This document shows positions 1 through 64,000 of a DNA stretch of 64,000 bases, piece by piece. The DNA is from Sporosarcina ureae. Lineage in GTDB: Bacteria > Bacillota > Bacilli > Bacillales_A > Planococcaceae. Below the pieces are notes generated by a model. The model was given only the letters and a program-made list of their open reading frames with translations, searched no databases and had not been told where the DNA came from. The stretch covers positions 2,819,001 to 2,883,000 of the forward strand of contig NZ_CP015109.1 in assembly GCF_002082015.1 (NCBI RefSeq), in the 5' to 3' direction. Positions within the stretch are counted from its first letter, which is position 1. Every line of letters begins with the position of its first letter. A program made the translations under genes and the position numbers.

Positions 1-475
1 TCACCTAGAAAAACTGCATACGAGCTTGCTCCGTCTGTCGAACGACAAGACCGCACTGCTAAAAAGCGGGGACGTCGGTGGGATTGACCAGCTGTTGAAG
101 GAGGAGCAAGCTCACCTAGCAGCTATTGTACAAATGGACCAGAAGCGCCTGCAGGAAGTGAAGCAGTATATGGCCGCACAAGGACGTGTAGTGCCTGCTG
201 AACCGACCATGACGCAATTAATCGAAGTAGCGAACGAACCGGACAAAGAACAGTTAGCAGAGGCGAAGGACCGTCTCCTGCATGCGATTCATGAGTTGAA
301 ACAGCAGAACGAACTCAATCAGCAACTGACCTATCAATCTCTTCAATTTGTGAATCTATCGCTGGACATGGTCCGTCCGCGTCCGGAAACCGTCAACTAT
401 TCGAAAAACGAAGTACAAGGGCAGTCACAAAGCAGAGCCAAAACGAAGCTCTCCTCATTCGACTCCCAAGCATAA
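1..475 (+). CDS. flgN: FlgN-type flagellar export chaperone, 5' end cut by window
   Basis: FlgN is the cytoplasmic chaperone that keeps the hook-filament junction proteins FlgK and FlgL export-competent. The reading frame is open from base 2 of the window (HLEKLHTSLLRLSNDKTALL), so the first internal Met (base 26) is not the start and the gene begins upstream. The visible part, about 158 residues, is almost all charged or Gln-rich helix, including the typical segment of K...L..GD...L..LL..E near the start. The gene ends 12 bases before flgK, whose ribosome binding site AAGGAGG overlaps the flgN end. The identification rests mainly on this position directly before flgK and flgL; the sequence itself is weakly conserved in the family. 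Confidence 0.85.
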   Translation, partial: HLEKLHTSLLRLSNDKTALLKSGDVGGIDQLLKEEQAHLAAIVQMDQKRLQEVKQYMAAQGRVVPAEPTMTQLIEVANEPDKEQLAEAKDRLLHAIHELKQQNELNQQLTYQSLQFVNLSLDMVRPRPETVNYSKNEVQGQSQSRAKTKLSSFDSQA

Positions 476-487
476 GGAGGACACAAC

Positions 488-2080
488 ATGCGCTCGACAT
501 TCATGGGACTAGAAACTAGCAAACGCGGATTGTATACACAGCAATCCGCTCTTTATACGACAGGGCATAACGTAGGCAACGCAAATACACCCGGCTACTC
601 ACGCCAACGCGTGAACATGCAAGCGACTTCTGGATTTCCTGGAGTAGGACTGAACGCAGGCACGACTCCCGGCTTTCTTGGGACAGGGGTAGAAGCGGGA
701 AGTATTCAGCGGATTCGGGATACATTTGTCGATCATCAGTTTCGTAATGAATCGACGAAGCTTGGGTATTGGGAGTCACAGACAAAAGCGATTGCTCAAA
801 TGGAAGATGCGATTGGAGAGCCTTCTGAATACGGTTTACAGCAAACACTGACAGATTTTTGGCAATCATTACAAACCCTTTCGACGAGTCCGGAAAATGG
901 TGGAGCGCGTGCAGTCGTCGTAGAACGCGGTGTGGCGGTAGCAGATTCGTTTAAATATATCTCCAAATCTATTTCTGAAATAAAGACTAATCTAGGAGAC
1001 GAAATTAATGTCTCCACAATCAATATCAACTCAATTTTCAGCGGGATTACTGAACTGAATAAACAAATTGCAGAAGTCGAACCGAATGGTTATTTGCCAA
1101 ACGATCTGTACGATGCGCGTGACGGTTTGCTAGATCAACTATCCGGCTACTTGCCGATCGAAGTCAGCTACGATAAGACTGGCGGACGTGCACTGGCAAT
1201 AGCAGAAGGTACGGTTACGATTAAAATCAAGACGAACGGTGAATCGATTACTGTTTTGCAGAAAGATCAATTCTCAGAAATATCGATAGATGGAAAAGAC
1301 CTGAAAACTGGTGAACTTCCAGGTGCTATCACAGGCTTTACATTAAGCGGTGCACCTGCTGGAGATGCAAAACTTTCTGCCGCGGATATGAAGAAAAGCG
1401 GAGAGTTAAAATCACTTGTGGAATCATATGGCTACAGTGATACGGTTGGCGGACCTGTAAAAGGAATGTATCCAGACATGCTTGCGAAACTGGACAAGAT
1501 GGCTAATGCATTTGCGACGGAATTCAATAAGATTCATCAAGGTGATCCTGCCAACAAGGTTTATGCGACGGATTTAGACGGGAAACCAGGGGAAGCATTT
1601 TTTAAAGCAATTGATGGGACACAACCCATTTCCGCCAGTAATATGAAAATTAATGAAGATATTATCAGCAATCCGAATAAAGTGGCGGCATCTACATCGA
1701 AACCATACGACGATACTGATCCGACAACTAATCCCGAAGTAGGAAATGGACAAAACGCCAAAAACCTAAGTAATGCACTGTTCAACAAACTCAGTGGACC
1801 TGATGGACTAGGGGGTTCAAGCGTCCAAGGATTCTTCGCTCAAATTATTGGGGAACTGGGTGTCTCCGGACAACAAGCAATCAAAATGACCGAAAGCTCA
1901 GGAACCCTTCTGCTTGCGGTTTCCAATCGTCGGGATTCGATCAGCTCCGTCTCACTAGACGAAGAAATGACCGACATGATCCGTTTCCAACAAGCGTATA
2001 ACGCATCTGCCCGCATGATCACCGTTATGGATGAAGCGTTAGACAAAATCATTAACGGAATGGGTACAGTCGGCAGATAA
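488..2080 (+). CDS. flgK: Flagellar hook-associated protein 1 FlgK
   Basis: FlgK (HAP1) forms the first ring of the hook-filament junction on the cell exterior after export through the flagellar type III system. The 530-residue product has the conserved N-terminal rod/hook motif (FMGLETSKRGLYTQQSALY, then GHNVGNANTPGYSRQRV) that forms D0, and a matching C-terminal D0 helix ending in SLDEEMTDMIRFQQAYNASA and MDEALDKIINGMG. These two ends pair as a coiled coil, so the protein is complete. It starts with ATG behind AAGGAGG. The next gene, flgL, starts 16 bases after the stop behind its own ATAGGAGGA, as in the Bacillus flgM-flgN-flgK-flgL-fliW-csrA operon. Confidence 0.97.
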   Translation: MRSTFMGLETSKRGLYTQQSALYTTGHNVGNANTPGYSRQRVNMQATSGFPGVGLNAGTTPGFLGTGVEAGSIQRIRDTFVDHQFRNESTKLGYWESQTKAIAQMEDAIGEPSEYGLQQTLTDFWQSLQTLSTSPENGGARAVVVERGVAVADSFKYISKSISEIKTNLGDEINVSTININSIFSGITELNKQIAEVEPNGYLPNDLYDARDGLLDQLSGYLPIEVSYDKTGGRALAIAEGTVTIKIKTNGESITVLQKDQFSEISIDGKDLKTGELPGAITGFTLSGAPAGDAKLSAADMKKSGELKSLVESYGYSDTVGGPVKGMYPDMLAKLDKMANAFATEFNKIHQGDPANKVYATDLDGKPGEAFFKAIDGTQPISASNMKINEDIISNPNKVAASTSKPYDDTDPTTNPEVGNGQNAKNLSNALFNKLSGPDGLGGSSVQGFFAQIIGELGVSGQQAIKMTESSGTLLLAVSNRRDSISSVSLDEEMTDMIRFQQAYNASARMITVMDEALDKIINGMGTVGR

Positions 2081-2096
2081 TATAGGAGGAATCTTC

Positions 2097-2972
2097 ATGC
2101 GTGTAACACAATCGATGCTCTCTCAAAATATGCTGCGGAACTTATCAAGTAGCTATAATAATATGGGGAAATTACAAGAACAACTAAATACAGGAAAAAA
2201 AGTCACTCGTCCATCTGATGATCCTGTCGTTGTGATGAAAAGCCTTGGCTACGGTATGCAAGTTAACAGGGTAGAGCAATATCAAAAGAACTTAGGCGAA
2301 GTCAATAACTGGCTAGATAGCTCGGATGACGCGTTGGACGGAGTAGGACAAGTCCTTCACCGTGCGAGAGAATTAGCCGCTAATGCTGCGAATACAGGTG
2401 CGATGACAGATAATGATAGAAATATGATCAAAGTCGAATTAGAACAACTGCAAAATCAGCTACATGACTTCGCGAATACGAAAGTCGGCGACAAACATAT
2501 ATTCAGCGGGAAAATGACAGATAAACCGTTATTTAATAAAACAACGGGCAATTATGAATCAGGCACATCATTTAAAGAAAATGTATCCATTGAAGTATTT
2601 GATGGGGTAGACTTACGTGTAAGTACGAATGTGTCGGATATGTTTAACAACATCAATCAATTGTTCACGGATATAAAAAATGATTCGGACGATCAGTATG
2701 ATTTTGGTGCTGCACTCGAAGAAATTGATGGGCTACTGAACGATGTTTTAATTAAACGCGCGGATATTGGTGCGCGTTCCAATCGCGCAGAACTTATGGA
2801 TAACCGTCTTCAAATGCAGGAAGGTGCCGCGAAAAAGCAGCGTTCCGAAAATGAAGATATCGATTATGAAAAAACGATCACGGATTTGATTACTTCAGAG
2901 TCCATCCACCGGGCCACATTATCGGTAGGAGCGCGTATTATCCAGCCTTCTTTAACAGATTTCTTGCGGTAA
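2097..2972 (+). CDS. flgL: Flagellar hook-associated protein 3 FlgL
   Basis: FlgL (HAP3) is the second junction ring between FlgK and the flagellin filament. The product is 291 residues, the usual length in Bacillales. It starts MRVTQSMLSQNMLRNLSSSY and carries the flagellin-like N-terminal block with GKKVTRPSDDP. The C-terminal helix has DIGARSNRAELMDNRL followed by ITDLITSESIHRATLSVGARI, the flagellin_C-type ending. It is in an operon with flgK, and a hairpin terminator follows 3 bases after the stop codon. Confidence 0.96.
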   Translation: MRVTQSMLSQNMLRNLSSSYNNMGKLQEQLNTGKKVTRPSDDPVVVMKSLGYGMQVNRVEQYQKNLGEVNNWLDSSDDALDGVGQVLHRARELAANAANTGAMTDNDRNMIKVELEQLQNQLHDFANTKVGDKHIFSGKMTDKPLFNKTTGNYESGTSFKENVSIEVFDGVDLRVSTNVSDMFNNINQLFTDIKNDSDDQYDFGAALEEIDGLLNDVLIKRADIGARSNRAELMDNRLQMQEGAAKKQRSENEDIDYEKTITDLITSESIHRATLSVGARIIQPSLTDFLR

Positions 2973-2975
2973 AAA

Positions 2976-3012
2976 GTAGTGCGGACACGTTGATGGTGTC
3001 CGCTATTTTTAT
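2976..3012 (+). terminator. Rho-independent terminator-like hairpin after flgL
   Basis: GCGGACAC (2981-2988), a 7-base loop and GTGTCCGC (2996-3003) form a perfect 8-bp stem followed by TATTTTT. It lies between flgL and the yviE/fliW/csrA genes, so it could lower expression of the downstream part of the operon. Confidence 0.75.
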
Positions 3013-3039
3013 ATAGGAAAGCAAAGGATGGTGACAGAC

Positions 3040-3594
3040 GTGAATATCCCTCAACTGCAAGTCCAGACAACATCAGCCAAGTTAGGCTTACAGATTAATC
3101 AACCTATACAAGAAATTGAGCAGCCGAAAGCTACTCTGTCTATCGAACAACCAGCGGCGATTATTGAAATGTCTACCACACCGTCGGAACTTTCACTTGA
3201 TACGACAGAAAATCGAGCCGCGCTTGATTTGATGAGCATGTTCAGACGAGGAGACGAAGTCGCGCAGTACAGTCAGCAAAAAGTGCAAGAAGGCATTGCG
3301 CGTAGAGCACAGGAAGGGATGCAACTCGTGAAAATTGAAAATGGCGGTAATCCCTTAGCCGATATGATTAAACAAAACACAGATCGACCAGTAGCTGAGC
3401 TAGGTATCCGCTTTGTAGGAAATCCATTGCAATTAAAAAGAAGCTTTACGCCAAGTCAGTTGAATATGAACGTAACACCACAGAAGCCCATAATAGATGC
3501 GCAGATCAACCAACCCATCCATCACTACACGCCAGGGACTGTAACGGTCAATCTGGAGCAACATTCATCTATAGAAATCGATTGGAAAGTGTAA
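3040..3594 (+). CDS. yviE: YviE-like protein (DUF6470 family)
   Basis: Small soluble protein of unknown function found between flgL and fliW in many Bacillales. The product is about 184 residues, starting NIPQLQVQTTSAKLGLQINQ. It has repeated short beta-like stretches (LGLQINQP, ATLSIEQPAA, DAQINQP) and a central charged helix (MFRRGDEVAQYSQQKVQEGIARRA). The GTG at 3040 is preferred because AAAGGATGGTG lies six bases upstream; the ATG at 3028 is inside that sequence. It lies just downstream of the flgL terminator and upstream of fliW. The family is recognised from context and the QINQP pattern; its role in flagellar assembly is not established. Confidence 0.8.
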   Translation: MNIPQLQVQTTSAKLGLQINQPIQEIEQPKATLSIEQPAAIIEMSTTPSELSLDTTENRAALDLMSMFRRGDEVAQYSQQKVQEGIARRAQEGMQLVKIENGGNPLADMIKQNTDRPVAELGIRFVGNPLQLKRSFTPSQLNMNVTPQKPIIDAQINQPIHHYTPGTVTVNLEQHSSIEIDWKV

Positions 3595-3673
3595 CGAAGA
3601 ATGAACGACAAGTAACTTTGTAATCAATAACGTAATAGTGAACAAGACATTAAGTAGAGGAGCAACGTACAAC

Positions 3674-4105
3674 ATGAGAATTGAAACTAAATTTCATGCA
3701 ACGATCGAAATAGATTCAGCAGACAAGTGGTGTTTTCCAAAAGGAATCCCAGGCTTTGAAAACGAAACTGATTTCGTATTGCTACCGATTGAAGGTAGTG
3801 ATTCCTTACAAGTATTGCAATCAACGAAGCAGCAAGAAGTGGCATTTATTGTAGCTAACCCTTATACACTGGTAACCGATTATACATTTGAACTAGATTA
3901 CGCGACGATAGACTTGCTTGAAATTAGTCAGCCAGAAGAGATCATGGTTCTTGGCATCCTATCTATGAAACAGCCCTATCACCAATCGACAATCAACTTG
4001 CAGGCTCCATTAATCTTTCAAGTTCGAAATAAAAAAGCCAAACAAATGATTTTGAACGACCCACGCTTCACAGTCAGACACCCACTAGACAAGGGAGGGA
4101 ACTGA
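3674..4105 (+). CDS. fliW: Flagellar assembly factor FliW
   Basis: FliW is the protein antagonist of CsrA. In Bacillus it binds free flagellin, and when flagellin is exported FliW is released to bind CsrA and relieve repression of hag translation. The product is 143 residues from the ATG at 3674, which has GAGGAG 12 bases upstream. It contains the family landmarks FPKGIPGFENETDFVLLPI near the N-terminus and the beta-barrel core VAFIVANPYTLVTDYTFEL. The stop is followed one base later by the csrA start, so the pair is translationally linked. The hag leader downstream carries matching CsrA-type sites. Confidence 0.96.
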   Translation: MRIETKFHATIEIDSADKWCFPKGIPGFENETDFVLLPIEGSDSLQVLQSTKQQEVAFIVANPYTLVTDYTFELDYATIDLLEISQPEEIMVLGILSMKQPYHQSTINLQAPLIFQVRNKKAKQMILNDPRFTVRHPLDKGGN

Positions 4106-4106
4106 C

Positions 4107-4328
4107 ATGCTCGTCTTGTCACGTAAAGTAAATGAAGTCATTCAAATTGCAGATAATATAGAAATTCGGATACTGGAGGTCAAAGGAGACACAGTACGGA
4201 TTGGCATTGAAGCGCCGAAGTCTATTGAGATTCTTAGGGGAGAGTTAGTTCAGTCGATTACAGAGACGAATCAAGAGGCACTGACGATTGATATGGATCT
4301 GTTAAAACAGTTAATGAAAAAAGAATAG
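4107..4328 (+). CDS. csrA: Translational regulator CsrA
   Basis: CsrA is a dimeric RNA-binding protein that blocks the Shine-Dalgarno sequence of target mRNAs, in Bacillus chiefly hag. The 73-residue product begins MLVLSRKVNEVIQIADNIEI and has the C-terminal APKSIEILRGELVQSI segment that makes up the RNA-binding edge. It follows fliW by one base (GGGAACTGACATG) and is closed by a hairpin terminator. Its likely target lies 230 bases downstream. Confidence 0.97.
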   Translation: MLVLSRKVNEVIQIADNIEIRILEVKGDTVRIGIEAPKSIEILRGELVQSITETNQEALTIDMDLLKQLMKKE

Positions 4329-4342
4329 TATTTGATTAGTAA

Positions 4343-4379
4343 AGTATCGCTATAGAAGTTTTGTGGCGATGCTTTTTTA
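4343..4379 (+). terminator. Terminator after csrA
   Basis: AGTATCGC (4343-4350) pairs with GCGATGCT (4366-4373), one G.U pair, followed by TTTTTT. It separates the flgN-csrA operon from hag. Confidence 0.8.
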
Positions 4380-4459
4380 TGTGGAAATATGTTTAGACAA
4401 ACTTAAGACATATGTAAGCTACTTTTTTCTACGGATTTTAAATAACTTGTAAAATATGC

Positions 4460-4486
4460 TAAACTCTTAACCTACCTATCCGATAT
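4460..4486 (+). promoter_or_regulatory. Sigma-D (FliA-type) promoter of hag
   Basis: TAAA at 4460-4463, exactly 15 bases, then TCCGATAT at 4479-4486. This matches the SigD consensus TAAA-N15-GCCGATAT in all but one base. It would start transcription about 95-100 bases before the flagellin start codon, leaving a long structured leader. Confidence 0.85.
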
Positions 4487-4546
4487 TACTAGTGTAAGCG
4501 GGAGAAAGAGTACGGCCGGCTCTCTACACCGCCACAAATTCCAGGG

Positions 4547-4582
4547 ACACAAGGATGTGTACCCTACACACACTCAAGGAGG
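4547..4582 (+). promoter_or_regulatory. Two CsrA-type binding sites in the hag leader
   Basis: The first site is a small perfect hairpin, ACAC-AAGGAT-GTGT (4547-4560), with the GGA core in the loop. The second, CTCAAGGAGG (4573-4582), overlaps the hag Shine-Dalgarno sequence. This is the two-site arrangement known for B. subtilis hag, where CsrA bridging of both sites blocks ribosome entry. fliW and csrA lie immediately upstream. Confidence 0.75.
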
Positions 4583-4590
4583 AAATTAAC

Positions 4591-6846
4591 ATGAGAATTA
4601 ATCATAATATTGCGGCGTTGAATACACATCGTCAGTTGAATACTGCTACAACTAATCAATCAAAGTCTATGGAGAAATTGGCTTCAGGTCTTCGTATTAA
4701 CAAAGCTGGGGACGATGCGGCTGGACTAGCAATTTCTGAGAAAATGCGTGGGCAGATTCGTGGATTAGACCAAGCTTCTAAAAACTCACAAGATGGTATT
4801 TCAATGATTGCTACTGCTGAAGGAGCATTAAATGAAACGCATGATATTCTTCAACGCATGCGTGAATTAGCTACACAGGCTTCGAATGATACGAATACAG
4901 GAACAGACCGCGGAGAAATTCAAAAGGAAATTAATCAATTAACTTCTGAAATAAACCGAATTGGTAATACTACTGAATTTAACACACAGAAACTATTAAA
5001 TGGTGGGGACGTACCAGCGGATTTAACAGTTACAGCAACTGGTACTGGTGAAGTAACATTTACTGATGCTGTTAAGGAAGTAACTGGAGAAACGACATTT
5101 AAGATAGGTTCAGCTTTATCAAACACTGATGATGTTACCATTGCTGGTGTGGCTTTTACAGCCGCTGCAGGTGCAACTGTTAACGGTGCTGATGATGCTG
5201 CTACGCAAACCACAAAGATTGCTGCTGCCTTAGAAGCCGATAGTGGTTTTAATGAGAAATATACACTTACTGATAATAGTGATGGTACATTTACAATTAA
5301 GGAAAAGGCAGGAAATGCTACAGGAGCAGCTTTGGTAAGTGGTTCTAATGCTAGTGATGTAACAGAAACTAATAAAGTAGCAAGCAAACAAAAAGCCGAC
5401 CCTACACTAGAAATTACAGAAGCATTTGTTGCAGGAGATACATTAAAAGTTGGCGATAGAACCTTTACATTTGGTAATGATGATAACTTTGATGTTAATG
5501 TTAGTAGTGGAAACGCTAATGATGTAGCTAAACAAACAGATGCACTAGCTGCATTATTAGCAAAAGAAAGTGGTATTGAAAGTACAAAATCTAATGGTTC
5601 TGATACTGTTACTATTACACAATCAGGTGGCTCTGGCTTTAAAGCAAGTTTCCAAGTTGGTGCTAATGAAGGACAAAGTATGTCTATTAAAGTTGATGAC
5701 ATGAGAGCAAAAGCACTTGGATTAACTAGCACTGCTGGTGCAGTAGGATTTACTGAAACTAATGCTGTAACTGATGGTACAAATAATGATGATGTTGAAT
5801 CAGCCCTTGATGTTTCTACGCATGAAAATGCTTCAAAGGCTATTACCGTTATTAATAATGCTATTGAAAAGGTATCAGCACAACGTTCTAATCTTGGTGC
5901 ATCTCAAAACCGTTTAGAGCACACAATTAACAACTTAAATACATCTTCTGAAAACCTAACTGCTGCGGAATCTCGTATCCGTGACGTTGATTATGCTTTA
6001 GCTGCTTAAGCAGTAACAAGCACAGTCGTCCTAGCTGGAAACGGCTAGAGATAATTATCGGGTGAATTGCTGGAAACCCCTAAAACTCACTTCCCTACAA
6101 CGTAGCTGGAAACGGCAAGCGTGAATGGTTGAAAAGAAGTGAGATTGGGCAATCAGCAGCCAAGCTCCTGTCTCGAAAGAGTGGAGAAGGTTCAACGACT
6201 AGGATAGACCATCTAAGGCGAAAGCTATGATGATGAAATCCGTAGGTGAAGCAATGTACATCAGCATTGTGAATCCGAAGTGCCCGACCCCTAACAAATC
6301 ATGTTGAGGGTGAAGATATAGTCTAGTCATTTATGAAAGTAAATGTTCGCACGATGGCGAAAGAAATGATGAACCAAACTAAGAACTCTATTCTTAGTCA
6401 AGCAGCACAAGCAATGTTGGCTCAATCTAATCAAATGCCTCAAGGTGTCTTACAACTCTTGAGATAATGATTTGAAGGGCGTCTTATCTGGTAATGGATA
6501 AGAGCATAACTGGGTGAATTGCTGGAACTTCCTAAAGCTTCATCAACCACAACGTAACTGGAAACGGTCAGCGTGAAGGTTTGAAAATGATGAGGATAAA
6601 ACAATGGATAATCAGCAGCCAAGCTTCTGTGAGGAAACTCTGGAGAAGGTTCAACGACTAGGATATACCGTCTAAGGCTTCACGGCTATGACGATGAAAT
6701 CCGTAGGACAAGCAACACCGTCCGAAGCGCCCAGCCCCAAACAGGTTATGCTGTGGGTGAAGATATAGTCTAAGCCTATTTGGAGACAATAGGACTACTT
6801 GCAAGCGAATCAGCAACCGCAGGGCGTTCTACAACTATTACGTTAA
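4591..6846 (+). CDS. hag: Flagellin, coding sequence split by two group I introns
   Basis: Major filament protein. Exon 1 (4591-5991) starts MRINHNIAALNTHRQLNTAT behind AAGGAGG and ends RIRDVD. Exon 2 (6354-6440) encodes MAKEMMNQTKNSILSQAAQA then MLAQSNQMP. Exon 3 (6802-6846) encodes QANQQPQGVLQLLR and a stop. The joined product is about 510 residues. The N-terminal D0/D1 (to about residue 145) and the C-terminal D1/D0 are well conserved. The middle (about 150-400) is a variable D2/D3 insert with two similar blocks (DDVTIAGVAFTAAAG and GDTLKVGDRTFTFGN), like hook-IN motifs. Without splicing of intron 1 the frame stops at 6009 after YALAA, and the D0 helix needed for polymerisation and for FliS/FliW binding is lost. 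The exact 5' boundary of intron 2 is uncertain (6422 or 6440); both keep frame. Confidence 0.85.
5992..6353 (+). ncRNA. Group I intron 1 in hag
   Basis: About 362 bases. The conserved core elements occur in order: P (GGGTGAATTGCTGGAA, 6060-6075), Q (AATCAGCAGCCAAGCT, 6151-6166), R (GTTCAACGACTAGGA, 6190-6204) and S (AAGATATAGTCTA, 6313-6325). The 5' site after GAT (5991) is supported by flagellin homology (RDVD joined to MAKEMM) and by a modest P1 with GTCGTC at 6025-6030, including the expected U.G pair but one mismatch. The P1 loop (about 33 bases) holds an in-frame TAA at 6007-6009. P2 is CTAGC/GGCTAG (from 6031). After S, CATTTA/TAAATG forms P9, and the intron ends in G at 6353, eight bases after P9. 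It encodes no protein. Confidence 0.88.
6441..6801 (+). ncRNA. Group I intron 2 in hag
   Basis: About 361 bases and a clear sister of intron 1, with P (6512-6527), Q (6610-6625), R (6649-6660) and S (6760-6772) nearly identical. P1 pairs exon ATGCCT (6435-6440) with GGGCGT (6477-6482), giving six pairs with U.G at the splice site. This places the 5' site after 6440. Flagellin alignment alone would place it after 6422, 18 bases earlier and in the same frame. P9 (CCTAT/ATAGG) ends eight bases before the terminal G at 6801, as in intron 1. The P1 loop encodes QGVLQLLR and TAA (6465-6467), so the retained intron still finishes a normal flagellin. Confidence 0.85.
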
Positions 6847-6863
6847 TAGGACCCTTTCATTAC

Positions 6864-6894
6864 AAAAAGAGACTTCTTTTGGAAGTCTCTTTTT
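6864..6894. terminator. Bidirectional terminator between hag and the endonuclease gene
   Basis: AAAAAGAGACTTC (6864-6876) pairs perfectly with GAAGTCTCTTTTT (6882-6894) around a short loop. There is a T run on both strands, so it serves both convergent genes. Confidence 0.88.
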
Positions 6895-6896
6895 AC

Positions 6897-8807
6897 TTAC
6901 ATAAAATTTTGATTCCGTAAATCTTGAGTCTTATACACTATCGACCAATAACTACGTCCAAGCTGATCGGCAATATGTTGATTAGAAAAGCCTTTTTGTT
7001 TCATATCTATTAATGCTGCTATTTCATCTGATGTATAAGGTCGCATTCTGTCTCTAGAGCTGGTAATGAGTTCATATTCGGGATATTTGTGTAGCCATTT
7101 TTGAGTTTCCATATAGAAACGATATGGCCAGTTAGTTTTATAGCTCATTGCAGGGCATGTGATTGTAATAGGTTGAATATCTTGAAGAAACAATAAAGTA
7201 TCTGCAGTGCGGTTTGTGCGCAAATAATAACCATTTCCATCAGGTAGTTTCGTAAGTGTAAATTCAGCTAGGGTTAAAATTTTGATTTGTACTAAGAGAC
7301 ATTTTAATTCTTCACATGTGAAATTTTGTAGATACAGAGCTATATGAGGAGTGATATATACCTTTTTATTATTGTCATTCACACGGGTAGAAAGCATTAG
7401 TGACCCATCATCCATGTAGATAGTGGCTATACTGTGCAAATCGTTCAAATTGGTAAGTCTATTTTTCGGTAGTAGTTTAACTCTCGACTTGCCTTTTTCA
7501 GTACCATCATAAAAATCAGCTTCTAACTCACTCCACAGATTATTCACTCTTGAACTAATGATATTGCCTTTTGAGGTGAAATAAAGATATGGCTCGAGTT
7601 TCATAACTTTCCAAGCTCGATAATCCTTCTGCTCGATAGAAAAGTGTTCACTGTAATTACTTCTGACCCCTTTAAATTTTGTTTGCATGTGCGTAAGCAT
7701 GCCATCGCCAATAATAGAACCAAGCATAATATTTTGCTGTGTAGTAGAAAGATCATCCAATGTATTCAGCGTTCGTGGTGATATACAATTCTGTTGATGA
7801 AAACACTCTTGCACAATCTCACCTAAAGTTAAACCTGTTGATGCTTGGACGGAACAAAGAACGTCTCGATTTTCTTCCGTCAGGCTCACTTGGTAGCGTT
7901 TGGATTCGTTGTCCTCTTGCCTAGCGTAGTTGAATCTTTGAAAGTTCTCTGTTGTTACTGTGATAGAGGAAGCGTATTGCTGAATCATTTGATTGATTTC
8001 TTCAGTAGGAGAGGGAATAGATATCTGGTTGGGAAGCCGTATAGTTGTCCGCTTCGCAACGGGTTTGCGAACTTCTACATTCTTAATCTTGTAGGAGAAC
8101 ACAAGGTGGATCCAAGGTTCAACCATACCTAGAAAGTATTTGATTTGCAGTTGGTCGTATAGAATAAGTCTTCGTTGACCGTCTACCGCAAACAGGAAAT
8201 TGAATTTGATATTTACTACATATTGCAGTAACCGAAGCTCGTGCTCGGTCCATTGCTCGGTGGAGAGAATCAGTTTCTCCAGCGTGCCGTTTTCTTTCAC
8301 TTTCAAGTGACCGCATTCCTGGTACCACCACGCGAGTGTCTGAGTGGTCATATGCTGTTCAACAAACTCTAGTGGCATGACTTTAGAGCCTTTCCGATAC
8401 CAATCGCAGTACAATGCTTCAGCAGCACAAGGTGCAGATTCAATCATCACGCGCTCTGTAAAGCCGAATTTACTCCGTGTATCCGTAGTTTGTTCCTTCT
8501 TTATAAGAAAGACTGATACATAGGATTGTAACTGTTGATAGCAGGAATGAGCCCATTCACTGTGTTTTATATGGAAAGTGAATCGGAAATATTTGTGGTT
8601 AGTTGGAGAAGACATAATACGTCCACTGCCAAGTAGCAATGCGCAGAGCAGACTATTTAATTTTTGATTAGCAGAAGGCAGTGAATTTATCTTCGGGTTG
8701 CTGTTCTTACAATTGGTAGTGTATTGTTCCTTTGCCGCTTTACTATCTTCAAGTAAAAAGCCGTGAGATCGTGAATTCGAAGAGTATATCAATTTTCTGA
8801 TCGTCAT
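6897..8807 (-). CDS. LAGLIDADG homing endonuclease, two-domain, free-standing
   Basis: 636 residues, starting with ATG behind GGAGGG. The C-terminal half has an intact LAGLIDADG_2-type domain: NIMLGSIIGDGML (about residue 362) and HSIATIYMDDGSLML (about 470). The N-terminal half carries a degenerate copy, LNSLLCALLLGSGRIM (about 50) and QTLAWWYQECGHL (about 155), where the acidic DDG has become ECG. The last 45 residues (YTSDEIAALIDMKQKGFSNQ, then HIADQLGRSYWS) look like a helix-turn-helix. Such enzymes cut at intron-insertion sites and drive homing. It lies outside both hag introns, convergent to hag and 50 bases from its end. This suggests it could mobilise one or both introns in trans, or that its own intron or intein was lost. 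Target and activity are not shown by the sequence. Confidence 0.8.
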   Translation of the reverse strand: MTIRKLIYSSNSRSHGFLLEDSKAAKEQYTTNCKNSNPKINSLPSANQKLNSLLCALLLGSGRIMSSPTNHKYFRFTFHIKHSEWAHSCYQQLQSYVSVFLIKKEQTTDTRSKFGFTERVMIESAPCAAEALYCDWYRKGSKVMPLEFVEQHMTTQTLAWWYQECGHLKVKENGTLEKLILSTEQWTEHELRLLQYVVNIKFNFLFAVDGQRRLILYDQLQIKYFLGMVEPWIHLVFSYKIKNVEVRKPVAKRTTIRLPNQISIPSPTEEINQMIQQYASSITVTTENFQRFNYARQEDNESKRYQVSLTEENRDVLCSVQASTGLTLGEIVQECFHQQNCISPRTLNTLDDLSTTQQNIMLGSIIGDGMLTHMQTKFKGVRSNYSEHFSIEQKDYRAWKVMKLEPYLYFTSKGNIISSRVNNLWSELEADFYDGTEKGKSRVKLLPKNRLTNLNDLHSIATIYMDDGSLMLSTRVNDNNKKVYITPHIALYLQNFTCEELKCLLVQIKILTLAEFTLTKLPDGNGYYLRTNRTADTLLFLQDIQPITITCPAMSYKTNWPYRFYMETQKWLHKYPEYELITSSRDRMRPYTSDEIAALIDMKQKGFSNQHIADQLGRSYWSIVYKTQDLRNQNFM

Positions 8808-8923
8808 AGTAAGCCCTCCAATTAGATAGGAATGTGTGTTCTTATTATATAATGTTAAAGGATAGATTGCTAATTTTAATCTGAAATTAGAATTGTTAGG
8901 AAAGTGTAAAGGAGGAACAGCAA

Positions 8924-9151
8924 ATGAAGGATAACTCAGAAGAAATCGAGCGGTTGAAACAACAACTGGAGCAAGTTAAACAGCAGGATCGGATTTTGGA
9001 AGAGATAGAGAAGCGGTTGTATAAAATGAGAGAGATAGCGGAGTATGCGTCGAAGTATCGGCTTAGTGGGGGAGAAACGCGGGAGTTGGAGAAGCAGATT
9101 GAGGAGCATAGGGTGGCGATTGAGTCGTTGCAGAACTATTTAAGTTCATAA
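8924..9151 (+). CDS. Small coiled-coil protein
   Basis: 75 residues, strongly charged, predicted almost entirely helical (SEEIERLKQQLEQVKQQ, then ETRELEKQIEEHRVAIESLQ). The start has an excellent AAAGGAGGAACAGCAA site. It has no transmembrane segment or signal peptide. I recognise no function. A decayed second copy lies at 14103-14428, so the gene and its upstream region have been duplicated. It is followed by a terminator-like hairpin at 9191-9216. Confidence 0.75.
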   Translation: MKDNSEEIERLKQQLEQVKQQDRILEEIEKRLYKMREIAEYASKYRLSGGETRELEKQIEEHRVAIESLQNYLSS

Positions 9152-9190
9152 GATAACATATATGGTATTAGCATTTATCATATAAAAAAT

Positions 9191-9216
9191 AAATTAGCCG
9201 ACTAGATGGCTAATTT
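9191..9216 (+). terminator. Hairpin after the coiled-coil gene
   Basis: AAATTAGCC (9191-9199) pairs with GGCTAATTT (9208-9216). Flanking A/T runs are consistent with a terminator. Confidence 0.6.
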
Positions 9217-9235
9217 AAAAATAATGAAATATTAA

Positions 9236-9302
9236 GCACCTGTGTGCATTCAAAGATTCGTGCACCTTTCTGAATTTTTCTTGAATTATGTAATGCACAA
9301 GT
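9236..9302 (+). repeat. Dispersed hairpin element, copy A
   Basis: One of at least five related sequences of 55-70 bases in 9.2-15.0 kb. Shared pattern: TGTGCA(T/C)..ACA at the left, a centre CTTTCTGAATTTTTCTTGA, and a right arm ending ATGTAATGCACA. The two ends are inverted repeats. Confidence 0.6.
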
Positions 9303-9364
9303 CCGCATAAATAATTTGGATTCTTGATGGATCATTTATAATCCAATCATTTTTTGAAATAAAA

Positions 9365-9393
9365 TAAACCAGCCGACTGTAACAGCTGGTTTA
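9365..9393. terminator. Terminator-like hairpin
   Basis: TAAACCAGC (9365-9373) pairs with GCTGGTTTA (9385-9393). It lies between hairpin copies A and B, with no clear gene immediately next to it. Confidence 0.45.
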
Positions 9394-9406
9394 AATATTG
9401 ATTACA

Positions 9407-9466
9407 TGTGCATTACACAACTTGGAAAGGTTCTAAATAGTGTCAGTGTTATGTGGTGCCCAGGTA
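9407..9466 (+). repeat. Dispersed hairpin element, copy B
   Basis: Starts TGTGCATTACACAACTT and ends AGTGTTATGTGGTGCCCAGG. It keeps both arms, but the centre differs from the other copies. Confidence 0.5.
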
Positions 9467-9519
9467 CTCAAGAAAACGTACAAGAATATGCATAACTATT
9501 TATGAATAAGAAAGTGAGT

Positions 9520-10920
9520 CTATTTAAAAGTAATATGTGAGAAGTAATTCTCTTTGATTAAGTTAGATAATGTCTTATCTAACTTAATTTTATTTTTTGC
9601 TTTTTCTTCATATTTACTGTCTAAAAATTTATTCGCCAACCCCTTCGATATACTATTTTTTTGTGGAGATACTTTTAGAAGTTCTCTGTAATCTGAATTC
9701 CAGTTAATCTGCTGTAAAATATTTGAAAATGCTTCTTCTATCATAGGAAGATTTAAGTTGTCTAACCATTCCTTAACTTCACTAACCATTTCGTTGCCCG
9801 TTTGAAGGTTGTTAATCCTATAGTTTGATAGTTCGTTATCCATATGTTTTTTCAATTTCTGTTGAACTATAGCCTCGTTCTCAATCTCAACTAAATTAAA
9901 AAAGTTATCTTTAAATACTTGGATTTTATCTTTCACTTCTTCAGGCATATAAACACCTTCAAGCACACTACACATTACTTCCTCGGTAAATAATATCATC
10001 TCTATTTCGTTGAAAGGAAGTGTGAAGATTCCCTCCTCTTCATATGAACTAATTTGTTCCTCGCTCATTAGGTCTGCATCAATAATGCCAAATGCGCTAT
10101 TATTACTTAATATTGGAGATTTATTGTACGCTCTAGTATATTGAATTACTTGGTTATGTCCATCGACAGGGCAAACAATAACCTCATCTCTAAATACACT
10201 GTTATAAATGATATAGTCTAATTTGTCTTTTTTTCCTTCACAAAAAAGTATCGGTTTCCTAGCACCTAGTATTTCTGAAAGAAGTTCTTTGGGAAACATT
10301 CTGGATAATTCATCCTCATATTCTAGGTTTTTAATATCCCACTTATCAGGGTATGTATAACTTTTACACCAAAGTAAATCTGCGTTTGATCTTGTGACTA
10401 TAAAATCAATTACATGTGAAATATATATAAATCTGCAATCTCTTCTATAGCTCTCTAAGGTGTCCCACAGCCTATTAAAGTTCGAGGCATTTAAAAATGT
10501 TTCCGGCTCATCCACTACAATAAAGCTATTTTCTTCTGCAAGCAAAATCTGACAAATGTAATAGAGGATTGCCTTTTCTCCATCACTCATTGCATTTAGC
10601 GAATATTGTTGGTTATTTTTCATAGGGATAAGCGTTCGGTTAGTGGTGTCCATTTCAAAAATAATATCTGGTATTAGATTTTTCCATAAACTATTTAATT
10701 TAGATAAAATAGTGTTGTTTTTGGATTCATTATCTATCACTTCAGAATTAATAATCGAGTGCTCTTCTTTAATTTGCTCGTTAACCACTACTGTTATTAA
10801 TTTAGAAAATAGCTGGGAAAGTTCTTTCATAAACTGGCCAACTTCGTAGTCGTTATTACTATTGTGTAGTGCAAGATAGAAGTACAGAGTTTTGAAAGGA
10901 ATAAGTACATAACGCTGCAA
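9520..10920 (-). pseudogene. C-terminal part of an OLD-like ATPase/TOPRIM protein, cut by IS
   Basis: This 466-codon fragment has the second half of an ABC-type ATPase (MSDGEKAILYYICQILL signature region, then FIVVDEPETFLN Walker B). A TOPRIM-like nuclease domain follows (PILFCEGKKDKLDYII, later FGIIDADLMSEEQISS and LPFNEIEMIL). Overcoming-lysogenisation-defect (OLD) family proteins combine these domains and often act in phage defence. The Walker A part is missing here and lies on the far side of the IS, at 13231-13818. The frame runs into the IS end without a stop. The TTG at 10920 is only the first possible start inside the broken gene and has no clear ribosome site. Probably non-functional. 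Confidence 0.75.
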
Positions 10921-11007
10921 TTGTAAAATAATAATAAAAGGCTTGCCAGCCTTCCAAAATTTCTCTACTGTATTGGTGTCGAATCAAATCAGTGGAGGTT
11001 GAGAGGA

Positions 11008-12462
11008 ATGCTGGCAATGCCTGAAATCAATTGTATCAAATTAATGAGGAATCAGAAATCATTATCTATAAATCACATAGCAAAAACGTTACATCTTAAT
11101 TGGAGAACTGTTAAAAAGTATGCGGATGAAGACCAACTGCCTCAAGAGAAAGTGTTGAAAAGATCCGGTATGATGTACGAAGAAAAATGGGGAGAAATTG
11201 TTAGTGATTGGCTTTGGGAAGATCAAAAGCTAAAGAGAAAGAAACGGAGAACAAACCAAGGGATCTTTACTGGGCTACAAGCTCTAGGATTCAAAGGTTC
11301 CTATCGGACCGTATCGTACTTTATTAAAGAGTGGCGAGAAAGTAGAGAAAATATTGAAGATGAAACTACAGATAAAAACTATGAGCGTCTTATACATCCG
11401 CCTGCAGAAGCGCAGTTAGATTTCGGGTTAATGGAAGCTGTACAAGATGGTAAGTATCGTGATATTCACTGTTTAATTATGACCCTACCGTTCAGTAATG
11501 ATGCCTATTCAATTCCGTTGCCATCAGAAAATCAAGAATGTCTTCTCTATGGACTCAAGAAAATATTTCAGCAGCTAGGTGGCGTACCAAGAAAAATCCG
11601 AATCGACAACATGGTAACCGCTGTCACTAAACCAAGAAATAAACACGAAGAAACTGTGTTTGCAAATGAATTCTTACAGTTTGCGAATCATTACGGATTC
11701 GAACCTCAAGCCTGTAATCCGTATTCAGGACACGAGAAAGGAAATGTAGAAAATAAAGTTGGCTATGTTCGATATAACTTCATCACGCCCGCACCAGTTA
11801 TAGAGAACTTGGAACATCTGACGAACTTATTGCAGCAAAAGCATACAAAAGATCGAGAACGAATTCATTATGAGAAGAAAATCTCGATACAAAAACTTTT
11901 GGAGGAAGAATTTGAATATTTATTGGCTCTACCAGATGAAGAATTCCCCGTGTTTAAAGAGAGTAAGGTTCAGTCTAATAAGTATGGTGAAATCACTTTA
12001 GATAAAGTGAGAGTCTATATTCCAAGAGGAAATAACTATCCATCCTTATCTATTGTGAAATATTGGAACCGATTCAAAGTACTATCTCCTCACGGAGAGA
12101 TTCTATATGAAGACAACCGTCCTTATATGCATAAGAATCGTGAGATTCCCTGGCAATCAATCTTAAAATCTTGGTTAAGTAAACCGCGTGCAGTAAGCTA
12201 TTCACGGTTCTCTCCGTATCTTCCAGGTCGTATTTATGAATACATCAATATCTCAAATCTGACGATTCGTAAAGAACGTTTACATTGGTTAATAGCGCTA
12301 TTAGCAACTCATAATATGAACCAAATCAATGATGAATTCTACGACCTCTTGAGTGGCCAATCTGAAGTCTTAAAAGAACCTGAAGAGCATCCTTATGATG
12401 TTAATTGGAGTATGTATGATCAGTTACAAAGTACGTCACAGATTGAAGGTGAAACTCGATGA
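11008..12462 (+). CDS. istA: IS21-family transposase IstA
   Basis: DDE transposase that cuts and joins the IS ends. About 484 residues from the ATG at 11008 (GTGGAGG ten bases upstream). The N-terminus has a helix-turn-helix (KSLSINHIAKTLHLNWRTVK). The rve-type catalytic core shows D in EAQLDFGLMEA, D in KIRIDNMVTAV, and E in HEKGNVENKVGYVR. A basic beta-rich domain follows. It overlaps istB by four bases (ATGA), the usual coupling in this family. Intact as far as can be seen. Confidence 0.95.
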   Translation: MLAMPEINCIKLMRNQKSLSINHIAKTLHLNWRTVKKYADEDQLPQEKVLKRSGMMYEEKWGEIVSDWLWEDQKLKRKKRRTNQGIFTGLQALGFKGSYRTVSYFIKEWRESRENIEDETTDKNYERLIHPPAEAQLDFGLMEAVQDGKYRDIHCLIMTLPFSNDAYSIPLPSENQECLLYGLKKIFQQLGGVPRKIRIDNMVTAVTKPRNKHEETVFANEFLQFANHYGFEPQACNPYSGHEKGNVENKVGYVRYNFITPAPVIENLEHLTNLLQQKHTKDRERIHYEKKISIQKLLEEEFEYLLALPDEEFPVFKESKVQSNKYGEITLDKVRVYIPRGNNYPSLSIVKYWNRFKVLSPHGEILYEDNRPYMHKNREIPWQSILKSWLSKPRAVSYSRFSPYLPGRIYEYINISNLTIRKERLHWLIALLATHNMNQINDEFYDLLSGQSEVLKEPEEHPYDVNWSMYDQLQSTSQIEGETR

Positions 12463-13184
12463 CTTCTAATCTGAAAAGTATTTGTAAAACATTACGCTTG
12501 GCTTATGTGAATGAGATTTACGAAGATATCCCTTTCGAGAATCCTACTCAATTTTTAGATGAGTTGTTTCAAAAGGAACTTCAATTCCGAGAGGAAGCAA
12601 AATCAGAACGTTTAATAAAGAAAGCTAAATTTACTCAGAAGAAGTCACTTTCTTCATTTCAATGGAATGAACAAATTCATTTTCCAGCACACATTGATAG
12701 TGAGGAACTATGTAAGGTAGACTTTATCGGTCGTAGAGAGAACTTGATATTAACTGGAGCACCAGGTACAGGGAAAACACATCTCGCAACTGGCATAGGT
12801 TATGAGGCTTGTAAGCGTGGATTAGAAGTACGCTTTTACAGAGTTTCTGATCTCGCTGAATCATTGGAAAAAGCATGGCGCGACGGCAAATTAGCGCAGT
12901 TTAGAGGTCGATTCAAAAGTGTGGATTTAATTATTTTAGATGAGATGGGATACGTACCCTTCAACAAAGAAGGAGCTGAGCTCCTTTTCCAACTTATTTC
13001 AGATTGGTACGAACAGAAAAGCTTGATTATCACGTCAAACCTGGAGTTTAGTCAATGGAATCGTGTATTTAGTGATTCTAGACTAACTGCCGCATTAGTA
13101 GATCGTGTGATCCATCATGCTCACATTTTGAATTTTACTGGAGATAGTTTCAGAGTTACAAACGCTTTATCGCGACAAAGATAA
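12459..13184 (+). CDS. istB: IS21-family helper ATPase IstB
   Basis: AAA+ (DnaC-like) ATPase that recruits and activates IstA at the target. 241 residues with Walker A LTGAPGTGKTHLATGIG (about 100) and Walker B DLIILDEMGYVPF (about 150). It also has sensor-1 SLIITSNLEFSQW and the arginine-containing RLTAALVDRVIHHAHIL segment. Complete and translationally coupled to istA. Confidence 0.95.
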   Translation: MTSNLKSICKTLRLAYVNEIYEDIPFENPTQFLDELFQKELQFREEAKSERLIKKAKFTQKKSLSSFQWNEQIHFPAHIDSEELCKVDFIGRRENLILTGAPGTGKTHLATGIGYEACKRGLEVRFYRVSDLAESLEKAWRDGKLAQFRGRFKSVDLIILDEMGYVPFNKEGAELLFQLISDWYEQKSLIITSNLEFSQWNRVFSDSRLTAALVDRVIHHAHILNFTGDSFRVTNALSRQR

Positions 13185-13230
13185 AAACTAAATTGAAGGC
13201 TGGCAAGCTTGTGTATTTTTCATTGCAAAC

Positions 13231-13818
13231 TTATGCACTTTCTTCTTGCAAAACACAACTATATTGAAATCTTCCTCGTTTTATAAAGTTATCTTTCTGT
13301 ATATCATTAATTACTTCTTTATGAGTTAAATGGAGTAAATTAATCATCTTATCATAAAATAAAAATTTTTGTGCAGGAACTACTACAATGTTAATCGACA
13401 TGGAATCTTTTAAATAGCTAGCAAATGATGACTTTCCAACTCCGTTGCCTCCAACTAATATTACATTCTTATCGTTGATCAAAGACAAATAATCCAAGCG
13501 CTTGATTTCTGCTAATAAAGATAATGAGTTACTTAAAAATAACTCATACTTTTTTATGGAATCAGGATAATATGCAGAGGATAAATCATTAAAAATATTA
13601 AAAAATTGATTTGTAATTCCAGTTTTTAAAGCAGATAATTGTTCAGTAATATCTTTATTATTAAGACTTAATTCATTAATTTTTTCAATCGCTGTCCTTA
13701 AAGTACCTTGCAATTCAACAACTATATCCGACTGTTTAAGTTTGGTTTCCTCGATATTATTTATTTCATTAATAACGTTTCCTAAAATAATTACTATCTC
13801 GTTAATTTCTAATTCCAT
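13231..13818 (-). pseudogene. N-terminal part of the IS-split OLD-like ATPase
   Basis: 195 codons from an ATG with a good site (GTGAGGAGAATTTAAA). It starts with a coiled-coil region (residues 1-90). Walker A then follows as VILVGGNGVGKSSFASYL (about 118-135), and VVVPAQKFLFYDKM afterwards resembles the segment after Walker A in SMC/OLD-type ATPases. It ends at a TAA just beyond the IS border. The matching Walker B and TOPRIM part is at 9520-10920. Alone it lacks half the ATP site, so it is read as the 5' piece of one disrupted gene. Confidence 0.75.
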
Positions 13819-13849
13819 TTTAAATTCTCCTCACAAAAATTAGTTAGTA

Positions 13850-13895
13850 AAATCTTGTACTGTATTCACGTCAAATCAGTAGGTAGTTAAAATGA
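13850..13895 (+). other. Possible remnant of an IS21-like left end
   Basis: ACTGTATTCACGTCAAATCA here resembles the istA leader at about 10967-10993 (CTGTATTGGTGTCGAATC, then AAATCAGTGG). It could be the edge of an older element. Weak evidence. Confidence 0.25.
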
Positions 13896-14102
13896 ATGCC
13901 AATAATGCTAGACATAATGAAATGGTGTCTGTATAAAAAAACTAAGGTGATTTTTGTTGTATACATTATTATTAAACAGTTATGAATTTTTAGTGAAAAG
14001 GTGCTATTAAAAAACTTTTAAAAAGGCCATAAGTTCGAACGCTGGCTGAGAACATCAAGTATCCAATTTTCATAGTGAGCACCTATAATATAAAGAATAT
14101 AT

Positions 14103-14428
14103 GTTCTTATTATATAATATTTGGGAATAAATAGCTATTTATAAACTAATATAAGAACTAACATACAGGTTTAATGGAGCGGCAAGTAAAGTGGAACTCA
14201 GAAGAAATCGAGCGAAAGAACACGTACTGTGTGCAACACACATATCAGACACCCTTCTGAATATTTCTCGAGTTTTGTGTTGCACAGGAGAACTCACTTT
14301 TAAGAAATTACAGGATATGCATTAAAGTATCATCTTAGTAGGGAAGAAACACGGCAGTTGGAGAAAAAATAGTGGACCTTCAGGCAGCTATTGAATCGTT
14401 GCAGAATTATTTGGGTTTTGATTCTTGA
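14103..14428 (+). pseudogene. Decayed duplicate of the coiled-coil gene, with a hairpin element inside
   Basis: The upstream part (GTTCTTATTATATAATATT at 14103) matches 8839 onward. AACTCAGAAGAAATCGAGCG (14193-14212) matches the start of the 75-residue gene at 8924. The homology resumes after hairpin copy C: AGTAGGGAAGAAACACGGCA, then GTTGGAGAAAAAA, and ATTGAATCGTTGCAGAATTA corresponds to the gene's end. The ATG is lost (GTGGAACTCAG), the frame is broken, and the repeat sits where the middle of the gene should be. Confidence 0.7.
14229..14296 (+). repeat. Dispersed hairpin element, copy C (inside pseudogene)
   Basis: TGTGTGCAACACACATATCA at the left and CGAGTTTTGTGTTGCACAGG at the right form inverted arms around CACCCTTCTGAATATTTCT. 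It interrupts the duplicated coiled-coil gene, which shows the element can insert. Confidence 0.7.
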
Positions 14429-14611
14429 GTGGAAGGTACCTATGTGGAAAACTGACATTAATGTTATGACAAACGCAATAGTTCAAACACTCATGAAAGT
14501 TTGGTGCACAGCGTTTAATGTGAAATAAGTCAAGCACTATGTTAAACGATTTTTGACCGCACGAAACCCAAGCTTCATATTGATACTTTTTGAAACTAAT
14601 TAGAACACGCA

Positions 14612-14676
14612 CTTGTGCATCATAAAACTCAGGCACTACTCTGAATTGTTCTTGAGTTGTGTGATGCACAGGTAAA
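14612..14676 (+). repeat. Dispersed hairpin element, copy D
   Basis: CTTGTGCATCATAAAACTCA at the left and CTTGAGTTGTGTGATGCACA at the right, with centre CACTACTCTGAATTGTT. The arms pair over about 15 bases. Confidence 0.7.
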
Positions 14677-14797
14677 CAAGATATTAACTAATAGAAGATC
14701 AAACACCAGATGTTATTGAGGAAATTAATATTAGTGATGATAATGGGGAAATTAGCATATATGAGATAGACCAGTTATATGAAAGGCATTCTGATTG

Positions 14798-14832
14798 GTT
14801 GTGTAATACATAATACACACAGTTCAGGCACT
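14798..14832 (+). repeat. Partial hairpin element, copy E
   Basis: TTGTGTAATACATAATACAC followed by ACAGTTCAGGCACTT shares the GTGTAAT and TTCAGGCAC parts of the family but lacks the full right arm. Confidence 0.35.
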
Positions 14833-14943
14833 TAATAGAAGTAACTGTATAAAACTACTATGATTGCTTACTAGCGTCGCGTAAATGAGTTCAAAACGTT
14901 TCGTCTACGCCTTTCTTGGCACAAGAAAAAAATTAGAACACGC

Positions 14944-15012
14944 TGTGCACCACACAATTCAGACGCTATTCTAAAAAGTTCTGGAGTTGTGTGATGCACA
15001 GGTGAACTCATT
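14944..15012 (+). repeat. Dispersed hairpin element, copy F
   Basis: TGTGCACCACACAATTCAGA at the left and GGAGTTGTGTGATGCACAGG at the right, then TGAACTCA. The right arm and the following AACTCA are shared with copy C. Confidence 0.7.
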
Positions 15013-15064
15013 AAGACTAGAAAAAACATGCGCTTCTTCAATAGTCTTAAACCGTCTCCCAGTG

Positions 15065-15271
15065 TTAGTAAAATATAAATATAGCTATAACAGTCAATAT
15101 AATAATCACAGGTACTGATAAAACATAAATCCACAGCAAATTGGAAAAAGATTTTTTGCTGTTGTACTTTTTATTCTTAGAATCCGTACTGGAATTAGCA
15201 ATAGAGAGAGTCAAAATCAGTCCGACAACCAAAACAATAATAACGAGAATCATGGCTACGATAAGGCCCAA
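15065..15271 (-). CDS. Small protein with two membrane segments
   Basis: 68 residues starting at TTG (15271), with AAAGGAGG eleven bases upstream. The first hydrophobic helix is at residues 2-26 (GLIVAMILVIIVLVVGLILT). A short polar, Lys/Ser-rich loop follows, then a second helix (WIYVLSVPVIIILTVIAIFI). No family is recognised. It stands alone on the minus strand at the end of the repeat-rich accessory region. The good ribosome site and clean two-helix layout favour a real gene. Confidence 0.6.
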   Translation of the reverse strand: MGLIVAMILVIIVLVVGLILTLSIANSSTDSKNKKYNSKKSFSNLLWIYVLSVPVIIILTVIAIFIFY

Positions 15272-15374
15272 GTTGATGATGTCCTCCTTTTAAAAAATAA
15301 ATTCCTATTTTCCATACGCTACAATCATATCACATATAACATTTTCGAAGACCATCCAATTAGGGGTTATTTAA

Positions 15375-15418
15375 ACCAATCACTTTTATGTAACAGTTGT
15401 TACATAAAAGTGGTTGGT
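15375..15418. repeat. 44-bp near-perfect palindrome
   Basis: A 20-base left arm (starts ACCAATCACTTTTATG) and a right arm (ends AAAAGTGGTTGGT) pair with one G.U and a 4-base loop (AGTT). There is no T run, so it is not a standard terminator. Confidence 0.7.
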
Positions 15419-15443
15419 TGCAGGTTATGGGATCGTTAGAATT

Positions 15444-15686
15444 ATGTTTCATAGTGTAGCCTACCTATTATATGAGATACCGGTTGACTCATTATTGGAC
15501 GTGGCACCCATCCGACATGAGATGACTGTCGACCCACAATGGAACGTTGTGTTGTATCACACTGGTACGATGGCGTATCCCACTTTGGGAAAGCCAATAA
15601 CCAAAGAACTTAAAAGAACTTTAAATATAAAGAATAAGACCATTGTCGAGATGAATCTCGACGTCGCACAATTAGTTATAAACTAG
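15444..15686 (+). CDS. Hypothetical protein, doubtful
   Basis: An open frame of about 80 codons from the ATG at 15444 (the frame is open from TTG 15414 inside the palindrome). It contains PVDSLLDVAPIRHEMTVDPQ and ELKRTLNIKNKTIVEMNLDV, a plausible soluble protein composition. No clear ribosome binding site and no recognised family. It may be a remnant. Confidence 0.35.
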   Translation: MFHSVAYLLYEIPVDSLLDVAPIRHEMTVDPQWNVVLYHTGTMAYPTLGKPITKELKRTLNIKNKTIVEMNLDVAQLVIN

Positions 15687-16053
15687 TTGCATAACGAAAC
15701 GGGAAACCAGTTCAATCCCCGAGTACCTACTACGCATAAATTCATTCGCGGTCGCATTGTTTGTACTCCTGTATAAGTAAAACCCCACCACATACAATCC
15801 ATCTCCAAATTACATGTATCCTTTTTGAAAAAAAGCTCTATATGAAGAGTGAAAGGTGACACCAAATAGAATCAACACAAGTACGCTAAAATAATTCTTC
15901 GCTAGAATGTGTCAGTCTATCTCATCTGTTTTAAATATTTTCGTGTACTCGCAATAGTTTGTATTCACTTCATATCTGATATAATTAAACTCCATACGAA
16001 AATCTATTAGCAGATCGGCAAGCATACAATATGAAAAACAAAGGAGCGAAAAA
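15687..16053. other. Intergenic region without a recognisable gene
   Basis: AT-rich. The only clear signal is the AAAGGAG ribosome site at its right edge, serving the gene at 16054. Confidence 0.5.
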
Positions 16054-16869
16054 GTGTATCTAATTCAAGAACTATCCTACATAAAAAGACTAGGCGGACT
16101 CACTAACCTGAACTTCCTCGTCGCTCACAAAGGACAAAAATACGTCTTACGTTTTCCAGCGCATGAGTTTGAAGACATTATTAACCGCCAGCATGAAAAA
16201 GAAAACCAACGAATTGCGGCTGAAATTGGAGTAACGGTTGGCAATGTGGTGTTTACCGATGAAGGCATTAAAATGACTCCGTATTATGATGAGACAGCTA
16301 ATTTAACGCGAGAGTTGATTGTGACGGAAGAGTATTTGGAGAAGATTGCAGGTGTGTTGGCAACGCTTCATTCGTCGAAACAGGAGTTTCCGAATCGTTT
16401 TGATTATTGGGACGAGGTGGAGAAGTATAAGATTGCGTTGGCGGAAATCCCTTCGCTGTATGTGTTGCTGGAAGAGCGGTTGCGGAATTTGACGCAAGGG
16501 GAGCGACAGGAGTATGTGCCGTGTCATATGGATTCGGTGACGGGTAACTTTATACAGAATGATGCCAAGCAGTTGCTGTTGATCGACTGGGAGTACAGTG
16601 CGAATTATTTGCCGGAATGGGATTTGGCTGCGTTTATTTTGGAACGTGAGTTGAGTGAGGAGCAAGAGCAAGTGTTACTCGACTATTACGGTTTGCCAGC
16701 TGATTCGAAACAGTCGCTGGATTTGCAAAAGTTGAAGTCAGATTTTCTCTGGTCGTTATGGTCGCTCGTTAAAGAACTGGAAGATCCTTCGTTTGAACAG
16801 TATACTGCGAAGCGGACAGAGCGTTTGATTGAAGGGTTGGAGCAATATTACCGTGTGTATGGGAATTAG
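16054..16869 (+). CDS. Phosphotransferase of the choline kinase/APH fold
   Basis: 271 residues from GTG behind AAAGGAG. The kinase-like fold is shown by the N-lobe GGLTNLNFLVAHKGQKYVLR, whose last Lys/Arg region corresponds to the ATP-binding lysine. The catalytic loop is CHMDSVTGNFI (HxDxxxxN, about 170), and the metal-binding LLLIDWEYSANYLPEWDLA follows (about 187). This pattern is typical of choline/ethanolamine kinase and LicA relatives rather than aminoglycoside resistance enzymes. The true substrate is unknown. It lies just ahead of a thioesterase gene, with 20 bases between them, and may be co-transcribed with it. Confidence 0.8.
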   Translation: MYLIQELSYIKRLGGLTNLNFLVAHKGQKYVLRFPAHEFEDIINRQHEKENQRIAAEIGVTVGNVVFTDEGIKMTPYYDETANLTRELIVTEEYLEKIAGVLATLHSSKQEFPNRFDYWDEVEKYKIALAEIPSLYVLLEERLRNLTQGERQEYVPCHMDSVTGNFIQNDAKQLLLIDWEYSANYLPEWDLAAFILERELSEEQEQVLLDYYGLPADSKQSLDLQKLKSDFLWSLWSLVKELEDPSFEQYTAKRTERLIEGLEQYYRVYGN

Positions 16870-16889
16870 GGAAAGGAGTGAATGAATAT

Positions 16890-17309
16890 ATGACACAGCC
16901 AAAAACAGTGAATTTGATGGAGGTAGTAAAAGGGGAAGCGACACCGCCGAATTGTGATGGAACCTTGCAGATTGAAGTATTGTCAGCGGAGGATGGAGTG
17001 GCCCGTGGTGTTTGGACAGTGGACGAGAAGTTCATGAACGGAAACGGAGTGTCGATGGGTGGATTTTTAACATCCGCAGCAGATATTATGATAGCTTATG
17101 CAGTGGCTTCCAAAATAACCGAAGATCAGACATTTGCTTCTGTGGATATACATACGACGTTTCACCGACCTGTATTCGCAGGAACTGTGCAAGTAGAAGC
17201 GCGTGTAGAACGGCTTGGACGCAAGATGGCATATGTAGTGGCTAGTCTGTTTCAACAGGATAAGAAAGTCGGGGACGTCGTTTCTTCTGTAATGATCTTG
17301 ACTAAGTAA
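16890..17309 (+). CDS. Hotdog-fold (PaaI-type) thioesterase
   Basis: About 139 residues from the ATG at 16890 (AAAGGAG 12 bases upstream; the GTG at 16878 touches that site). The hotdog core has FMNGNGVSMGGFLTSAADIM, with the conserved G..GG and catalytic acid region, followed by ASVDIHTTFHRPVFAGTVQV and VERLGRKMAYVVASLFQ. This family hydrolyses acyl-CoA thioesters; PaaI acts on phenylacetyl-CoA and its ring-hydroxylated forms. The convergent operon next door could produce phenylacetyl-CoA, so that substrate is plausible here, but this is inference from context. Confidence 0.8.
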   Translation: MTQPKTVNLMEVVKGEATPPNCDGTLQIEVLSAEDGVARGVWTVDEKFMNGNGVSMGGFLTSAADIMIAYAVASKITEDQTFASVDIHTTFHRPVFAGTVQVEARVERLGRKMAYVVASLFQQDKKVGDVVSSVMILTK

Positions 17310-17382
17310 GTCGAGCAAGTGCTACAAATAGAAGTCAACATTGCCATTATGTACAGATTGTGTGAGCAGCTTTGCGGCTTCA

Positions 17383-17396
17383 TGAAAACGGTTACT
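17383..17396. promoter_or_regulatory. cre-like site (CcpA)
   Basis: TGAAAACGGTTACT matches the catabolite-responsive element TGWAANCGNTNWCA except the last base. It sits after the thioesterase gene, where it could act as a roadblock or be fortuitous. Confidence 0.3.
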
Positions 17397-17425
17397 AAAA
17401 ATCTTTTCCTATAATAGGGGAAGAT
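17390..17425 (+). terminator. Terminator after the thioesterase gene
   Basis: AAATCTTTTCC and GGGGAAGATTT pair around TATAATA, followed by TTT. Confidence 0.7.
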
Positions 17426-17460
17426 TTTTTATTTGTGAAGTAAATGAAATAGGACATGGA

Positions 17461-17489
17461 AAAACCCGGTTAATGTAAACCGGGTTAAG
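17461..17489 (-). terminator. Hairpin terminator of the minus-strand catabolic operon
   Basis: AACCCGGTT and AACCGGGTT arms (about 17463-17486) pair with a short loop. Upstream GGAAAAAC gives a T-rich tail on the minus strand. Confidence 0.7.
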
Positions 17490-17492
17490 GCA

Positions 17493-17624
17493 TTAATTCA
17501 TTGTCGGTGCCATGTGGATCACTAATCTAGCCAAGCCTTCAACAGCTTCTACTAGTGATTCGTTACTACTGGGACGTGCATAATTCGGGAAAGTGAAATC
17601 TGCCGCACGCATTACAATTTCCAT
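17493..17624 (-). CDS. Possible 43-residue peptide at the operon end
   Basis: Open frame starting MEIVMRAADFTFPNYARPSS six bases after the E2 stop and ending in APTMN just before the operon terminator. The composition looks coding, but there is only a weak ribosome site (TTGGCTGGAG lies far upstream). It could be a real small gene or the tail of a decayed one. Confidence 0.3.
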   Translation of the reverse strand: MEIVMRAADFTFPNYARPSSNESLVEAVEGLARLVIHMAPTMN

Positions 17625-17629
17625 ACCGA

Positions 17630-18883
17630 TTATATCAACTCCAGCCAAAGCTTTTTAGGATGTTCAATCAAATCTGCAAAGCGGTTTGTAAAGGCTACCG
17701 CTGTTGCACCGTCTGCTACTCGGTGGTCAAATGACATGGAAATATTCATCATCGAGCGGATCGCAATTTCGTCTTCATCCGTGACGACTGCACATTTCTT
17801 TGTCTTATGGAATGCGATAATCGCTGTTTCAGGGTGATTGATAATGGGCGTCGCACCTGTACTTCCGAGGGGTCCGACGTTCGTGATCGTCATAGTGCCG
17901 CCACGCATTTCATTACCTGACAATGTACCGAGCCGTGCTTTTTCATTCAGCTCTTTCATTTCATTGTGGACTTCTAGCAATGTTTTCTTGTGAGCATTTT
18001 TCAAAACCGGCACAATGAGTCCGAGTGTTGAATCGACAGCAAGTCCGATATGATAATCTTTTTCCAAAATGATGACTCCATTTTCTTCATCGAGCTTAGC
18101 GTTGAAAATGGGGAAGTCTTTCAAGGCAACGACTAGTGCTTTGATGAAAAATGCGACTGCGGAAACAGAGACACCGTCTGCTTTTAATTCCTGGCGCAGC
18201 GCAAGGAGATTCGTCATATCGATTTCCTCGAAATGTGTAACATGCGGAATGGTCGTCAGTGAGTGTGTCATTTTCTTCGCAATTTGCTTGCGGATGCCTG
18301 TGAAAGGAATGGTCTCCGCTTCTGCCGGTATCGATGCTACTTTATCCGCAGGGGAGGGGGAAGCAGGTTGCACAGTATCCGTTGTCGCAGTTTCCTGTGA
18401 CTCGGAAATCTGGTTGCTTACCGTCTCCATAAAGTGGTACACGTCCTGTTCTAATATACGGCCTGCAGGACCTGTTCCGTTGACAAGTGTAATGTCGACA
18501 TCGTTTTCTCTGGCAATTTTCCGTGTGTACGGAGCTGCCTTGATCCGGTGTGGTCCTTTGATTTTCGTTGCAATCGATGTAGCCTGATTTGCGGGTACCG
18601 TCTCGGCAGTAGCGATGGCGGTTTCTTGTTCCGCTCGTCCTGAATGGTTTTCCGCTTCTATTAGTAAGATCGTCGTACCTACTTCTACAGTAGAAGTAGT
18701 ATCGATTAATAGTTCTCTTACAATTCCAGTTGTGGGTGACGGTAATTCCGCCACCATTTTATCCGTCTGTACTTCTACAAGTGCTTGATCAGCAACAACG
18801 GAGTCGCCGGGCTTCACGAAGTAGTGAAGAATCTCGGCTTCTGTCATTCCTTCTCCTATATCATGCAGTTTCACTTCTAACAA
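17630..18883 (-). CDS. 2-oxoacid dehydrogenase complex E2 (dihydrolipoyl acyltransferase)
   Basis: E2 core enzyme that transfers the acyl group to CoA. 417 residues in three parts. A lipoyl domain (1-75) has DIGEGMTEAEI and lipoyl Lys in VQTDKMVAE. A peripheral subunit-binding domain (about 115-150) has APYTRKIARENDVDITLVNG. The catalytic domain (190-417) has IPHVTHFEEIDMTNLL and active-site SFDHRVADGATA. It is the last main gene of the symporter-PheDH-E1-E2 operon. Branched-chain complexes share GEGMTEAEI, but the partner gene for phenylalanine dehydrogenase suggests phenylpyruvate as substrate. No E3 (lipoamide dehydrogenase) gene is next to it, so E3 must come from elsewhere. Confidence 0.9.
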   Translation of the reverse strand: MLEVKLHDIGEGMTEAEILHYFVKPGDSVVADQALVEVQTDKMVAELPSPTTGIVRELLIDTTSTVEVGTTILLIEAENHSGRAEQETAIATAETVPANQATSIATKIKGPHRIKAAPYTRKIARENDVDITLVNGTGPAGRILEQDVYHFMETVSNQISESQETATTDTVQPASPSPADKVASIPAEAETIPFTGIRKQIAKKMTHSLTTIPHVTHFEEIDMTNLLALRQELKADGVSVSAVAFFIKALVVALKDFPIFNAKLDEENGVIILEKDYHIGLAVDSTLGLIVPVLKNAHKKTLLEVHNEMKELNEKARLGTLSGNEMRGGTMTITNVGPLGSTGATPIINHPETAIIAFHKTKKCAVVTDEDEIAIRSMMNISMSFDHRVADGATAVAFTNRFADLIEHPKKLWLELI

Positions 18884-18895
18884 TGTAAGACCCCC

Positions 18896-19918
18896 TTAGA
18901 ATGTATACACTTTTTCGATTGCTTCTCCTATCCGTTTAGGAGTCGGAAGATAATCATCTTCCAGTGCGAAGAAGGGCACAGGTACATCAAATCCTGTGAC
19001 TTTTTCAATCGGTGCTTTCATATATAAGAATGAAGTTTTATTGATAATAGAAAGAATATCGTTTCCGACGCCTGTCGTTTCATGTGATTCGTGCACCACT
19101 ACTACGCGGCCGGTTTTTTGTACGGATTCTGCGATGATATCTTGATCTAATGGAAATAGAGTGCGCATATCAATGAAGTCACACTGAATTCCTTTTGCCT
19201 TCGCTTTTTCAACCGCTTTCTTCGCAACAGGCACCATAGCGCCCCAAGTGATGACGGTTACATCATCACCTTCAGTAATTTTCTTCCCTTTTCCAATTTC
19301 GACTTCATACATTCCTTCTGGAACATCTTCACGGAACGCGCGGTATAAACGCATCGGCTCCATGAACAAAACCGGGTCGGGATCTTTAATCGCTGCGATT
19401 AGTAAACCTTTAGCGTCGGCAGGGGATGAAGGGCAGACGACTTTAATGCCTGGCATATGTGTAAAGAGAGATTCGGGACTGTCTGAATGAATTTCTGGTG
19501 CGCGCACTCCCGCCCCGTACGGCGCACGAATCACCATTGGCACTGTATACTTGCTCATTGTCCGCATTCTGACACGGCTCACATGCGTTGCGATTTGTTC
19601 GTATGCCGGATAGACAAAACCGAGAAATTGTATTTCCACGACCGGAATCATTCCGTTCACTGCCAGCCCGACAGAGGAGCCGACAATGCCAGCTTCACTT
19701 AACGGTGTGTCAATGACACGGTCTTCGCCGAACTTTTCTTGCAGGCCTTCGGTTGCGCGGAATACACCGCCATTTTTTCCGATGTCTTCACCGAGCAGCA
19801 TGACGCGGTTGTCTTCAGCGAGCATCGTGCCGAGTGCATCTGTCACAGCCTGCACTAGCGTTAATGAACGTGTCGTTTTACTAGTTTCAACAGTTGACTT
19901 TTCAGCGACTGGATTCAT
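18896..19918 (-). CDS. 2-oxoacid dehydrogenase E1 beta subunit
   Basis: Thiamine-diphosphate-dependent decarboxylase, beta chain. 340 residues with LTLVQAVTDALGTMLAEDNR at the N-terminus, VMLLGEDIGKNGGVFRATEG and the cofactor-associated DTPLSEAGIVGSSVGLAVNG. PMVIRAPYGAGVRAPEIHSD and the C-terminal swivel domain (VVVVHESHETTGVGNDI, EKVTGFDVPVPFFALED) follow. It begins one base after the alpha-subunit stop overlap (TAATG type), so the two subunits are translated together. The substrate is not readable from the sequence alone. Confidence 0.92.
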   Translation of the reverse strand: MNPVAEKSTVETSKTTRSLTLVQAVTDALGTMLAEDNRVMLLGEDIGKNGGVFRATEGLQEKFGEDRVIDTPLSEAGIVGSSVGLAVNGMIPVVEIQFLGFVYPAYEQIATHVSRVRMRTMSKYTVPMVIRAPYGAGVRAPEIHSDSPESLFTHMPGIKVVCPSSPADAKGLLIAAIKDPDPVLFMEPMRLYRAFREDVPEGMYEVEIGKGKKITEGDDVTVITWGAMVPVAKKAVEKAKAKGIQCDFIDMRTLFPLDQDIIAESVQKTGRVVVVHESHETTGVGNDILSIINKTSFLYMKAPIEKVTGFDVPVPFFALEDDYLPTPKRIGEAIEKVYTF

Positions 19919-20982
19919 TACTGATCACTCCTAACGGATTGTAGATACTGTTCTTTCTGCTCCCGTAATGGCCATGGCATTTCTGCAAATACATGGTCGA
20001 ATAAATCTTCTACATTCGCTTTAGGGAAGTTCTCCATTTCCACGATTGCTTCTTCGATTTCCTCGTTGATCTGCGTACTGATTTCTTGCACCCACTTGTC
20101 TTCCCAGTAATTTTGTTCTTTCATGAAGCGTTCTAAGCGCAATAGGGGATCTAGTTGGTCACGTGTGGCATCCACTTCGTTTTGGTCGCGGTATTTTGTC
20201 GGATCGTCAGCTGTTGTATGCGCACCGAACCGCTGGGTAACGGCTTCGATTAAAGTCGGTCCGTCACCGTTTCTCGCTCTGTCGAATGCCTTTTTTGTTT
20301 CAAAATACACGGCGAAAATATCGTTCCCATCAATACGGATGCCAGGCATGCCGTATGCAACACTTTTTTGAGCGATGGTTTTCGAGTTCATTTGCTTCTC
20401 GATTGGCACCGAGATGGCATATCCATTGTTCTGGTTAAAGAACACAACTGGTAACTTAAAGACGCTAGCAAAGTTCATGCCTTCGTGGAAGTCGCCTTCA
20501 GATGTAGCTCCGTCACCAAAATAGGTGATAGAAACATTTTTATTGCCTTTACGCTTATCTGCCCACGCAGCACCTGTTGCATGCGGAAGCTGTGTGGCAA
20601 TGGGAACCGCTGGAGGGAAGATATTGCGGTTGGGATGCAGATTACCTTCTGCGCGCCCGTTCCAGTACAGCAGCACTTTTGGCATATTTGCACCGAACGT
20701 CAATATAGCACCGTGATCACGATAGGTTGGAAACACCCAGTCATCTTTTTTCAAAGACAGAGCGCTTCCAACTTGTGCAGCCTCCTGCCCTTCAAAAAGG
20801 GCATACGTACCGAGGCGACCTTGACGTTGCAGGCTCTTCGCTTTGCGGTCGAACGTTCGGATACGCAGCATATTATAGTAAAATGAATGAACTAATTCGG
20901 CTGTTAGATCTTCTTTAATCGAGTCATCCGTAAACTTACCTTCTTCATTTACATATTGTGTAATTGGATATAATTCTTCCAT
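19918..20982 (-). CDS. 2-oxoacid dehydrogenase E1 alpha subunit
   Basis: Thiamine-diphosphate-binding alpha chain. About 354 residues from the ATG at 20982, which has GGTGAAGG five bases upstream; the longer frame to 21030 lacks a site. Recognisable parts are FYYNMLRIRTFDRKAKSLQR, RLGTYALFEGQEAAQVGSAL, and the ThDP motif GDGATSEGDFHEGMNFA ending at FFNQNNGYAIS. Also present is RFGAHTTADDPTKYR, the regulatory loop. It is nearest the PDH-type alpha chains of Gram-positives that act on various 2-oxoacids. It follows the PheDH gene by about 30 bases. Confidence 0.92.
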   Translation of the reverse strand: MEELYPITQYVNEEGKFTDDSIKEDLTAELVHSFYYNMLRIRTFDRKAKSLQRQGRLGTYALFEGQEAAQVGSALSLKKDDWVFPTYRDHGAILTFGANMPKVLLYWNGRAEGNLHPNRNIFPPAVPIATQLPHATGAAWADKRKGNKNVSITYFGDGATSEGDFHEGMNFASVFKLPVVFFNQNNGYAISVPIEKQMNSKTIAQKSVAYGMPGIRIDGNDIFAVYFETKKAFDRARNGDGPTLIEAVTQRFGAHTTADDPTKYRDQNEVDATRDQLDPLLRLERFMKEQNYWEDKWVQEISTQINEEIEEAIVEMENFPKANVEDLFDHVFAEMPWPLREQKEQYLQSVRSDQ

Positions 20983-21011
20983 GAATCCTTCACCCCATTC
21001 AGCTATTTTTA

Positions 21012-22151
21012 TTACTGATGAAAATTCCATTTTGGTCGGTTGGATTGCGTAAAGAAGCTGTTGCGGTTCTTAGCATCTGCAATACGCTTTTCACACATAC
21101 GATCTGCAGCAGTGGCAGTTGTAATATGATCCTGTTCTGCTTGATTGAATACTTCAAGTAGCGAGTTATAGATGTTCTCAGTTTTAGCGAGTACACGTGC
21201 AGGGTTCGTTCCGTACAGTTCATCCGCCACTTGGATTAGACCGCCACCGTTAACGATATAGTCGGGTGCGTACAGAATCCCTTTTTCACGGAGCAGTTCT
21301 CCATGACGGCTTTCCGCGAGCTGGTTGTTTGCGGAACCGGAAATTCCTCGAACTTTCAGTACGTTGAGCGTGTCGTCATTGATCACACCACCAAATGCAC
21401 AAGGAACAAAAATATCTGCTTGCTGGCTGTAAATATCCTCACTTGATACGACTTTGACTGCGTTTCCACCAAGCTGCTGAATATCTGCAATCGCCTGTTC
21501 ATTAATATCTGTGACGATCACGTTTCCACCTTCATTAATAATATGTTCCGCTACTTTGTAACCGACTTTTCCAAGACCTTGAATACTGTATTTTCGGCCT
21601 TCTACTTTGTCGTCGCCAAACAGATTCTGGTTTGTCGCTTTGATACCATAGAATACTCCGAGTGCAGTAGGGATGGATGAGTCTCCGCCACCGCCATACT
21701 CAACCGGCTTGCCTACGATGTAGTTTGTTTCTTTCATGGCTTGCACGAAGTCCTCAAGCGTTGTGCCCATGTCTGTTCCTGTATAGAAGCGTCCATTTAA
21801 TGATTCGATGAATTGACCGAAAGCACGGAACTTTTCAGGTGTTTTATCTTTTAATGGATCACCGATGATGACGGATTTACCGCCACCGAAATCGACATCA
21901 GCTGCCGCACATTTATATGTCATCCCTTTGGATAGGCGAAGAACATCTTTTAATGCGAGATCCATAGTTTGATACGGTGCCATGCGACATCCACCGAGTG
22001 CAGGTCCCATAGTCGTATCGTGGACTGCAATAATTGCTTGAAGACCAGTTGCTTTGTCATTACAAAATAAAACTTGTTCATGCTCGACCATTTTATCCAA
22101 TACACTTGCCTTGTCGTCTTGTAAAGTCTGTTCTAAAGTTACCAAATTCAT
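21012..22151 (-). CDS. pdh: Phenylalanine dehydrogenase
   Basis: NAD+-dependent oxidative deamination of L-phenylalanine to phenylpyruvate and ammonia. 379 residues, the same length as the S. ureae enzyme as I remember it. Substrate-domain motifs are [26 protein letters not shown] (catalytic Lys; the CAAADVDF form is seen in PheDH, whereas leucine dehydrogenases have NAAAGLNL) and [10 protein letters not shown]. The NAD fold is [15 protein letters not shown], followed by CAFGGVIND and GSANNQLAE. The C-terminal [16 protein letters not shown] is typical of PheDH. Start ATG behind GGAGGAA. It lies between the symporter gene and E1 alpha, in one operon. Confidence 0.93.
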
Positions 22152-22202
22152 TTCCTCCTCTATTTTATTGCTGTAAACCTAGGGGATCAGCAATCTATCT
22201 AG

Positions 22203-23558
22203 TTATTTCAAGAAGTTCAATAGTCCAAGTACATCTGCAAAAACGATTAGAATAGCTACCGGTGCGAGGTAACGGATTAATAAAAACCAGGCAGAAAATA
22301 ACTTTGTGCTGATGTTGGAGCCTGCCTTCAATTCTTCATAGAGCTTTTCTTTCGGTATTTTTATGGGGATGAATATAGCGATCAACAACGCACCGAGTGG
22401 CATGAGAATATTACTTACTAAAAAGTCGAAAGCGTCAAACAGAATCATACCGAAAATCGTAAAGTCTGATAATATGCCGTACGATAAGGCGGATGGGACA
22501 CCAACAATAAAGATGGCCGCGCCAATCAACCATGCGTGATTTTTTCTCTTCTTGTGATCGCCTTTGGAAGTGGCCGCTACAATAATTTCCAGCATGGAAA
22601 ATGCGGAAGTGAGCGCTGCAAACAGGAACAGAACCAAGAATGCTAAGAAGAACAATGTGCCAAACGGCAGTTGCCCAAAGATGGTGGGCAATACATTAAA
22701 GAGTAATGTAGGGCCTGCGTCCGGTTCGAGACCGAATGCAAAGACGGCTGGGAAAATAACCAATCCTGCTAGAACGGCCACGAGCAAGTTCATTAATACG
22801 ATAGAAATAGCGGATTGTGGCAAACTTTCCTTTTTGGATAAATACGAACTGTATGTCACCATGACGGAAACACCGATACTAAGTGCGAAGAAGGATTGCC
22901 CCATCGCGAACAAAATGGTTTCAGAGGTTATATTGCCAAAGTCAGGTTTTAAGAAGAAGCTAACACCTGCCATCGCTCCGTCGAGAGTGAATGACCGTAT
23001 AGTCAAGATGATAAACAAGACGAACAGTGCAGGCATCATATATTTGCTGGCCTTCTCTATACCACTTGTCACTCCTTTTGCTATAACAAATGTTGTCATA
23101 ATCATGAATAGGAGCTGGGCACCTACACTTACATAGGGGCTTGATACAATATTGCCGAATAAATTTCCATAGTCAGCCTGTGTCAGACCACTCAGACTTC
23201 CCGTGGTAGCTTTCCAGATGTAGATAAGCACCCAACCACCCACCACGCTGTAAAATGATAGAAGGATGAAACAGGTAACAATTCCTAATCTACCGATTAA
23301 ATGCCACGATGTACCCGGTGCGATCGTTTTATAGGAATCAATTGCGTTCTTTTGCGTACTCCGTCCAATAATGAATTCTCCCATAAGTAGCGGAAGTCCA
23401 ATCAGGAAGGTGAAAAGTAAAAAGATTAATAAAAAAGCTCCACCGCCACTTGTTCCTGCTACATAAGGAAATTTCCATATAGCACCTAAACCGATTGCTG
23501 AGCCTGCTGCTGCTAAAATAAAACCTAATTTAGAAGACCATTGATTATTCGTATGCAT
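22203..23558 (-). CDS. Sodium:neurotransmitter symporter family amino acid transporter
   Basis: NSS/SNF-family Na+-coupled amino acid importer in the cytoplasmic membrane. 451 residues with 11-12 hydrophobic helices. Helix 1 carries the family signature [20 protein letters not shown] then [17 protein letters not shown], the Na+ and substrate site. [10 protein letters not shown] follows. Bacterial members such as MhsT carry aromatic and branched amino acids. As the first gene of the operon with phenylalanine dehydrogenase, it may import Phe. It starts with ATG behind AAAAGGA. A cre site lies 58 bases upstream. Confidence 0.9.
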
Positions 23559-23615
23559 GCGTCACGTTCCTTTTGTGTTATAGTTTTTACTAAGTAGAAG
23601 ATCATTTTTAGAACT

Positions 23616-23629
23616 TGAAACCGCTTACA
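23616..23629. promoter_or_regulatory. cre site upstream of the symporter operon
   Basis: TGAAACCGCTTACA fits the CcpA-site consensus TGWAANCGNTNWCA. It is in the divergent region between the symporter and the Lrp-type regulator, consistent with carbon catabolite control of amino acid use. Confidence 0.6.
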
Positions 23630-23833
23630 CTTTCATGTAAAAAAATGTATACATAGATTTTGGGATGCATGTGATCTGTTCCGTACCTCCCTCGGTTGCT
23701 GTTTTCCCTTTGACTTAATATTAGAGTAAGTTATAATTTATTTACATATCAGAAGAAAGTGTTTTTCACGAAAACGACACAATTTTGAATAACTTTGGTG
23801 CATTTATCCTTCATTTTGGAAAGAGGTGTGGTT

Positions 23834-24298
23834 TTGAACAAAACGGACATTACATTATTGAAACTATTGCAAGAAAACAGCCGTGTGACAATTAGTGATC
23901 TTTCTAAACAATTATCTCTTAGCCGTCCGAGTGTTTCGGAGCGTTTGCTTCGCTTGCAAGAAAAAGGTATTATTCAAGAATTCACTACGCGAGTTTCATT
24001 GCAGGCACTTGGATTGGACACATTACTATTCATCCAGGTCAGTGAATTAAAAAAGAAGCCGACTGAGTTTGAGGAACAAATCAAAGAAGAAAACTCCATT
24101 CTTGAATGTCACCGTGTGACCGGAACGACTAATTATATTTTAAAAGCCGCCACGTCTAGTATGGCCAAAATGAGTGAGCTGATCGACCGGCTGATTCCAT
24201 TTGGCACGTTAACGACTTCCATTGTATTGTCGTCGCCTATCCCGTATAAGATTATTCTGCCGGAAGAAGAAGTAGTAGAAGAAAACTGTTTGCTGTAA
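23834..24298 (+). CDS. Lrp/AsnC-family transcriptional regulator
   Basis: 154 residues from TTG at 23834, with AGAGGTG five bases upstream. The winged helix-turn-helix covers residues 3-55 (ITLLKLLQENSRVTISDLSK then QLSLSRPSVSERLLRLQEKG). The C-terminal RAM ligand domain has ILECHRVTGTTNYILKAATS. Lrp-type proteins form octamers that sense amino acids. It is divergent from the symporter-PheDH-E1/E2 operon, so it probably controls that operon in response to phenylalanine or a related amino acid; this is inferred from position. Confidence 0.88.
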   Translation: MNKTDITLLKLLQENSRVTISDLSKQLSLSRPSVSERLLRLQEKGIIQEFTTRVSLQALGLDTLLFIQVSELKKKPTEFEEQIKEENSILECHRVTGTTNYILKAATSSMAKMSELIDRLIPFGTLTTSIVLSSPIPYKIILPEEEVVEENCLL

Positions 24299-24608
24299 CG
24301 AAAACGGTTTGAGAATGTGTGGAGTCTCTTCTATATAAATGATTTTGTATACGCTTTCAAATTGGTGGTTAGTATTTTAAAATAAAAGCTAGAATCGATC
24401 AATTCGTTAGAAGAGGCTATTTAATAAACATCTTTTTATAGAACATAACCATACTCCATCTATACCAGACTTCCATTCGCTACATGAATTGAAATCTGGT
24501 TTTTCTATTTACCTGTTTAGTAATGTACCCACCCCCGAGTAACTTCCCACAAATTCGGGTATACCATATTTCATCACTTGTAAGAATGTAAAAGGGAGAG
24601 TGCGGTAC
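24299..24608. other. Intergenic region before the C26 peptidase gene
   Basis: Contains a cre-like TGTATACGCTTTCA (24346-24359, one mismatch) and the terminator at 24464-24505. No gene is seen. Confidence 0.5.
24464..24505 (+). terminator. Terminator hairpin
   Basis: ACCAGACTTCC...GAAATCTGGT with G.U pairs, followed by TTTTCT. It ends transcripts from the Lrp side. Confidence 0.65.
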
Positions 24609-25316
24609 ATGAAACCAGTAATTGGTGTAACATCAGATATAGACCAAAACGGAGATACATTCGTTCAGACTCGGTTCATACGAGCGGTTCGACAAGCAGG
24701 TGGCGTACCGGTTATTTTGCCGGTAGGACTGGATGCAATTGAAGAAGTGTGCGATCGATTAGATGGTGTATTGCTAATCGGCGGAGAAGACATCGATCCG
24801 TATTTGTATGGTGAAGAACCACATCGGCAGCTTGGGAAAGTGTTACCTGAGCGGGATGAGTCGGAGCTTGCATTGATTAAGAGAATGGCAGATCAAGATA
24901 AGCCGGTGTTTGGGATTTGCAGAGGGTATCAGTTGATCAATGTGGCGTTTGGTGGAACGATTTATCAAGATATGTATGCGCAGCTATCGGAGGATTTACT
25001 GCAGCATCACCAGCTAACGGATTTAGATTTTGCGTTTCATTCAATTGTTATTGTAAGCGATAGTAAATTGGCGGAGTGGGCAGGCACATCAGAAGTCCGC
25101 GTGAATTCACTGCATCATCAGGCGGTGAAGGAAGTCCAGGCACCACTTGTCGTGACCGCGGTTGCGAAGGACGGGGTCATTGAAGCATTAGAGAGTACCG
25201 CGCATCGTTTTGTCGTAGGCGTTCAGTGGCATCCTGAAGCGATGGTGAAGCGGGAAGATCGTTTGTCGTTGACGTTATTTGAGAAATTTGTTGAGGCGGC
25301 GAGTGAGAAAAGGTAA
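24609..25316 (+). CDS. Class I glutamine amidotransferase-like hydrolase (peptidase C26, PuuD type)
   Basis: About 235 residues from the ATG at 24609 (MKPVIGVTSDID); AGGGAGAG lies upstream, so the GTG at 24600 is too close. It has the gamma-glutamyl hydrolase triad: nucleophile Cys in PVFGICRGYQLINVAFGG, and His/Glu in GVQWHPEAM. LIGGEDIDPYLYGEEP is typical of gamma-glutamyl-GABA hydrolases. The likely reaction is hydrolysis of a gamma-glutamyl amide; the substrate is not known. Single gene, closed by a strong hairpin. Confidence 0.88.
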   Translation: MKPVIGVTSDIDQNGDTFVQTRFIRAVRQAGGVPVILPVGLDAIEEVCDRLDGVLLIGGEDIDPYLYGEEPHRQLGKVLPERDESELALIKRMADQDKPVFGICRGYQLINVAFGGTIYQDMYAQLSEDLLQHHQLTDLDFAFHSIVIVSDSKLAEWAGTSEVRVNSLHHQAVKEVQAPLVVTAVAKDGVIEALESTAHRFVVGVQWHPEAMVKREDRLSLTLFEKFVEAASEKR

Positions 25317-25359
25317 AAAGTCCTTAGGTCATTTCATTAGTAGCTGAATAAGTAGATGA

Positions 25360-25394
25360 GTAACCCCTCCAACGCAATGTATTGGAGGGGTTAC
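25360..25394. terminator. Strong hairpin between convergent genes
   Basis: GTAACCCCTCCAA (25360-25372) pairs perfectly over 13 bases with TTGGAGGGGTTAC (25382-25394). It lies between the C26 and HAD genes. T-run tails are weak. Confidence 0.65.
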
Positions 25395-25404
25395 TGGTTT
25401 TAGT

Positions 25405-26103
25405 TTAGTTATTCTTTACTGGCGTACGGCCCACGCTGAATTCTGCCCATGAATGAATTTCATATGTCGGTTGAATTCCCGTTTGGTTTTCGCGACGATT
25501 TCGGTTGAACCAGCAAGTATCGATGCCAGCGTTGATCCCACCTTGTATGTCGGAAGTGAGAGAATCGCCAATCATCAGGACACGGGACGGATCCGTGATG
25601 CCTAGTTTCTCAAACGTGTAGTCAAAAATCTCAGGCTGTGGCTTTTTGTAGCCTGTTTCTTCGGATGCAATGATCGCTTCGAAGGTATTGTGTAAAGGCG
25701 AGCCGGCTATGCGCGCGTGTTGGGCGAGTGTGAAGCCATTTGTTAAAATCGCCAATCGGTAATCCGTTAGCTTAGCCATCATTTCTTCTACGCCTTCGAT
25801 CATATGGGATTCGTGGCCTAAATTTTCGATGTATAGTTCACCGAAATCTGAGGCATTTACTTGTAGTTCATGGTGTGCGAATAATCGACGGAAGCGTTCC
25901 ACTTTCAACTCTTCAAGTGAGATGCGTCCTTGTTCGAGATCATCCCAGATGACGGAGCTGATCGCGCGGTATGTATCGCGGTACGCTTCTAGGCCGTTTG
26001 GTAGTCCGAACGTGTTGAATGTATTGCCGAGTGCATGTTTTTCTGTTTCTTCAAAATCGAATAATGTATCGTCTAGATCGAATAATAGTACATCGTATGG
26101 CAT
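25405..26103 (-). CDS. HAD-family hydrolase (YjjG-type nucleotidase-like)
   Basis: About 232 residues from the ATG at 26103; the longer open frame upstream has no start signal. HAD motifs: I, VLLFDLDDTLFDFEET (nucleophile Asp); II, LAILTNGFTLAQ; III Lys in EETGYKKPQPEIFDYTFEKL; IV, VLMIGDSLTSDIQGG. The DDTLFDF and TNG pattern matches YjjG/YfnB-like pyrimidine 5'-nucleotidases, used for clearing non-standard nucleotides. The exact substrate is unknown. It is transcribed divergently from the IclR regulator at 26301. Confidence 0.88.
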   Translation of the reverse strand: MPYDVLLFDLDDTLFDFEETEKHALGNTFNTFGLPNGLEAYRDTYRAISSVIWDDLEQGRISLEELKVERFRRLFAHHELQVNASDFGELYIENLGHESHMIEGVEEMMAKLTDYRLAILTNGFTLAQHARIAGSPLHNTFEAIIASEETGYKKPQPEIFDYTFEKLGITDPSRVLMIGDSLTSDIQGGINAGIDTCWFNRNRRENQTGIQPTYEIHSWAEFSVGRTPVKNN

Positions 26104-26300
26104 AAAGGAACCCCCTTTTTTTACAATAAATACTAGTATACCATGATGTGAACGATAGATGGAAGGACTGCCGATTATGAATAGAAAATCAAGATCCAAA
26201 GGTATGAGATGTTTGAAAGAGTATAATGCGTAGGTAGGATAATAATGGTATACTCGTCCATAGAATCTAGTTAGAATATTACGTTCGGAAAGGAGCCAAC

Positions 26301-27056
26301 ATGAGCACAAACAACAAAACAGTCGTCCGCTCGTTAGACATACTCAACCTATTCGTCGATCATCCCGCTCTAACATTCCAAGAAATCATCGACCTATCCG
26401 GCATCCCAAAGTCTTCGGTCTACCGCATGCTGTCTTCACTCGAAGAAATGAAGTTTCTCGAGAAAGGCGCGGATTCACAGTATCGTCTCGGTCTGTTGTT
26501 TTTGAAATACGGCAGTCTCGTTTCGAAGCGGTTGGATATTCGCAAGATTGCGTACCCGATTATGGAAGAGCTACATAACGATGTGAAAGAAGCGATTAAT
26601 TTGATTGTTCGCCAAGGCGATCAGGCGATTTATGTGGAGAAGATTGATACGTTCCAGAAAGTTCGTTTGTATACGGCGATTGGAAGAAGCAGCCCGTTGT
26701 ATGCAGGGGCTTGTTCGCGCATTATTTTGTCGTATCTTTCGGATAGCTATATCGCAGAGTATTTGGATAAGATCGAATTACAGCAGTTAGGTAACGGTAC
26801 GTTCACGGATCGGGAGTCGTTGCTTGCGTCTATTGAGGAGACGCGACAGAACGGCTATGCGCTCAGTAATTCAGAGCTTGAGAATTTCACTTCTTCTGTG
26901 GCGGCGCCGATTTTTGACTTTAATGGAGATGTCATTGCGGGGATCAGTATCGCGGGTATTGAAGCGAATTATCAAGAAGAGAATTTGAAAATCCTCGTTC
27001 CTAAAGTGAAAGAAGCTGCCTTGGAGATTTCCAGGCAACTTGGCTATACAGGATGA
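26301..27056 (+). CDS. kipR: IclR-family regulator (KipR-like)
   Basis: 251 residues starting ATG behind AAAGGAG. The N-terminal winged helix spans VVRSLDILNLFVDHPALTFQ to LSGIPKSSVYRMLSSLEEM. The C-terminal effector domain carries the IclR pattern VEKIDTFQKVRLYTAIGRSS, YAGACSRIILSYL and SVAAPIFDFNGDVIAGISI. In B. subtilis KipR represses the ycsF-kipI-kipA operon. The same genes lie just downstream here, on both strands, and a pair of inverted operator-like sites occurs in their promoter region. Confidence 0.85.
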   Translation: MSTNNKTVVRSLDILNLFVDHPALTFQEIIDLSGIPKSSVYRMLSSLEEMKFLEKGADSQYRLGLLFLKYGSLVSKRLDIRKIAYPIMEELHNDVKEAINLIVRQGDQAIYVEKIDTFQKVRLYTAIGRSSPLYAGACSRIILSYLSDSYIAEYLDKIELQQLGNGTFTDRESLLASIEETRQNGYALSNSELENFTSSVAAPIFDFNGDVIAGISIAGIEANYQEENLKILVPKVKEAALEISRQLGYTG

Positions 27057-27060
27057 AAGA

Positions 27061-27103
27061 AACCTTTGTGATTCAGTTAGGCTGAAACGCAAAGGTTTTT
27101 GTT
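27061..27103. terminator. Terminator between the IclR gene and pxpC
   Basis: AACCTTTG (27061-27068) and CAAAGGTT (27090-27097) arms, followed by TTTTG. Convergent genes flank it. Confidence 0.75.
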
Positions 27104-28093
27104 TTAGTAGTGGAGTTTATGTTGAATACCGATTTTAATTTGCTTGATCAACTCTTCTTTAGCAATGAGTTCACGCTCTGCTTGTGCATGTGTAATGAGC
27201 TGGAAATACAGTTTCGCGTTCGGTTTCACTTGTGACAAGCTGCCTAAGTCGGCGGTGATGACTTGTCCGATTTTCGGATAGCCGCCAGCCGTTTGTCTGT
27301 CCGCCATTAAAATGATCGGCTTGCCGTTAGGAGGGATTTGAACCGTTCCGAACGTCACGCCTTCTGACAATAGTTCCAGTTTTTCCGTTAATGAAAGTGC
27401 CTGTCCTTCGAGTCGCAAGCCCATCCGGTTCGATTGCGGTGTAACCACATACGGCTCGCTCACAAGTCGTTGTTTACTCGCTTCGTCAAAGTGCTGATAT
27501 TCCGTGCCTTCAATCATGCGAATCGTTTGTGTCGATGCCAAACTGATTAGCGGATGATGCGGTACAGCCCAGTCTGGCGTGCCTTCGCGTTCGATCAACG
27601 CAAAGACTTTCGCGTTTGATTCCGTTAATGGACCGAATGAAAGCTGGTCATTTTGCTGCAGTGCTCTTCCGTTAAAACCGCCAATTCCCGCCACCATATA
27701 CGTACTTTTACTATCCATCACAACCGATACATCAATCCCCCCGGCAATCGCCAAATACGCCCGACAACCTTCAATCGCAAAGCCGAATTTTAGTATCGAA
27801 CCTTTCTTAACAATGAGAGGCCGCCAATTCGCCACCGGTATGCCGTCAACTGTCGTTTGAAGATCTCCGCCAGTAATCGCGATCAATGTATCTTCCTCAA
27901 ACTGTAGCGTCGTTCCAAATAGCGTAATTTCTAGAATGCCTTCACGTTCATCATTGCCGACAAGTAGATTCGCGATACGCATTGAATAACTATCCATGGC
28001 ACCGCTTACAAGAACACCGAATTTTTGCGAACCGGTGCGACCGATATCTTGTACGGTAGTTAAAAGTCCTGCATTTAGTACGTTTACTGACAT
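27104..28093 (-). CDS. pxpC: 5-oxoprolinase subunit C (PxpC/KipA)
   Basis: Part of the ATP-dependent 5-oxoprolinase PxpABC, which converts pyroglutamate to glutamate. 329 residues of biotin-dependent carboxylase-like domain: VLNAGLLTTVQDIGRTGSQK, VSGAMDSYSMRIANLLVGND, ITGGDLQTTVDG, and the C-terminal PIILMADRQTAGGYPKIGQV. Its start overlaps the pxpB stop by ten bases, giving a coupled pair. In older literature it is called KipA, the antagonist of the KinA inhibitor KipI. Confidence 0.93.
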   Translation of the reverse strand: MSVNVLNAGLLTTVQDIGRTGSQKFGVLVSGAMDSYSMRIANLLVGNDEREGILEITLFGTTLQFEEDTLIAITGGDLQTTVDGIPVANWRPLIVKKGSILKFGFAIEGCRAYLAIAGGIDVSVVMDSKSTYMVAGIGGFNGRALQQNDQLSFGPLTESNAKVFALIEREGTPDWAVPHHPLISLASTQTIRMIEGTEYQHFDEASKQRLVSEPYVVTPQSNRMGLRLEGQALSLTEKLELLSEGVTFGTVQIPPNGKPIILMADRQTAGGYPKIGQVITADLGSLSQVKPNAKLYFQLITHAQAERELIAKEELIKQIKIGIQHKLHY

Positions 28094-28824
28094 GTCATCA
28101 CCTTCTTTTGCTCATCATACTCTTCTTGTGTCATTGGACAAAATTTAATTTTATCTCCTGACTGCAATAAAGACGGGGGAGACATATCCGGAACGAACAG
28201 GTCGGTCGGTGTGCGTCCTATAATTTGCCAGCCGCCTGGCGTTTCGAGTGGATAGACACCGGTTTGTTTGCCAGCGATCCCGACAGAGCCAGGAGGAATC
28301 GATGTCCGTGGCGTTAATTTTCTTGGAGTTGCAATTCGTTCATCGAGACCTCCGAGAAAGGGGAACCCTGGTGCGAAGCCAATCATGTAGACGAGATATT
28401 CAGGTGTCGTATGAATGGTAATGACTTCTTCGACAGACATGCCATGCGTTTCCGCCACGATTTCCAAGTCAGGACCGAATTCTCCACCGTACAGAACAGG
28501 AATCTCGACTACTCTTCCTTCGGTAACAGGCAGGTCGGAAATTTGGATAGCCAGCTGGTTAATATAATCGGTGACTTTTTCAATAGGTGTGCCGTCGATC
28601 TGAAAGCCATTCATTGATTGATAGACGAGATACGGAGAGTAGTATACCGCCAAGCTATTATAGGCAGGAACTGACTCGATAAATCCGTCGAATGGGTATT
28701 CATCCAAAAGGTAAGACAGGTTTTTCACTTGCTGGTGGATGGAAGGGTGGATGCCTTCGCCTAGTTTTATAATGATGGCGGAATCGCCAAGTACTTTTAT
28801 ATCGAGAGATTTCTGATCACTCAT
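28084..28824 (-). CDS. pxpB: 5-oxoprolinase subunit B (PxpB/KipI)
   Basis: 246 residues of carboxyltransferase-like domain: VLGDSAIIIKLGEGI at the N-terminus, TPEYLVYMIGFAPGFPFLGG, PRKLTPRTSIPPGSVGIAGK, and YPLETPGGWQIIGRTP. Together with PxpA and PxpC it forms 5-oxoprolinase; KipI in Bacillus also inhibits sporulation kinase A. It is the first gene of the minus-strand half of the locus and shares the regulatory region with pxpA. Confidence 0.93.
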   Translation of the reverse strand: MSDQKSLDIKVLGDSAIIIKLGEGIHPSIHQQVKNLSYLLDEYPFDGFIESVPAYNSLAVYYSPYLVYQSMNGFQIDGTPIEKVTDYINQLAIQISDLPVTEGRVVEIPVLYGGEFGPDLEIVAETHGMSVEEVITIHTTPEYLVYMIGFAPGFPFLGGLDERIATPRKLTPRTSIPPGSVGIAGKQTGVYPLETPGGWQIIGRTPTDLFVPDMSPPSLLQSGDKIKFCPMTQEEYDEQKKVMTCQ

Positions 28825-28842
28825 CGTAACATCTCCTTCAAA

Positions 28843-28860
28843 TTCCGAAATTCGAAACTG
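28843..28860. promoter_or_regulatory. Operator-like half of an inverted pair (pxpB side)
   Basis: TTCCGAAATTCGAAACTG. Its reverse complement (CAGTTTCGAATTTCGGAA) recurs at 29013-29030 with two changes. Each is itself partly palindromic. It lies 19 bases before the pxpB start. Confidence 0.55.
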
Positions 28861-29012
28861 TTATTCTGAAAAACGAATCGTAGTTCTATTATAGATTTCT
28901 AAAATGAAATTACAAGCTTATTATTCAGTTAATAAAAATACTCACCATTTTTCGACAATGGTCTATTCAGCAAAAGATTTTTATGATAGACTAAGTTCCA
29001 AGTTCAAAACCT

Positions 29013-29030
29013 CGGTTTCGAATTACGGAA
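29013..29030. promoter_or_regulatory. Operator-like half of an inverted pair (pxpA side)
   Basis: CGGTTTCGAATTACGGAA, the inverted partner of 28843-28860. Likely target of the IclR/KipR-type regulator at 26301, by position. Confidence 0.55.
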
Positions 29031-29040
29031 CTGAATGACG

Positions 29041-29054
29041 TGCAAACGCTTACT
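29041..29054. promoter_or_regulatory. cre site upstream of pxpA
   Basis: TGCAAACGCTTACT closely fits the CcpA site and lies ten bases after the operator-like sequence. Confidence 0.6.
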
Positions 29055-29133
29055 TCATATTGGTGAATTGGACGAATCATCTGGATTTTGGTGGGTTTGA
29101 TTCGTTTCGTAAAAAACAAAGGGGGTCATACAC

Positions 29134-29910
29134 ATGGCAAAAGTAGATTTGAATAGTGATTTAGGAGAAAGCTTTGGTCGGTATACATTGGGAGAACAAA
29201 AAGAGATTTTAAAATATGTAACCTCTGCCAATATAGCCTGTGGATTCCACGCAGGTGATCCATCTGTGATGCGGGAGACGGTCCAGCTGGCGATTGATAA
29301 CGGCGTACGAATCGGTGCGCATCCTGGGTTGCCGGATTTAGTCGGATTTGGCCGGAGAGATATGAACATTACGCCACAAGAAGCGTATGACATGGTCGTC
29401 TATCAAATCGGTGCATTGCAAGCGTTCCTTGCTGTACATCAAGAACCGATGCAACATGTGAAGCCGCATGGTGCGTTGTATCAGATGGCGTCAAGAGATC
29501 AGAAAATTGCAGAAGCGATCGCACAAGCTGTATATGATGTATCCCCATCACTAGTACTGTTTGCTCTTGCGGATAGTGAATTGTCGAAAGCAGGGGAAGC
29601 GATTGGACTCGTGACGGCGCATGAAGTGTTTGCCGATCGTACGTATCAATCAAACGGTATGCTCACTTCTCGCTCGCAGGATGACGCGATGATTACCGAC
29701 CAAGAACAGTCGGCTTCGCAAGTCATTACGATGGTCAAAGAAGGAAAAGTGCGTTCGCAACAAGGGACAGATGTAGCTCTACGCGCAGACACAATTTGCA
29801 TTCATGGAGACGGAGAGCATGCAGTCGAGTTTGCAAAATATATTACAGACCGGCTAAACAGTGAGGAAATTACGGTAACGGCTATTGCTGATCGGGAGGA
29901 TGCTGTATGA
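29134..29910 (+). CDS. pxpA: 5-oxoprolinase subunit A (PxpA, LamB/YcsF family)
   Basis: 258 residues. The family signature is at the start, [20 protein letters not shown], then [20 protein letters not shown] and [35 protein letters not shown] and [15 protein letters not shown] follow. The GxHAGD and KPHGALY residues form the metal-like active pocket. It has a good AAAGGGGGTC site and overlaps the transporter gene by four bases (ATGA). Confidence 0.95.
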
Positions 29911-31133
29911 AAAATGAGAAGTTAGGACTGACTCATGAGCAAGAACAGAAAAAAGTAACGCGTGGCGTCTTACTAGGCGCCGCATTCCTTATGGCGACTT
30001 CGTCTGTTGGTCCAGGATTCCTAACACAGACGACGGTATTTACTGAGCAACTTGCCGCAAGTTTCGGTTTCGTCATTTTGATTTCATTAATTCTAGACGT
30101 CTTTGCTCAAATGAATATTTGGCGAGTGATCGCGGTGTCCGGCTTACGTGGACAGGAAATTGCCAATAAAGTGTTACCCGGTCTAGGTTTCGTTCTGGCC
30201 TTCCTCATTGTCGCAGGAGGACTTGCGTTTAATATCGGTAACGTGGCAGGTGCAGGGCTAGGACTGAACGCGATGACTGGAATTGATCCCATCATGGGCG
30301 CGGTCATCAGTGCGGTCTTTGCGATTTTGATATTCATGGTGAAAGAAGCGGGCAAGGTGATGGATAAGGTCGTTGCCGTTGCGGGTGTGATCATGATTAT
30401 TTTGGTCGTATTCGTCGCGTTCAAAACGTCACCACCAGTCGGAGAGGCAATCGTCCGAACGTTTAATCCTTCTGAAATCAGCTTCTTCGCGATCGTTACA
30501 TTGGTCGGAGGGACAGTCGGTGGATATATTACGTTTGCCGGTGGACACCGATTGTTAGATGCAGGCATTAAAGGCATTGATTCCGTTCCATTGGTTACGA
30601 GAAGTTCTGTCACTGGTATTGTCGTAACGGGCATTATCCGAGTGGCATTGTTCCTAGCCGTACTTGGCATCGTTTCACAAGGGTTGCAAATTGATCCAGA
30701 CAATCCACCAGCATCTGTGTTCCAACTTGGAGCAGGAGAATTAGGATTGAGATTGTTCGGCGTCATCATGTGGGTAGCTGCGATCACATCCGTTGTCGGT
30801 GCAGCGTATACATCGGTTTCATTCATCCGATCGTTCCACCCAATCATCGAAAAGTACCACAACTGGATCATTATTTTATTCATCATCGTCTCGACTTCAA
30901 CGTTTGCATTCGTTGGAAAACCAGTCACAATTCTTTTATTAGTAGGGGCATTGAATGCATTGATTCTGCCACTCGCGCTAGGTACGTTGCTCATTGCGGC
31001 GTATAAGAAGAATATTGTGGGTGAATACAAGCATCCACTATGGTTGACGATTGGCGGCGCGATTGTCGTGGTCGTGATGGGCGTGTTGAGTATTATCACG
31101 TTGATCGAACAGATTCCGTTACTTTTTAAGTGA
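29907..31133 (+). CDS. ycsG: NRAMP-family membrane transporter (YcsG-like)
   Basis: 408 residues with 11 hydrophobic helices. Divalent-metal NRAMP proteins share the helix-1 pattern, seen here as [20 protein letters not shown], but the DPGN metal motif is replaced by GPGF. A non-metal substrate such as 5-oxoproline is therefore likely. The second half has [20 protein letters not shown]. It is coupled to pxpA and followed by the ycsI homologue, as in B. subtilis ycsF-ycsG-ycsI. The substrate is inferred from context. Confidence 0.85.
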
Positions 31134-31152
31134 TCGTTAGGAGGGTGTATGG

Positions 31153-31944
31153 ATGGAAGCGTATCGTTCAATGAAAGCGCAAGAAGTTCGGAAATTAATT
31201 CGAGAGCAAGTCATTACGGGGCAGACGTCTGGAATGGCGACTGGCTTTACACAAGCGAATTTGGTCATATTAAAACAAGAGCATGCACTTGATTTTCTGC
31301 TGTTTTGCCAGCGCAACCCAAAGTCTTGTCCGTTACTAGATGTCACAGAACCGGGTTCGTATCGTCCGGTGAAGCTTGCTGAAGGCGCAGATATTCGCAG
31401 TGAACTACCGAGTTACCGTGTGTATAGAGACGGTGTGTTGGCCGAAGAAGTACACGATATTACAGATTACTGGGAAGACGATATGGTGGGCTTTTTAATC
31501 GGCTGCAGTTTCACGTTTGAAGCACCGTTACTTGCAGGTGGAATTCCTATTCGGCACATCGAAGAGAATCGCAATGTTCCGATGTATAAGACGAATATTG
31601 CCTGCACGAAGTCCGGTATTTTCGAAGGACCGACCGTAGTCAGCATGCGACCGATGAAAGCGTCAGACGCGATTCGCGCGATTCAAATTACGACGCGTTT
31701 CCCAGACGTTCACGGTGCACCGATTCATCTCGGCGATCCGAGTTTGATTGGAATTGACGACATTTCCTCACCGGACTTTGGAGATGCCGTGACGATTCAT
31801 GATGACGAAATCCCAGTGTTCTGGGCGTGTGGTGTGACGCCGCAAGCCGTAGCGATGCAGAGTAAGCCGTCTATTATGATCACGCATTCGCCGGGTTGTA
31901 TGTTCATTAGCGATAGGAAAGATTCGGAATTAAGTGTGTTGTAA
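31153..31944 (+). CDS. ycsI: YcsI-like putative hydro-lyase (DUF1445)
   Basis: 263 residues behind GGAGGGTG. The family (related to D-glutamate cyclase) is recognised from TGQTSGMATGFTQANLVIL, FLLFCQRNPKSCPLLDVTEP and VGFLIGCSFTFEAPLLAGGI. MYKTNIACTKSGIFEGPTVV and VFWACGVTPQAVAMQSKPSI follow. D-glutamate cyclase relatives make 5-oxo-D-proline, so a role beside 5-oxoprolinase fits. Last gene of the plus-strand unit, followed by a perfect terminator. Confidence 0.92.
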   Translation: MEAYRSMKAQEVRKLIREQVITGQTSGMATGFTQANLVILKQEHALDFLLFCQRNPKSCPLLDVTEPGSYRPVKLAEGADIRSELPSYRVYRDGVLAEEVHDITDYWEDDMVGFLIGCSFTFEAPLLAGGIPIRHIEENRNVPMYKTNIACTKSGIFEGPTVVSMRPMKASDAIRAIQITTRFPDVHGAPIHLGDPSLIGIDDISSPDFGDAVTIHDDEIPVFWACGVTPQAVAMQSKPSIMITHSPGCMFISDRKDSELSVL

Positions 31945-31948
31945 TATG

Positions 31949-31992
31949 AAAAAAGTTCTCAACGCGACGAATGGTCGGTTGAGAACTTTTTT
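31949..31992. terminator. Bidirectional terminator
   Basis: AAAAAAGTTCTCAAC (31949-31963) pairs with GTTGAGAACTTTTTT (31978-31992). It serves ycsI and the convergent SDR gene. Confidence 0.92.
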
Positions 31993-32047
31993 GGTTGCTG
32001 GAGTTGTTGTTGAATGAATAGCGTGGTTCGACAACTAGCTTCTATAT

Positions 32048-32815
32048 TTACTGCACCGTATACCCACCGTCGAGTACAATCGCCTGACCGGTAATTCCTT
32101 TCGCGCTATCACTTGAAAGATATAGCGCAAGATCGGCCACTTCTTTCACATCCAATAAACGCTTCTGTGGAACTAGGGGGTAAATAATGTCTTCGAGTAC
32201 GGATTCGAGAGGGACACCGCGCACTTCCGCTAAGTCTTCAAATTGATTGCGCACGAGCGGTGTGTCCACGTAGCCCGGGCAAATCGCGTTCACGGTAATG
32301 CCGTCAGCTGCTGTTTCGAGTGCGGCTACTTTTGTCAATCCGATTACGCCGTGTTTAGACGAGTTATACGCTGCTTTTCCTGCAAAACCTACGAGTCCGT
32401 TAATGGACGCCATATTTAAGATCCGACCGAATTGCTGTTTTTTCATATGCGGCAAGACGAGCTTAGTCGCGATGAACGGGGCAGTGAGCATAACTTTTAC
32501 TAACAGTTCAAATCGTGCAGTAGGGAAGTCTTCGAGCTTTGAGACATGCTGCAAACCTGCGTTGTTAATGAGGATATCAATTCTGCCGAAACGAGCGATT
32601 GCTTCATCGATTGCTTCCTGAATATCTTCCTCTTTCGTGACGTCACATTTCAAGCCGAATGCCCTGCCACCTAACGCGCCAGCTGCTTCTATTACCTTGT
32701 CTTCATTCACATCGGTCAACACGACGACGGCGCCAGCTTCTGCGAACGCTTTGGATATTTCGAATCCTATTCCTTGTGCAGCCCCTGTGATGAGCAATAT
32801 TTTATCTTTAACCAT
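32048..32815 (-). CDS. 3-hydroxybutyrate dehydrogenase-like SDR
   Basis: Classical short-chain dehydrogenase/reductase, 255 residues. NAD site ILLITGAAQGIGFEISKAFA, DINNAG-type ILINNAGLQHVSKLEDFP, and catalytic Ser-Tyr-Lys in NMASINGLVG and AAYNSSKHGVIGLTK. The C-terminus GQAIVLDGGYTVQ and the DTPLVRNQFEDLAEVRGVPL loop are typical of D-3-hydroxybutyrate dehydrogenases, which make acetoacetate. It has GGAGGA upstream. It is alone in its transcription unit. Confidence 0.88.
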   Translation of the reverse strand: MVKDKILLITGAAQGIGFEISKAFAEAGAVVVLTDVNEDKVIEAAGALGGRAFGLKCDVTKEEDIQEAIDEAIARFGRIDILINNAGLQHVSKLEDFPTARFELLVKVMLTAPFIATKLVLPHMKKQQFGRILNMASINGLVGFAGKAAYNSSKHGVIGLTKVAALETAADGITVNAICPGYVDTPLVRNQFEDLAEVRGVPLESVLEDIIYPLVPQKRLLDVKEVADLALYLSSDSAKGITGQAIVLDGGYTVQ

Positions 32816-33161
32816 ACAAAAATCCTCCTTAGTGCTCTTCGAAATTGCATAATGTTTCGATTTGTATTTTAATTCACTTCATTCGCTAAACGCAATGCTT
32901 CGTCAAAATGCCTGATCAACATACAGAATCTGCCATATTATATAGAGTTTCAACAATAAAATCAGAATAATGGAAATGAAGGTAGACGAAATCATTATAG
33001 TACTATATACTAGTCCTTAAGACAGGTACTTTGTACGGGATACGCTATGTAAACGCTTACTGTCTTTCAAAATGAATGCACGCAGGTCGATAACTAAAGC
33101 TCTGTTTATTGGCCTGTTTTTTGTGCGTTAACGTAAGGTTCTGAAGGGAGGTGAGATCGCA
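32816..33161. other. Divergent intergenic region with a cre site
   Basis: Holds the promoters of the SDR gene (minus) and of the short ORF plus comK (plus). The only site I can name is the cre at 33048-33061. Confidence 0.5.
33048..33061. promoter_or_regulatory. Strong cre site upstream of the comK unit
   Basis: TGTAAACGCTTACT is an almost perfect CcpA palindrome. It is 101 bases before the short ORF and 233 bases from the SDR start, so it more likely controls the comK side or read-through into it. Confidence 0.65.
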
Positions 33162-33299
33162 ATGCGTCACCTAGTGGATAGAGAAAATCCCCGAGTGCTT
33201 CATGTCATGGGAGACAGACCCGAGGATTTACTGGCTGGTGTATACCAACATATCGTTAGTATACTCTTTTATTCCACTAACCGAAAGGAGTTTCTATAA
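33162..33299 (+). CDS. 45-residue ORF upstream of comK
   Basis: Starts MRHLVDRENPRVLHVMGDRP and ends STNRKEFL. The ribosome site is near ideal (AAGGGAGGTGAG, seven bases to ATG). The stop is 19 bases before the comK start, whose site AAAGGAGG follows at once. No family is recognised. It may be a short protein or a translated leader that tunes comK expression. Confidence 0.6.
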   Translation: MRHLVDRENPRVLHVMGDRPEDLLAGVYQHIVSILFYSTNRKEFL

Positions 33300-33318
33300 A
33301 AAAGGAGGATATTGGGGC

Positions 33319-33873
33319 ATGGACGAAGAGACAAAGTCAGTGATTTCACCGGGTACGAGTCTGGTATATCCGTATTATGACGATGAGGGAAAGTTATGTG
33401 CGGTGTTACTGAAAGACGGTGATTTTATACGGGTAGATAAAAGCCCAACTGAAGTAGTGGACTTGAGCATGAAGTTTTACGGGACGAGTTTGCGCGGTGG
33501 GATCGACGGTGGCAAGGCATTGATGGGTGAAATCCATATGACGCCTGTAATGGTCAACGAGCGATTGGATATGTACTTTTTCCCAAGTAATTCGCCTTCG
33601 AGTAATGAATGCGTGTGGTTTTCATTGGCACACGTCCTAACATTCTTGCCATTCGATAAACATCATACAAAAGTGATTTTCCGGGATGGGAATGTTTTCA
33701 CTGTGAAATGTAGTTATTCAGTATTTCAAACAAAATACCAGCGAGCGTGCATGTTGAAGAATGGGCTGGCGGCCAGGTTCACGCAAATGGCGCTCGGTGT
33801 AAGAAAAGGATATAAGACGTATCTGATCCGAAAGAATCATAAGCGTGGGAATTACGAAATAACGGATGAGTAA
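33319..33873 (+). CDS. comK: Competence transcription factor ComK
   Basis: Master activator of DNA-uptake genes; binds AT boxes upstream of com genes. About 184 residues from the ATG at 33319 (AAAGGAGG eleven bases upstream). It aligns by eye with ComK across its length: KSVISPGTSLVYPYYDDEGK, DLSMKFYGTSLRGGIDGGKA, MYFFPSNSPSSNECVWFSLA and VIFRDGNVFTVKCSYSVF. The C-terminal extension is basic (KGYKTYLIRKNHKRGN). Bacillus ComK is about 190 residues, so this is full length. A terminator follows. Confidence 0.85.
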   Translation: MDEETKSVISPGTSLVYPYYDDEGKLCAVLLKDGDFIRVDKSPTEVVDLSMKFYGTSLRGGIDGGKALMGEIHMTPVMVNERLDMYFFPSNSPSSNECVWFSLAHVLTFLPFDKHHTKVIFRDGNVFTVKCSYSVFQTKYQRACMLKNGLAARFTQMALGVRKGYKTYLIRKNHKRGNYEITDE

Positions 33874-33887
33874 ATAAAATTATACAT

Positions 33888-33916
33888 AGCGTTCCTCTGC
33901 GGAGGAGCGCTTTTTC
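33888..33916 (+). terminator. Terminator after comK
   Basis: AGCGTTCCTC (33888-33897), loop TGCG, GAGGAGCGCT (33902-33911), then TTTTT. Confidence 0.9.
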
Positions 33917-34029
33917 TGTCGAATGGTTTCATGAAATATTCACTGTTTTGGTTGGCGGGGTGGTATAATCAGTGTAATTATGAATCGTTGGGTTGGAATT
34001 GTGTTCGTTAGCGGTCAGGAGGGAAGAGT

Positions 34030-34185
34030 ATGTTGTTTGATTTCTTTAAGCCGAAGTGTGAATATTGTAAGAAGCGGACGTCTGTTTATCAAGGATATTA
34101 TTTGCCGAATGATAAGAAGATTAAAGTGTGTTCGTCTTGTGCGCGTTTTGCGCAGCGTCGTGGGTTTCGGAAGTGGAAGGGCTGA
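34030..34185 (+). CDS. 51-residue zinc-ribbon peptide
   Basis: MLFDFFKPKCEYCKKRTSVY, then VCSSCARFAQRRGFRKWKG at the end. Two CxxC pairs (CEYC and CSSC) about 24 residues apart suggest one bound zinc. The ribosome site AGGAGGG is six bases upstream of ATG. The basic tail suggests nucleic acid contact. No named family is recognised. It is convergent with the sigma factor gene and shares its terminator. Confidence 0.65.
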   Translation: MLFDFFKPKCEYCKKRTSVYQGYYLPNDKKIKVCSSCARFAQRRGFRKWKG

Positions 34186-34261
34186 CGTTTCACTGAAATC
34201 GTTTTCGAGTATAACATGATTGTTCAAAAGCAAAGATCAAGACAAGTTCAATAGAGCAAAC

Positions 34262-34301
34262 AAAAGCAAGAGCTACCCATTCGGGCGGCTCTTGCTTTTT
34301 T
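34262..34301. terminator. Bidirectional terminator
   Basis: AAAAGCAAGAGC (34262-34273) pairs with GCTCTTGCTTTT (34288-34299), followed by T. It overlaps the sigma factor stop codon. Confidence 0.85.
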
Positions 34302-34812
34302 AGCTTTCTACGTTTCGTTTGGCGGTTAGTTGATCTTTTAATTTCGTCAGTAGTTTTGCTCGACGTTTTTTGATTCCTGAAATGGAGATGCCGAAGTGGG
34401 TGGCGCATTCGGCTTGGCTTTTGTTTTCAACGTATAGTTTGACGAGTAGTTCGCGTTCATTTGCTGGGAGTGCGGTGAGGATTTCGTGTAATTCGTTGTT
34501 TGGATCTTCGATGAAGTCGTGTTGTGTTAGGTTTTCTAACGTCTCGGTTTCGACGGATGTATTGACTTCGCTAAATCGACTTTCTTTTTTTAAGTCATCA
34601 AGCATCGCGCCGTAGATGGAGCGGTAAGCAAAAGGAGTGAAGTTTCCTTTCGTTTCGTCAAATCGCGTCCACGCTTGGTAAAGTGCGAAACGTCCCGTTT
34701 GGCGGAAGTTGTCAAAATCACGGTAGATGTGTAATTTTCTCATGACGGCTGAAATCATCGGTTCGTATTGTTCCATTACCTCTTCAAAGTTTTCATTCGT
34801 TTTGCTTTCCAT
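34300..34812 (-). CDS. Small sigma-70 family factor (SigH-like)
   Basis: 170 residues. Region 2 is in the first 80 residues (YRDFDNFRQTGRFALYQAWT, then RFDETKGNFTPFAYRSIYGA). Region 4 helix-turn-helix is at the end (LPANERELLVKLYVENKSQA, ECATHFGISISGIKKRRAKL). The size and the TPFAYRSIYGAMLDDLKKES segment resemble the staphylococcal/Bacillales SigH-like group. It lies beside comK. In staphylococci a SigH-type factor drives competence genes, so a link to ComK is plausible but not shown. Start ATG behind GAAGAGG. Confidence 0.78.
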   Translation of the reverse strand: MESKTNENFEEVMEQYEPMISAVMRKLHIYRDFDNFRQTGRFALYQAWTRFDETKGNFTPFAYRSIYGAMLDDLKKESRFSEVNTSVETETLENLTQHDFIEDPNNELHEILTALPANERELLVKLYVENKSQAECATHFGISISGIKKRRAKLLTKLKDQLTAKRNVES

Positions 34813-35025
34813 AAAAGCGACCTCTTCAGGTCGTGCACGACACTTTGTATTCCCTGGGTATGTATATAATAGAAAGTTTTGAAGGAGATATCGAATCGGT
34901 GTGTTGTCGTTTTGCTTGGGGAAAGTGGGTGGTTTTGTTAGGGGAAAGAGTGCGGTTTGATTGGGGGGAGTTTAGGGGGATTTGGTTGTTTTTTTGGGGG
35001 ATGGGGGAGGGTGGATGGTTTGGTT

Positions 35026-35768
35026 GATTGAGCGGATGTTGGGTTGGATAGAGCGGTTGTTGGGAGGGATTGAGCGGATACGGTGTCTGAAAGAGCGGTT
35101 GTGTGTTGGGATAGAGCGAATATCATGTTTGATAGAGCGCTTGAGCGTTGAGTATGAGCGGATGCGGTGTTGGATAGAGCGTTTGCGCAGTGACAATGAG
35201 CGTAACCGGGGTGATATGTGTGATAGAGCGGCTGCGCGAAGGGATTGAGCGGAAACGATGTCTGATAGAGCGGTTGTGTGTTGGGATTGATCGAATATCA
35301 TGTTTGATAGAGCGTTTACGCGTTGAATATGAGCGGATGCGGTGTTGGATAGAGCGTTTGCGCAGTGACAATGAGCGTAACCGGGGTGATATGTGTGATA
35401 GAGGGACTGTGGGGAGGGATTGAGCGGATACGATGTCCGATAGAGCGGTTGTGTGTTGGGATAGAGCGAATATCATGTTTGATAGAGCGCTTGAGCGTTG
35501 AGTATGAGCGGATACAGTGTTGGATAGAGCGCTGACGCTGTGACTATGAGCGTAACCGGGGTGATATGTGTGATAGAGCGACTGTGGGGAGGGATTGAGC
35601 GGATATGATGTCCGATAGAGCGTTTGCGTGTTGGGATAGAGCGGATATCATGTTTGACAGAGCGCTTACACGTTGAGTATGAGCGGATATCCCATCCAAT
35701 AGAGCGCTCACCCAACAACAATGAGCAAATCACCCACTCAATAGAGCACACCCACCAAAACAATGAGC
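35026..35768. repeat. Tandem array of 21-bp GAGCG repeats with 175-bp higher-order unit
   Basis: About thirty units beginning GAGCG, most exactly 21 bases apart and preceded by ATA, TAT or ATT. One unit type, GAGCGTAACCGGGGTGATAT plus GTGTGATA, is 28 bases and recurs at about 35199, 35374 and 35549. This gives a higher-order period of about 174-176 bases (seven 21-bp units plus one of 28). The array fills most of the roughly 1 kb gap between the sigma factor and a chemoreceptor gene. It has no unique spacers, so it is not CRISPR. Because 21 is a multiple of 3 it produces long false ORFs. Confidence 0.9.
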
Positions 35769-35775
35769 CCCCAAA

Positions 35776-35819
35776 CAAAAAAAGAAGACCTCCATCAAAA
35801 AACATGACGGAGATCTTCC
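35776..35819 (-). terminator. Terminator of the first chemoreceptor gene
   Basis: GAAGACCTCC (35784-35793) pairs with GGAGATCTTC (35809-35818) with one mismatch. The preceding A run gives a T tail on the minus strand. Confidence 0.75.
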
Positions 35820-35829
35820 CTAAAAAACA

Positions 35830-37812
35830 TTACATCTTAAATTGTGCAATGACTTCTGATAGTTTCTCGCTCAGATCCGTCAATGTTTCGGCTGCTTCAG
35901 TCACCGATTGGATTGCGCGGAGTTGTTCTTCTGATGATGCGCTCACTTCTTCGCAGGCTGCTGCGGTTTCTTGGGAGGTGGCGGACATCGTTTGAACGGT
36001 TAAGGACACGTCGTCTTTATGTGTGACGATAAATTGGATTTCATTGGATACGGTATGGATCGATTCTTGCATGGTGTCCATGAGTGAAGAGAGTTCTTCA
36101 AACGTTTTTTCTGTATCACCGACGACTATGCCTTGGTCGCGGAATGTGTGGATCGTTTGCTGCATTTGTTCAGAGACGATGCGTGATTCTTTTTGTAATT
36201 CTTCTATCGTGACTTTGACATCGTCTGTCGCGCGGGCGGATTGTTCGGCTAGGGTGCGGACTTCTTCTGCTACGACTGCGAATCCTTTGCCGTGTTCGCC
36301 TGCTCTAGCTGCTTCAATGCTTGCATTAAGTGCTAAGAGATTCGTTTGTTTGGAAATGTTCATGATCGTTTCCATGACGCTACCGATCGCTTGTACTCTT
36401 GCGCCGAGTGAATCAATGTCGTTGGACATCTCTTCTAGCGTTTTCCCGGTAGTCACAAATGAAGTTTTCAGCGCATGCATCTGTTGCTGACCATTGTCGT
36501 TTTGAATACCAGTTTGTTTCGCGATATCCAACATGTTTTCTGCTTTTTCTCGAATTTCATTGATTTCTCGTCCGAGAAGGTCGGTACGTTCTGTAACGGT
36601 TTCGGCATCTTCGGCAGATTTTGCGGCACCTTGCGCAATTTCTCCGACAGCCATTGCGACTTCATTGCTTGCGGCACTCGTTTCTTCTGATACGGCACTA
36701 AGGCTTTCGGAATTTGATCGGACATGGTCTGCTGATGTATGGACGACTGTAATAATGTCGTTCATATTTTGCACCATATGATTGAAGTCACGACTCAGTT
36801 CACCGATTTCGTCTGCACTTTGGTTATCTGAACGTACGGTTAGATCGCCGCCAGACACTTTGGCCATCAAATCTTTGACTGTGTCGAGTGGCTTCAACAT
36901 ACGGCTAATCGTAATAAATAGACCGACGAATGTGAGAACTAATGTAAGGAGCGCAATAAGTAGCATAGAGCTACGTAATGAACTCGCTAACGCACTTAAA
37001 TGGCGTTCTTCATAAACAGCGCCAACTTTCCAGTTGAAGTCGGGAATCGTCGTATAGATATTGCGCTTGTCGATCCCTTGATCGTCGGTATATTGGATGA
37101 CACCACTATCCGCCTCATACATTTTTTTGAAATGGGCTTCGTTTGTAACGTCCGTTCCTGTTTTGGAAGGATGTACAATAGCCAATCCTTGTTCATCGAG
37201 CAACACTGGATAGCCGTTATATCCGATATCGCGGCTTGCTATTTGGTCTGTTAATGCGTTCAGTTCGATATCGAGTCCAAGAGCACCGACAAACGTACCA
37301 TCGATCATAATGGCTTTGGAAGCCGTAATAACAAACTGATTGGTTGTATCATCCAAATACGGCTCCGTCCATTGCACGTCGCCTGGTTGTGCTTGCGCTA
37401 ACTTGTACCAGTTTCTCGTCGTCGGATCATAATCTGTTAAATCCTCATCCGGTTTGATGACAGTATATTTGGATGTCAATGAATAATACACCGCATCTGC
37501 GCTTGGATACATAGACAAGAAAGCTTGTAAACGTTCTTCTATTTCTGTCACAGAAACGTCTTTCCCGTTTTCTCCGGTAAATTCAGTGATGGCATCGGTT
37601 GTCGCTAGCAATGCCAATCCTACATCATACTTGTCCATAAATTGATACACTCCGAAACTCATTTCATTGATGATGGCATTACTTGAATCAACGGCATTAT
37701 TCATCGATTGTTTCTTTGCTTGATCATTGGTCATCCAAGTCATGAGTGCAATACCTAGAATGAATAAAATGATAGCAGTAAAGATAATCTTTGTCTTTAT
37801 TGATCGTAACAC
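35830..37812 (-). CDS. Methyl-accepting chemotaxis protein (dCache)
   Basis: Transmembrane chemoreceptor signalling to CheA/CheW. 660 residues: TM1 at residues 8-26 ([19 protein letters not shown]), an extracellular double-Cache domain to about 280 ([14 protein letters not shown]-type motif with [20 protein letters not shown]), then TM2 ([20 protein letters not shown]). A HAMP domain follows ([20 protein letters not shown]), then the signalling hairpin with the conserved tip [40 protein letters not shown]. The ligand is unknown; dCache_1 domains often bind amino acids. A SigD-type promoter lies upstream. Confidence 0.93.
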
Positions 37813-37862
37813 GCAGGTTCAACTCCTTCTAAGATGTGTGATGCTATATTGTACCTAACTTG

Positions 37863-37889
37863 TTATCGGCTAAATTTCCTATAAGTTCA
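37863..37889 (-). promoter_or_regulatory. Sigma-D promoter of the chemoreceptor gene
   Basis: On the minus strand: TGAA (37889-37886), 15 bases, GCCGATAA (37870-37863). The spacing and the -10 match the SigD consensus. Confidence 0.65.
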
Positions 37890-37908
37890 TTCTTTTATAA
37901 AGAAAGAC

Positions 37909-37939
37909 AAAGAAACCTGTCGATTTGACAGGTTTCTTT
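37909..37939. terminator. Terminator hairpin
   Basis: AAAGAAACCTGTC pairs perfectly with GACAGGTTTCTTT around a 5-base loop. It lies upstream of the chemoreceptor promoter and probably ends the YjcZ transcript. Confidence 0.8.
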
Positions 37940-37947
37940 GTAAAGTC

Positions 37948-38118
37948 TTATAGGCAAGCAGCGCCTACAATGATGAGTAAAATAAATAGTACGACAATCA
38001 ATGCAAATCCGTTTCCATAAGAACCGCAATTGCCGTACGATCCACCAGACTCACAGCCGTGTCCCCCGTGTCCTCCGTGGCCGCCGCCACCGTGTCCATA
38101 TCCACCGAATCCAAACAT
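37948..38118 (-). CDS. YjcZ-family sporulation peptide
   Basis: 56 residues from the ATG at 38118 with GGAGGTGGAGAC upstream. A Gly/His-rich head (MFGFGGYGHGGGGHGGHGGH, then GCESGGSYGNCGSYGNG) leads into the YjcZ membrane tail [19 protein letters not shown]. Family members are spore-coat or forespore-associated micropeptides of unknown role. A second copy follows upstream. Confidence 0.85.
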   Translation of the reverse strand: MFGFGGYGHGGGGHGGHGGHGCESGGSYGNCGSYGNGFALIVVLFILLIIVGAACL

Positions 38119-38143
38119 GTCTCCACCTCCATTTTTTAAGTAA

Positions 38144-38272
38144 TTAGCAACCGTAACCCATAAATCCTGCACCGACAATGATCAATAAGATAAACAGCAC
38201 AACGATCATGGAAAAGCCGAAGCCTCCATCATAACCGCCACCGTATCCAGATCCTTTAACTGATTCTCCCAT
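38144..38272 (-). CDS. Second YjcZ-family sporulation peptide
   Basis: 42 residues: [20 protein letters not shown], then [22 protein letters not shown]. Start ATG behind GGAGGTGAAATCAAT. The same Gly-rich head and [12 protein letters not shown] tail as the neighbour indicate a tandem pair. Confidence 0.85.
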
Positions 38273-38341
38273 ATTGATTTCACCTCCAAATGTGGAACTA
38301 CCCTTATTCTATGCAGAGATTCTCAGAGTGCCTTGGCTTTT

Positions 38342-38381
38342 ATAAAAAAATCCGCCAAACCTTCAATAAGGTTTGGCGGAT
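38342..38381 (-). terminator. Terminator of the second chemoreceptor gene
   Basis: ATCCGCCAAACCTT and AAGGTTTGGCGGAT form a perfect 14-bp stem. Preceding A7 gives a T run on the minus strand. Confidence 0.92.
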
Positions 38382-38385
38382 CGTG

Positions 38386-40353
38386 TTAGATTTTGAATCG
38401 TTCTACGGCATAACTCAAGTCTTCACTCAACTGCGTCAAGGCTTCAGCCGCTTCGGCAACCGAGCCGATTGCGTGAAGCTGTTCATCAGAAGAAGCATTC
38501 ACTTCTTCACAAGCCGCTGCCGATGCTTCTGTCGTCGACAATAAAATTTGAATTTGTTCGGATACATCATTTTTATGAGCGTCCATTTCTTGGAGTGCGG
38601 TAGTGACTTGATGGATACGGGATTGCATATCGCCAATGAAACTAGAAATACTTTCAAAAATGCCTTCTGTGTCTTGTACGACAGTGCTTTGGCGTTCGAA
38701 TGTATTACGCGTATTGTCCATTTGCTCGATAACGTGCTGCGTGCCGTTTTGCAGTTCTTGGATCGTTGAGCGTACTTGCTCCGCTGAACTCGCAGACTGC
38801 TCCGCTAATTGACGGACTTCATTTGCGACTACTGCGAAGCCTTTGCCGTGTTCACCAGCCCTTGCTGCTTCAATACTGGCGTTTAACGCGAGTAGATTAG
38901 TCTGCGAAGAGATCGATGTGATAGCGTCAATGACGGAACTGATCGCTGTGACTTTGTCTTCTAATGATCCGATCATGCCGCCCATTTGTTGCAAGTCTTG
39001 ATTCCAATTGTTAAATGCAGAGCTTAACACATTCATCTGTGCGCGACCTTCTGCGTTATAGGTTACGGCTTCTGCTGCCAAACTTGCCATTTCACCCGCG
39101 GTAACATTGGCTTCTTGGATTTGCTGATTTAATAGCTCCGCACGGGTAGTCACCGTGTCCGCATTTTCCGCAGACTGGACAGCTCCTTTAGTGATTTCTG
39201 CCAAAGCACTTGCAATTTCTTCGCTCGTCGCATTCGTTTCTTCGGAGACAGCACTCAAGTTTTGTGAGCTAGCGAGTACATTGGATGCAGAATGTGTCAC
39301 GGTCGTAATCAAACCGTTCATTTGATTAAGCATCTGATCGAAACCTTTGCCTAGATCTCCAATTTCATCTGTGGAATGAATGTTCGCCCGAACCGTCAAG
39401 TCACCGTCTGCTACTTGCTGCACGGTCTCTTGTAAACGGAAAATCGGCTTCAGCATTCGGCTGATAAAGATAGATAGAATGATCGCAAGTAACACCAAAG
39501 TCACGACAGCTGCAACGATCATGACGTTGCGTAAACCTGTGGCGAGGGATTGCATATTTTTCTGATCATAGATGACACCCAGTTTCCAGTCGAAATTCGG
39601 AATTGTGGTGAACATATCGACCTTTTTAACGCCTTCTTGCTCGAATGTATGGTGACCAGCCGACTCTTTATACATTTTGGCTACATAGTCACGATTCATC
39701 GCATTCTCTCCAACAAGCGAAGGGTGAGCGATGGCGGTTCCTTCAGAATCGAGAATGAATGCATAACCGTCATGTGGAATAGCGGTCGTTGAAATATCTT
39801 CAGACATCGTCGATAACTGAATATCGATGCCCGCTACACCCACTAGATCGTTGCCGTTCATCACGGCTTTTGAAGCACTAATGACAAAATTACCTGTCGC
39901 TTCGTCAATATACGGTTTAGTCCAATGTACTTGTTCCGTTTCTGTCACGGCATTTTGATACCATTCACGTGTAGATGGATCGAAGTCGGTCAAATCCACG
40001 TAAGGACGAATCATCGTTTCTTTGGTCGCGAAGCTAAGATATGTACTCGATACGTCAGGATACGTCTCCAATGTGTGGTTAAGTGCCTTCGCAAGTTCTG
40101 CTTCGCCTTCTGTGGCAGTCGCATTCGTAAAGTCCGACGAATCAGTCAGCAACTCTAACCCTTTACTGTATTGTTGCAAATCCGCTTCAATGGAAGCACT
40201 CATTTCAGTTAGCAGCGTACTACTCGATTGTATGAGGTTTTCCTCTGTTCGTTCCTTGACTAACCAGCTACTAATTCCCGTCATGGTCAGAACGCCACCG
40301 GCAACTAGCACGACAACAAGAAGAATTATTTTTGTTTTAATGGAATGAAACAT
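38386..40353 (-). CDS. Methyl-accepting chemotaxis protein (dCache)
   Basis: 655 residues, paralogous to the receptor at 35830. TM1 ([20 protein letters not shown]), a dCache sensor ([20 protein letters not shown], then [20 protein letters not shown]), TM2 ([20 protein letters not shown]), HAMP, and signalling tip [40 protein letters not shown]. The C-terminal half is very similar to its neighbour but the sensor regions differ, so the ligands probably differ. The two genes are separated by the YjcZ pair. Confidence 0.93.
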
Positions 40354-40490
40354 GAATGTATGCTCCTTTATTCTTATAGATTGTTCTAATCATACATTAC
40401 TTTCGACTGTTATAATAGTCTGAATTTCATAACGTTGAAATAATTTATTCGTGTAAGAAGTAAGCTATAGAAGAAAAACTGCGGCTATAC

Positions 40491-40517
40491 TCAACATCCT
40501 ATATTTTCATCCGATAC
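40491..40517 (+). promoter_or_regulatory. Sigma-D-like promoter of flaG-fliD-fliS-fliT
   Basis: TCAA (40491-40494), 15 bases, TCCGATAC (40510-40517). One mismatch in the -35 and two in the -10 against TAAA-N15-GCCGATAT. It is 41 bases before flaG. Confidence 0.55.
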
Positions 40518-40557
40518 TATACATAACGATTGTTCATTGAAGACGGGGGGTACCAGT

Positions 40558-40932
40558 ATGATCAGCCGAACAGGCGATGGCCCCGCAATGCAACCAGTGC
40601 AAACAACTTACGAGAGTGGGTCCGTTGAAAACAAAAGAGAAGTTTCAAACAGTCAACCTATTGGTCAGCCAGCTCAACAGTCGACACCGGAGTTACAAGC
40701 CGAGTTGTCAAAGAGTGAAACGAAAGAATTAACAGATGGCATGAACAAATTTCTCGAAAGTGCAAATGTCCAGTTGCGCTTTAAATTTCACGAACAGTTA
40801 AATGAATATTACGTAACGATTGTAGATCCAGACACAGAAGAAGTAGTTCGTGAAATACCACCAAAAAAATTGCTCGACATACACGCAGCTATGAAAGACT
40901 TCATTGGATTACTAATCGATCATAAAATTTAA
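40558..40932 (+). CDS. flaG: FlaG-like flagellar protein
   Basis: About 124 residues from the ATG at 40558 behind GGGGGGT. A disordered N-terminus (to 60) precedes the conserved FlaG domain: LTDGMNKFLESANVQLRFKF, YYVTIVDPDTEEVVREIPPK, KLLDIHAAMKDFIGLL. FlaG affects filament length in some bacteria. It is first in the flaG-fliD-fliS-fliT operon (yvyC in Bacillus). Confidence 0.9.
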   Translation: MISRTGDGPAMQPVQTTYESGSVENKREVSNSQPIGQPAQQSTPELQAELSKSETKELTDGMNKFLESANVQLRFKFHEQLNEYYVTIVDPDTEEVVREIPPKKLLDIHAAMKDFIGLLIDHKI

Positions 40933-40952
40933 CAATAAAGGTGTGAGGCACG

Positions 40953-42518
40953 ATGAGAATCGGTGGATTAGCATCGGGAATCGATACAGAATCAATTATC
41001 AGAGACATGATGAAAGCGCATCGGATTCCTCTTGATAAAATTACACAAAAGAAACAATACACACAGTGGCAACTCGATGACTATCGTTCCACAAACCGCG
41101 ATTTAAGAAAATCGAGCGACAAGCTATTTGATACCGTCATGAAGCAAAGTACGTATATGAAGAAAAACGTCAGTGTTTCGGATGAGAAGGCTGTTAGTAT
41201 CACGGCAAAAGCTTCTACTTCTGACTTTTCGGGGACTATTGAAGTAAAACAATTGGCTACGCAAGCTAACCTACAGAGTGGCATTCTTACGGATGGCACA
41301 ACCACAGATGATAAGAAAAACAAGATTACCGATGAACAATTAAAAACCAAAACACTTGAAGGATTATCTATTTTTGCAAAAGGTGAAATCAAATCGCTTA
41401 CTATAAAAGCGCCTGGTGGAATAGAGTCAGCTACTATTGAAATTAAAGCTGAAGATACGTTAGACTCTGTATTGAAAAAAATAAATGAAAAAACAGGTGT
41501 AACTGCATTTTATGATTCTACATCAGGTAAAATCGCTATGAGTTCTAAGGGTAGTGGAAGTGGTGAAATTGTAGTTTCGGGTAGTGCAGCCGAAAGTTTA
41601 AGGTTAAATGCTGAACCAGCACTTGAACCTCCAGCTGTTCCGACTCGTCCAGATGACTACGATGGTCCTGAATCAACAGCTGGTGAAGATGCTAAATTCA
41701 TATTAAATGGACTCGATACGTCTCGTTCATCTAATACATTTACTATCAATGGATTTGAAGTGTCACTTAAACAAGCTACAACATCGCCAGTTACATTCAG
41801 TTCCTCTACAGATACAGAAAAAGTTTTAGATTCCGTCGTAGAATTCGTCAATGATTATAATGAAATGATTGAAAAACTGAACAGTAAGATCAAGGAGAAG
41901 CAATTCAAGTCCTTCCATCCACTATCGGCAGAACAAAAAGCTGATATGAAAGAAAAAGAAATTGAACTGTGGGAAGAAAAGGCTATGAGTGGTACGTTAA
42001 AAGGTGATCCAGCCCTTTCTTCTATGTTAAATAATTTGCGTTCTATTATGTCTATATCTGTAAACACTACGGATAAAGACGGTAAAAGTTTCGACAAAGA
42101 TGGAAAACAAATTACAATCAGTCTTAATGATTTAGGGATTGAAACAACAAGTAATTATTTAGATAACGGTAAATTGACGATCAATGAAGATAAATTGCGC
42201 GCCAAAATTTCAGAAAACCCCAACGCAGTCTATGATTTAATTGGTGGAAAAGACGAAGGAATTGCACAAAAGTACCGTACAGAACTGCAAGATGCACAGA
42301 AAAAAATTACTTTAAAAGCAGGTAGTTCAACAACAGTAAATGATAGTTTTGCAATCGGTCGTTCTATGAAAAGTATGGATCAACAAATTGAACGATTTGA
42401 AAGGAAGTTGCAGATGATGGAAGACCGTTACTGGAAGCAGTTTACTGCAATGGAGAAGGCATTCCAACGTGCAAACGACCAATCTACACAGTTGATGAAT
42501 TCACTTGGCGGCATGTAA
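40953..42518 (+). CDS. fliD: Flagellar filament cap protein FliD
   Basis: HAP2, the pentameric cap that folds exported flagellin onto the tip. 521 residues. The N-terminal domain is RIGGLASGIDTESIIRDMMK, with ITQKKQYTQWQLDDYRSTNR. The FliD_C region is from about 245 (AGEDAKFILNGLDTSRSSNT, then LDSVVEFVNDYNEMIEKLNS). The C-terminal coiled coil ends RYWKQFTAMEKAFQRANDQS. The start has a GGTGTGAGG site. Complete. Confidence 0.96.
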   Translation: MRIGGLASGIDTESIIRDMMKAHRIPLDKITQKKQYTQWQLDDYRSTNRDLRKSSDKLFDTVMKQSTYMKKNVSVSDEKAVSITAKASTSDFSGTIEVKQLATQANLQSGILTDGTTTDDKKNKITDEQLKTKTLEGLSIFAKGEIKSLTIKAPGGIESATIEIKAEDTLDSVLKKINEKTGVTAFYDSTSGKIAMSSKGSGSGEIVVSGSAAESLRLNAEPALEPPAVPTRPDDYDGPESTAGEDAKFILNGLDTSRSSNTFTINGFEVSLKQATTSPVTFSSSTDTEKVLDSVVEFVNDYNEMIEKLNSKIKEKQFKSFHPLSAEQKADMKEKEIELWEEKAMSGTLKGDPALSSMLNNLRSIMSISVNTTDKDGKSFDKDGKQITISLNDLGIETTSNYLDNGKLTINEDKLRAKISENPNAVYDLIGGKDEGIAQKYRTELQDAQKKITLKAGSSTTVNDSFAIGRSMKSMDQQIERFERKLQMMEDRYWKQFTAMEKAFQRANDQSTQLMNSLGGM

Positions 42519-42552
42519 CGCAACTTAGTGAGAAAAAGGAGAATAACAAAAA

Positions 42553-42954
42553 ATGGCTACTAACAACCCATATGCAGCATATCAAAATAATTCAGTAATT
42601 ACTTCCACCCCTGGCGAGTTGACGTTAATGCTTTATAACGGATGTCTTAAATTTATTCAGCAAGGCAAGATGGAGCTGGCTAAAGGTAATTTGGAGCAAA
42701 AGAATATTGCGATTCAAAAAGCGCAAGCCATCGTGACTGAATTAATGCTGACATTGGATACATCCTATGACGTTTCCAAAAACATGCTGGTGCTATATGA
42801 ATTCGTAAATAGTCGCTTAATCGAAGGCAATATCCAAAATGATCCCGCGATGTTTGAAGAAGCGGCAGGCATCATTACGGAATTCCGTGATACGTGGAAG
42901 CAAGTCATCCAAATTAATCGCTCGAAACAATATTCGAACGTGAGTGAGATATGA
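42553..42954 (+). CDS. fliS: Flagellar export chaperone FliS
   Basis: Binds the C-terminal D0 of flagellin in the cytoplasm and prevents early polymerisation. 133 residues. Family motifs NPYAAYQNNSVITSTPGELT, LMLYNGCLKFIQQGK and GNLEQKNIAIQKAQAIVTEL. The residues FliS clasps belong to the part of Hag that is only made after intron 1 splicing. Overlaps fliT by four bases (ATGA). Confidence 0.96.
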   Translation: MATNNPYAAYQNNSVITSTPGELTLMLYNGCLKFIQQGKMELAKGNLEQKNIAIQKAQAIVTELMLTLDTSYDVSKNMLVLYEFVNSRLIEGNIQNDPAMFEEAAGIITEFRDTWKQVIQINRSKQYSNVSEI

Positions 42955-43304
42955 TTCGACCTGCTATGACGATGTGGCGTGATCGTTCTCTACAATTGAT
43001 TGCGCTTGTACAGGCAGTGGATGAAGAACAGCGTGACGACGTGATCGAGCAAATCAACAAGATACTGAATGAACGCGATGTGTTGCAGTCACAAATAGTC
43101 CAGCCTTTTACTGCGGAAGAAGATGCATTCGGTAAAGAATTGATTCGTTTGGAGAAAGATGTACAGACTAGTCTGGAACGTTTCACCCATACGATACGCG
43201 CAAATATTTCACAATCTCAAGCCAAAAAAGAAAATATGAATAGCTATGTAAATCCATACGGTAAGATGTCTCAAGACGGTGCCTATTTCGATTCGAAGCA
43301 TTGA
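42951..43304 (+). CDS. fliT: FliT-like flagellar chaperone
   Basis: 117 residues, helical throughout (MTMWRDRSLQLIALVQAVDE, EINKILNERDVLQSQI-type). It ends in NSYVNPYGKMSQDGAYFDSKH, the tail often seen in Bacillales FliT. Named mostly from position after fliS and size; FliT guards FliD. Confidence 0.8.
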   Translation: MIRPAMTMWRDRSLQLIALVQAVDEEQRDDVIEQINKILNERDVLQSQIVQPFTAEEDAFGKELIRLEKDVQTSLERFTHTIRANISQSQAKKENMNSYVNPYGKMSQDGAYFDSKH

Positions 43305-43307
43305 CCA

Positions 43308-43338
43308 CCGGAAGAGAGGAATCTCTTTCGGCTTTTTT
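43308..43338 (+). terminator. Terminator after fliT
   Basis: CCGGAAGAGA (43308-43317), GGAA loop, TCTCTTTCGG (43322-43331), then CTTTTTT. Confidence 0.9.
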
Positions 43339-43371
43339 ACATATAGGTATTCAATAGAGAGGAATCGTCCT

Positions 43372-43743
43372 ATGCGTTATAATCGTCATGATTACTTTCG
43401 GTATTCGTTCAATTCATACATACCGGCCACATTCCGTATTCAATTGAAAAATGAAGAGAAAAACTTGTCTAATGAAGGGCGATGTGAAATTTTGGATATT
43501 AGCACGGGTGGCGTGAAATTCGTGACGCATCTAGATTTGCCTGTGCGTTCCGAAATGGTAGCTCTACAATTAGAATTTACAATTGTTAAGCATCCCTTTG
43601 AAATTTTAGGAAATGTGGCTTGGAAAAAAGAGACCGAATTTGGTTTTGAGTATGGATTTGAGTTTGGAGAAGATCAAAATGTGGATACGCTGATTACGGA
43701 AGAATTAAAACATCATGCACGAAAAGTGAAAGAAACAGAGTGA
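43372..43743 (+). CDS. PilZ-domain protein
   Basis: About 123 residues from the ATG at 43372 (AGAGAGGAA ten bases upstream). c-di-GMP-binding PilZ features: an N-terminal arginine cluster (MRYNRHDYFRYSF) and the DxSxxG motif in CEILDISTGGVKFVTHLDLP. Strands LQLEFTIVKHPFEILGNVAW follow. In flagellar settings PilZ proteins slow or stop motility. It is a monocistronic gene between fliT and hpf. Binding is inferred from motifs. Confidence 0.82.
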   Translation: MRYNRHDYFRYSFNSYIPATFRIQLKNEEKNLSNEGRCEILDISTGGVKFVTHLDLPVRSEMVALQLEFTIVKHPFEILGNVAWKKETEFGFEYGFEFGEDQNVDTLITEELKHHARKVKETE

Positions 43744-43790
43744 AATCAACAAAAACCAGAAGTTTCTTTACAATTCCACATATTTCTTAA

Positions 43791-43815
43791 GTTTTGAAAA
43801 GGGTTTTACGGGTAC
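43791..43815 (+). promoter_or_regulatory. Sigma-B-like promoter of hpf
   Basis: GTTTTG (43791-43796), 13 bases, GGGTAC (43810-43815), close to the SigB consensus GTTTAA-N12-15-GGGTAT. The B. subtilis hpf homologue yvyD is under SigB and SigH control. Confidence 0.55.
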
Positions 43816-43861
43816 TATGAAGAAGTAAGGTAATGAGGGTTTAAATAAAGGAGGAGTTCAT

Positions 43862-44416
43862 ATGTTAGACTTCAATATTCGCGGTGAAAACGTCGAGGTA
43901 ACTCCGGCGATCAGAGAGTACGTTGAAAAGAAAGTTGAGAAACTAGAGCGTTACTTTACTGAAGGGGTAAACGCTACAGCTAATGTGAACTTGAAAGTTT
44001 ATAGTGATAAACAAACAAAAGTGGAAATTACAATTCCCATGAAGAATTTGACACTTCGCGCAGAGGAGCGTCACAACGATATGTATGCAGCGGTTGACTT
44101 AATCGTCGACAAGCTAGAGCGTCAAATTCGTAAATATAAAACACGCGTGAATCGTAAATCACGTGAGCGCGAAGGCGTAGCCGCTTTCTTCCAATCAACT
44201 GAAAGCAATAATACGCAAGACCTCGAGGACGACGCGGAGTTCGACGTAGTACGCACAAAGCAGTTCGATTTGAAGCCGATGGACCAAGAAGAAGCAATCC
44301 TTCAAATGAACATGCTAGGCCACAGTTTCTTCATCTTCACAGATGCAGATTCCGACGGCACACACATCGTCTACAAGCGTAAAGACGGCAAATACGGCCT
44401 CATCGAAACAAACTAA
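43862..44416 (+). CDS. hpf: Long-form ribosome hibernation promoting factor
   Basis: Pairs 70S ribosomes into inactive 100S dimers in stationary phase. 184 residues: N-terminal HPF domain ([60 protein letters not shown]) and the C-terminal dimerisation tail ([40 protein letters not shown]). GGAGGAG site. It precedes secA, as in B. subtilis. Confidence 0.96.
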
Positions 44417-44429
44417 TACACAACCCAAA

Positions 44430-44459
44430 CAAGTCCAGCTCAAGCTGGGCTTGTTTTTT
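44430..44459 (+). terminator. Terminator after hpf
   Basis: CAAGTCCAGC, TCAA loop, GCTGGGCTTG, then TTTTTT. Confidence 0.9.
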
Positions 44460-44507
44460 CATTCCCCAATAGAAGTGTTACCTTTTAAACACAATCAGTG
44501 GGTACAA

Positions 44508-44645
44508 AGGGATTCCACTCCAGCTAGGGGAAGCTTTCCTGAGCACGTGGCTTGCTCAATAGCAGCCTACAAAAGCGCATACTCCTAACGCTCCGCTAAG
44601 GCTTTCGCGGAACCTTCAGGAGTCGCCCCAGCTTCTGTTACAATC
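44508..44645. repeat. Dispersed intergenic repeat, divergent copy R1
   Basis: Contains GGGGAAGCTTTCCTGAGCA at one end and CAGGAGTCGCCCCAGC at the other. These resemble GGGGACGCTTTCC and CGGGAGTCGCCCC of the copies at 44.8, 48.9 and 59.3 kb. The interior differs. Confidence 0.5.
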
Positions 44646-44784
44646 CTACGTGTAAGGTGGAAATACATAAGTGATTCACTGTAGTTAGCATACCAATGTT
44701 GGCTCCAACATATTTAAATTCAAAGATGAATCAAAAGCGAATACAAACACGATTACAATCCCACATACAATGCACACCAGAAAC

Positions 44785-44945
44785 TGTCACCCACTCAGCT
44801 CGTAAGGGATTGGCGCGTAGGAGGGGCGACTCCCGATGGATCAGCCCGATCAGGTGAGACCACTAAAGGAGCACAGCGACTAGGGGGCTCACCGCGGGCC
44901 CATGGGAAAGCGTCCCCTCCGAAGCGCCAATCCCCATCCCCAACA
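44785..44945 (-). repeat. Dispersed ~160-bp repeat, copy R2 (inverted)
   Basis: The reverse complement reads GGATTGGCGCTTCGGAGGGG, ACGCTTTCCCATGGGCCCGC, ... TCACCTGATCGGGCTGATCC, ATCGGGAGTCGCCCCTCCTA. It is nearly the same as 48860-49025 on the opposite strand, including GAGTGGGTGACA beyond the core. Confidence 0.8.
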
Positions 44946-45116
44946 GCACCTCCAGCTGAACCCAAGACAAACTTAGGAAAAAAGATACAGCGCCCCATTT
45001 GCACCTAGCTTTTTACAATGCTAAAATGGACTGTGACTCAAAAATACCTAGACACCGAACTTACAACTAGCAGGCACGTCCTGCTAATTAAAGAAGCTAT
45101 GAGGATGTGACAATAA

Positions 45117-47615
45117 ATGCTTGGCGTACTAAATAAAATGTTCGACCCAAACAAACGAGACCTAAAACGACTCGAAAAAATTGCCGATCAAGTAGAACTA
45201 TTGGCAGACGACATGGAAAAGCTATCCGACGAACAACTAACAGCCAAAACAGCCGAATTCAAAGAACGCTACCAACAAGGCGAAACAATCGATGACCTAC
45301 AACCTGAAGCGTTTGCTGTCGTGCGTGAGGCCTCACGACGCGTGCTCGGACTCTACCCATTCCGCGTGCAAATCATGGGTGCTGCAGCGCTTAACGAAGG
45401 GAATATCGCAGAGATGAAGACCGGTGAGGGGAAGACATTGACTTCTACACTCGCCGTTTATTTAAATGCACTGACTTCCAAAGGCGTCCACGTCGTAACC
45501 GTCAACGAATACTTGGCTAGTCGTGACGCGGAAGAAATGGGGCAGTTGTATTCATTCCTCGGCATGAACGTAGGTTTGAATTTGAACAGCCTCAGCAAAG
45601 AAGAGAAACGTGAAGCGTACGAAGCAGACGTAACCTACAGCACGAACAACGAACTCGGTTTCGACTATTTGCGTGACAACATGGTGCTATATAATGAACA
45701 TAAGGTTCAGCGTCCACTTCATTTCGCTGTTATTGACGAAGTCGACTCCATCTTAGTCGATGAAGCACGGACACCGCTCATTATTTCAGGCCAAGCAGCG
45801 AAAGCGCAAGAATTATATCGCTTAGCCAATCGCTTTGTGATCACGTTGAAACAAGAAGAAGATTATTCATTCGATGAATCAACGAAAGGTGTTGTGTTGA
45901 CGGAGCAAGGGATCGAAGCGGCTGAGAAAGCGTTCAGCATCGAAAACTTATTCGATCTGCAACACGTGACACTTAACCACGCAATCAATCAGTCATTGAA
46001 AGCGCATGTAAGTATGCATAATGACGTAGACTATGTAGTAGAAGAAGGCGAAGTAGTCATCGTTGACTCCTTCACGGGTCGTTTGATGAAAGGCCGTCGT
46101 TATAGTGATGGACTGCACCAAGCGATTGAAGCGAAAGAAGGACTTGAAGTTCAGAACGAGTCGATGACACTTGCGACGATTACGTTCCAGAACTATTTCC
46201 GTATGTATGAAAAGCTGTCTGGCATGACGGGTACTGCGAAAACTGAGGAAGAAGAGTTCCGCAATATTTACAATATGAATGTCATTGCGATTCCTACCAA
46301 TCGACCGATTGCTCGTGATGACCGTCCAGACTTGATCTTTGCATCGATGGATGGAAAGTATAGAGCTGTAGCGGAAGAAATTAAAGATCGCCACGAAAAA
46401 GGCCAACCGGTGCTTGTCGGTACGGTTGCGATTGAAACGTCAGAAATTATTTCCGCGTTTCTAAAAAAATACGGCATTCCGCATAATGTCTTGAATGCGA
46501 AGAATCACGAGCGAGAAGCCGAAATCATTCAAGACGCGGGTAAAAGAGGTGCCGTAACGATCGCAACCAATATGGCCGGTCGTGGTACGGATATTAAACT
46601 AGGTGAACACGTCCAAGATGTTGGCGGTTTAGCGGTCATCGGTACAGAGCGACATGAGTCACGACGTATTGATAATCAGCTCCGTGGACGTTCAGGACGT
46701 CAAGGTGACCCAGGGGTTACGCAGTTTTATCTTTCATTGGAAGATGAATTAATGCGACGTTTCGGTTCGGAGCAAATGAAATCGATGATGACTAAACTCG
46801 GCATGGACGATGAAACGCCGATCCAATCGAAAATGGTGTCACGTTCAGTGGAGTCTGCTCAGAAACGAGTAGAGGGGAATAACTTTGATTCACGGAAACG
46901 TTTATTGCAATATGATGATGTACTACGTCAACAACGTGAAGTCATTTACAAAGAGCGTAATGAAGTACTGGGTTCAGAAAATATTCGCCCCGTTCTTGAA
47001 AATATGTTGAATTCCGTAATTGAACGCGTAGTGGCGACACACACTGCAGACAATACGGTGTATTCAAAAGGCTTAAAAGACTATCTGGAAGCAAACTTAC
47101 TAGCTGAAGATACGGTGACGATCGAAGACTTAGAAAGTAAAACACCAGAAGAGTTGCAAACATTTATTCACGAATTGGTCATTGCGCGCTATAATGAGAA
47201 AGAGCAAGAAATGTCCGAAGAGCGTATGCGTGAATTTGAGAAGGTCGTCTTGTTGCGTGCGATTGATACCAAGTGGATGGATCATATCGATGCGATGGAT
47301 CAGCTCCGTAACGGAATTCATTTACGTGCTTACGGACAGAATGACCCGCTTCGTGAATACCAAGCAGAAGGATTTATAATGTTTGAAGATATGCTGATGG
47401 CCATCGAAAACGATGCGACGAAGTATGTCATGAAGGCAGAAATCCGCAATAACTTAGAGCGCGAAGAAGTAGCAAAAGGTCAAGCGAACAACCCGAAAGA
47501 AGACGGCGCGCCGGTTGCTAAAAAGCCGATTCGACGTACGGTCAATATCGGACGTAACGAACCTTGTCCGTGTGGTAGCGGCAAGAAGTACAAAAACTGC
47601 CACGGCAAATCATAA
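45117..47615 (+). CDS. secA: Preprotein translocase ATPase SecA
   Basis: Motor of the Sec pathway. 832 residues. Starts [20 protein letters not shown]. The nucleotide site is [24 protein letters not shown]-like [20 protein letters not shown], then [20 protein letters not shown] and [20 protein letters not shown]. The C-terminal zinc motif is [18 protein letters not shown]. Full length. Followed 30 bases later by prfB, the conserved secA-prfB order. Confidence 0.98.
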
Positions 47616-47645
47616 AAAGAAACAACCACTCAGGAGGAAACAATT

Positions 47646-48750
47646 ATGATGGAATTATCCGATGTGCGCAACGATCTCGACAAAACAGCTAAGAAATTAG
47701 CGGACTTTAGGGGGTCTCTTTGACTTAGAAAACAAAGAGGCTAGCATGCAGGAATTAGAAGAAATGATGATGGAGCCAGGATTCTGGGATGACCAGGATG
47801 CGGCGCAGAAAGTTATTTCACAATCGAATGCATTGAAAGACATTGTCGGCGAATATAACGAATTGAACGAAATACAAGAAAACTTGGAAATGACCTTGGA
47901 ACTTCTGCGAGAAGAAGCAGATGCAGAGTTACAAGAGGAACTTATTTCCGAATTAAAAGAGTTCAAAAATAAGATGGAGCAATTCGATCTTCAAATGTTA
48001 TTGAGCGACGAATTTGATAAAAATAATGCAGTAGTTGAAATACACTCAGGCGCAGGCGGTACCGAGTCTCAGGACTGGGCATCGATGTTGCTTCGTATGT
48101 ACACTCGCTGGGCTGAACACCACGGCTTTAAAGTCGAAACTCTCGATTACCAAGCAGGTGACGAGGCGGGCGTGAAGTCTGTCACGCTTGGCATCAAAGG
48201 ACATAATGCATATGGTTACTTGAAAGCAGAGAAAGGTGTGCACCGACTCGTTCGGATTTCACCATTTGACTCTTCAGGTAGACGCCATACTTCATTTTCT
48301 TCTATTGAGGTCATGCCCGAATTTGATGGCGACATCGAATTGGATCTGAAAACGGAAGATATCAAGATCGATACGTACCGTTCGAGTGGTGCTGGTGGAC
48401 AGCACGTTAACACGACGGACTCTGCTGTACGTATGACGCACATTCCAACGGGCGCGATTGTTACGTGTCAGACGGAACGTTCACAGATCAAAAACCGTGA
48501 GCGTGCGATGAATCTGTTGAAGGCGAAGATTTACCAGATTCGCGTAGAGGAAGAGGAAGCGCGTTTGGCGGATATTCGTGGCGAGCAGAAAGAGATTGGT
48601 TGGGGCAGTCAGATTCGTTCCTATGTGTTCCATCCGTATTCGATGGTCAAAGATCACCGTACGAACGAGGAAACGGGTAACGTTAGTTCTGTGATGGACG
48701 GCGAGATCGATCAGTTCATCAATGCGTATTTGCGTTCTAGAATTTCTTAA
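47646..48750 (+). CDS. prfB: Peptide chain release factor 2, programmed +1 frameshift
   Basis: RF2 recognises UAA/UGA and triggers peptide release. The zero frame runs from ATG at 47646 ([25 protein letters not shown]) to an in-frame TGA at 47721. Reading resumes in +1 at GAC, 47722 ([20 protein letters not shown]). The slip site TAGGGGGTCTCTTTGAC has the SD-like AGGGGG and CTTTGA of the classical autoregulatory site. RF2 motifs: [20 protein letters not shown] and GGQ in [18 protein letters not shown]. Confidence 0.97.
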
Positions 48751-48859
48751 GTATACTTAGGCAGCTGGGCAGGTCATTTTTTAATGACTTGTTGCGGCTG
48801 TTTTTTAATTAAAATGGGTATGTTTATTGTGGGTTTTAAGGTAGAGAGGCTGGAGTGGC

Positions 48860-49025
48860 TGTTGGGATGGGGATTGGCGCTTCGGAGGGGACGCTTTCCC
48901 ATGGGCCCGCGGTGAGCCAACCAGGTCGCAGGCTTCCTTTTGGTTGTCTCACCTGATCGGGCTGATCCATCGGGAGTCGCCCCTCCTACGCACCAATCCC
49001 TATAATTTGAGTGGGTGACACTCAG
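48860..49025 (+). repeat. Dispersed ~160-bp repeat, copy R3
   Basis: GGATTGGCGCTTCGGAGGGG to ATCGGGAGTCGCCCCTCCTA, then GAGTGGGTGACA. It is the direct-strand partner of the inverted copy R2 at the other side of secA-prfB. The ends GGAGGGGACG and CGGGAGTCGCCCCTCC are partly inverted. Confidence 0.8.
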
Positions 49026-49148
49026 TGCGGTTCACTTTAAGTTGGCTGAGCTGTTAATTTTCACAGAGTAGCTCACATGTAAAAAAGTACATGGAAAGAT
49101 TTTTGTCATGTGGATCTGAAAGTAGATCATAGTAAATGAAAATTCATT

Positions 49149-49199
49149 CTGTAATATTGTAACGTCCTTGTATATTACAAAGACGTTACAATATTACAG
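49149..49199. repeat. Perfect 18-bp inverted repeat upstream of cccB
   Basis: CTGTAATATTGTAACGTC (49149-49166) and GACGTTACAATATTACAG (49182-49199). The loop contains a smaller TTGTA/TACAA pair. No T run follows. Confidence 0.85.
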
Positions 49200-49484
49200 A
49201 CTATGACAAAGAGTGATTTTTATTTAACTCAAATTATGTGGTACACGCTGAATTTCCTTGTTATTTTACCCACGTGTCAAAATACTATGTTTAAGAACGG
49301 ATTTTCTGGTGAATACTATATATGTATTCACTACCAAAAGGGCTTTTTATGGCTTGAAATAGAAAAGGAACGCGATGGTCCTCGTTAGTTTATAACTTTG
49401 TCATCTATTTTCACCATAATTCGGTCGGTATTTGGTATACTACTTGTTGTGTTAGAAAATTTTAAGTAAAAGGGAGGATATTAC

Positions 49485-49829
49485 ATGAAGAACAAACTAT
49501 TGGCTACACTCTTCGGAGCGGCTTTAGTTCTCGGCGCTTGTGGTGGAGGCGACGATAACGCTTCAGAACCAAAAGATGACGCAAACAACGACAACGGCGC
49601 AGCTACTACTGATGTAGATGCAGAAGCAGTTGTGCAACAAAGCTGTGCATCATGTCACGGAGGAAACTTGGAAGGTGGAGCAGGTCCAGCACTAGAAAAC
49701 GTTGGAGCTACACACTCTGAAGAAGAAATCCATGATATTATCATTAACGGTAAAGGCGCAATGCCTCCTGGTATTATTCAAGGCGAAGAAGCAGAAGCAG
49801 TTGCTGCTTGGTTAGCTGAAAAGAAATAA
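49485..49829 (+). CDS. cccB: Cytochrome c-551 lipoprotein
   Basis: Membrane-anchored small c-type cytochrome of respiration. 114 residues. Lipoprotein signal with lipobox [10 protein letters not shown] (Cys 19), acidic spacer, then haem site [15 protein letters not shown] (CxxCH) and the distal Met in [20 protein letters not shown]. Start ATG with GGGAGGATATT. It precedes ftsE as in B. subtilis. Terminator follows. Confidence 0.95.
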
Positions 49830-49839
49830 TGAACTGTCC

Positions 49840-49877
49840 GGTCGTCTCCAAGATTTTCTTGGGGGCGATCTTTTTTT
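49840..49877 (+). terminator. Terminator after cccB
   Basis: GTCGTCTCCAAGA and TCTTGGGGGCGAT pair with G.U wobbles, followed by TTTTTTT. Confidence 0.85.
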
Positions 49878-50026
49878 GTACATATTTCCAAAAGATAAAC
49901 TAGATTTTTACAATTTTGCTTTCTTAATCAATTGATACATAACTGTAATACATGGTAGAGTTAAGCCCATGCTATAATAAAAATGGCGAATATGAGAGAA
50001 AAACAAAATTCAGGTGGTTATGATGT

Positions 50027-50713
50027 ATGATTGTAATGAAAAATGTATACAAAAAGTACCCGAATGGTGTTGTAGCCTCTAACGGAATTCATGTCGAAAT
50101 CGATCAAGGGGAATTTGTATATGTTGTCGGGCCGAGTGGAGCAGGTAAATCTACGTTCATTAAAATGATGTATCGTGAAGAAGTCCCGTCTAGTGGATTG
50201 ATTTACTTTAACAATACCGATCTGACGAAAATGCAAAGAAGAGATATCCCTTATTTGAGAAGACAAATTGGCGTAGTATTTCAAGATTTTAAACTACTGC
50301 CGAAACTGACTGTCTATGAAAACATTGCGTATGCACTAGAGGTAATTGAAGAATCACCGAGCGTCATACGTCAAAAAGTGACAGACGTGTTGAAATTAGT
50401 GGGACTCACTAAGAAAACGAGAATGTTTCCAAATGAATTGTCTGGCGGAGAACAGCAACGCGTGTCGATTGCACGATCAATCGTCAATCAACCGAAGCTG
50501 GTCATTGCAGACGAACCGACAGGAAATTTAGATCCAGAGACTTCATGGGAAATCATGAAGATTTTTGAACGGATAAATGCACAAGGTACAACGATCATTA
50601 TGGCTACACACAATAAAGAAATTGTGGATAATCAACCACATCGCGTGATACAGATCGAAGGCGGACTCATCACACGAGATGAGCACGAAGGAGAATACTC
50701 CAATGAAATCTAG
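50027..50713 (+). CDS. ftsE: Cell division ATP-binding protein FtsE
   Basis: ABC ATPase which, with FtsX, activates cell wall hydrolases. 228 residues. Walker A VVGPSGAGKSTFIKMMYREE, Q-loop VGVVFQDFKLLPKLTVYENI, signature NELSGGEQQRVSIARSIVNQ and Walker B LVIADEPTGNLDPETSWEIM. It begins MIVMKNVYKKYPNGVVASNG. Its last codons overlap the ftsX start. Confidence 0.97.
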   Translation: MIVMKNVYKKYPNGVVASNGIHVEIDQGEFVYVVGPSGAGKSTFIKMMYREEVPSSGLIYFNNTDLTKMQRRDIPYLRRQIGVVFQDFKLLPKLTVYENIAYALEVIEESPSVIRQKVTDVLKLVGLTKKTRMFPNELSGGEQQRVSIARSIVNQPKLVIADEPTGNLDPETSWEIMKIFERINAQGTTIIMATHNKEIVDNQPHRVIQIEGGLITRDEHEGEYSNEI

Positions 50714-51587
50714 AACAGTACGACGTCATATTCGGGAAAGTTTCAAAAGTCTTAGTCGAAATGGCTGGATGACCTTTGCTTCAGTTAGCGCTGTGACTGT
50801 GACTTTACTATTGATTGGTGTATTCATCGTGATTATGATGAACTTAAATCAACTGGCCGATAACATCGAGAACGATGTGGAGATCAAAGTCGTCGCGGAA
50901 CCAGGAGCGAGTGAAGTAGAAGTCCAGGAACTATTGAAGGAAGTTAAAGAAACCCCAGGTGTTGCCGAAGTCAAGTATTCCTCACGAAAACAAGAATTGG
51001 AGCGAATGATTCAATCTTTCGGTGATGAGTTAGCGCTCTACAAACAAGACAATCCCCTCGGTGATGCCTTATATGTCAAAGCGGATGATCCCAAAAACAC
51101 AGCATCCATCGCCAATGAAATCGCTACGTATACGTATACGTTTGACGTAGAGTACGGTGAAGGGAAAGTAGAAAAACTTTTCAATGTCTTAAAAATAGGG
51201 CGAAATGTAGGACTAGGGTTAATATTGGCCTTACTGTTTACTGCCATGTTCCTTATATCGAACACGATTCGACTCACGATTGTGGCGAGACGGACTGAAA
51301 TCGATATTATGAAACTGGTTGGGGCAACAGATAGTTTCGTACGGATTCCTTTCATGCTCGAAGGTGTGTGGTTGGGGATTTTTGGTGCGATTATTCCAAT
51401 GGCCCTCATGACCACATTTTACTCGAAATTGTACGAATTCTGGGAAGGTCGTTTGCAAAATCAGTTATTCCATTTGCTCGATCCTAACCCCTTCCTATTA
51501 CAATTAAACTTCTTACTACTATTCGTCGCTGTCTTTATTGGCGTCTGGGGTAGTTTCATGTCAGTTAGGAAATTCTTAAAATCGTAA
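50703..51587 (+). CDS. ftsX: Cell division protein FtsX
   Basis: Membrane partner of FtsE. About 294 residues from the ATG at 50703, inside the ftsE end (11-base overlap, GAAGGAGAATACTCC upstream). Four membrane segments: one near residues 20-45 (FASVSAVTVTLLLIGVFIVI), an extracellular loop (about 45-165), and three at the C-terminus (GLGLILALLFTAMFLISNTI and others). IVARRTEIDIMKLVGATDSF is the typical FtsX segment. It controls the CwlO-type enzyme encoded next. Confidence 0.95.
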   Translation: MKSRTVRRHIRESFKSLSRNGWMTFASVSAVTVTLLLIGVFIVIMMNLNQLADNIENDVEIKVVAEPGASEVEVQELLKEVKETPGVAEVKYSSRKQELERMIQSFGDELALYKQDNPLGDALYVKADDPKNTASIANEIATYTYTFDVEYGEGKVEKLFNVLKIGRNVGLGLILALLFTAMFLISNTIRLTIVARRTEIDIMKLVGATDSFVRIPFMLEGVWLGIFGAIIPMALMTTFYSKLYEFWEGRLQNQLFHLLDPNPFLLQLNFLLLFVAVFIGVWGSFMSVRKFLKS

Positions 51588-51612
51588 TTTTTACTAAGGG
51601 GAGAACACGGAT

Positions 51613-52920
51613 TTGATAAAAAGACATAGAATCATTTCAAGTGTCCTTGCGGTATGTTTGCTGGCCACAACGGTTGGTAGTATAGATGTATTCGCGGACT
51701 CTCTGAAAGATTTGCAGAATGAAAAAAAGGCTGCAGAAATGAAGAAGAAAAACTTAGATTCGACTATCCAAAAGAAAGAAACGCAAATACAGGAAAAACA
51801 GTCAAAAGTCGATCAGCTGATCAACCAAATCAAAAAGCTGAATGATAAGATTGAAGAGACTAACCAAAACTTGGATCGCATCCTTGCTGAAATGAATCAG
51901 ACGAAAAAGGAAATTGATGTACTTCAAGCATCTATTAAAGAATTAGAGATTCGGATCGAACAACGAGACGAAGTATTGCGTGAGCGCGTTCGCGTAATGC
52001 AAGTCAAGGGGAATAAAGTCAGTTATTTAGATGTACTTCTTGGCGCTAACAGTTTCTCAGATTTCATTGACCGTTTCTCGGCAGTATCTACATTGATGGA
52101 TGCCGATCGAAAAATCATTCAACAGCAAGAAGAAGATATGGCGTTACTTGAAGAAGAGAAGAAACTTGTCGAGCAGAAATTGGCTGAACAAAAAGAACGC
52201 AAGCAAAAAATTCAAGCAATAAAAGATGAACTGCATAACCAAAAGCTAGAAAAAAGAGATGTGGTCAATGAGCTTGAAAAGAGTCAAGAAAAACTTTCAA
52301 GTGAAAAAGGCGCATTAGAAGAAGAATATAGCGATACGGTAGCATTCAGTTCTAAACTCGAAAAGAAAATTATCGCAGAACAAAATCGCTTAGCAGAAGT
52401 CGCTCGTAAAGAGCAAGCGAGAAAGCAAAAGTTGCAGCAAGAAAGATTGGCAGCAGCGGCTAATAGTAGTTCTACAAGCGCAAATGCGGCTCCGCCTATT
52501 TCAAGCGGATCATGGACAAAGCCGACAACGGGTAGATTCAGTTCAGGATTTGGCTGGCGGACTCATCCGATATCGAAAGTGAAAAAACAACACCGTGGAA
52601 TGGATATTAGCGCACCTACAGGAACTCCAGTTGTCGCAGCAGGAAATGGTGTCGTCTCCTATGCAGGTACTATGGAGGGCCTAGGGAACGTGGTCATGAT
52701 CACGCACTCCGTAAAAGGTCAAATCTTGACGACAGTCTATGCTCACCTATCCACGATTGGTACGAGTTCAGGACAATCTGTCGATAAAGGTCAATTAATT
52801 GGAGCAGTCGGTTCGACAGGTTACTCTACGGGTCCACATTTGCACTTTGAAGTGCACGTAGGCAACTTCTCTGCCACAGGTCCAAGTGCAGTCAACCCTT
52901 TGCATTACGTTTCTTTTTAA
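51613..52920 (+). CDS. CwlO/EnvC-type peptidoglycan hydrolase, M23 family
   Basis: 435 residues starting TTG at 51613 with AAGGGGAGA. Signal peptide IISSVLAVCLLATTVGSIDV, FADS cleavage area. Long coiled coil (residues 30-280; NEKKAAEMKKKNLDSTIQKK and repeats). C-terminal M23 zinc peptidase: SGFGWRTHPISKVKKQHRGM, DISAPTGTPVVAAGNGVVSY, and HxH in GPHLHFEVHVG. B. subtilis CwlO has the same coil but an NlpC/P60 domain; here the catalytic domain is M23. Directly behind ftsEX, which presumably activates it. Confidence 0.92.
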   Translation: MIKRHRIISSVLAVCLLATTVGSIDVFADSLKDLQNEKKAAEMKKKNLDSTIQKKETQIQEKQSKVDQLINQIKKLNDKIEETNQNLDRILAEMNQTKKEIDVLQASIKELEIRIEQRDEVLRERVRVMQVKGNKVSYLDVLLGANSFSDFIDRFSAVSTLMDADRKIIQQQEEDMALLEEEKKLVEQKLAEQKERKQKIQAIKDELHNQKLEKRDVVNELEKSQEKLSSEKGALEEEYSDTVAFSSKLEKKIIAEQNRLAEVARKEQARKQKLQQERLAAAANSSSTSANAAPPISSGSWTKPTTGRFSSGFGWRTHPISKVKKQHRGMDISAPTGTPVVAAGNGVVSYAGTMEGLGNVVMITHSVKGQILTTVYAHLSTIGTSSGQSVDKGQLIGAVGSTGYSTGPHLHFEVHVGNFSATGPSAVNPLHYVSF

Positions 52921-52933
52921 TATAGCATGAAAT

Positions 52934-52965
52934 GAAAACCTGCCTGAAAAGGTGGGTTTTCATAC
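52934..52965 (+). terminator. Terminator after the hydrolase gene
   Basis: AAAACCTGCC (from 52936), TGAAAA, GGTGGGTTTT (to 52961) with one G.U pair. The T tail is short. Confidence 0.75.
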
Positions 52966-52993
52966 GTTTACAGAAAGAACAGGGGGATTGACA

Positions 52994-53647
52994 ATGCGGG
53001 TTACGCAGTACTACCCAATCGGTTCTATTACAATGCCTTCCTCATGGATTGCGTTCATTGCGGGTTTCCTAGTCACCTATCTTTTCATTCGCTTATATTT
53101 TGGTAAAGTACATGGCGCACGAGTCGGTGATGTATTTTTTAATGTGGTGATTGTCTGGAAGTTATCCGTGGTTTTGACAGATTTCACCATGGTCCTAAAA
53201 AATCCACTCTCTATTCTTTATTTTCATGGCGGGATGTTTGGCTGGATACTGGGACTCGTCGTAGCTGGTTTATTGATGCTCCGGCAAGTATATAAAGAGA
53301 AGTGGAAGCGTATCGATAAATGGTCGCTATTGCTTGCGTTGATTTGTTGGCAAGCTGTCTATCAAATCGCTATGACTTTTCTAAATGAAGGCAGTATAGT
53401 AGTGAAAAGTGCAACGGTTCTATTATTTGTGGCCATCTTTGTCTTGACATGGTGGAGTGAACGAAAGAAAGTCAATACAGTGAGCGAACTTGCTGGCGTC
53501 TTGGTAGCGGTTCATTTTCTCGGATCGGCCATTCAAGGCAATCTACTGAATACAGCATTCATCACGACTATTTTCATCGGCTTGTTCATGTGGGGAATAG
53601 AGAGAGCTACAGCACAACCGTTTAGCGGAAAGGAAGAGGTAGAGTGA
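52994..53647 (+). CDS. Integral membrane protein, possibly Lgt-like
   Basis: About 217 residues from the ATG at 52994 (AGGGGGATTGACA upstream). Six or seven hydrophobic helices. The opening YPIGSITMPSSWIAFIAGFL and the mid segment LYFHGGMFGWILGLVVAGLL recall prolipoprotein diacylglyceryl transferase (HGG motif), but the arginine motif of true Lgt is not obvious. It overlaps the thioredoxin gene by four bases (GTGA), suggesting a joint role in extracytoplasmic redox or lipoprotein maturation. Function unknown. Confidence 0.6.
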   Translation: MRVTQYYPIGSITMPSSWIAFIAGFLVTYLFIRLYFGKVHGARVGDVFFNVVIVWKLSVVLTDFTMVLKNPLSILYFHGGMFGWILGLVVAGLLMLRQVYKEKWKRIDKWSLLLALICWQAVYQIAMTFLNEGSIVVKSATVLLFVAIFVLTWWSERKKVNTVSELAGVLVAVHFLGSAIQGNLLNTAFITTIFIGLFMWGIERATAQPFSGKEEVE

Positions 53648-54231
53648 GTAAGAAAACACTTGGGTATATCATTACGGCATTAGTGATCGGAACATTAATC
53701 TTCATTATGGTACAAAATACAGTCGGACAGAAAGACCCTGTAGAAGCCCCGATTACACAAGTAAACGAGGAAGATGCATTGCCAGGCGAAGAGGAAGGTT
53801 TGGCGCAAAATTCAGTTGCACCGGACTTTACATTGGAAACATTAGCTGGCGAAACGGTGACGCTTTCCGAGTTAAAAGGAAAGAAAGTCATTTTGAATTT
53901 CTGGGCGACGTGGTGTCCGCCGTGTAAAGCGGAAATGCCGCATATGGAAAGTTTTTATTCGAAATTAACGGATGAAGACCAAGTAGAACTGATCGCAATC
54001 AACGTGACGGAATCAGAGAGGCTTGGTTTAAGTGAAGTGGAAACGTTTGTAGATGATTATGGATTAAGCTTCCCTATTCCACTAGATAAAACGGCGGAAG
54101 TCACACATACATATGGTGTGTTATCGATGCCTACCACGTATATGGTTGATACGCAAGGACGCATAGCACAAAAAATCATTGGACCATTAGATGAAAAAGC
54201 ATTGAATGAATTAGTCGATTCGATGGACTGA
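53644..54231 (+). CDS. TlpA/ResA-like membrane-anchored thioredoxin
   Basis: 195 residues, GTG start overlapping the previous stop. One N-terminal anchor (LGYIITALVIGTLIFIMVQN). An acidic linker leads to a thioredoxin domain with NFWATWCPPCKAEMPHMESF (CPPC active site) and cis-Pro GVLSMPTTYMVDTQGRI. ResA-type proteins reduce apocytochrome c haem-binding cysteines outside the membrane. The cytochrome c-551 gene is 4 kb upstream. The exact partner is unknown. Confidence 0.88.
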   Translation: MSKKTLGYIITALVIGTLIFIMVQNTVGQKDPVEAPITQVNEEDALPGEEEGLAQNSVAPDFTLETLAGETVTLSELKGKKVILNFWATWCPPCKAEMPHMESFYSKLTDEDQVELIAINVTESERLGLSEVETFVDDYGLSFPIPLDKTAEVTHTYGVLSMPTTYMVDTQGRIAQKIIGPLDEKALNELVDSMD

Positions 54232-54301
54232 AAAAAGAGTCTGTTCTCGTGTCGTAACTTCTTGTCTCCCTTCATATAGTGAAGAGAGGAGGAGGTTATG
54301 A

Positions 54302-55729
54302 ATGCGTAAGAGCAGGCTTTTTTTGGTGGGGGTGTTATTACTGATCGGCGCCATATGGCTAAATGGTTGTGGTAAGCAGGAGGTAGCAAAGAATGAATCG
54401 GTCAGTAAGCTACCTGTAGTCGATGAGGTGTTTGAAAAGATTCAGGAGAGAGCTGTATACCCAGTCAAAAAGGACGAGCTGATTGAAGGGGCATTGCGGG
54501 GAATGACGGATACAATCGGTGATCCGTATTCTACGTATCTAACGGGACAGGAAGCGGAGTCTCATCGGGAATCACTTGCAGGATCACGTGTAGGGATCGG
54601 TGCGGAAATGACACGGACGAACGGTAAGTATGTGATTGTAGCCCCAGTTAAAGGAGGACCAGCAGAAAAGGCAGGATTACAGCCGTATGATGAAATTGTG
54701 CGCGTCAATGGGGAGCGTTTGGCCAATGAAACACTTCGCGATGTAGTGAATATGATCCGCGGTGATAAGGGAACAGAAGTGAAGTTGACGATTTTTCGAC
54801 CTGAAGCGGATAAGCATATGGAATATACGATCACGCGCGATCATATGCCCGTGCAGTCTGTGTCACATGAGCTGATGAAAGAACGGGATGCTAAGCTCGG
54901 GTACATAGCGCTAAGCATGTTTGGTGAAGAGACCGCAAAAGAGTGGCAACAGGCTACGTCTGACGTCATCAAAAAAGGTGCCCAAGCGATCATCATCGAT
55001 CTTCGAGGTAATCCAGGCGGCTATTTGAAGGCAGTATCTGAAATTTCCAGTAGTTTGTTAGAAGAAGATCGAACATTTGTCGTGATGCAAGATGCACAGG
55101 GAAATTTGACGCCTATTTCAACGGAGAAAGACGAAGAACTTTCATTCAATGAACGATTGAAACAAATTCCGATTGTGGTCTTACAGGACGTCGGCAGCGC
55201 ATCGGCGAGCGAAGTATTGAGTGCGGCGATCAAAGACTTGAAACGTGGTGAAATTATCGGCACGACAAGCTTCGGAAAAGGAACAGTTCAAGAAACGATG
55301 GAATTATCGAACGGCGGAGAGTTGAAGTTGTCCACGAGTAAGTGGCTGACACCTAAAGAGAAATGGATCCATGGTAAAGGGGTCGCAGCGGATATTGAAG
55401 TAAAACAGAACAGTTTATTCACGGAGCACTTACAGATGGTGACGGATACGATGAAAGAAGGGCATTTCAATGATCAAGTTGCTTATGCGCAACGCATGCT
55501 CAAAGCTTTTGATTTCCGTCCAGGTAGAACAGATGGCTATTTTGACAGTGAAACGGCAGAAGCTGTACATGCATTCCGTGCGGAGCAAGAGATCAAAGAA
55601 GGCTATGATATGGACAGAGAATTCTTCACGGCATTGAAAACAGCTACTGAAGAATATCGTGCAGAGTCAAAGAACGATAAACAATTGCGAATGGCGGTCG
55701 ATTTCCTCGTCAATGAACTGGAAAAATAA
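54302..55729 (+). CDS. ctpB: C-terminal processing peptidase (S41), CtpB-like
   Basis: 475 residues. Lipoprotein-like signal (FLVGVLLLIGAIWLNGCGKQ, lipobox LNGC). PDZ domain at about 95-170 (GIGAEMTRTNGKYVIVAPVK, GGPAEKAGLQPYDEIVRVNG). S41 core with IIIDLRGNPGGYLKAVSEIS, catalytic Ser in VLQDVGSASASEVLSAAIKD, and Lys in GTTSFGKGTVQETM. C-terminal peptidoglycan-binding domain (AQRMLKAFDFRPGRTDGYFD). In Bacillus CtpB cleaves SpoIVFA to trigger sigma-K. The next gene is minJ, as in B. subtilis. The swrA gene found between them in B. subtilis is absent. Confidence 0.93.
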   Translation: MRKSRLFLVGVLLLIGAIWLNGCGKQEVAKNESVSKLPVVDEVFEKIQERAVYPVKKDELIEGALRGMTDTIGDPYSTYLTGQEAESHRESLAGSRVGIGAEMTRTNGKYVIVAPVKGGPAEKAGLQPYDEIVRVNGERLANETLRDVVNMIRGDKGTEVKLTIFRPEADKHMEYTITRDHMPVQSVSHELMKERDAKLGYIALSMFGEETAKEWQQATSDVIKKGAQAIIIDLRGNPGGYLKAVSEISSSLLEEDRTFVVMQDAQGNLTPISTEKDEELSFNERLKQIPIVVLQDVGSASASEVLSAAIKDLKRGEIIGTTSFGKGTVQETMELSNGGELKLSTSKWLTPKEKWIHGKGVAADIEVKQNSLFTEHLQMVTDTMKEGHFNDQVAYAQRMLKAFDFRPGRTDGYFDSETAEAVHAFRAEQEIKEGYDMDREFFTALKTATEEYRAESKNDKQLRMAVDFLVNELEK

Positions 55730-55733
55730 TAGT

Positions 55734-55799
55734 AGAGGCGGTTCGGCAAGGTCTTGGCAACAAGACACGCGCGGACAGCCTCTTTTTTTATTGTGTAAT
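55734..55799 (+). terminator. Terminator after ctpB
   Basis: AGAGGC (55734-55739) pairs with GCCTCT (55788-55793), enclosing a long imperfect loop. TTTTTT follows. Confidence 0.65.
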
Positions 55800-55903
55800 T
55801 TAGCTTAAATTGGAACTTCGCTAAGAACTCACTCGCTATTTTCTATCTTTTTTTGTACAATGAAGAAAAGAGCTGTAAAGATAAGCGAGAAAGGTGACAG
55901 AAG

Positions 55904-57076
55904 ATGTCTAGCGAACTATTACGTAATTTACAAGAAGCATTACTTTACTTTTTTCTGAATCCAGTCTGGCTAATCGCTTTAGTGGCTGCCTATATGCTGG
56001 GCAGTAAACGGGTAAGCCGCGAACGAACAGATTTCAATGTGGGCATACACAAAGGTTCTACTGAAATGAAACACATTCTTTCAGTAGGTTGGTTGCACGG
56101 GCTCGTCTTGTCGATTCTGATCGCAGGTATAGGGTTGATCGTCGACTTTAACTGGATTATCCTTTTATCCGTTATTATGTTGCTCGTTATTGTCTCATTC
56201 TCTTATAAACTAGCATCACCGATCTACTATGTGGCTCTCGCGTTTTTTGCGCTCTGGGCATTGGATCGTTTTGCAGGTGATTTTTCAATCGGCACATGGT
56301 TCGTTCAAGAAGATCTGGACTTCTTCGGTACATTGGCTATAACGGTACCGATTATTGCAGGATTATTGTTAATTTCGGAAGGGTTATTGGTTCGTCGTCA
56401 CGCGGCGCGTCATACGTCTCCAACATTCGTTTCGACGCAACGTGGAATGCGTGGAGCCATTTATCAATCTAAATTACTTTGGCTCGTGCCCGTTGTATTT
56501 TTAGTGCCGGGACATATGGTGGCGGAATTTGCTCCTTACTGGCCGCAATTCACATTAGGCTCAGAGCAATTTTCATTCATTCCGGTGCCTGTCGTGATCG
56601 GATTCTCGCAACTGGTGCGTTCGACGTTCCCAGACGTGCTGTTTCCTAAGATGGGAAAAGCCATTGCTTGGCTTGGTGTAGCGGTAGCGCTTGTAGGTAT
56701 TGGCGCAATCTGGATGCCAGTACTTGGCTGGGCGGCATTACTGGCAGGTGTTCTATGCCGAATCTTGTTGAGCGCTATGATTTCACTATCAGAACGCAAT
56801 AAGCAAGTGTTGTTAGTGCCTCAATCGGAAGGCGTGTATGTAGTAGCCGTTCTTGCTGATTCACCAGCAGAGAAGATGGGCATTGTGCCAGGTGATTTGA
56901 TCAAGTCGGTGAACGGAATCTCGATTCACAACGAAGATCAATTGTATGACGCCATCCAAGTCAACGCTGCACACTGTCGTTTACAAGTAATCGGCCGCGA
57001 CCAAGAGGTACGTCTGAAGCAACAAGTGCTGTTCCGTCATGATCACTTCCGTTTAGGTATCGTAGTTGTGCGATAA
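55904..57076 (+). CDS. minJ: MinJ-like polytopic PDZ protein (division site determinant)
   Basis: 390 residues. Seven or eight membrane segments in the first 300 residues (YFFLNPVWLIALVAAYMLGS, VIMLLVIVSFSYKLASPIYY, LLWLVPVVFLVPGHMVAEF, WLGVAVALVGIGAIWMPVLG). A cytoplasmic PDZ domain follows (VYVVAVLADSPAEKMGIVPG, DLIKSVNGISIHNEDQLYDA). MinJ bridges DivIVA and MinCD at poles and septa. The length (B. subtilis about 397) and order ctpB-minJ-csbA support the name. Confidence 0.88.
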   Translation: MSSELLRNLQEALLYFFLNPVWLIALVAAYMLGSKRVSRERTDFNVGIHKGSTEMKHILSVGWLHGLVLSILIAGIGLIVDFNWIILLSVIMLLVIVSFSYKLASPIYYVALAFFALWALDRFAGDFSIGTWFVQEDLDFFGTLAITVPIIAGLLLISEGLLVRRHAARHTSPTFVSTQRGMRGAIYQSKLLWLVPVVFLVPGHMVAEFAPYWPQFTLGSEQFSFIPVPVVIGFSQLVRSTFPDVLFPKMGKAIAWLGVAVALVGIGAIWMPVLGWAALLAGVLCRILLSAMISLSERNKQVLLVPQSEGVYVVAVLADSPAEKMGIVPGDLIKSVNGISIHNEDQLYDAIQVNAAHCRLQVIGRDQEVRLKQQVLFRHDHFRLGIVVVR

Positions 57077-57090
57077 AAGGGGAGAACACT

Positions 57091-57342
57091 ATGCATGATT
57101 TCGAAACGAAGTTGCTGTTTGCGATGTTGTTGCCAGGGATTTTAGTTGTGTTTTTTACGCGCGTGACATTTCATCACGTCGTTGGATTAATTTTGACAGT
57201 AGCGCTCATTGCGGCTTCCGTTTATGCAGGATATACGCATAACTGGATATTGTATGTGGCGGATGCTGTGTCACTGACAGTAGGTTTTTGGTTTGCGTCG
57301 CGCATGGTGAAGAATGCGCGGCTGAATCAGTCCGAAGAGTGA
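57091..57342 (+). CDS. csbA: CsbA-family small membrane protein
   Basis: 83 residues with three hydrophobic helices. LLFAMLLPGILVVFFTRVTF, HHVVGLILTVALIAASVYAG and YVADAVSLTVGFWFASRMV follow the CsbA pattern. CsbA is a SigB-controlled protein of unknown function in B. subtilis. GGGGAGA site 15 bases after minJ. Confidence 0.85.
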   Translation: MHDFETKLLFAMLLPGILVVFFTRVTFHHVVGLILTVALIAASVYAGYTHNWILYVADAVSLTVGFWFASRMVKNARLNQSEE

Positions 57343-57344
57343 AG

Positions 57345-57389
57345 AAAAGCGGTTTTCAAAGAGCATATATGCTTTGAAAACCGCTTTTT
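57345..57389. terminator. Terminator hairpin after csbA
   Basis: AAAAGCGGTTTTCAAAG and CTTTGAAAACCGCTTTTT form a 17-bp stem. The loop itself has AGCATATATGCT. Confidence 0.92.
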
Positions 57390-57453
57390 GTTAGGAATAC
57401 TAGTTAGTAGCTGTTTTAATTGTCCGCGCTATGGGGAATAGTGAGAGTACGAG

Positions 57454-57756
57454 TTAAAATAAACTGTAGACAGCGAGCGCTGCAATGGTCCCAATCACGA
57501 CAAACATGACGTCGAGGCCGATGAACGCTAAAGCGAACGCTATGACGGCACCTATTATGCCAAAAAGAATATCATCTTGGATATGTAAAATAGCTGGAAA
57601 AATAAGTGCACCGAGTACTGCATAAGGAATGTTACGCAACACACCGCTGACAATTGGCGGCAATTCCTTGCCATCGAGAATGGTTAACGGAATCATTCGA
57701 GGCACATAGGTGGCGATGGCCATACCGAGCAACATCCACCAATAAGTAGATCCCAT
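57454..57756 (-). CDS. azlD: Branched-chain amino acid export protein AzlD
   Basis: 100 residues, three or four helices. Family start YWWMLLGMAIATYVPRMIPL, then LPPIVSGVLRNIPYAVLGAL. It pairs with AzlC. The start overlaps the azlC stop (TGATG). Confidence 0.9.
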   Translation of the reverse strand: MGSTYWWMLLGMAIATYVPRMIPLTILDGKELPPIVSGVLRNIPYAVLGALIFPAILHIQDDILFGIIGAVIAFALAFIGLDVMFVVIGTIAALAVYSLF

Positions 57757-58490
57757 CAGTTTTCCTCCTTTTGTTCAGTAAAGCGATCGACGTTTTTATT
57801 ACTTTTTACATATAGAATTTCAACAAAGATTGCGGAAGCGAGCGTCGCGACCAATATCGACCATCCAGTAGACAATAGATGCGTGTAATAGAGCACGCAG
57901 TGAATGGCTGCCGCTATCGCTGCAAGCAACACTACCTTGCGATTGCCTTTCATAGACGGGACGAGCAAGCCGATAAACATGGCATACAGTGCCACAGACA
58001 TCGCTTGTTGTAGAAATTGCGGTAAATTGGCTCCGATGACGTGACCTACCGCTGTGAAGATCACCCAACTGCTATAGGCGATCAGGGCGACACCGAATGT
58101 GAAGGCGGTCGTGACTTGTCGATTCTTTTGTGTGGCGAGCACGGAAAATGTTTCATCGGTGATCCCGAATGCGTACATAGCTTTCTTCCATTTTGGCGCG
58201 GGTTCCACTTTTTCATTTAGGGCAGCCGTCATAAGGAAGTGCCGGATATTGACGATAAATGTATTCGTCACGATCAGCCACGGAGCAACGCCGGACGCGA
58301 GTAAGCTAAGCGCCATATATTGAGCCGCTCCTGCGTAGACGAATAGACTCATTGCAGTCGCTTCCATAATAGAGAGGCCAGTCGTTTTAGCGAGCAGTCC
58401 GAACGTTAACGCAACGGGAAAGTACCCGATGGCAATACTCGAGCCTGCTTTCAGGCCATGAGAAAAGGTTGTATTCACTAGGCAGCCCAT
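57756..58490 (-). CDS. azlC: Branched-chain amino acid export protein AzlC
   Basis: About 244 residues. FSHGLKAGSSIAIGYFPVAL, TFGLLAKTTGLSIMEATAMS, LFVYAGAAQYMALSLLASGV and NTFIVNIRHFLMTAALNEKV are the AzlC hallmarks. With AzlD it forms a membrane exporter for branched-chain or other amino acids. The start is uncertain: the ATG at 58490 has only AAAAAGAAAG near it. Confidence 0.9.
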   Translation of the reverse strand: MGCLVNTTFSHGLKAGSSIAIGYFPVALTFGLLAKTTGLSIMEATAMSLFVYAGAAQYMALSLLASGVAPWLIVTNTFIVNIRHFLMTAALNEKVEPAPKWKKAMYAFGITDETFSVLATQKNRQVTTAFTFGVALIAYSSWVIFTAVGHVIGANLPQFLQQAMSVALYAMFIGLLVPSMKGNRKVVLLAAIAAAIHCVLYYTHLLSTGWSILVATLASAIFVEILYVKSNKNVDRFTEQKEEN

Positions 58491-58586
58491 CTTTCTTTTT
58501 ATGAATCTAGGAGCTAGTATACTATAATTCAACATATTCTACAGCATTATGACTAAAAATTATGAAAACCAGTGAGGGTGTCAGCG

Positions 58587-59219
58587 ATGAATGAATGGCT
58601 AACAATTGATAAAGTGGAAGATCTAGCAGAGGAGTATGAGGCGCTAGGTTTTTTGATGGGATTAATTCCGCCATTTTTGGAAGCGTTCCTACCATTTCTG
58701 CCTCTCTTCGTGTTTGTTATTGCCAATGCCATCGCGTTTGGTTTTTGGCTAGGCTTTGTGCTTTCCTGGGCAGGAACCGTAGCGGGTTCGTATGTCGTGT
58801 TCTTGCTCATTCGTAGATTTGGTGGCAACAAGTTTTTCTCGTTTTTAACGCGTCCTAAGAAAGTACAACAGCTGATTCAGTGGGTCGAGCGTAATGGCTT
58901 TGGTCCGTTGTTTGTCTTAATTTGTTTTCCGTTTACGCCTTCTGCTTTGGTGAATCTTGTGGCGGGTTTGTCGAATATGAATAAGAAAAATTATTTGTTT
59001 GTGTTGATGCTTGGTAAGCTTGTGATGATTATGATGATTACGTTTATTGGCTATGATGTGCGGGCGCTTGTTACGCAGCCGATCCGGACGTTGATTATGT
59101 TTGTTGTGATGTTCTTGTTGTGGTTGGTGGGGAAATGGTTTGAGCGTAGGTTGACGCGGAAGGTGGAGGATGATTTTAGGAGTTTTTCTCGTGTGCAGGG
59201 TGAGGGTGAAAAAGAATAA
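58587..59219 (+). CDS. VTT (DedA/TVP38-like) membrane protein
   Basis: About 210 residues from the ATG at 58587 (GAGGGTG upstream). Five or so helices. The VTT core has FWLGFVLSWAGTVAGSYVVF, LIRRFGGNKFF, RNGFGPLFVLICFPFTPSAL and VNLVAGLSNMNKKNYLFVLM, with the F(P)xxP and G.. pattern of lipid scramblase-like DedA/TVP38 proteins. Function not defined. The C-terminal tail is charged. Confidence 0.85.
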   Translation: MNEWLTIDKVEDLAEEYEALGFLMGLIPPFLEAFLPFLPLFVFVIANAIAFGFWLGFVLSWAGTVAGSYVVFLLIRRFGGNKFFSFLTRPKKVQQLIQWVERNGFGPLFVLICFPFTPSALVNLVAGLSNMNKKNYLFVLMLGKLVMIMMITFIGYDVRALVTQPIRTLIMFVVMFLLWLVGKWFERRLTRKVEDDFRSFSRVQGEGEKE

Positions 59220-59287
59220 AGGTTAACGTTTCCTGTCTTTCTTTTCTTTCGGTACAATGGAGGAAAGGGTGGCAGGGTTTTTATTTT

Positions 59288-59582
59288 CTGAAATAGTGAG
59301 AACTGATGGGGGAAGTACCGTTGATCTGCGTTCCAGGCGAACGCTTTCCCATGGGCCCGCGGTGAGCCAACTAGGTCGCGAGCTCCCTTTAGTTGTCTCA
59401 CCTGATCGGGCTGATCCATCGGGAGTCGCCGCCTTCCACGCAGATCAACTACATGGTGGTTCTTAGGATTGTGTTTTGGGAAATTATCTTCTTTTGGAGA
59501 GTTCAAGTGAATATAAAGATATGTGGTGTTGGGACGTTGCTCGACTGGTTGTTGGGTATTGAAGTTAGTGAGTTTCTGCTTT
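59288..59582 (+). repeat. Dispersed repeat R4, first of a tandem pair
   Basis: CTGAAATAGTGAGAACTG, GTTGATCTGCGTTCCAGGCG, then the same core as R2/R3 (ACGCTTTCCCATGGGCCCGC, TCACCTGATCGGGCTGATCC, ATCGGGAGTCGCC) and CCTTCCACGCAGATCAACTA. The outer arms GTTGATCTGCGT and ACGCAGATCAAC are inverted. Confidence 0.8.
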
Positions 59583-59905
59583 CTGAAATAGTGAGACATG
59601 GTGGGGGAAGCACCGTTGATCTGCGTTCCAGGCGGACGCTTTCCTGCGGGCATGGCTTGAGCCTCCTCGTCCGCTTCGCTCCCTGCGGGGTCTCAAGGCT
59701 CATGCTCATAACGCTTCGCTTTTAATCGCAGAAGTGATTGCTATTCCCGCGGGAGTCGCCGCCTTCCACGCAGATCAACTACGTTGTGGTTCTTAGGATT
59801 GTGTTTTGAAAAGTTATCTTCTCATAGAAAGTTCAAGTGAATATAAAGATATACGGCGTTGGGGGCGTTGCTCGACTGGTTGTTGGATACTGCAGTCGCT
59901 GCGTG
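59583..59905 (+). repeat. Dispersed repeat R5, second of a tandem pair
   Basis: The same flanks as R4 (CTGAAATAGTGAG, GTTGATCTGCGTTCCAGGCG, CCTTCCACGCAGATCAACTA, GTTCAAGTGAATATAAAGAT). A different core, GCATGGCTTGAGCCTCCTCG and CTGCGGGGTCTCAAGGCTCA, replaces the R4 core. R4 and R5 are offset by about 295 bases. Confidence 0.8.
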
Positions 59906-60048
59906 TCCGCTTTAGCATTGCCTGCTAAATAAAGAACTACTGATCAAACAGAAAAACTATGTGCAAGAACTACGGCACTATACTGCTACTAACTTATTTA
60001 ATAATTGACTCTATATACATTCAACTTCCAACGAAAGGGGAGAAAAAC

Positions 60049-63000
60049 ATGACATTGCGTTTTATTACGGGACGTTCCGGAACGGGAAAGACGACTTTTA
60101 TTGAACGGGAGATTGCGCAAGAATTGAAGGAGCGGCCGATGGGGGCGCCTATTGTGGTGATTGTGCCGGATCAGTTATCGTATTCTATGGAATATAGTCT
60201 ATCGGTTAAGTCGGGGCTGTCTGGTATGATTCGGGCCCAGGTGCTGACGTTTAAACGATTGGCTTGGCGGGTGTTGCAAGAGGTCGGGGGCATTACGCGT
60301 GAGGAAGTGGATAGTTTTGGCTATCGCATGCTTGTGCGTAGTGTGTTAGAAGACAATAAGGAGTCGTTTAAGCTTTTTAAACAAGCGGCTTCGAAACATG
60401 GGTTTGCTGAGCAGATTAGTGACGTCATGAAGGAGTGCAGTAAATATTGTATTGATCAGCAGGCGTTTAGTGAATTGAAAAATTCGCTTGTGGATCAGCA
60501 AGCTCCTCGGATTTTGCAGGACAAAGCGCATGACTTGCAGTTGTTGCTGGAGAAAATTGAAGAACGTCTTGGCACGACCTACATGGATAGTGAAGGACAA
60601 CTCAATGCGCTAGCTGATCAGTTGCCGCATTCGGAGTGGTTGCAAGATGCGTCGATCTACATAGACGGCTTCGGTGATTTCACGACACAAGAATATACGA
60701 TTATTACGCAATTAATGAAATATACGAAACGAGTGACCGTCGTGTTGCCAATGGAAGAAAAAGTGCATAACAGCGAGCACGAATTATTCCATACAGCTCA
60801 GCAACAGTACGAAACGCTGCAACAACTGGCATATAGTGAGTCCGTGGAGCGTGAAGAACGCGTTCATTTGACGCAGTTGCAACGCTTTTCAAATCAAGAA
60901 TTGGCCCATTTAGAAGAGCAGTTTGATCACTATCCTCCTGAATCGTTTGAATCGGAAGGTGCGATCCAAATTATCGAAGCGTCGAATCGCCGTGCGGAAG
61001 TTCATGCAGTGGCACGTTCGATTCGCAAGATGATGCGTGAAGGCAAGCGTTATCGAGGAATGACGGTGTTAAATCGACAACCGGATGTGTATAACGAATT
61101 GATTCAGAGTATATTCACGCAATATGATATTCCGGTGTTCATTAATCAGAAGAAACCGATGCTTCATCATCCATTGATCGAGTTTGTGCGTTCATTGCTT
61201 GAGGCGGTGCGAACTGATTGGTCGTATGAAGCGGTGTTCAGGTCAGTGAAGACGGACCTGTTTTTCCCTGTCAATGAAAGCAAGCAAGTATGGAGAGAGC
61301 GGGCAGACCGCTTGGAGAACTTTGTGCTAGCTAAAGGAATCCATGGCAAATCTCGTTGGCAAGATGAAGAGCGTTGGAAGGTCAGTCGCTATAGAGGTCT
61401 AGAAAAAGTTCGTACTGTACAGACCGATGAAGAACTTGCGACGCAGGCGGAGTTTGCGGAGACGCGTGATATGATTCGCGAGCCAATTGAGCAGTTACAG
61501 CAGAAGTTACAATCTGCCCGCACCGGTCGAGACGTGGCGGAAGCGTTGTTTTATACGATAGAATCACTTCGTATCTACGATAAGATTATAGAGTTACAAC
61601 AATCCGAACATAAACATAATCGGTTGCAAGCAGCGGCAGAACATGAACAAGCGTGGACAAGTTGGATTAATGTGTTGGATCAGTTTGTTCTGATGTTTGG
61701 AGAGAAGGAGCTGCCGATTGCTGAGGCGATTAAAATATTAGATGAAGGATTCGATACACTTGAATTCAAATTGATTCCGCCTTCGCTCGATCAAGTGACG
61801 GTGACGACTATGGAGTTGTTTAATTCGATGGGGGTCGAAGCGGTGTTTGTCCTCGGCGCGAATGAAGGGATATTGCCTCTGCGCAATGATCACGAGGGGT
61901 TGCTGTCGGACAGTGACCGAGAGTTGTTTAGTGAAATTGGCATTACGCTAGCCCCTACGACAAAGCTTCAGCTTATGCGCGAATCGTATATGGCGTATCG
62001 GGCGTTTACCGGAGCGAGTGCGCATTTGACTGTCAGCTACCCCATTGCGGATGAAGAAGGAAAGGCGTTGATACCTTCTCTTTATATTCCAAGGCTTAAG
62101 CAGATGGTTTCGAATATACCGATGGAAATCGCCGTCATGGAGCCAACGGAATTGTCCGAAGTAGGAGACAAACTTGCCTATATTGAACATCCTGAAGTGG
62201 CGCTGTCTTACGCGATTCGGATTATGCGGCAAGCTTCAACTCAGGAAGAAATCGCACCTGAATGGCAAGCGGTTCTAGCCTATTATAAAGAAGATCCACT
62301 GTGGTCTTCCGTTGTAGAGTCGATCGTCCAACCTGCTTTGAAGCGTCAGAAGACCGAATTACTGGATACGGAACTAACGACAGGTTTATACGGATCATCC
62401 TTTACGACGAGTGTCTCGAGGATAGAATCGTACTATAGTTGTCCGTTCCAACATTTCACGACGTATGGTTTGAATTTACAAGACCGTTTTGAATTCCAGC
62501 TTGAAGCACCGGATATCGGGGATTTATTCCACGCAGCATTGAAGTGGGTATCCGATGAAGTCATGCGCCAAGGTTTGTCGTGGGCAGCGTTGACGAAAGA
62601 ACAGTGCTGGCAGTTAGGCCGGGATGCGATTGATGCACTGGCGCCGAAGTTCTTCCATAGAATTTTATTATCGAGTCAACGCTATGCGTATATTCAACGA
62701 AAATTGATGCAAATCATTCAACGGACAATTCGTGCACTACAGTCGCAGGCGCGTAATTCAAGCTTCACGCCAATTGCGATTGAAGCAGGTTTTGGTCCGA
62801 ATGAAGAAATTGCACCGCTTGAAATCAACTTGAAAAATGGTCAACAAATGCATATTAGAGGTCGAATTGATCGAATCGACACGATGAAAAAAGATGACCA
62901 GACATATTTGCGAGTAGTCGATTATAAATCGTCAGCTCGTGCGCTTGATTTGACCGAAGTGTACTATGGTTTATCACTGCAAATGCTAACGTATTTAGAC

Positions 63001-63540
63001 GTCGCACTCGAGCATGCAGAAGATTGGCTCGGAGTCTACGCAAATCCTGCAGGCGTATTGTATATGTACGTCCACAATCCGATGTTGCGTTTAACGAAAG
63101 AATTGAACGAAGAGGCTGTGGAAAAAGAGTTATTGAAATCGTATAAAATGCAAGGCTATATACTAGAAGATGCAGACGTTGCGTTGGCAATGGATGAGCA
63201 CATCGATAGTGAGTCATTGATTATTCCGGCACGCTTAAAGAAAGATGGCTCGTTTTATTCCAATTCAAAAGTCGTGCCACCTGAAGATATTAATATTCTA
63301 CGTTCCTATGTCCGTAAGAAACATCAGCAAGCAGGCGACGGCATGTTGTCAGGGGATACGCGTGTCTATCCGTACCGTCTGAAAGACCATATGCCGTGCA
63401 CGTTCTGTTCGTATCAGTCAATTTGTCAGTTCGATAGTACCGATCCGACACAACCGACACGGAACTATTCGGCCTATAAGCCGGAAGAGTCATTAGAAAA
63501 GATGAGGAAGGAGATCGATCCAGATGCGAATTCCAGATAA
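60049..63540 (+). CDS. addB: Helicase-exonuclease AddB subunit
   Basis: AddAB resects double-strand breaks to Chi for recombination. 1163 residues from the ATG at 60049 (AAAGGGGAGAAAAAC). Walker [21 protein letters not shown]. The C-terminal RecB-type nuclease has [20 protein letters not shown]. The 4Fe-4S cysteines are in [20 protein letters not shown] (one) and [16 protein letters not shown] (three). Full length for the family. It overlaps addA by 17 bases. Confidence 0.97.
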
Positions 63541-64000
63541 GCCGCCACATGAAACCTTTACGGACGATCAATGGAAAGCAATCCACGCGTCCGGTAAAGA
63601 TATTCTCGTATCGGCTGCGGCAGGTTCAGGGAAAACGAAAGTCCTCATCACGCGGATGATCGAAAAAGTATTGAACACGGAACAGCCGATAGATGTCGAT
63701 CAGCTACTCGTGGTGACGTTCACAAATGCGGCAGCGGCCGAAATGCGTCATCGCATGGCGAGTGCGCTTGAGGAAGCGATCGTACAAGATCCTTCTTCCG
63801 TGCATTTACGTAGACAGTTGAATCTGCTAAATAAAGCACAGATTTCCTCTTTGCACTCATTTTGTCTGCAAGTTGTTCGGCAGTATTCATATGTACTCGA
63901 TATCGATCCTGGATTCCGTATTGCCGATGCAACCGAGGCCGCGATTTTACGTGATGACACGATTGCACTCGTTTTGGAGGATGCCTATAGTCAGCCAGAT
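63524..64000 (+). CDS. addA: Helicase-nuclease AddA subunit, 3' end beyond window
   Basis: ATG at 63524 with AAGGAGATCGATCC upstream, inside the addB end. The first 159 residues are visible: Q-motif [20 protein letters not shown], Walker [21 protein letters not shown], motif Ia [20 protein letters not shown], and Ib-like [20 protein letters not shown]. UvrD/RecB-type superfamily 1 helicase. It continues past base 64000. Confidence 0.96.

Follow-up and report, generated by a model that had tools for sequence, protein, structure and literature searches.

The flagellin gene of Sporosarcina ureae analysed here lies in a 64,000-nucleotide stretch of the chromosome (the window) and is interrupted by two group I introns, the second of which opens with codons that resemble the gene end it displaces. 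This raises the question of what a spare gene end does inside an intron. Based on comparison with related bacteria, we propose that intron 2 is a fail-safe intron, which would leave the gene usable without splicing, and we put the probability of this reading at roughly two in three.

The features of the locus are collected in Table 1. Both introns are full-length matches to the Rfam group I model RF00028 (96.9 and 73.6 bits, for a gathering score of 50), and the match of intron 2 runs over model positions 1-253, as expected of a group I catalytic core. The ends of intron 1 were inferred by eye from the U.G pair of P1 and from the RDVD-MAKEMM junction of intronless relatives. Intron 2 interrupts the flagellin gene between LA and QANQQP, leaving 14 codons of the gene downstream, and contains no open reading frame of more than 60 codons in the window.

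Table 1 Features of the flagellin locus, in window coordinates
Feature	Positions	Strand	Basis or pairing partner
Flagellin (hag-type) exon 1, 467 codons, ending RIRDVD	4591..5991	+	Flagellin_N and Flagellin_C matches
Group I intron 1, 362 nt	5992..6353	+	RF00028, 96.9 bits; ends inferred
Exon 2, 23 codons (MAKEMMNQTKNSILSQAAQAMLA)	6354..6422	+	joined reading
P1 5' strand GCU.C, splice site between 6422 and 6423	6420..6423	+	pairs with 6477-6480
Group I intron 2, 379 nt, after GCT (6420-6422) to terminal G at 6801	6423..6801	+	RF00028, 73.6 bits; conserved splice-site pairing
Spare ending, 14 codons QSNQMPQGVLQLLR plus TAA, within the intron 2 P1 hairpin	6423..6467	+	sequence, comparison
P1 extension AAUCA in spare codons 3-4	6429..6433	+	pairs with 6468-6472; covariation across species
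AUGCCU, 5' exon end proposed by the initial annotation	6435..6440	+	pairing with GGGCGU not conserved
P1 extension 3' strand UGAUU, between spare stop and guide sequence	6468..6472	+	predicted fold, covariation
Internal guide sequence GGGC	6477..6480	+	partner of 6420-6423
Exon 3, true ending QANQQPQGVLQLLR plus TAA	6802..6846	+	joined reading
636-aa LAGLIDADG_2 ORF, apparently two fused endonuclease halves	6897..8807	-	family match, co-occurrence

Removal of both introns yields a flagellin of 504 aa with the C-terminus MLAQANQQPQGVLQLLR. When intron 1 is removed, joining RDVD to MAKEMM, and intron 2 is kept, the frame runs across exon 2 into the intron as MAKEMMNQTKNSILSQAAQAMLAQSNQMPQGVLQLLR, stops at 6465-6467 and again gives 504 aa, ending in MLAQSNQMPQGVLQLLR. 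The two predicted forms, with the C-terminal peptides ...AQANQQPQGVLQLLR and ...AQSNQMPQGVLQLLR, are of equal length and differ at two residues in the S. ureae window. The spliced product matches the full Pfam Flagellin_C profile with 108.8 bits, and the C-terminal 91 aa of the intron-2-kept product cover positions 1-86 of 86 with 107.7 bits. These predictions bear out a large part of the initial annotation, which had described one gene with two complete endings, a normal flagellin ending within the kept intron and a second one, QANQQPQGVLQLLR plus stop, at 6802-6846. It had also seen in the P1 loop of intron 2 a mimic of the displaced exon, which proves to be a 14-codon copy within the P1 hairpin, and had reasoned that retention of intron 2 should spare the protein, which is indeed predicted to fill Flagellin_C from end to end. 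Intron 1 has no spare ending, and its retention truncates the protein at DVDYALAA-stop. Skipping of exon 2 is predicted to join RDVD to QANQQP in frame. Since the only other match to a flagellin N-terminus in the source genome is weak (42 bits), no second hag-type flagellin gene was found there.

Splice site and P1 hairpin of intron 2

The initial annotation placed the 5' splice site after 6440, where AUGCCU can pair with GGGCGU, and derived from it a spliced product six residues longer than the unspliced one. It had itself named a site at 6422, restoring the ancestral ending, as the finding that would speak against this product, and comparison points to that site. We used 148 distinct pairs of spare and true endings, drawn from 179 rows in which some records represent the same strain; a further row, the remnant L285, stands outside the pairs. 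With splicing after 6422, P1 shows C-G at +1, U.G at -1 and C-G at -2 in all 148 pairs, and position -3 is G-C in 144 and a compensatory U-A in 4. The U.G pair that group I introns show at the 5' splice site is therefore present in 148 of 148, flanked by the +1, -2 and -3 pairs. At the 34 Sporosarcina loci, the guide GGG(C/A) forms C-G in 34, U.G in 34, C-G in 34, and G-C in 30 or U-A in 4; in the four U-A loci TCT replaces GCT and GGGA replaces GGGC, compensating changes that probably go back to a single event. On the 3' side, which it fixes, the terminal G of intron 2 just before the tail (before CAAGC) is kept in 148 of 148 pairs, and a terminal G precedes the 3' splice site in all rows, as in other group I introns. 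Because the pairing after 6422 holds in 148 of 148 pairs, we place the 5' splice site there, a well supported position in this comparison, with the caveat that only three exon bases pair. It follows that no longer second ending is predicted.

Splicing after 6440 is scarcely credible on these data. In the window, AUGCCU and GGGCGU do form six pairs including a U.G, and all six are kept in 52 of the 148 pairs, but the U.G is found in only 7 of 34 genus loci, and copies of the Planococcus type (NQMTQ) disrupt this pairing while their guide sequence is unchanged. Two plain introns, which occupy the same site and lack that stretch altogether, still have GCT/C and GGGC. Flagellin_C also fits the product of a 6440 junction less well (97.6 bits, positions 1-81 of 86), the last part of the profile being left unmatched. 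A different 3' splice site, CCG/CAGGGC, which would make both proteins alike, was considered and rejected: without any amino-acid change in the genus, true codons 1-7 have the look of translated sequence, and no row has lost the G before CAAGC.

The spare copy is predicted to form part of an extended P1 hairpin, and the two covary. When folded, all 34 genus hairpins close a GCUC/GGGC-type stem around the spare codons, a result favoured by trimming the sequences to exactly the P1 ends. The 7-12 nt that separate the spare stop from the guide sequence form a spacer, which pairs with spare codons 2-5. None of 5000 spacer permutations reached the observed sum of fits between spare codons and spacers over 51 distinct hairpins, and none of 2000 did when permuted among 13 spare-ending types with one row each. 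The signal lies in the total and not in every row: some 22% of foreign spacers do as well in folding as a hairpin's own, and at least 90% of foreign spacers are outdone in 16 of 51 rows when folded as hairpins (15 of 51 as duplexes). When a joint structure of P1, the P1 extension and P2 is counted on 44 sequences, 88.5% of cells are paired vs 75.4% in shuffles, mostly via P2. In this structure three cells at -3/-2 are unpaired because the guide sequence of the TCT loci is displaced by a column in the alignment, the in-register count being that of the 34 loci given above. The extension alone is paired in 68.8% of cells because its register shifts among species, and the seven pairs changed on both sides are no excess over shuffles in these 44 sequences (127 of 500 reach 7).

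Selection on the two endings

Length, frame and stop of the spare ending are kept in all 148 distinct pairs. Within Sporosarcina (30 distinct spare and 29 distinct true sequences), pN/pS over codons 8-14 is 0.080 for the spare and 0.084 for the true ending, and over codons 1-7 it is 0.371 and 0.000, respectively. Across 127 pairs (119 and 84 distinct sequences) the values are 0.140 and 0.184 for codons 8-14, and 0.298 and 0.037 for codons 1-7. Purifying selection on the last seven codons is thus about equally strong in both endings. The absence of amino-acid change in true codons 1-7 within the genus also holds in 34 of 34 intact model matches, so it is not an artefact of the tail pattern. The other two frames of the spare stretch show no synonymous excess (pS 0.273/pN 0.262 and pS 0.078/pN 0.339, each over the 25 of 30 genus sequences that are stop-free in that frame).

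These values bear on two alternatives. The spare ending might never be translated, its RNA fold alone being what matters and its protein resemblance a leftover. The covarying hairpin would fit such a role, but the concentration of synonymous changes in the flagellin frame (pN/pS 0.08 over codons 8-14), absent in the other frames, and the frame and stop kept in all 148 pairs make it very improbable. Conversely, the spare ending might now be the real end of the gene, with an intron that no longer splices and a downstream tail that is a relic. Relic copies do exist elsewhere: L269, with a truncated intron, and L297 lie in broken flagellin copies, and L217 is decayed. This possibility is just as remote, given tail codons 1-7 without amino-acid change in 29 distinct genus sequences, the terminal G kept in 148 of 148 pairs and a core that matches Rfam end to end. 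The relic L269 was also considered as a natural experiment in which a shortened intron left the spare ending behind; it has no open frame of at least 150 aa and carries another flagellin ending upstream, and was set aside.

The two endings of a locus mostly change together at two residues. Residue 8 is G in both endings of 122 pairs and a residue other than G in both of 25 (identical in 13), with one discordant pair (L300); residue 14 is R in both of 127 and another residue in both of 17 (identical in 16), with 4 discordant. Residues 9-13 differ in none of the 148 pairs. Where the two endings share a non-standard residue, their codons differ in 12 of 13 cases at residue 8 (Ala-8 8/8, Ser-8 3/4, Gln-8 1/1) and in 11 of 16 at residue 14 (Gly-14 6/6, Gln-14 5/10), which makes recent copying unlikely in most. 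Indeed, recent copying of the tail into the intron was rejected as an explanation, since codons differ in 23 of the 29 shared non-standard cases and the copy resembles the tails of other species about as closely as its own. On a tree of 104 introns, the tracking amounts to four well-supported independent contrasts for each of residues 8 and 14 (p 0.125 each), all in one direction save an average of 0.2 undecided at residue 14; with four independent pairs per residue, phylogenetic independence is limited. Taken together, the conserved frame and stop, the purifying selection and the joint changes at residues 8 and 14 suggest that both endings are very probably translated, and the mostly parallel changes favour their functional equivalence.

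This equivalence has limits. The two protein endings are identical in none of the 148 pairs and spare codons 1-7 are tolerant of change; the endings are therefore not fully interchangeable. Residue 2 differs between spare and true ending in 110 of 148 pairs, and residue 5, which does not track the true ending, in 138. The main rival to the fail-safe reading builds on these differences: in a regulated isoform switch, the degree of splicing, set by temperature, growth or translation load, would determine the mix of two subunits with different C-terminal helices. Hayakawa and Ishizuka are cited as having found that the splicing of flagellin introns depends on temperature and is tied to motility (PMC4853749). 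Against a switch, residues 8 and 14 mostly change together and the lengths are equal, as expected for equivalence. The differing residues 2-5 moreover sit in the pairing zone of the P1 extension, and RNA structure may therefore explain part of the differences. We regard a regulated switch as possible but unlikely.

Distribution and history

The initial annotation had suggested a comparison with the hag genes of other Sporosarcina. In 68 genomes of the genus we looked for group I introns and flagellins, and we read the ends of the hag loci. Flagellin is present in 65 of the 68, and among 67 tabulated loci intron 2 occurs in 34 and intron 1 in 23. A model of the 5' half of the intron, blind to the tail (R1), gave 35 intron-2 matches in the genus, 34 of which carry both endings; the 35th (L103) is frameshifted. 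The spare endings vary (QSNQMP, QAQQSP, QAQQSS, QAQQTP, QANTAP, QSNQLPN and others), and the true ending downstream of intron 2 reads QANQQPQGVLQLL followed by R, G or N. Intronless flagellins of the genus mostly end in QANQQPQGVLQLLR. Exceptions include QANQAP (L058), QANQQPQAV (L102), LLRYNK (L091) and QTNHQPEGV (second gene of L055) and, in a gene with intron 1 only, QANQLP (L041). On inspection, the ending of L058 resembles a normal tail, and we discarded the idea that it records an intron loss that left the spare ending behind.

Beyond the genus, R1 found 57 matches of at least 90.8 bits in 261 genomes of the family, the next match scoring 50.8; 35 are those of the genus and 22 fall in four other genera, where all 22 have both endings. 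Among 398 genomes of the class it gave 39 matches, 27 of them strong matches outside the family, in 8 other families, and each of the 27 has both endings. An arrangement kept so constantly is not a product of chance. A second model (R2) describes the 3' junction and is blind to the spare ending, though built from 43 junctions of which 41 belong to spare-ending introns. In the class sample it returned 45 intron-spanning matches above 60 bits: 39 spare-ending introns, the same 39 that R1 had found, two plain introns and four remnants without a flagellin exon. Both plain introns lie in flagellin genes (L196, MLAQLLVA-stop; L197, MLAQFEQVA-stop), and the spare ending is thus present in 39 of the 41 site-2 introns within flagellin genes of this sample.

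An exact P3 word matched named genomes at least 118 times in at least 116 loci, and at least 104 of these have an open 14-codon spare ending; by record titles, the genera include Bacillus, Oceanobacillus, Planococcus, Exiguobacterium, Paenibacillus, Brevibacillus and Caloranaerobacter. The 104 listed endings came in two batches (74 and 30) and include the relics L269 and L297. For eight of the 104 no tail was included, namely those two and six that are truncated by the locus edge (L232, L263, L265, L273, L283, L288), and intactness of the upstream flagellin frame was checked for part of the named loci. Among the matches listed, 14 are without an open spare ending: the decayed L217, L285 (a remnant without the 5' part), L207 (cut off), L210 (whose first match is intron 1) and ten unrelated places (L205, L234, L235, L239, L267, L290, L295, L309, L310, L315). 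Our ending patterns demand 14 codons and, in most sets, also VLQLL and QAN..PQ, and could by selection create the conservation that they report; we therefore inspected every site-2 match, whether from the models or from the P3 word, that did not pass them. The conservation counts are not made by the search patterns alone.

The copy appears to be old. Over 56 loci, it shares 66.7% of its bases with the tails of other species and 68.0% with its own. In a quick tree of 104 spare-ending introns, the 2 plain introns and 13 copies of intron 1, the split between site-2 introns and intron 1 has a support of 99, both plain introns fall among spare-ending introns, and two changes between having and lacking the copy suffice. 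Some forks of this tree are open and some of its rows long, which drew a program warning that long branches may meet; the placement of L177 and of L197, itself a long branch, is unsure. The simplest reading of these sequences is one origin before the spread, followed by two losses. In the plain introns GCT/C still pairs with GGGC, but P1 is short, which is what an origin of the spare ending as an insert in the P1 loop would predict. For this genome, the history does not support the proposal of the initial annotation that the near-duplicate records the arrival of the intron with a copied flank: the copy would instead have travelled with the intron.

The reverse-strand ORF downstream of the gene bears on the mobility of the introns. 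At the 67 genus loci, its N half occurs in 12 of 23 loci with intron 1 and in 5 of 44 without (p 7e-4). For the C half the counts are 16 of 34 with intron 2 and 1 of 33 without (p 3e-5); the cross pairs stay below significance (p 0.56 and 0.09). These p values are optimistic because the loci are related, and the count omits 8 of 74 fetched loci, takes multi-gene loci once and includes short contigs that may hide an endonuclease. The ORF looks like two fused free-standing homing endonucleases, one per intron. At L177, intron 2 itself contains an open frame of 242 codons between stops, LAGLIDADG-like by motif. The intron core is in part similar to phage introns (205 phage records, best cover 46%).

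Proposed role of the spare ending

Comparison shows the anatomy of the locus, the splice site, the covariation, coding selection on both endings and their wide and long retention, all at the level of sequence. In the fail-safe reading, these would act together as follows. When the RNA is spliced, exon 2 would be joined to exon 3 and the canonical ending made. On unspliced RNA, a ribosome would enter intron 2 and make a near-equivalent ending of equal length, stopping 7-12 nt before the guide sequence and thus short of the catalytic core. A ribosome translating the spare ending and an RNA forming P1 probably compete for the same bases, so that a transcript would be either translated or spliced there, not both at once; once ribosomes clear P1, the RNA could splice and the canonical ending be read. 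Bacterial ribosomes closely trail the polymerase, and in many cases they may arrive at the intron when its 3' half has yet to be transcribed. In an ordinary intron, the ribosome would halt at an early stop and release a truncated protein. With intron 2, a full-length subunit would result either way, the gene would be buffered against incomplete splicing and the intron would be nearly harmless. We infer that both proteins are made in the cell and that this harmlessness is what is selected.

Several observations weigh against the fail-safe reading: spare codons 1-7 tolerate changes that the true ending does not, two same-site introns in flagellin genes lack a spare ending and intron 1 has no such device, and retention could be rare and splicing complete. 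Competition between translation and splicing could also work as a toggle, in which the share of spare endings reports translation density (or temperature) and the subunit mix of the filament follows. We consider this rather doubtful; if true, it would be a built-in isoform switch without a protein factor, conserved across Bacillus-like bacteria.

Flagellin genes with group I introns are known from thermophilic Bacillus and Geobacillus (Hayakawa and Ishizuka 2009, 2012), where the introns are reported to be self-splicing and temperature dependent; the passages citing them mention no spare ending (PMC3984707, PMC4853749). The nearest analogues, as far as the source passages describe them, are the C-terminal duplications of fungal mitochondria (PMC3630166) and a group II intron of Clostridium tetani (PMC3919590). 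In the former, mobile endonuclease ORFs bring along a substitute gene end that has diverged in DNA and is alike in protein (atp6, atp9, cox2 and nad3 in Glomus, atp6 in Allomyces). There the new end takes the place of the native one, whose translation is described as having ceased in the case of atp6 and cox2 (PMC3630166). By contrast, selection appears to act on the native flagellin end as well as on the copy in intron 2, and this copy is itself part of a ribozyme's P1 helix. The native tail is more constrained than the copy, unlike a native end that has been taken over and become dispensable. The C. tetani intron C.te.I1 is likewise a self-splicing bacterial intron that yields several isoforms of a surface protein, including an unspliced one, but it belongs to group II and acts by alternative splicing reactions, and its abstract mentions no copy of a displaced exon (PMC3919590). 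Phage Twort orf142 resembles the present gene in its pair of related group I introns separated by a short exon, and shows exon skipping; the passages on it mention no spare ending (PMC10136302). In open full-text searches, and in passages citing the primary flagellin-intron papers, we found no description of a spare ending, and we claim no priority.

According to a review, in-frame stops in many group I introns are taken as a sign that ribosome stalling may aid folding (PMC3984707). The cost of stalling at such a stop would be a truncated protein; in intron 2 the in-frame stop has become a proper end of the gene. Flagellins of this kind may be annotated automatically as terminating at the spare stop, in which case the spliced protein would be overlooked. 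The fail-safe reading would offer a testable answer to the persistence of self-splicing introns in highly translated bacterial genes, and it suggests checking other introns near gene ends for spare endings.

A downstream LAGLIDADG_2 frame and its halves

Downstream of the flagellin gene, and antisense to it, lies a 636-aa LAGLIDADG_2 open reading frame, whose halves we compared with intron presence in relatives. In these loci, one half goes with intron 1 and the other, separately, with intron 2. Apparently, two homing endonucleases have fused to give this frame.

In L058, a locus from genome G066, the flagellin gene has no intron, yet both endonuclease halves are present downstream, with best identities of 78% and 69%.

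Coordinates of the features discussed (window positions unless a locus is named)
Feature	Position	Strand	Score
LAGLIDADG_2 frame	6897-8807	-	
69-nt exon with its two flanking introns	5992-6801		
Third group I intron, own genome	G000:C1:52806-53234 (= L106 ~2807-3235)		86.9 bits
Intron 2 relative, L177	~1806-2834		

Possible exon skipping and a third intron

The 69-nt exon is flanked by two related introns, and its skipping would join RDVD, the end of exon 1, to QANQQP, the start of the true ending, keeping the frame. Exon skipping of this kind is known in phage Twort.

The host of the third intron reads like a ribonucleotide reductase gene, its flank being judged by eye.

Relatives of intron 2

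The L177 intron combines a spare ending with an internal LAGLIDADG-like frame, and the unusual LPQSVLQLLG occurs in that spare ending as well as in the true one.

Truncated or decayed copies of intron 2 occur in L269 and L217 (Oceanobacillus), L297 (Litchfieldia) and L285 (Neobacillus), which are flagellin fragments in decay or intron remnants of this family.

At the intron 2 site, the L196 and L197 introns have a plain, short P1 without spare ending, and are natural controls.
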